Positions 1-14,443 of a stretch of 14,443 nucleotides of DNA are shown in pieces. Source of the stretch: Dehalococcoidales bacterium (GTDB lineage Bacteria > Chloroflexota > Dehalococcoidia > Dehalococcoidales > Fen-1064). The translations under genes and the position numbers were made by a program. The stretch's first letter is position 1. Each line of letters opens with the position of its first letter. The notes under the pieces were generated by a model. That model was given only the letters and a program-made list of their open reading frames with translations, was not told where the DNA came from and did not search any database. Location: positions 1-14,443 of the forward strand of contig DAOUVG010000015.1 in NCBI GenBank assembly GCA_030667735.1, given 5' to 3'.

Positions 1-308
1 CTGTCAAGAGCAATGGCTAACTCAAAAGGAAAGGTGGTACCGAATTGGACATCTGAGTCGATTGGTATTGGCCTTTCGTATCACGGTTATGAACCAGTTG
101 TCCCTCGATAGTAATCCTCGCAGTCCTTACAGGCCGGTTCCACACGTGTCATAGTGTATGCAGACGGTATCCCGATAGGAGTTTGAGCACACAGGGATAA
201 AGAGACGAGTACAGGTTCTTGTCTAACTTGACAGAATGTGGTACAATCTCTGGTCAACTGGGAAGCTTCAATTAGACGCAGGAGGATAGGAATAACAAGG
301 CTAGCAAA

Positions 309-349
309 GGTAGACTACCGTTACCACAGCCACTGAGTAAACGGCTACC
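309..349 (+). other. Bulged stem-loop in gene-free leader
   Basis: GGTAG (309-313) pairs with CTACC (345-349), and CCGTT (318-322) pairs with AACGG (340-344). This gives a 10-bp stem interrupted on the 5' side only by the four bases ACTA (314-317), with a 17-nt loop. An alternative short hairpin, GGTAG with CTACC at 315-319, competes with it. It could be a structured RNA leader or a DNA dyad. No tested RNA family is matched convincingly. Confidence 0.3.
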
Positions 350-416
350 CGACGGCTCACCGAACGGGAAGGATGGGGCAGGATAGGTCTAAGAGATTCC
401 CGGTAAGAACTTTTCC

Positions 417-447
417 AATATTTACTCAATATTTATCTTATTTACTC
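417..447 (+). promoter_or_regulatory. Direct-repeat operator candidate upstream of the response regulator
   Basis: The nonamer TATTTACTC occurs at 419-427 and again at 439-447, exactly 20 bp apart. A degenerate copy, TATTTATCT, lies between them at 430-438. Head-to-tail repeats of roughly 10-11 bp are how OmpR/PhoB-type winged-helix regulators commonly bind DNA. This block ends 20 bp upstream of a TATAAT box and about 130 bp upstream of an OmpR-family gene, so autoregulation is a reasonable inference. The repeats are seen directly; the binding is not shown. Confidence 0.4.
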
Positions 448-467
448 GTATCTTAACATTCGTCATG

Positions 468-473
468 TATAAT
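468..473 (+). promoter_or_regulatory. -10 box candidate (TATAAT) for the response regulator
   Basis: There is a perfect TATAAT at 468-473, but no good -35 hexamer at 16-18 bp spacing: the positions around 444-451 read roughly CTCGTA. A poor -35 with operator-like repeats just upstream is the pattern expected of an activator-dependent promoter. The leader to the start codon at 580 would be about 100 nt. Confidence 0.4.
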
Positions 474-579
474 GATGCAGGAGTATGTTTCGGATATGCT
501 GGTGAACCGGAGTGGCGGACAGGGGTAGAGCCGCCATCCGGCCGCACATCCTTGGCAGAACCGTTCCAGGCAGTGGGGA

Positions 580-1287
580 ATGAAGGTACTAATTATTGAA
601 GATAGCGCCGATACCATCCACCCGATATCCGCGGTATTCAAACTCCGCTGGCCAACGTGTACTACTATTTCAACGACTAAGGGAGTAAAAGGCGTAGCGC
701 TGGCTGAAAACGAATCCCCTGATATCATTATTCTTGAGGTCGACCTCCCCGATATAGATGGATTTGATGTCCTCCGCCAGATACGTATGTTCTCTGAAGT
801 CCCGATAGTCTTCCTCACCGAGAGAGGAGACGAGAAGGATATCATCAGGGGTCTGGAAGGAGGGGCTGATGACTACATAGTCAAGCCCTTCAGCGCTCCG
901 GAGCTTCTAGCCAGGGCAGGGGCAGCACTGCGGCGCAGCGGCCTCCGGGATGGAATCGAGGAAAGTACGCCTCCTTTGGTCAGTGGAGACCTGACGATAG
1001 ACTTCCAATCAAAGGAAGTGACGCTTAAGGGTGAACCGGTCCACCTTACCACCACCGAATATCAGATACTCTACTACCTGATGCGTAATCCGGGGAAGTG
1101 GGTTAATCATGGCTCCCTGGAACAATGGATATGGGGGGGACAGGGGACTGTTGACTCCTCCGTTATCAGGAGGTATATCTACCAGCTACGCCGCAAACTC
1201 AACGGCACCCCTCCGCGGTTGATCGTGAACGTACCTGGCAAGGGATACAAGTTCAACCCTGCCATCAGCAGGCTGTCTACCGTTTAG
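580..1287 (+). CDS. OmpR/PhoB-family response regulator with Glu in the phosphoacceptor position
   Basis: This is a 235-residue two-domain transcription regulator. Residues 1-120 form the receiver domain: acidic pair E7/D8, conserved T80, conserved K102 followed by P103, and a linker ending in LRR. Residues about 133-228 form a winged-helix DNA-binding domain (Trans_reg_C), with the recognition helix near 193-207 and the terminal hairpin VPGKGYKF. The residue normally phosphorylated, the Asp in the LLD-x-x-LP segment, is Glu53 here (IILEVDLPDIDG, codon GAG at 736-738), so normal phosphorylation is doubtful and the protein may be locked in an active-like state. The start at MKVLIIEDS matches the usual family N-terminus, although the ribosome-binding site is weak. 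No histidine kinase lies in the window, so it is an orphan here. Downstream genes converge on it. Confidence 0.93.
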   Translation: MKVLIIEDSADTIHPISAVFKLRWPTCTTISTTKGVKGVALAENESPDIIILEVDLPDIDGFDVLRQIRMFSEVPIVFLTERGDEKDIIRGLEGGADDYIVKPFSAPELLARAGAALRRSGLRDGIEESTPPLVSGDLTIDFQSKEVTLKGEPVHLTTTEYQILYYLMRNPGKWVNHGSLEQWIWGGQGTVDSSVIRRYIYQLRRKLNGTPPRLIVNVPGKGYKFNPAISRLSTV

Positions 1288-1464
1288 AGACCCCGGACAG
1301 ATTCCTCTCTCGCTATGTCCACATTCCCTCAGCTTTGTTATCTGACAGTATGCCGTCAGACCGGATGGCGTTATTCGCATGGCCGCCTTCGAGAGATATC
1401 CGCCATGCCGTGCATCGTCCTTGGGGAATGGAGCCATGCCGGCAGGGCGCAAGGGTCGTCTTTG
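1288..1464. other. Convergent intergenic region with dyads
   Basis: This lies between the 3' ends of the response regulator (+) and the EpsI-like gene (-). It contains two inverted repeats: TCTGAC (1341-1346) with GTCAGA (1355-1360), loop 8; and GCATGGC (1377-1383) with GCCATGC (1402-1408), loop 18. Neither is followed on either strand by a clear T-run, so they are weak terminator candidates at best. GCCATGCC recurs at 1433-1440. Confidence 0.3.
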
Positions 1465-2436
1465 TCAGTCTGTTTTTTCCTGGCTGTCGTCTTCTCCGGT
1501 CACCGGTGCCGTCACGTGTGCACGATGTCGGGTCATTATGGCAGCGCACAAAGCGTAGACTATCATCGCCAGCGGAATGGTGAAAGCAAGCACGATGACC
1601 AGGTAGCCACCGGCACCGGACTCCGCCAGAGACGTGATGGCCATTTGCGGTTCTTCCACGGGCTCGAACATGAGGGGAACAACCTCACCCATGAAATCCT
1701 TGGCAGTCGCAAGCGTAGCGTCATACCCTCCTGATAGAGGGATTAGTGCTGATACCCGGATCAGGTGGATTTGGTCCGTCGTAATCGCTACGTCCTTTAT
1801 AACCGCATACAGGACCAGTATACGCTCAATGACCTCGCCATCTTCATTCTGTTTACAGGCAGTGAACCTCTTGGCTGGTATCCGGCCCTGGTACGGCTCG
1901 AATTCAAGCTCCTGACGCACCCTCGCCGGCAGAGTGGTGGGTATTTCATCAGGCTCCTGCTCCCCGGTTTGCTCAACCCAATCCTGGTCTTTGATAACCA
2001 CATGGTCATCCTGGACACTATCAACCAGGTATCCCATGGCCAAGTAGCAAAGATGGGGCATGTGAAAGCTTGATAGTTCCGCACTCTGTATTATCAGGAG
2101 AATGATTGGCTGAGAGAACACCGGCCTGCTATATGACCGCAGGAGTAGTACATCGGCTTCGAGAATCTCTTTCACCTCTGAAGTATCATAGTCCTGCCCG
2201 TACCAATCCGAGATAGCTCTCGGGAAATTATTGAGCTCCTGCTGACTGGATAGGTTCGTCCTGGTCTTGACATATCTGGCATATTGGCTCTCTCCAGACA
2301 ATTGAGTGTCGATTGCCACGTAGCTGCCCACCGTTTCCACCTGGGAGCGTTGGCAAAGACCTATGACTGCCACCGTGAGCAGGAACAGACCTGCAACCAG
2401 GAACAACTGCCAGTATTTCTTCATAAATGAGTTCAT
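1465..2436 (-). CDS. EpsI-like (DUF3485) exosortase-associated protein, membrane-anchored
   Basis: This is a 323-residue protein with an N-terminal membrane segment (about residues 8-27), a large extracytoplasmic domain and a C-terminal membrane segment (about 277-301) ending in a short charged tail. The domain resembles EpsI/DUF3485 proteins that accompany exosortases. It has the QDY-x-x-SEVKEIL stretch (81-92), LLLRSYSRP (97-105), then HMPHLC (125-130) in the place of the family HSPxxC motif, and a late RVSALIPLSGGYDAT segment (228-241). The start ATG has AGGT about 6 bases upstream. It begins 28 bp after the exosortase gene ends, so the two are probably cotranscribed. The family role (a partner in exosortase-linked sorting or exopolysaccharide export) is inferred from association; no enzymatic activity is established from sequence. 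A lipobox is not present: VIGLC lacks the small residue before Cys. Confidence 0.8.
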   Translation of the reverse strand: MNSFMKKYWQLFLVAGLFLLTVAVIGLCQRSQVETVGSYVAIDTQLSGESQYARYVKTRTNLSSQQELNNFPRAISDWYGQDYDTSEVKEILEADVLLLRSYSRPVFSQPIILLIIQSAELSSFHMPHLCYLAMGYLVDSVQDDHVVIKDQDWVEQTGEQEPDEIPTTLPARVRQELEFEPYQGRIPAKRFTACKQNEDGEVIERILVLYAVIKDVAITTDQIHLIRVSALIPLSGGYDATLATAKDFMGEVVPLMFEPVEEPQMAITSLAESGAGGYLVIVLAFTIPLAMIVYALCAAIMTRHRAHVTAPVTGEDDSQEKTD

Positions 2437-2464
2437 CAGCTACCTGCGATTATAACTAAAGATG

Positions 2465-3358
2465 TCAAGTGCTATCTGCTTCTCTGAGACTGCATCCTGA
2501 GACGCGACTAAGAAGGAACAGAGACAGGATGGCAACCAGGAAGACAATTGGACTGGAGAGACCGTGGAAGAACCCGAGAGCAGCCTCGCTCCCCCAGAAA
2601 TGGGCTACGAAAAGAAGGAGAGCAATTCTCAGCACGTTAGCCGCAACGGCTATGGGGAAGGCCAGGAGAAAAAGTACCGTCCTTTTGAGGTAGTGTCCTT
2701 TCAAGAGATAGGCGAACAGCGCAGTCAGTGCCAGAAGTGAGATGAGGGTATTCATCCCGCTGCAAGTGGCACCAATGATGAAGGTTGAACCGGCAAGTTG
2801 GATTTCGGTACCGGTATTGGTGGCCGGCAGACCGAATGCTCGCACCATTGACGCCGACCCGCTTGTTGATGCCAACTGCAGCGGCACTGTAACAGAATTG
2901 AGAACAGGTAGGGGTATCATGAATATCAGGAAGCAGATGGGGAAGAGCATGGAACGGGTAGCTCGTGCTCCCCTGAAACAGAGGAGCAGGCCGGCAGTCA
3001 CCGGGATAACAGAAGATGCCCAGAGCCAATTAAACTTGTAGATGAATCCCACGGCATACATCACCAACCCGATAGTAAGGACGACAGCCCCCACACCTGC
3101 GGGCTTTGCTTTTGCCAGTTCCTTTCGTCGGGACCAGACCAGCAGAGCAGAAACAGGCAGTACGAGGAAACCGTGGCTGTAATAGGGGTTAGCTATCCAG
3201 ACCTGAACAAGGTAAACAAGTACCGGAGCGTAGAGGGCAGTACACATACCTCCGATTAGCACCGTTGTGACAAGTTGCCCGCTTTTCACCTTATTGCACC
3301 AGTCCCCGTGCGGCCTTGATAGCCTGATAATCCCCGGGACCAGATTCGTTCTCGACAC
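2465..3358 (-). CDS. Exosortase (transpeptidase-like membrane protease)
   Basis: This is a 297-residue multi-spanning membrane protein of the exosortase/archaeosortase family. These enzymes cut a C-terminal sorting tail (PEP-CTERM type) from exported proteins and are thought to transfer them to a surface anchor. Visible hallmarks are YSHG (60-63) in the first loop, the catalytic Cys in GATCSGMN (Cys199), Arg in NVLRIALLL (Arg244) and His in FFHGLSSP (His265), which make up the Cys/Arg/His triad. About eight hydrophobic segments are apparent. The first codon is GTG; the spacing to an upstream AAAGGG is very short, so the true start may lie further in (for example GTG codon 24). The next gene, EpsI-like, follows after 28 bp. 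I see no PEP-CTERM-type substrate in the window. Confidence 0.9.
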   Translation of the reverse strand: MSRTNLVPGIIRLSRPHGDWCNKVKSGQLVTTVLIGGMCTALYAPVLVYLVQVWIANPYYSHGFLVLPVSALLVWSRRKELAKAKPAGVGAVVLTIGLVMYAVGFIYKFNWLWASSVIPVTAGLLLCFRGARATRSMLFPICFLIFMIPLPVLNSVTVPLQLASTSGSASMVRAFGLPATNTGTEIQLAGSTFIIGATCSGMNTLISLLALTALFAYLLKGHYLKRTVLFLLAFPIAVAANVLRIALLLFVAHFWGSEAALGFFHGLSSPIVFLVAILSLFLLSRVSGCSLREADST

Positions 3359-3761
3359 CCTTTACATAAAGACTTATTATCCATTACCAGACTGTTCTAT
3401 AAGCCCCCTGTCTTCTACCCTTATACTTGATATGAAAAAGGGCAACTCCAGGAACACCCGGGATAGCACAAAGCCATTGGGGAGTCAGCGCTGTTATCCT
3501 CCTATCATGGAGGTAGCTGCTTGTCTTGCTTACTCTTCGTTACACTATACACTTTTTCCTTTGGCCAACACTATTTATGAGGCAACGATACCACTTTAGG
3601 TAACTTTAATTATGAGTCGATTCGCATATTTGACGACTGTAAGGCCTCTCTGCTAGAATTCAAGCGCTGTTTTGTCCCACAAGGGGTGACCGCCCGTAAC
3701 CAGGCGACAAACAGGTCGGTACTGTTCAGTCTGCTAAGTCGGAACATAAGAGGAGGTTATC
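3359..3761. other. Divergent intergenic region between exosortase and enoyl-CoA hydratase
   Basis: These 403 bp carry no supported gene. On the + strand there is a good promoter (3630-3659) and a leader dyad, TTTGTC (3671-3676) with GACAAA (3706-3711), whose 29-nt interior is GC-rich and could fold further. On the - strand only a weak promoter candidate for the exosortase is seen: CTTATA, 16 bp, GATAAT (3376-3381 on the + strand). The stretch 3361-3660 is more AT-rich than the flanking genes. Confidence 0.45.
3630..3659 (+). promoter_or_regulatory. Sigma70-type promoter for the enoyl-CoA hydratase
   Basis: TTGACG (3630-3635) and TAGAAT (3654-3659) are separated by 18 bp. Each hexamer matches the consensus at five of six positions. 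Transcription would start near 3666, giving a leader of about 95 nt that contains the TTTGTC/GACAAA dyad. Confidence 0.6.
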
Positions 3762-4526
3762 ATGTCTGCTGTTATTTATGAGAAGAAAGGTCACATCGCA
3801 ATTATCACCCTCAATCGTCCCGATGCTTTGAATGCCCTGAATGTTGATATACATCGTGAACTACATGAAACGATGGTCGATTTCCGGGACGACGACGACC
3901 TCTGGGTTGCCATCCTTACCGGTACCGGAGACAGGGCGTTCTCCGCCGGTGCGGATATCAAGGGTTTCCAGCCCGGTACCGGGGAAGTATCCAGGAGGAG
4001 TGATGAACCACCGGTGCGGGCGGACACGATATGGAAGCCTGTCATTGCCGCGATACACGGCTACTGCCTTGGCGGAGGCCTGGAACTGGCTCTGACATGT
4101 GATATCAGAATAGCCGCTGATAACGCCCAGTTAGGCCAGCCGGAGGTGAACATTGGCTTCATGGCTGGCGGCGGTGGTACCCAGAGACTGCCTCGCTTTA
4201 TTCCCCGCGCGGTTGCTGCCGAGATACTGCTTACAGGAAACCGCATTAATACTGAAGAGGCGCTGCGCTGGGGTCTGGTCAGCAGGGTTGTCCCGCGGGA
4301 CCAGCTGATGTCTACCGCCATGGAGATAGCTGAGACTATCTGCCAGCGGGGTCCTCTCGGCATCAGGGCAACCAAAGAGGCCATTATCCGGGGGTATGAT
4401 ATGACTCTACCGGATGGCCTGTACCTGGAGGCCGAGAAGGTTGCTTACGTCAGGACAACCGACGACTTCATGGAAGGGGCCAGGGCATTCGCCCAGAAGA
4501 GGACGCCCGACTACAAGGGTAAGTAA
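3762..4526 (+). CDS. Enoyl-CoA hydratase/isomerase (crotonase family)
   Basis: This is a 254-residue single-domain crotonase-fold enzyme of normal length. It is expected to add water across the double bond of a 2-enoyl-CoA in the cytoplasm. Both catalytic glutamates of classical hydratases are present: Glu108 in GGGLELALTCD and Glu128 in GQPEVNIG. The oxyanion-hole segments are also there: SAGADIKG (61-68) and HGYCLGGG (99-106). GFMAGGGGTQRLPR (132-145) has Ala where most hydratases have Pro. The ATG has AGGAGG about 6-7 bases upstream and a good promoter. The gene stands alone on the + strand and converges on the CoA-ligase genes, its stop being 19 bp from theirs. The substrate cannot be told from sequence; a related isomerase or hydrolase activity is possible, but the two Glu residues favour hydratase. 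Confidence 0.93.
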   Translation: MSAVIYEKKGHIAIITLNRPDALNALNVDIHRELHETMVDFRDDDDLWVAILTGTGDRAFSAGADIKGFQPGTGEVSRRSDEPPVRADTIWKPVIAAIHGYCLGGGLELALTCDIRIAADNAQLGQPEVNIGFMAGGGGTQRLPRFIPRAVAAEILLTGNRINTEEALRWGLVSRVVPRDQLMSTAMEIAETICQRGPLGIRATKEAIIRGYDMTLPDGLYLEAEKVAYVRTTDDFMEGARAFAQKRTPDYKGK

Positions 4527-4545
4527 CAGCAGCGAAACCAGCCCG

Positions 4546-5436
4546 CTAGAGAAGCCCGGCCAGTGTGGTAGCAATCTCCTGGGGCGTATCGACTACGTGT
4601 GCACCGGCTGCCTTCAGGGCCTTGACCTTGCTTTCCGCGGTGCCCCTGCCTCTTTCAATAATGGCACTGGCGTGGGAGAATCTCATGCCCGATGGCATCG
4701 TTCGTCCGGCTATGTAGGCCACCAGCGGTTTGCTGAATCCGCCTTCCTTGATGACTTCGGCAGCTTCCTCCTCGGCCACTGTACCGATTTCACCGAACAA
4801 GACTACCGCCCTGGTATTCTCGTCTTCTTCGAAGAGGGGTAGTACGTCGGCGAAGTTTGTGCCGATGACCGGTTCCGTACCGATGTGTATCGCCGTTGAT
4901 ATGCCGATACCAGTCCTGGTTATGCTCCAGACCACGGTGCCCGTTTGACCACCGCTGCGAGACATTACGCCAACATTCCCGGGAATGAAGATTTCGTTGG
5001 CGAAGTCGACGGAAGCACCCAGCCATCCCACGGCTGCCTTCTGCGGGGTGACCATGCCCATGCAGCCCGGCCCGAATAGACGGCATCCCTTACGCCGTGC
5101 CAGTGCAATCATCTCCAGGGCATCGTGTAAGGGCACTCGCTCCGCGGGAACAATAACCATCTTCAGTCCGGCCTCAATAGCCTCAAATACGGCGGGTTTG
5201 AGTTGCGGTGCCGGTACGAATATCACACTGGCATCTATCGGCCCCTGTTCCTCCACGGCTTCTTGAACAGTGTTGTAAACGGGAACACCGTTGATGCTGT
5301 TACCGCCACGACCGGGAGTGACACCGCACAGCAGCCTGGTACCATAGTCAATCATGTATTTCGCGCGGGCACTGCCTTCCCGTCCGGTTATGCCCTGCAC
5401 CAGTACCGTGGTATTTTCGTCAGCAAGTATTGCCAT
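4546..5436 (-). CDS. SucD-like CoA ligase alpha subunit (nucleotide-dependent acid-CoA ligase)
   Basis: This 296-residue protein is similar along its length to the alpha subunit of succinyl-CoA synthetase. That subunit binds CoA through an N-terminal Rossmann domain (QGITGREG, 14-21) and carries the phosphorylated histidine. His255 in FSHASAII matches the active-site His, Glu216 in GEIG matches the glutamate that contacts it, and RGRGTAESK (262-270) follows as in the family. Differences from the classical enzyme are [10 protein letters not shown] (122-131) instead of [14 protein letters not shown] (159-166) instead of SRSGTLTYE, and VPAERVP (96-102) in place of the TEGIP loop. It starts immediately after the stop of the Fe-S gene (TAAATG), with GGAGG about 10 bases upstream, so translation is likely coupled. 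It probably pairs with the SucC-like subunit encoded two genes upstream. Succinate should not be assumed as the substrate. Confidence 0.88.
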
Positions 5437-5748
5437 TTACGTCCGGCCTCCGTGCCGGGAAAGCCCTATCTTCTTGCGGTATTCGTCCAGACCGAACATG
5501 TCCAGAGTGATTTGCAGGCCCTTGTTGCCGTTGTCCTGGCAGTAGCGTTCGCAGGCAAGGTCCTCGATACAGCGGCGGCCTGCCTCTTCAGTGGATGGTA
5601 TCAGAACAGGCAGACCATCCTCGACCTTGAAGAGATTTCCCCCGAACCGGGCGCACGCTTCGACGCAGGCGTAGCTCTGGCAGCCACGGCACTTCTCCAG
5701 GTCAATCGTGACCTTGCCCGTGCGAAACGGGAATTCAAGGGTCGTCAT
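5437..5748 (-). CDS. Small ferredoxin-like iron-sulfur protein between CoA-ligase subunit genes
   Basis: This 103-residue protein has seven cysteines in two ferredoxin-like groups. Group 1 is C20-x2-C23-x4-C28-x3-C32, with the loop before the third Cys two residues longer than usual. Group 2 is C60-x2-D63-x2-C66-x3-C70, with Asp where the second Cys is expected. An Asp in this place is known from the 4Fe-4S ferredoxin of Pyrococcus furiosus. If the fold is the two-cluster type, Cys32 and Cys70 would cross over to complete the clusters. No Pro follows either group. The sequence starts MTTLEFPFRTGKVTIDLEKC and ends in a basic tail. AGGAGG lies upstream of the ATG. The gene is 15 bp after the beta-subunit gene, and its stop abuts the alpha-subunit start, so it is firmly inside the ligase unit. 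It may be an accessory subunit or an electron carrier; the role is unknown. Confidence 0.8.
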   Translation of the reverse strand: MTTLEFPFRTGKVTIDLEKCRGCQSYACVEACARFGGNLFKVEDGLPVLIPSTEEAGRRCIEDLACERYCQDNGNKGLQITLDMFGLDEYRKKIGLSRHGGRT

Positions 5749-5763
5749 CCTGCCTGCCTCCTC

Positions 5764-7014
5764 TCAGGTACGCCGGTACTCCTCGGAGAGCTCTTTCACA
5801 CGTTCTGCTATGAAATCAACGTTGTAAACGTAATCGCGGCCGTATATCTCGATTCTTGCCGGAAGTCCGCTCAGACCGTTCCTGAGTATCTCCAGTGATT
5901 CCTTCTCCTTGTTACCTGCGATGAGGATAACCACCGGGAAGCCGGGTCTGCTGATTAGCTCTTCCTTCAGTGCCCGGACCAGAGCATGTGCATGGTGCCA
6001 TTGCTCCTGGTTGGCTACCATCGCACCCATCAGTACAAAGGCGTCAATATCCGGTTGGGAAAAGACAAGCTTGACGACGCGGTATACCTTGGAGGCGGTC
6101 GGGTTGCCGCTGCTTTCCGCGTAGTTGGCCAGTTTGAGCCCGTGGCGCATCAGGGCATCGGCTCCCAGCATAGCACCACCGCCGCCAAGTCCATGAAAAC
6201 CGACATATCCTTCGCCGGGTCCAAAGCCCTCGGCAAGCTGGACAAAGTAACCCGTCCCGCGGTAGTCTTCCGCCTCTACACGCCAGGCAATTCGCTCAAG
6301 CTCGGTGGGTTCCCTGCTGATATCACGGGGAAAGTCTATCTCCAGGTCAGGGTGCTTGAACACCGAGGCCTCGTCAATAACGATACGGCAGTCAGCCGGG
6401 AGGATTTTTCCGTTGATAGTGAGTACCAGCGGGTTCATCTCCGCACTGCGTGCACTATACCCCCGAAAGACCCGGTACAGGCCATGTACTATTTCACTCA
6501 GGGATGATATCAGTGGCAGGGGAATGTTGAATCGGGAGACCAGGCTACGTACTTCTTCTATGCTAAGGCCGTCCAGTACATCGATGCTCAGACTGACCAC
6601 GCTGTCCGGGTCTTCGGCAGCTATCTCCTCGATGTCAACTCCCCCACGAGTGCTGAACATCAACACCGGGCTCCTGACCTTGTAGGAATCATTGACAATG
6701 ATGCCGGCGTACATCTCTCGCTCGACGTCCAGCCGTTCCTCGACCAGTACCTTGTTTACCCTGGCACCTTTGATGTCTTTACCGAGGAGTCCGGCAGCGG
6801 CTTTTTTGGCCTCATCGGGCGTATCAGCAAACTTGATACCGCCGGCCTTAAAGCGGCCGGTTACACCTATCTGGGCTTTAACTGCTACCGGTTTGCCAAT
6901 TTCTGTAGCTATCCGGAGTGCCTCCTCTGGCGTGGAGGCGACATCACCGAGTGGGACCGGTATTCCCATCTCTTTCAGGAGTCGTTTCCCCTGGTATTCA
7001 AGAAGCTTCGGCAT
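5764..7014 (-). CDS. SucC-like CoA ligase beta subunit (ATP-grasp) with altered acid-binding loops
   Basis: This is a 416-residue protein. Residues 1-235 are an ATP-grasp domain: LLEYQGKRLL (4-13), VAVKAQ-x6-RFKAGGIK (43-61), and AEMNPLVL (191-198), supplying Glu192 and Asn194 for the phosphohistidine and Mg sites, with Asp208 following. Residues about 265-405 are the CoA-ligase domain. In E. coli SucC the residues noted for substrate binding are Asn264 and a GGI loop near 321-323. Here the equivalents read HGLGGG (from His274) and MGAMVANQ (329-336), and the family DVGGGAT helix start is ESSGNPT (300-306). Phosphoryl transfer is therefore probably conserved while the acid substrate differs. 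The ribosome-binding site is weak. It is the first ligase gene after the FKBP gene (42 bp gap, occupied by a strong hairpin). A non-catalytic paralogue is possible. Confidence 0.87.
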   Translation of the reverse strand: MPKLLEYQGKRLLKEMGIPVPLGDVASTPEEALRIATEIGKPVAVKAQIGVTGRFKAGGIKFADTPDEAKKAAAGLLGKDIKGARVNKVLVEERLDVEREMYAGIIVNDSYKVRSPVLMFSTRGGVDIEEIAAEDPDSVVSLSIDVLDGLSIEEVRSLVSRFNIPLPLISSLSEIVHGLYRVFRGYSARSAEMNPLVLTINGKILPADCRIVIDEASVFKHPDLEIDFPRDISREPTELERIAWRVEAEDYRGTGYFVQLAEGFGPGEGYVGFHGLGGGGAMLGADALMRHGLKLANYAESSGNPTASKVYRVVKLVFSQPDIDAFVLMGAMVANQEQWHHAHALVRALKEELISRPGFPVVILIAGNKEKESLEILRNGLSGLPARIEIYGRDYVYNVDFIAERVKELSEEYRRT

Positions 7015-7035
7015 TGCCTGTCTCTTACTTTCTCT

Positions 7036-7057
7036 GACCGCTGGCCAACCAGCGGTC
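7036..7057 (-). terminator. Perfect 9-bp hairpin between FKBP and CoA-ligase genes
   Basis: GACCGCTGG (7036-7044) and CCAGCGGTC (7049-7057) form a perfect 9-bp inverted repeat around a 4-base loop, starting at the stop codon of the FKBP gene. In the direction of transcription it is followed by CAGAGAAAG, not by a T-run. It may therefore be a partial or Rho-assisted terminator, an mRNA-stability hairpin separating FKBP from the ligase genes, or a protein-binding dyad. Confidence 0.5.
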
Positions 7058-7560
7058 TACCTTCTTATCTTGACCAGTTTTATCTCAAAGCTGAGGTCTT
7101 TTCCGGCGAGGAAGTGGTTGGCGTCCAGCGTAACGGTGGTCTCGGTTACTTCCGTTACGATAGCCGAACCCTGCTGACCTCCCTCGTAAGTCACCCCGAT
7201 TTGCAGTCCAACTGTTGGTTCGACATCTTCAGGCAACTCGTCCCGGCCTACCTCCATGAGAAGCTCTTCATCGTGTGGCCCGTAAGCCTCTGCTGACGGG
7301 ATTGTTATAGTCTTGGTCTCGCCTACCTTCATCCCGTATACGGCATCCTCAAAACCGGGTATCATCTGGCCGGCTCCGATGGTGAATTGCAGAGGGTCTT
7401 CGCCTTCCGATGAATCGAACTCCGAACCATCTTCCAATGTTCCGGTGTAGTGTACATCGACAATGTCACCATCTTTGGCGTATTGTGTACTGCAACCACT
7501 CATCAGTACTCCTGTAACTATAAGAAGAATGGGTATAATCAGGAATCTTTTCTTAACCAT
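7057..7560 (-). CDS. Lipoprotein FKBP-type peptidyl-prolyl isomerase (SlyD-like)
   Basis: This is a 167-residue peptidyl-prolyl cis-trans isomerase, expected to speed proline isomerisation in proteins outside the membrane. Residues 1-22 are a signal peptide (MVKKR, then a hydrophobic run) ending in MSGC, so Cys23 is the likely lipid-modified residue. Residues about 29-165 are an FKBP domain of the SlyD type. It shows VHYTGTLEDGSEFDSS (36-51), GAGQMIPGFEDAVYGMKVGE (62-81), PSAEAYG (88-94), an insert-in-flap region (about 95-145) and NHFLAGKDLSFEIKL (148-162). The metal-binding His/Cys-rich tail of E. coli SlyD is absent. A GGGGGTGG ribosome-binding site lies about 5 bases before the ATG. It is 42 bp upstream of the CoA-ligase beta gene, but separated from it by a strong hairpin, so a functional link is uncertain. 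Confidence 0.93.
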   Translation of the reverse strand: MVKKRFLIIPILLIVTGVLMSGCSTQYAKDGDIVDVHYTGTLEDGSEFDSSEGEDPLQFTIGAGQMIPGFEDAVYGMKVGETKTITIPSAEAYGPHDEELLMEVGRDELPEDVEPTVGLQIGVTYEGGQQGSAIVTEVTETTVTLDANHFLAGKDLSFEIKLVKIRR

Positions 7561-7595
7561 GTGCCACCCCCAAATTCAATTGTCTGAGTACCTGT

Positions 7596-7610
7596 CCGGA
7601 GTTCGTCCGG
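7596..7610 (-). other. Short hairpin in FKBP leader
   Basis: CCGGA (7596-7600) and TCCGG (7606-7610) form a 5-bp inverted repeat with a 5-base loop, about 40 bp upstream of the FKBP start codon. The 150-bp gap between the reductase and FKBP genes also has GCAC (7666-7669) with GTGC (7675-7678). Neither has a T-run. I see no strong promoter for FKBP in this gap. Confidence 0.25.
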
Positions 7611-7710
7611 TAACTATATGTCTGGTTAATATCACATGAATCAGCAGGATATCGGGACACAGCCAGCACCGACCGTGCCCCGGATGATACCGTATCGCAG
7701 TGCATCCCTG

Positions 7711-9660
7711 CTAAATCTTCCGGGCGACTTCGTTGGCCGTCCAGATTGCATCCTTAATCGTTCTTACCTGGGCGCAATCGCCAATCTTATAGACTTCGGG
7801 CAGCTTCCCTTCCAGTTCGCTGAAGAGGGAATCGTTGGACTTCCTCTCTCCGAACCGTCTGGATAGAATGATGGTATCATAGGGAATGACCCGCGTTCTG
7901 TCGGTGTTGTCCCCCACCTGTAGCGTTATCTTACCGTCAGCAATATCTTCCACGGTCACGTTGTAGAGTACTTCGGGATTGCTCATCCTCTGGCCTTCAG
8001 GTGTTCCTCTGACGACATTGAGGTCTGTAAGCTTCTTAACAAGGTACAGGCGGCGCACTCCGGCGATATCACTGCCCAGTGAACCTTCTCCGGACCGGCC
8101 CAGGAGGACAACGTCCTTACCTTCCTCGGCAAGGGCGATGGCCAGTTCGGCACCAAAGAATCCCCAGACGATGACCTTCTGTCCGATGGAGCGGCGCTGT
8201 CTCAGGGCCTCGCCATGAGTCAACACGCCGAATTTGCCTTCAGCTACATCCGGTATCGTGGCGGTTGAACCCGCAGCCAGTATGACGACATCCGGTTTCG
8301 TCCCGATTATTTCGTCGGCAGTGGCGTCTTTGCAGACCCTGACGTCCACTCCGAGCTTGCCCATCTGGGTGGACCGGTACCGCGTGACATTGCCGAACTC
8401 ACCGGGCAGGGGGTTGAGGCCGAGGTTGGCGACCATACCGCCAAGCTCGCTGCTTTTCTCGAACAGTGTTACCTGGTGACCCCTGGTAGCGGCGATTCTG
8501 GCTGCTTCCATGCCGGCAACGCCACCACCCAGCACGAGTACCTTCTTGACCTTCTCCGCCGGGGTCAGCGGAATCGGGTCGTCCTGGATATCATAGTTGA
8601 TTGAGCACGGCCTGCCGCAACTAGCCTGGCAGCCGATGCACATGCGGATATCCTCCGGCCTGCCTTCGAAGTACTTGTTGGCGGTATCTGTGTCGCATGT
8701 AACCTGGCGGCCCATATAGATGATGTCCGCTTTACCTTCCTGGAGGAACCTCTCGGCCATGTCCATGTCCAGGATAGCCCCCACACCGATAACGGGAACA
8801 TCGACCACTTCTTTTATGGCGGCGGCATTTTCGATGAAGCATCCCCTCTCATAGTAGACCGGGATGGTAATACCGTGGGGGGAGTGAACTATCGAACCCT
8901 GCGAGACGTCCAGACAGTCTGCACCGGCCTCTACCAGTGCTGGTGCGATGTACTTCTGGGCATCTGATACTGTGATTCCTTCATCGCCCAGCAACTCGTC
9001 GGCATCCATTCGAGCAAGTAGCGGGTAGTCATCGCCGACAGCTTCCCGCATCGCGCGAAGAATGTCGGTGGGGAGGCGGAGGCGGTTCTCCCAGCTCCCG
9101 CCGTACTGGTCGGTCCGGTGGTTGTAGAACGGAGAGATGAAGGAGCAGCACAGAGTTGCCCCACCGTGAGCACAGTGCAACTCGACGCAGTCGATACCTG
9201 TCTCCTTGAGGAGCTTCGCGGCGGCGGCAAACTCCTTAACCTGTTGCTCGAGGTATTCGACTGTTACCTCGTTGACGGGAAGGATGCTGCCGGCCATCAG
9301 GTCGAACTGGCCCAGCTTGGCATGAGTTGCGCTGGGATATGGAGAGGGTGACGGGCCCTGTCCGCTCATCGGGCCACCCTGCACAAGCTGGATGCCAATC
9401 TTGCAGTCATACTGGTGCATCCGTTCGGCGAGGCGGGCAAATCCCTCTCTGGCTGTGGGCATCAGTACCATCAGCGGGACGAAGGAACCGGTCATGATGA
9501 ACCCCAATCCCCCCTTAGCCCGTTCCTCGAACCAACGGATTGTGAGGTCATTCACGCTCCAGTCTTCATTTCGAGGCATGTTCAGGAAAGGGGCAAAACC
9601 TATCCGGTTCTTGAGCTTCATCCCTTTAATTTCAAGCGGTTCCTGAATTTTCCTGCTCAT
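7711..9660 (-). CDS. Old-yellow-enzyme/2,4-dienoyl-CoA reductase-type Fe-S flavoprotein
   Basis: This 649-residue oxidoreductase has the layout of 2,4-dienoyl-CoA reductase and related enoate or bile-acid reductases. An FMN-binding TIM barrel occupies about 1-335, followed by a 4Fe-4S motif and an FAD/NAD(P)-binding module (about 372-649). The barrel starts EPLEIKGMKLKNRIGFAP and contains HCAHGG (162-167), RTDQYGGSWENR (182-193) and the phosphate-binding segment ending YMGRQ (315-319). The cluster motif is C341-x2-C344-x3-C348-x3-C352; the gap before the fourth Cys is much shorter than the roughly 11 residues of E. coli FadH. VLGGGVAGMEAA (376-387) binds FAD. The second nucleotide site reads VWGFFGAE (498-505), lacking the first Gly of GxGxxG. 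The Tyr of the usual HGYL active-site loop is replaced (HGGATLCC). AAGGAG lies 7 bases before the ATG. The probable substrate is an enoate or enoyl-CoA; the exact one is unknown. Confidence 0.9.
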   Translation of the reverse strand: MSRKIQEPLEIKGMKLKNRIGFAPFLNMPRNEDWSVNDLTIRWFEERAKGGLGFIMTGSFVPLMVLMPTAREGFARLAERMHQYDCKIGIQLVQGGPMSGQGPSPSPYPSATHAKLGQFDLMAGSILPVNEVTVEYLEQQVKEFAAAAKLLKETGIDCVELHCAHGGATLCCSFISPFYNHRTDQYGGSWENRLRLPTDILRAMREAVGDDYPLLARMDADELLGDEGITVSDAQKYIAPALVEAGADCLDVSQGSIVHSPHGITIPVYYERGCFIENAAAIKEVVDVPVIGVGAILDMDMAERFLQEGKADIIYMGRQVTCDTDTANKYFEGRPEDIRMCIGCQASCGRPCSINYDIQDDPIPLTPAEKVKKVLVLGGGVAGMEAARIAATRGHQVTLFEKSSELGGMVANLGLNPLPGEFGNVTRYRSTQMGKLGVDVRVCKDATADEIIGTKPDVVILAAGSTATIPDVAEGKFGVLTHGEALRQRRSIGQKVIVWGFFGAELAIALAEEGKDVVLLGRSGEGSLGSDIAGVRRLYLVKKLTDLNVVRGTPEGQRMSNPEVLYNVTVEDIADGKITLQVGDNTDRTRVIPYDTIILSRRFGERKSNDSLFSELEGKLPEVYKIGDCAQVRTIKDAIWTANEVARKI

Positions 9661-9701
9661 ATTGCTACTCCTTGTTTATTATTGCCAGTTTACCTTGCGC
9701 T

Positions 9702-9749
9702 TATATTTCTCCTGGCGAGTCCTTTGCGGCCTATATTACTCCTGAGGAG
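9702..9749 (-). promoter_or_regulatory. Imperfect direct repeats 30 bp apart upstream of the reductase gene
   Basis: On the + strand, 9702-9719 (TATATTTCTCCTGGCGAG) and 9732-9749 (TATATTACTCCTGAGGAG) match at 15 of 18 positions and are spaced by exactly 30 bp, close to three helical turns. A further TATATTCC begins at 9755. The block is 42-89 bp upstream of the reductase start codon on the minus strand, where an operator would be expected. I could not identify a clear -35/-10 pair here. On the minus strand each copy also contains AGGAG. Confidence 0.3.
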
Positions 9750-9847
9750 CCAGGTATATTCCATGACATATCAAGCGACCGCACAGACTGCATTTTGCCA
9801 TCTTTGCTATATCGCCGTCAACAACGCCACGCGGCACTGGTGGGAAA

Positions 9848-9858
9848 GCCGGTTTCGG
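9848..9858 (-). terminator. Weak terminator candidate after the Lon-like gene
   Basis: Just after the Lon-like stop codon, in the minus direction, GCCG and CGGC enclose a 4-base AAAC loop and are followed by TTTCCC. The stem is short and the T-run has only three bases. The remaining gap (9661-9864) holds the direct repeats upstream of the reductase gene but no supported gene. Confidence 0.25.
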
Positions 9859-9864
9859 CCGGAC

Positions 9865-12318
9865 TTAAGATTCGGCTTCCTTGTCGTTCTTGTCCGTATC
9901 CGTCTTTTCTTCACCTTTGGAAAAGTCCCGCAGCTTCTCCGCCAGACCTGCCAGGCGCTTTTGCACCCGGTCGTTTATGGAATCAGACTCGAAGGTGCCG
10001 TCTTCCAGGAACTGGCCTGCCTTCATTCCGGTAAGCACTTCAATCCCATCGTCTATCGTGCTCACCGGGTAGATGTGGAACTTGCCTTCCCGGATTGCCT
10101 CGACAACGTCATCCTTGAGCATGAGGTTGTGGGTGTTGCTTGCCGGCATGAGGACCCCCTGCGACCCATTGAGGCCCCTGACACGGCATACCTCGAAAAA
10201 CCCCTCTACCTTCTCGTTTATTCCACCTATCGCCTGCACCTCTCCCCTCTGGTTGACCGAACCGGTCACGGCAATACTCTGTTTGATGGGCACCCCGGAC
10301 AGTCGGGAGAGCAGTGAGTACAGTTCCGTGCTTGAAGCACTATCGCCATCCACTCCTCCATAGCTCTGCTCGAAGACAAGACGGGCGGAAAGGGACAGAG
10401 GGATATCACGGGCATACTTCTCGTGAATATACCCGCTGAGTATCAGGACCCCTTTGGTATGGAGGGGGCCACCAAGCTTGGATTCTCTCTCGATGTCAAC
10501 CAGTCCTTCTCGTCCTACGCCGACACTGGCGGTAATACGGCTCGGCCTCCCGAAGGAGAAATCACCCAGGTCAGATACCGCCAGACCGTTCACCTGGCCT
10601 ATTGCCTCGCCTTCTACGTCGATGATAATCATCCCGGCCTCTATCATCTCGTTGATGCGCTCCTGGATGAGGTTTGACCGATAGATCCGATGCTCTATAG
10701 CTCTATTAACATGGTCGGCTTCGATGGCGGAGGCCCCGTCTTCACCGGCATAGAAGTTGGCCTCGCGGACAATATCGGCGATACTGGAAAACATCGTTGT
10801 CAGCTTGTCATTATTGTCCGCCAACCTTGAACTGTGCTCTATTATCCTGGCCAGGGCGCCGCTTCTCAGGTGTTTCATGTTTTCCTCATTACAGAGGCGG
10901 CACAGGACGGCGGCGTAGTCCTTAAGGTTGGCCTCGTTCTTGTCCATCTGACTATCAAAATCCGCCTTTACCTTAAACAGCTCCCTGAACTGGAGGTCCG
11001 ACTGATGTAAAAGGTAGTAGAACATCGGCTCTCCGATAATGACAACTTTGACATCAAGTGGAATAGGTTCCGGCTGGATAGTCTTGGTTGACATGAAACC
11101 AAGCTTCTCGCCGATATCCTCGATGATAAGCTTGTTCTCGCGGAGGGTTCTCTTCAGTCCATCCCAGGACTGATAATTGGTCAACAGGTCTTCGACCCTT
11201 ATCACAAGGTACCCGCCATTAGCCCGGTGCAGTGAGCCGCTTCTTATCATTGTAAAGTCTGTGTACAGGGCACCGAACTGCGCCTCCTTTTCAATACGGC
11301 CGAAGAGATTGCTGAACGTGGGGTTAATATCGACAACTACCGGGGCTCCTTCCAGCTCCGAATTGTCAACAAGCACATTGACCTCATATACCTGCAGAGC
11401 CTGCTTCCGGGCTTGTTCATGCATCGCAGCAGCCATGGGGTCGGCTCCCTCGGGTTTTTCATCCGCCCGGAACTGCCCGAAGTGCTCAACGATGTTTTTC
11501 TTGACTTCATCGAGGTAGTGTACTACCTGGGTGAGTTCGGCATACTTGTTCCTGAGCTCTTCGAAGAGATGGCTGACGGCGTAGACAGCTACCTCATGGT
11601 CTGTGTCTTCGAGTTGTTTCTGAGCGTCATTCTCCTCGCTTTGCAGTTCCACGAGTGTCTCTTTCAATTCCGCAGTGAGCTCTTCCCGTGCCTTGTTTAG
11701 TTCTTCTTTTTTCTCAGCGCTCAGGTTCTGGTAGTCTTCCTCACTCATTTGCTGGCCGTCTATGGCCGGTGTCAGAACCAGACCAACCTGGGTGGTCTTC
11801 AGGAGCAATCCTCTCTCTCTGGCCTTCTCACTGACGACGGTGAATACCGTCCCCCGTTTCCGGTTCAGTTCATCAGCTATCTCTGAGCGCCGTTCATCGT
11901 ATTCCTTACTACTGAACGCCTGCACGATGCTGCGGCGGACCTTGTCTAACAGGTCCCGCATGTCTTTCTGCAGGACCAGCCCGGTCCCGGCAGGTACTTC
12001 CAGAGCCTTGGGGCAGTATGAGTCCCGGAAGTTGTACACGTAGCACCAATCGGAGGGGGCTGACTTCTGGGATGCCAGTGTCTCCAGAAATGACCGCATC
12101 ACCGTCATCTTGCCGGTTCCGGCCGGTCCGGCGACATAGATATTGAATCCGGTTTTCTGGATACTGAGACCGAATTTGAGAGCACTGAGTGCCCTGTCCT
12201 GGCCGATAATGGTGTCGATAGGCTTGAGGTCAGCGGTTGAATCGCACTCGAACAGGGCAGGGTTACATTTAGCCCTCACCTGTTCTGCGGTCAGTTCCTT
12301 TGGTATACCCGCAGGCAT
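9865..12318 (-). CDS. Lon-like AAA+ ATP-dependent serine protease (AAA_32/LonB-type)
   Basis: This is an 817-residue ATP-dependent protease of the COG1067 group. Residues about 30-75 begin the AAA+ module with Walker A GPAGTGK (64-70). A long charged, helix-rich insertion (about 130-320) separates it from HRANGGYLVIRVEDLL (364-379), the usual Walker B region of this family, and EDIGEKLGF (400-408). The C-terminal protease domain (about 565-765) has the Ser-Lys dyad: Ser660 in GGVDGDSASS and Lys703 in GGINEKVEGF. The last 40 residues are charged and probably disordered. There is no classical Lon substrate-binding N-terminal domain and no membrane segment, so it should be cytoplasmic. AGGAGGT lies 6 bases before the ATG, and an extended -10 promoter about 70 bp upstream. 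It is expected to degrade damaged or regulatory proteins; specific targets are unknown. The gene appears monocistronic. Confidence 0.93.
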   Translation of the reverse strand: MPAGIPKELTAEQVRAKCNPALFECDSTADLKPIDTIIGQDRALSALKFGLSIQKTGFNIYVAGPAGTGKMTVMRSFLETLASQKSAPSDWCYVYNFRDSYCPKALEVPAGTGLVLQKDMRDLLDKVRRSIVQAFSSKEYDERRSEIADELNRKRGTVFTVVSEKARERGLLLKTTQVGLVLTPAIDGQQMSEEDYQNLSAEKKEELNKAREELTAELKETLVELQSEENDAQKQLEDTDHEVAVYAVSHLFEELRNKYAELTQVVHYLDEVKKNIVEHFGQFRADEKPEGADPMAAAMHEQARKQALQVYEVNVLVDNSELEGAPVVVDINPTFSNLFGRIEKEAQFGALYTDFTMIRSGSLHRANGGYLVIRVEDLLTNYQSWDGLKRTLRENKLIIEDIGEKLGFMSTKTIQPEPIPLDVKVVIIGEPMFYYLLHQSDLQFRELFKVKADFDSQMDKNEANLKDYAAVLCRLCNEENMKHLRSGALARIIEHSSRLADNNDKLTTMFSSIADIVREANFYAGEDGASAIEADHVNRAIEHRIYRSNLIQERINEMIEAGMIIIDVEGEAIGQVNGLAVSDLGDFSFGRPSRITASVGVGREGLVDIERESKLGGPLHTKGVLILSGYIHEKYARDIPLSLSARLVFEQSYGGVDGDSASSTELYSLLSRLSGVPIKQSIAVTGSVNQRGEVQAIGGINEKVEGFFEVCRVRGLNGSQGVLMPASNTHNLMLKDDVVEAIREGKFHIYPVSTIDDGIEVLTGMKAGQFLEDGTFESDSINDRVQKRLAGLAEKLRDFSKGEEKTDTDKNDKEAES

Positions 12319-12354
12319 CGGCTACCTCCTAATATTCGGATTTGATGGGCAGCT

Positions 12355-12368
12355 CCCTGACATCAGGG
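12355..12368 (-). promoter_or_regulatory. Inverted repeat in the Lon-like leader
   Basis: CCCTGA (12355-12360) and TCAGGG (12363-12368) are perfect inverted copies two bases apart, equivalent to a 5-bp stem with a 4-base loop in RNA. It lies between the predicted transcription start (about 12379) and the ribosome-binding site. It may be an operator or a leader hairpin. It does not match the CIRCE or HAIR heat-shock elements. Confidence 0.3.
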
Positions 12369-12385
12369 GGTTGGCATGTATCGTT

Positions 12386-12394
12386 ATCATAGCA
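12386..12394 (-). promoter_or_regulatory. Extended -10 promoter candidate for the Lon-like gene
   Basis: On the minus strand this reads TGCTATGAT, which is TGn followed by a -10 hexamer with one mismatch to TATAAT. No good -35 is present at 17 bp, which extended -10 promoters can do without. The predicted start near 12379 gives a leader of about 60 nt. Confidence 0.4.
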
Positions 12395-12739
12395 AATAAT
12401 GTGCACAATTGGTATAGTGCGGGATTGGTTATTACACCCTCGTCCAGACAGCAGGGTAAGGTGTCGTGGTTACTGCCTGACAATCCACCTTCCCGGCAGG
12501 GAGAGTCAGCTTTCCTCTTGTGTGGTAACCAGCATCGGCTATGCCGGAGTGTCATTTATTTAGCGGATGCCGCGCACAGGGTTTGAAATCACGGCCGACG
12601 TGTAGTACATTATGGTCAATTATATCTGTCGTGGTGAGTAACGGGTCCATTTCTGTATTGCCGTCAAGACAGATTCACCGGTATGCGTAGGGGGTGCCGG
12701 TCATTGTCCCGTAACGATTGTCTGGAAGGAGAGAATGCA

Positions 12740-14443
12740 ATGTCCTTTGAGAAGGGAATGGAAGTGGAGTCAAGTATCGGGGTGCTCAGTACGGATACCT
12801 CCGGTTCGCCGGTTGCTGCCGTCAGAATGGAACCCGGCCGTGCCTATGCCGGTATGCCTGTGCTGCTGCAGCGGGTTATCAATGAGGATAGCGCGGAAGC
12901 ATGGGAAGAGATAAAGGGCAGAATAGACTACATCCATGCTGGTCTGGAACATGCCCTCGGTAAGCTGGATGAGGAGACCGGTTTCACTACCGGTGTTAAA
13001 GCACAGGTCAGGCAGGGGAAGAAGCTGCTTTTCAAACCCAACCTGGTCGCGCCCTTATGCATCGACCCAAAAACCCACGGTGAGGGGATGGGCCATACCA
13101 CCTGTACGGAATGGCCTTTCATGGCTGCCTTGATGCGCTGGTTCCACGACAAAATGAATATCTCCTATTACGAGATGGCGCTGGGGGAAGCCGCCAGCTT
13201 CACCTCAGGTGCCGCCGGCTCTTTCAGCCGGCACTACAACGGGGGCAAACCGATTACTACCGAAGCCGTCATGGAAGGACGGAGCGGGGATTTCTACGGC
13301 GGCTGGGGTTTCTACTTCGCAAGGAAGTATCTGGCCGATACCCATGACCCGTCACACCGCGACAATCCTATGAATGGCTACCAGGAGAGTGTCTCCGGAG
13401 AGTACCTTCCCCCGGGCAGGGCGGGCGACAGGCTGCTGCTCTATGACCTGAACCGCCTCTACGACAATGCCTCAAAGGGGAGGGTGGTGCCCGTCCCGGA
13501 CGGGGCCAATTACCAGGAGATAACCCTGCACAAGGCAATCGTTGGCGGTGACCCATCGGACACGGAGGATATGAAGGACTATCCCGGGTGTGTACTGGTC
13601 AACGTGCCCAGGCTCAAGATACATGCTATGGACCTCCTGACAAATGCGGTGAAGAACCTGGGGATAGGGCTTTATCCGCAGGAAGCCCCTCGTAGTGATG
13701 CAAAGGGCAAGGCACGGTGGCTATACGGCTCCCCGGACCCTGTCCCGGGGATGAAAACGGAGCTTCCTCACATGATCTGGGTCCCGCAGATGGACGATGA
13801 GACCGGGCTTCCGGTCAGAAACGAAAAAGGCGAGTACATTGTCACCCGGACTCGCGGAATGCCGGGGACGCAGGCAGACGTCATCCGGGCTACGCAGGAC
13901 CAGGGCGTGTTCATGATACACGTCGTCGATGCCATTGAGGCCATCAATATCAGCCACACGGGGATGGGAGAGAGGATACCGGAAGGATATGCCATGGCCT
14001 CGCTCGATGCGGTGGCCATGGATGTTCTATGTGCCAGGTACTGCTGCAAGACGGTGCCCATGCTTGAGGCCAGGCAATTACAGAAGGAGAAGGGACTGCC
14101 CACCGAGTTCTTTCGCAGGGTGCCAGTGGCCGAAGTGGATGGCAATTGCATCGTCACCGGGGAAGACATTGACTCACCGCTGTTCCGCTACGACCTCTAC
14201 CGATATGCCGAAGAGAGAGGGGTCGGGCAACAGCAGTACTATGTCGTTGGCTGGGACACCGTTACGGAAACACCGCTGGCCTCCCTGGAGGGACACCTCG
14301 GTAGAGTTGACGGGAAGGAGTTCCAGGAACTCATCACCTCTACAATGTATTACGCTACTATGTGTCTGCTCTGGGACCTGCAGCGGACTGTCCTGAGCTG
14401 GGCTGAGGCCAGTGACAGACTGACCGGCTCATCGCTGCTTAAA
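12740..14443 (+). CDS. DUF362-domain protein, 3' end beyond the window
   Basis: A frame opens at ATG 12740 with AAGGAG 8 bases upstream and stays open for 568 codons to the last base, so the C-terminus is missing. DUF362 hallmarks are LLFKPNLVAP (96-105), then LVNVPRLKIHAM (286-297) and NAVKNLGIG (302-310), where family members carry a P-x-LK-x-H and a KN-(L/F)-G stretch. HVVDAIEAINISHTGMGERI (about 395-414) is the region that precedes the late conserved part. About 180 residues lie between the KPNLV and VPRLK motifs, so this is a large member of the family. No Cys cluster, signal peptide or membrane segment is visible in the part seen. DUF362 proteins have no firmly established reaction; some carry Fe-S clusters. 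The gene is divergent from the Lon-like gene and stands alone in the window. Confidence 0.85.
   Translation, partial: MSFEKGMEVESSIGVLSTDTSGSPVAAVRMEPGRAYAGMPVLLQRVINEDSAEAWEEIKGRIDYIHAGLEHALGKLDEETGFTTGVKAQVRQGKKLLFKPNLVAPLCIDPKTHGEGMGHTTCTEWPFMAALMRWFHDKMNISYYEMALGEAASFTSGAAGSFSRHYNGGKPITTEAVMEGRSGDFYGGWGFYFARKYLADTHDPSHRDNPMNGYQESVSGEYLPPGRAGDRLLLYDLNRLYDNASKGRVVPVPDGANYQEITLHKAIVGGDPSDTEDMKDYPGCVLVNVPRLKIHAMDLLTNAVKNLGIGLYPQEAPRSDAKGKARWLYGSPDPVPGMKTELPHMIWVPQMDDETGLPVRNEKGEYIVTRTRGMPGTQADVIRATQDQGVFMIHVVDAIEAINISHTGMGERIPEGYAMASLDAVAMDVLCARYCCKTVPMLEARQLQKEKGLPTEFFRRVPVAEVDGNCIVTGEDIDSPLFRYDLYRYAEERGVGQQQYYVVGWDTVTETPLASLEGHLGRVDGKEFQELITSTMYYATMCLLWDLQRTVLSWAEASDRLTGSSLLK

Follow-up and report, generated by a model that had tools for sequence, protein, structure and literature searches.

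A three-gene acid-CoA ligase locus

The window, by which we mean the whole stretch of 14,443 nucleotides of Dehalococcoidales DNA analyzed here, carries on its minus strand the genes for a SucC-like beta subunit, an Fe-S protein and a SucD-like alpha subunit, in the order given by the initial annotation. The features of the locus are as follows.

7036..7057, minus strand: perfect hairpin of 9 bp separating the genes for FKBP and beta (-18.2 kcal/mol, z -3.8)
5764..7014, minus strand: beta subunit of an ATP-grasp acid-CoA ligase (SucC/citryl-CoA-synthetase-like), 416 aa, from family matches and conserved residues
5749..5763, minus strand: 15-nt spacer with GAGGAGG, ribosome-binding-site-like on reading of the sequence
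5437..5748, minus strand: ferredoxin-like Fe-S protein, the proposed third subunit, 103 aa, with CxxCx4CxxxC and CxxDxxCxxxC; beta partner or fusion at 44 loci
4546..5436, minus strand: alpha, the CoA-binding and phospho-His subunit (SucD-like), 296 aa, with the motif RFSHASAI

No T-run follows the hairpin. The beta gene ends in TGA, and the spacer between it and the Fe-S gene, GAGGAGGCAGGCAGG, contains the GAGGAGG. The intergenic gaps of 15 and 0 bp claimed previously were both correct when re-read from the sequence, the Fe-S stop codon abutting the alpha start codon in TAAATG, and the likely ribosome-binding site of alpha (GGAGG, 5451-5447) lies, as we read the sequence, within the Fe-S gene. 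The accompanying statement that ordinary sucCD genes are adjacent holds for the window's own genome, which encodes a separate, ordinary sucCD whose two genes adjoin with no Fe-S gene between them. Because of this separate sucCD, the window ligase is not the TCA enzyme. A PADLOC search gave no match.

In a domain family search beta matched ATP-grasp_2 (184.5 bits) and the citrate-binding domain PF16114 (Citrate_bind, 37.2 bits against a cut-off of 26.8), and alpha matched CoA_binding (78 bits) and Succ_CoA_lig (50.1 bits). The curated NCBIfam cut-offs were not reached by beta for SucC (232.9 against 370 and 218.3 against 375.55 bits), by alpha for SucD (314.9 against 353.2 and 309.5 against 336) or by beta for the malate-CoA ligase beta model NF010647 (164.4 against 604). 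Residues K46, Q48, R54, E192, N194 and P195 of beta are invariant across 11 family members and the genome's own ordinary SucC, and of the alphas at the 44 loci described below, all 43 that can be read have the phospho-His motif, that of L140 being cut. We take these conserved ATP-grasp and phospho-His residues to have their usual catalytic role; E197beta is also named in the title of a published study. The window ligase thus has the catalytic residues of both subunits in common with succinyl-CoA synthetase (SucCD), but differs from it in its sub-threshold NCBIfam scores, in its additional Fe-S part and in relatives that have C-C lyases as neighbors. Where the source names the beta proteins of this group, it mostly calls them succinyl-CoA synthetase beta subunit, acetate-CoA ligase or ATP-grasp protein, and a pathway reconstruction that relies on such names may therefore place these betas wrongly.

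Conservation of the beta-FeS-alpha arrangement

The Fe-S part recurs at 44 loci in 37 genomes, which come from Chloroflexota, Thermodesulfobacteriota, Archaeoglobus and a further archaeal genome; it is encoded between the beta and alpha genes at 34 loci and fused to beta at 10. A strong Fe-S match led to 32 of these loci and beta to the other 12, and every one of the Fe-S-positive loci has either the beta-FeS-alpha order or the beta::FeS fusion. The initial annotation had named, as a result that would refute it, homologues of the small protein lying mostly away from the ligase; instead, beta and alpha stand beside the Fe-S part at 32 of 32 strong-match loci. Seen from the ligase side, 36 of 37 main-clade betas have an Fe-S partner (8 of 9 in the order, 18 of 18 in the G437 sample and 10 of 10 in the G240 class), the remaining one, the ninth of the order, being cut by a contig end, and so do three of three more divergent betas outside the main clade. 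A fused Fe-S domain used as query retrieved 470 database proteins; among the 120 matches listed, 114 are of fusion length (490-535 aa) and 119 contain an ATP-grasp domain. L135 was counted neither as Fe-S-positive nor as Fe-S-negative: a more sensitive search gave a match between its beta and alpha, with a reading that is broken or holds motif I only, not in one frame.

As a control, the flanks (about 1.5 kb) of ordinary SucC loci were searched and contained no Fe-S gene at any of 28 distinct loci (29 were run, L044 and L056 being the same place, with alpha in view at 26 of the 29); this excludes nearby genes only, since an Fe-S gene 2.4 kb away, that of L099 in G915 (L139), went undetected in it. 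Given 44 loci in distant groups against 0 of 28 ordinary SucC loci, the arrangement is above chance. Distance matrices computed over 41 loci gave correlations of r 0.852 for beta with the Fe-S part and r 0.909 for beta with alpha, and none of 2000 permutations was as high. That the window encodes an ordinary succinyl-CoA synthetase with an unrelated gene inserted is therefore extremely improbable: its best solved relatives are indeed succinyl-CoA synthetases (3ufx_B for beta, 233 bits; 2yv2_A for alpha, 299 bits), but the scores below the curated cut-offs, the separate ordinary pair in the genome and an arrangement retained in both bacteria and archaea, with none among the ordinary SucC loci, argue against it.

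The small protein could instead be an independent ferredoxin serving other enzymes and merely co-transcribed with the ligase. Its nearest general likeness, a weak one, is to 4Fe-4S ferredoxins, and a few intergenic gaps are large: beta and the Fe-S gene are 2.4 kb apart at L139 and 176-224 bp apart at L079, L087 and L089, and alpha is preceded by a gap of more than 290 bp at L079, L087, L143, L144, L146 and L147. Against this stand direct fusions to beta in many proteins, linkage at all 44 loci, the co-varying distances and the absence of the protein from ordinary SucC loci, and we consider an independent ferredoxin improbable. A profile search with the Fe-S protein also gave weak matches only (E 6e-7 to 9e-4) in 10 of 18 hit genomes; no beta, alpha or lyase match lies within flanks of about 1.5 kb around these ten, a longer stretch at one of them (L033, G369) contains no ligase, and they are taken for other ferredoxins. 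The suggestion made from the window sequence that the Fe-S protein is a third subunit is thus strongly supported by the linkage at all 44 loci and by the abundant natural beta::Fe-S fusions, and we regard it as a subunit dedicated to the ligase, judging from gene order and fusions. This suggests a three-part, undescribed version of a textbook enzyme family.

The proposed Fe-S subunit

The only family match of the window Fe-S protein is to Fer4_2, at 20.9 bits below the cut-off of 24.5, other Fer4 models being weaker still. Its motif I (CxxCx4CxxxC) and motif II (CxxDxxCxxxC) could together bind two clusters, although their spacing is atypical of a 2[4Fe-4S] ferredoxin and they include one Asp. 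The window protein shares the ligand set C20, C23, C28, C32 and C60, D63, C66, C70 with each of the 35 homologues listed (36 of 36). Across the aligned loci at least seven Cys are retained; the spacing of motif I is altered at L092. AlphaFold2 modeled a natural beta::Fe-S fusion with a pLDDT of 91.3 and a pTM of 0.82, the Fe-S core (residues 421-500) reaching about 95-97, and fold matches of this model included no Fe-S protein family, the rows covering mainly residues 1-406. Modeled alone, the window Fe-S protein gave a weak model (pLDDT 62.2); as every Foldseek match of this model (archaeal RNA polymerase subunit D, oxalate oxidoreductase and P. furiosus ferredoxin 1siz) has E > 0.1, we give these matches no weight.

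Most unfused clades have exactly one non-Cys ligand position in cluster II (CxxD, GxxC or DxxC), as would be expected if the subunit sensed oxygen or iron and inactivated the ligase on losing the cluster in which one ligand is Asp or absent. Such a labile site is not universal, however, as all eight Cys are present in 120 of 120 fusions among the matches listed and in two unfused loci, L030 and L139, and we think a sensor of this kind rather unlikely.

There is precedent for a ferredoxin-like part that works by other means than electron transfer. The two-cluster ferredoxin-like domain of the archaeal RNA polymerase subunit Rpo3 is a non-electron-transfer domain that helps assembly (PMC5300874), and the two-cluster small subunit of 4-hydroxyphenylacetate decarboxylase helps soluble expression (PMC12358834). 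We liken the Fe-S subunit to both as a possible mode of working and not as homologues. Abstracts and passages from the literature, including PMC8092247, PMC5113046 and PMC9802188, describe no Fe-S subunit of a succinyl-CoA-synthetase-type ligase.

Neighboring genes and likely substrate

A C-C lyase accompanies alpha at 36 of the 44 loci and belongs to one of three unrelated classes: HpcH/HpaI (27 loci), citryl-CoA lyase (8 loci, as a separate gene or an alpha::lyase fusion) and HMG-CoA lyase (L137). As far as gene neighborhoods can indicate, the substrate is most likely a beta-hydroxy acid of the malate, citramalate or citrate type, because CoA esters of such acids are what the lyase usually found next to the ligase genes cleaves.

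Two other known systems are close to the window ligase. Malate-CoA ligase (malate thiokinase) with malyl-CoA lyase is likewise a two-subunit ligase, with which the HpcH/HpaI lyases beside the relatives, some with GlcD-like genes as well, can be compared. It differs from the window ligase in the far lower score of the latter against its model and in the Fe-S part, and the HpcH/HpaI lyase of L028 used as query found no match in the window's genus (G000, G420/G438 and G367, all incomplete MAGs; G420 and G438 are apparently one assembly, that of L003). The substrate class is therefore weakest for the window's genus. The word malyl does not occur in the Syntrophobotulus glycolicus genome paper (PMC3156405). 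Citryl-CoA synthetase with citryl-CoA lyase, and ATP-citrate lyase, resemble the window ligase in PF16114 of beta and its relatives in the citryl-CoA-lyase-type genes, but no citryl-CoA lyase gene or domain adjoins the window ligase genes. The separate-gene ATP-citrate lyase/citryl-CoA set of a planctomycete comes without mention of an Fe-S domain in the passages of its report (PMC5459899). HMG-CoA-lyase-like genes are present in G000, G420 and G367 (L158-L161), L158 scoring 185.5 against a cut-off of 246; a link between them and this ligase is only a guess.

The initial annotation suggested that the ligase could form a pathway with the nearby enoyl-CoA hydratase and Fe-S flavoprotein. Within the stretches compared (E 1e-10 or better), close homologues of the hydratase occur at only 3 of the 44 loci (the window, L003 and L027) and of the flavoprotein at 2 (the window and L003), all in the window's genus; the L027 stretch begins inside the FKBP gene, which puts the flavoprotein position out of view. 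The hydratase gene is tail-to-tail with alpha and outside the operon. We rejected the hydratase and OYE-type flavoprotein pathway as a conserved unit, the usual neighbor elsewhere being a C-C lyase.

Proposed mechanism

We propose that the products of the three genes form a single enzyme, an acid-CoA ligase of the succinyl-CoA synthetase/citryl-CoA synthetase kind with a structural or redox-gating Fe-S third subunit and a beta-hydroxy acid as substrate, a reading drawn from sequence comparison to which we assign a probability of about 0.72. This ADP/ATP-linked ligase would consist of beta, alpha and the ferredoxin-like subunit, the last with two predicted 4Fe-4S sites, one having Asp in place of a Cys. 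Beta would use ATP to phosphorylate the alpha histidine, the phosphoryl group would activate the carboxylate, and the acyl group would then pass to CoA; these transfer steps are established chemistry of the family, extended to this ligase through its conserved residues. The lyase, where present, would split the CoA ester to acetyl-CoA and a 2-oxo or similar acid, and the sequence could also run in reverse, making ATP. The natural fusions show that the Fe-S part sits at the C-terminus of beta, and we infer that it is close to alpha. Its most probable role is to keep the complex assembled and to make activity dependent on reduced conditions, and not to carry electrons for the reaction.

To our knowledge, succinyl-CoA synthetase, citryl-CoA synthetase and ATP-citrate lyase work with a nucleotide and CoA and have no metal cluster. 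If the proposal is true, many uncultured anaerobes would need an iron-sulfur protein to activate acids, through a branch of the family that has its own Fe-S part, is retained in bacteria and archaea and is associated with three unrelated C-C lyases. What the substrate is and what the clusters do can both be tested directly.

A bolder version, which we put forward only tentatively and think doubtful, is a redox-controlled class of ligases in bacteria and archaea, in which a redox-active Fe-S subunit matches the rate or direction of hydroxy-acid activation to the electron state of the cell and so physically links substrate-level phosphorylation to carriers such as glycolate oxidase and electron-transfer flavoproteins. 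Somewhat less likely again is an electron-linked ligase, whose Fe-S subunit would pass electrons between such a partner, or a fumarate-reductase-like flavoprotein, and the ligase or lyase, so that acid activation would be coupled to electron flow or redox state. By established chemistry neither the ligase nor the lyase catalyzes a redox reaction, the frequent Gly or Asp ligand of cluster II fits a structural or labile site at least equally well, and the redox neighbors vary from clade to clade. What speaks for electron transfer is the pair of predicted clusters with their retained Cys, together with the redox neighbors found at some loci: in the G437 sample 11 of 18 loci have GlcD-like genes after the lyase, the fusion at L144 has as its neighbor an electron-transfer flavoprotein that itself carries a Fer4 domain, and FAD-binding flavoprotein genes (L028- or L054-like) lie near the ligase at L028, L054, L091, L098 and L139.

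Organization of the ligase genes

The ligase genes of the window lie on the - strand in the order that the initial annotation had read, beta, Fe-S protein and alpha, with 15 bp between the first two genes and 0 bp between the second and third, which abut:

7014-5764, - strand: beta, ligase-domain match
5748-5437, - strand: Fe-S protein, 103 aa, between beta and alpha
5436-4546, - strand: alpha, ligase-domain match

Ribosome-binding-site-like motifs are present within the trio and, together with the short gaps, suggest that its translation is coupled. The catalytic residues of beta and alpha are retained and, judged from these, the trio should encode an active, nucleotide-dependent ligase. The same genome encodes a second, ordinary sucCD. 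The Fe-S protein gave no match exceeding the cut-off of any curated family, and it has at least 35 homologues, with C20-C23-C28-C32 and C60-D63-C66-C70 in all 35 listed. A 9-bp hairpin without a T-run (7036-7057, - strand; -18.2 kcal/mol, z -3.8) occupies the interval between an FKBP lipoprotein gene and beta, and could mark the boundary between the ligase operon and the upstream genes.

Recurrence of the arrangement and the reciprocal test

Genome searches with the Fe-S protein and with beta tie the small protein to this ligase type. The Fe-S part is present at 44 of 47 tabulated loci, in 37 genomes, always as beta-FeS-alpha or a fusion (separate gene at 34, fused to beta at 10); 32 of these loci were found via the Fe-S protein and 12 via beta, and they include near relatives, the window, L003 and L027 being of the same genus. 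The other three loci are L134, where the contig ends inside beta, L135, and L056, the ordinary sucCD of the window's own genome. Among the 34 unfused loci, 30 have an estimated gap of at most 18 bp between beta and the Fe-S gene, and the other four have gaps of 176, 178, 224 and 2458 bp; the gap preceding alpha exceeds 290 bp at six loci, and alpha lies downstream on the same strand at 44/44 loci in a table that covered that strand only. Two Archaeoglobus MAGs and one Syntrophobacterales MAG carry the trio as three separate genes followed by a C-C lyase gene, and both Archaeoglobus paralogues retain an Fe-S gene each. In G240, a genome of the window's phylum, beta and the Fe-S domain form one protein, and alpha is fused to a citrate-synthase-type domain.

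The Fe-S profile gave eight strong matches among 151 genomes of the window's order (its own genome among them) and weak matches in 10 further genomes, 18 copies in 16 of 247 genomes in the phylum of genome G437, and five copies in three of 196 genomes in the phylum of genome G435. The reciprocal search used a beta profile that separates this clade (>500 bits) from ordinary SucC (<=284 bits). Clade betas occur in 9/151 genomes of the order, eight with the Fe-S gene and the ninth truncated by a contig end; in the phylum of G437 each of the 18 Fe-S copies pairs with one beta, 17 of these betas scoring above 550 bits and the remaining one being partial, and a further beta (L135, 329 bits) adjoins an Fe-S reading with only a broken first Cys motif. 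In the class of G240, clade betas are found in 10/120 genomes, as nine fusions and one separate gene, and three betas at 338-343 bits likewise have an Fe-S gene between beta and alpha. At 28 distinct ordinary SucC loci no Fe-S gene was found within flanks of ~1.5 kb, which can overlook one, as the Fe-S gene of locus L099 escapes the same flanks. This absence, together with the arrangement or fusion at the 44 loci, supports the proposal in the initial annotation that the Fe-S protein is a third subunit.

Fusion, co-inheritance and structure

A search with words from the fused Fe-S domain only, allowing whole proteins of ~289-900 aa, gave 470 matches; among the 120 listed, full Cys motifs are present in all, 114 are 490-535 aa long and 119 have an annotated ATP-grasp domain. 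The nine fusions form a single branch of the beta tree (95/97). Pairwise distances across 41 loci are correlated (beta-FeS 0.852, FeS-alpha 0.857, beta-alpha 0.909), and none of 2000 label permutations reached the observed values; since shared descent by itself inflates such correlations, we take them merely as consistent with the trio being a unit.

The predicted structure of a natural beta::Fe-S fusion (64 homologues; pLDDT 91.3, pTM 0.82), with local pLDDT of ~95-97 in the Fe-S core (421-500) and ~88 in the linker (411-420), suggests that the Fe-S part is docked on beta. Matches to the beta part include succinyl-CoA synthetase, citryl-CoA synthetase and ATP-citrate lyase. The window's Fe-S protein modelled poorly alone (pLDDT 62.2). 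The first Cys motif of the Fe-S part is CxxCx4CxxxC at 43/44 loci; L092 (4580-4906) has a longer first spacing, with flanking beta and alpha otherwise normal. The first two Cys positions of the second motif depend on clade, being C..D in the window type and L136-L138, C..C in the fusions, L030 and L139, G..C in L032 and the majority of loci from the G437 sample, and D..C in L054, L055, L098 and L092, and at least seven Cys are retained across all loci. In Pyrococcus furiosus ferredoxin an Asp serves as a cluster ligand; a chain of this ferredoxin was among the structural matches, a match without weight.

Lyase partners and the acid substrate

Alpha is accompanied by an HpcH/HpaI lyase at 27/44 loci; at eight the partner is of citryl-CoA-lyase type, as a gene or as a domain (one fused to alpha), and at one (L137) it is an HMG-CoA lyase; no lyase was found with alpha at the window, L003, L027, L078, L136, L138, L140 (contig-cut) and L143. 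Curated cut-offs were exceeded by the L137 HMG-CoA lyase and the L141 citryl-CoA lyase. As three unrelated lyases share one chemistry, a beta-hydroxy acid would be the common denominator of the lyase-linked loci. The window's beta clusters with those of L028-L031, which carry lyases like that of L004, and the L004 lyase itself has human CLYBL as its nearest match; an HpcH/HpaI lyase was looked for in genomes of the window's genus and not found.

The nearest match of the L006 lyase is malyl-CoA/beta-methylmalyl-CoA lyase 5ugr, and a GlcD-like gene lies downstream of the lyase at 11/18 loci of the G437 sample (L006, 524.5 vs the GlcD cut-off of 567.9). This gene order fits a glycolate/glyoxylate route via malyl-CoA, as proposed for Syntrophobotulus glycolicus (PMC8092247); its genome paper makes no mention of a malyl-CoA route (PMC3156405). 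A formyltransferase-like gene, Pfam-checked in L079 and assigned elsewhere by N-terminus similarity, occurs near the lyase in L079, L080, L082, L085 and L087-L090, often between lyase and GlcD-like gene.

L137 (4618-11068) has an aconitase-family gene, PrpF, beta, Fe-S, alpha and HMG-CoA lyase consecutively, an arrangement suggestive of a route that handles a tricarboxylic or branched hydroxy acid. Among genomes of the G240 class, the fusion, alpha and citryl-CoA lyase lie near apparent aconitase/LeuC-D-type genes (L141, 197-7788; L142; L144; L145), and in L144 and L145 also near apparent electron-transfer flavoprotein genes, neighbours being named by eye save the L141 lyase and L144 6068-7267. 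These groups may represent a citrate-cleaving set that has gone unrecognised.

Proposed role of the Fe-S protein

We favour a structural or redox-gating role for the Fe-S protein as third subunit. Electron coupling through it is the bolder alternative, but neither the ligase nor the lyase reaction requires electrons, and there are precedents for small Fe-S parts outside electron transfer: in the archaeal RNA polymerase subunit Rpo3 the clusters promote assembly (PMC5300874), and 4-hydroxyphenylacetate decarboxylase has a two-cluster subunit of 9.5 kDa that is important for soluble expression and whose function is otherwise unknown (PMC12358834). No description of a three-part ligase was found in the literature searched. 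A planctomycete citryl-CoA synthetase/lyase set has been reported, but an Fe-S domain is not mentioned in the available part of its description (PMC5459899). The components are each of a known kind; the three-part combination appears to be new.

Other genes of the window

Upstream of the ligase on the same strand (7711-9660, - strand) lies an OYE/2-enoate-reductase-like flavoenzyme, of which L003 also has one; the models for mycofactocin OYE-2, BaiCD and bilirubin reductase score highest, all below cut-off. An exosortase of the EpsH family adjoins a DUF3485-like protein (1465-3358, - strand) in this Dehalococcoidales-type genome, with XrtW and XrtA as best models, below cut-off, and the general exosortase model above it.
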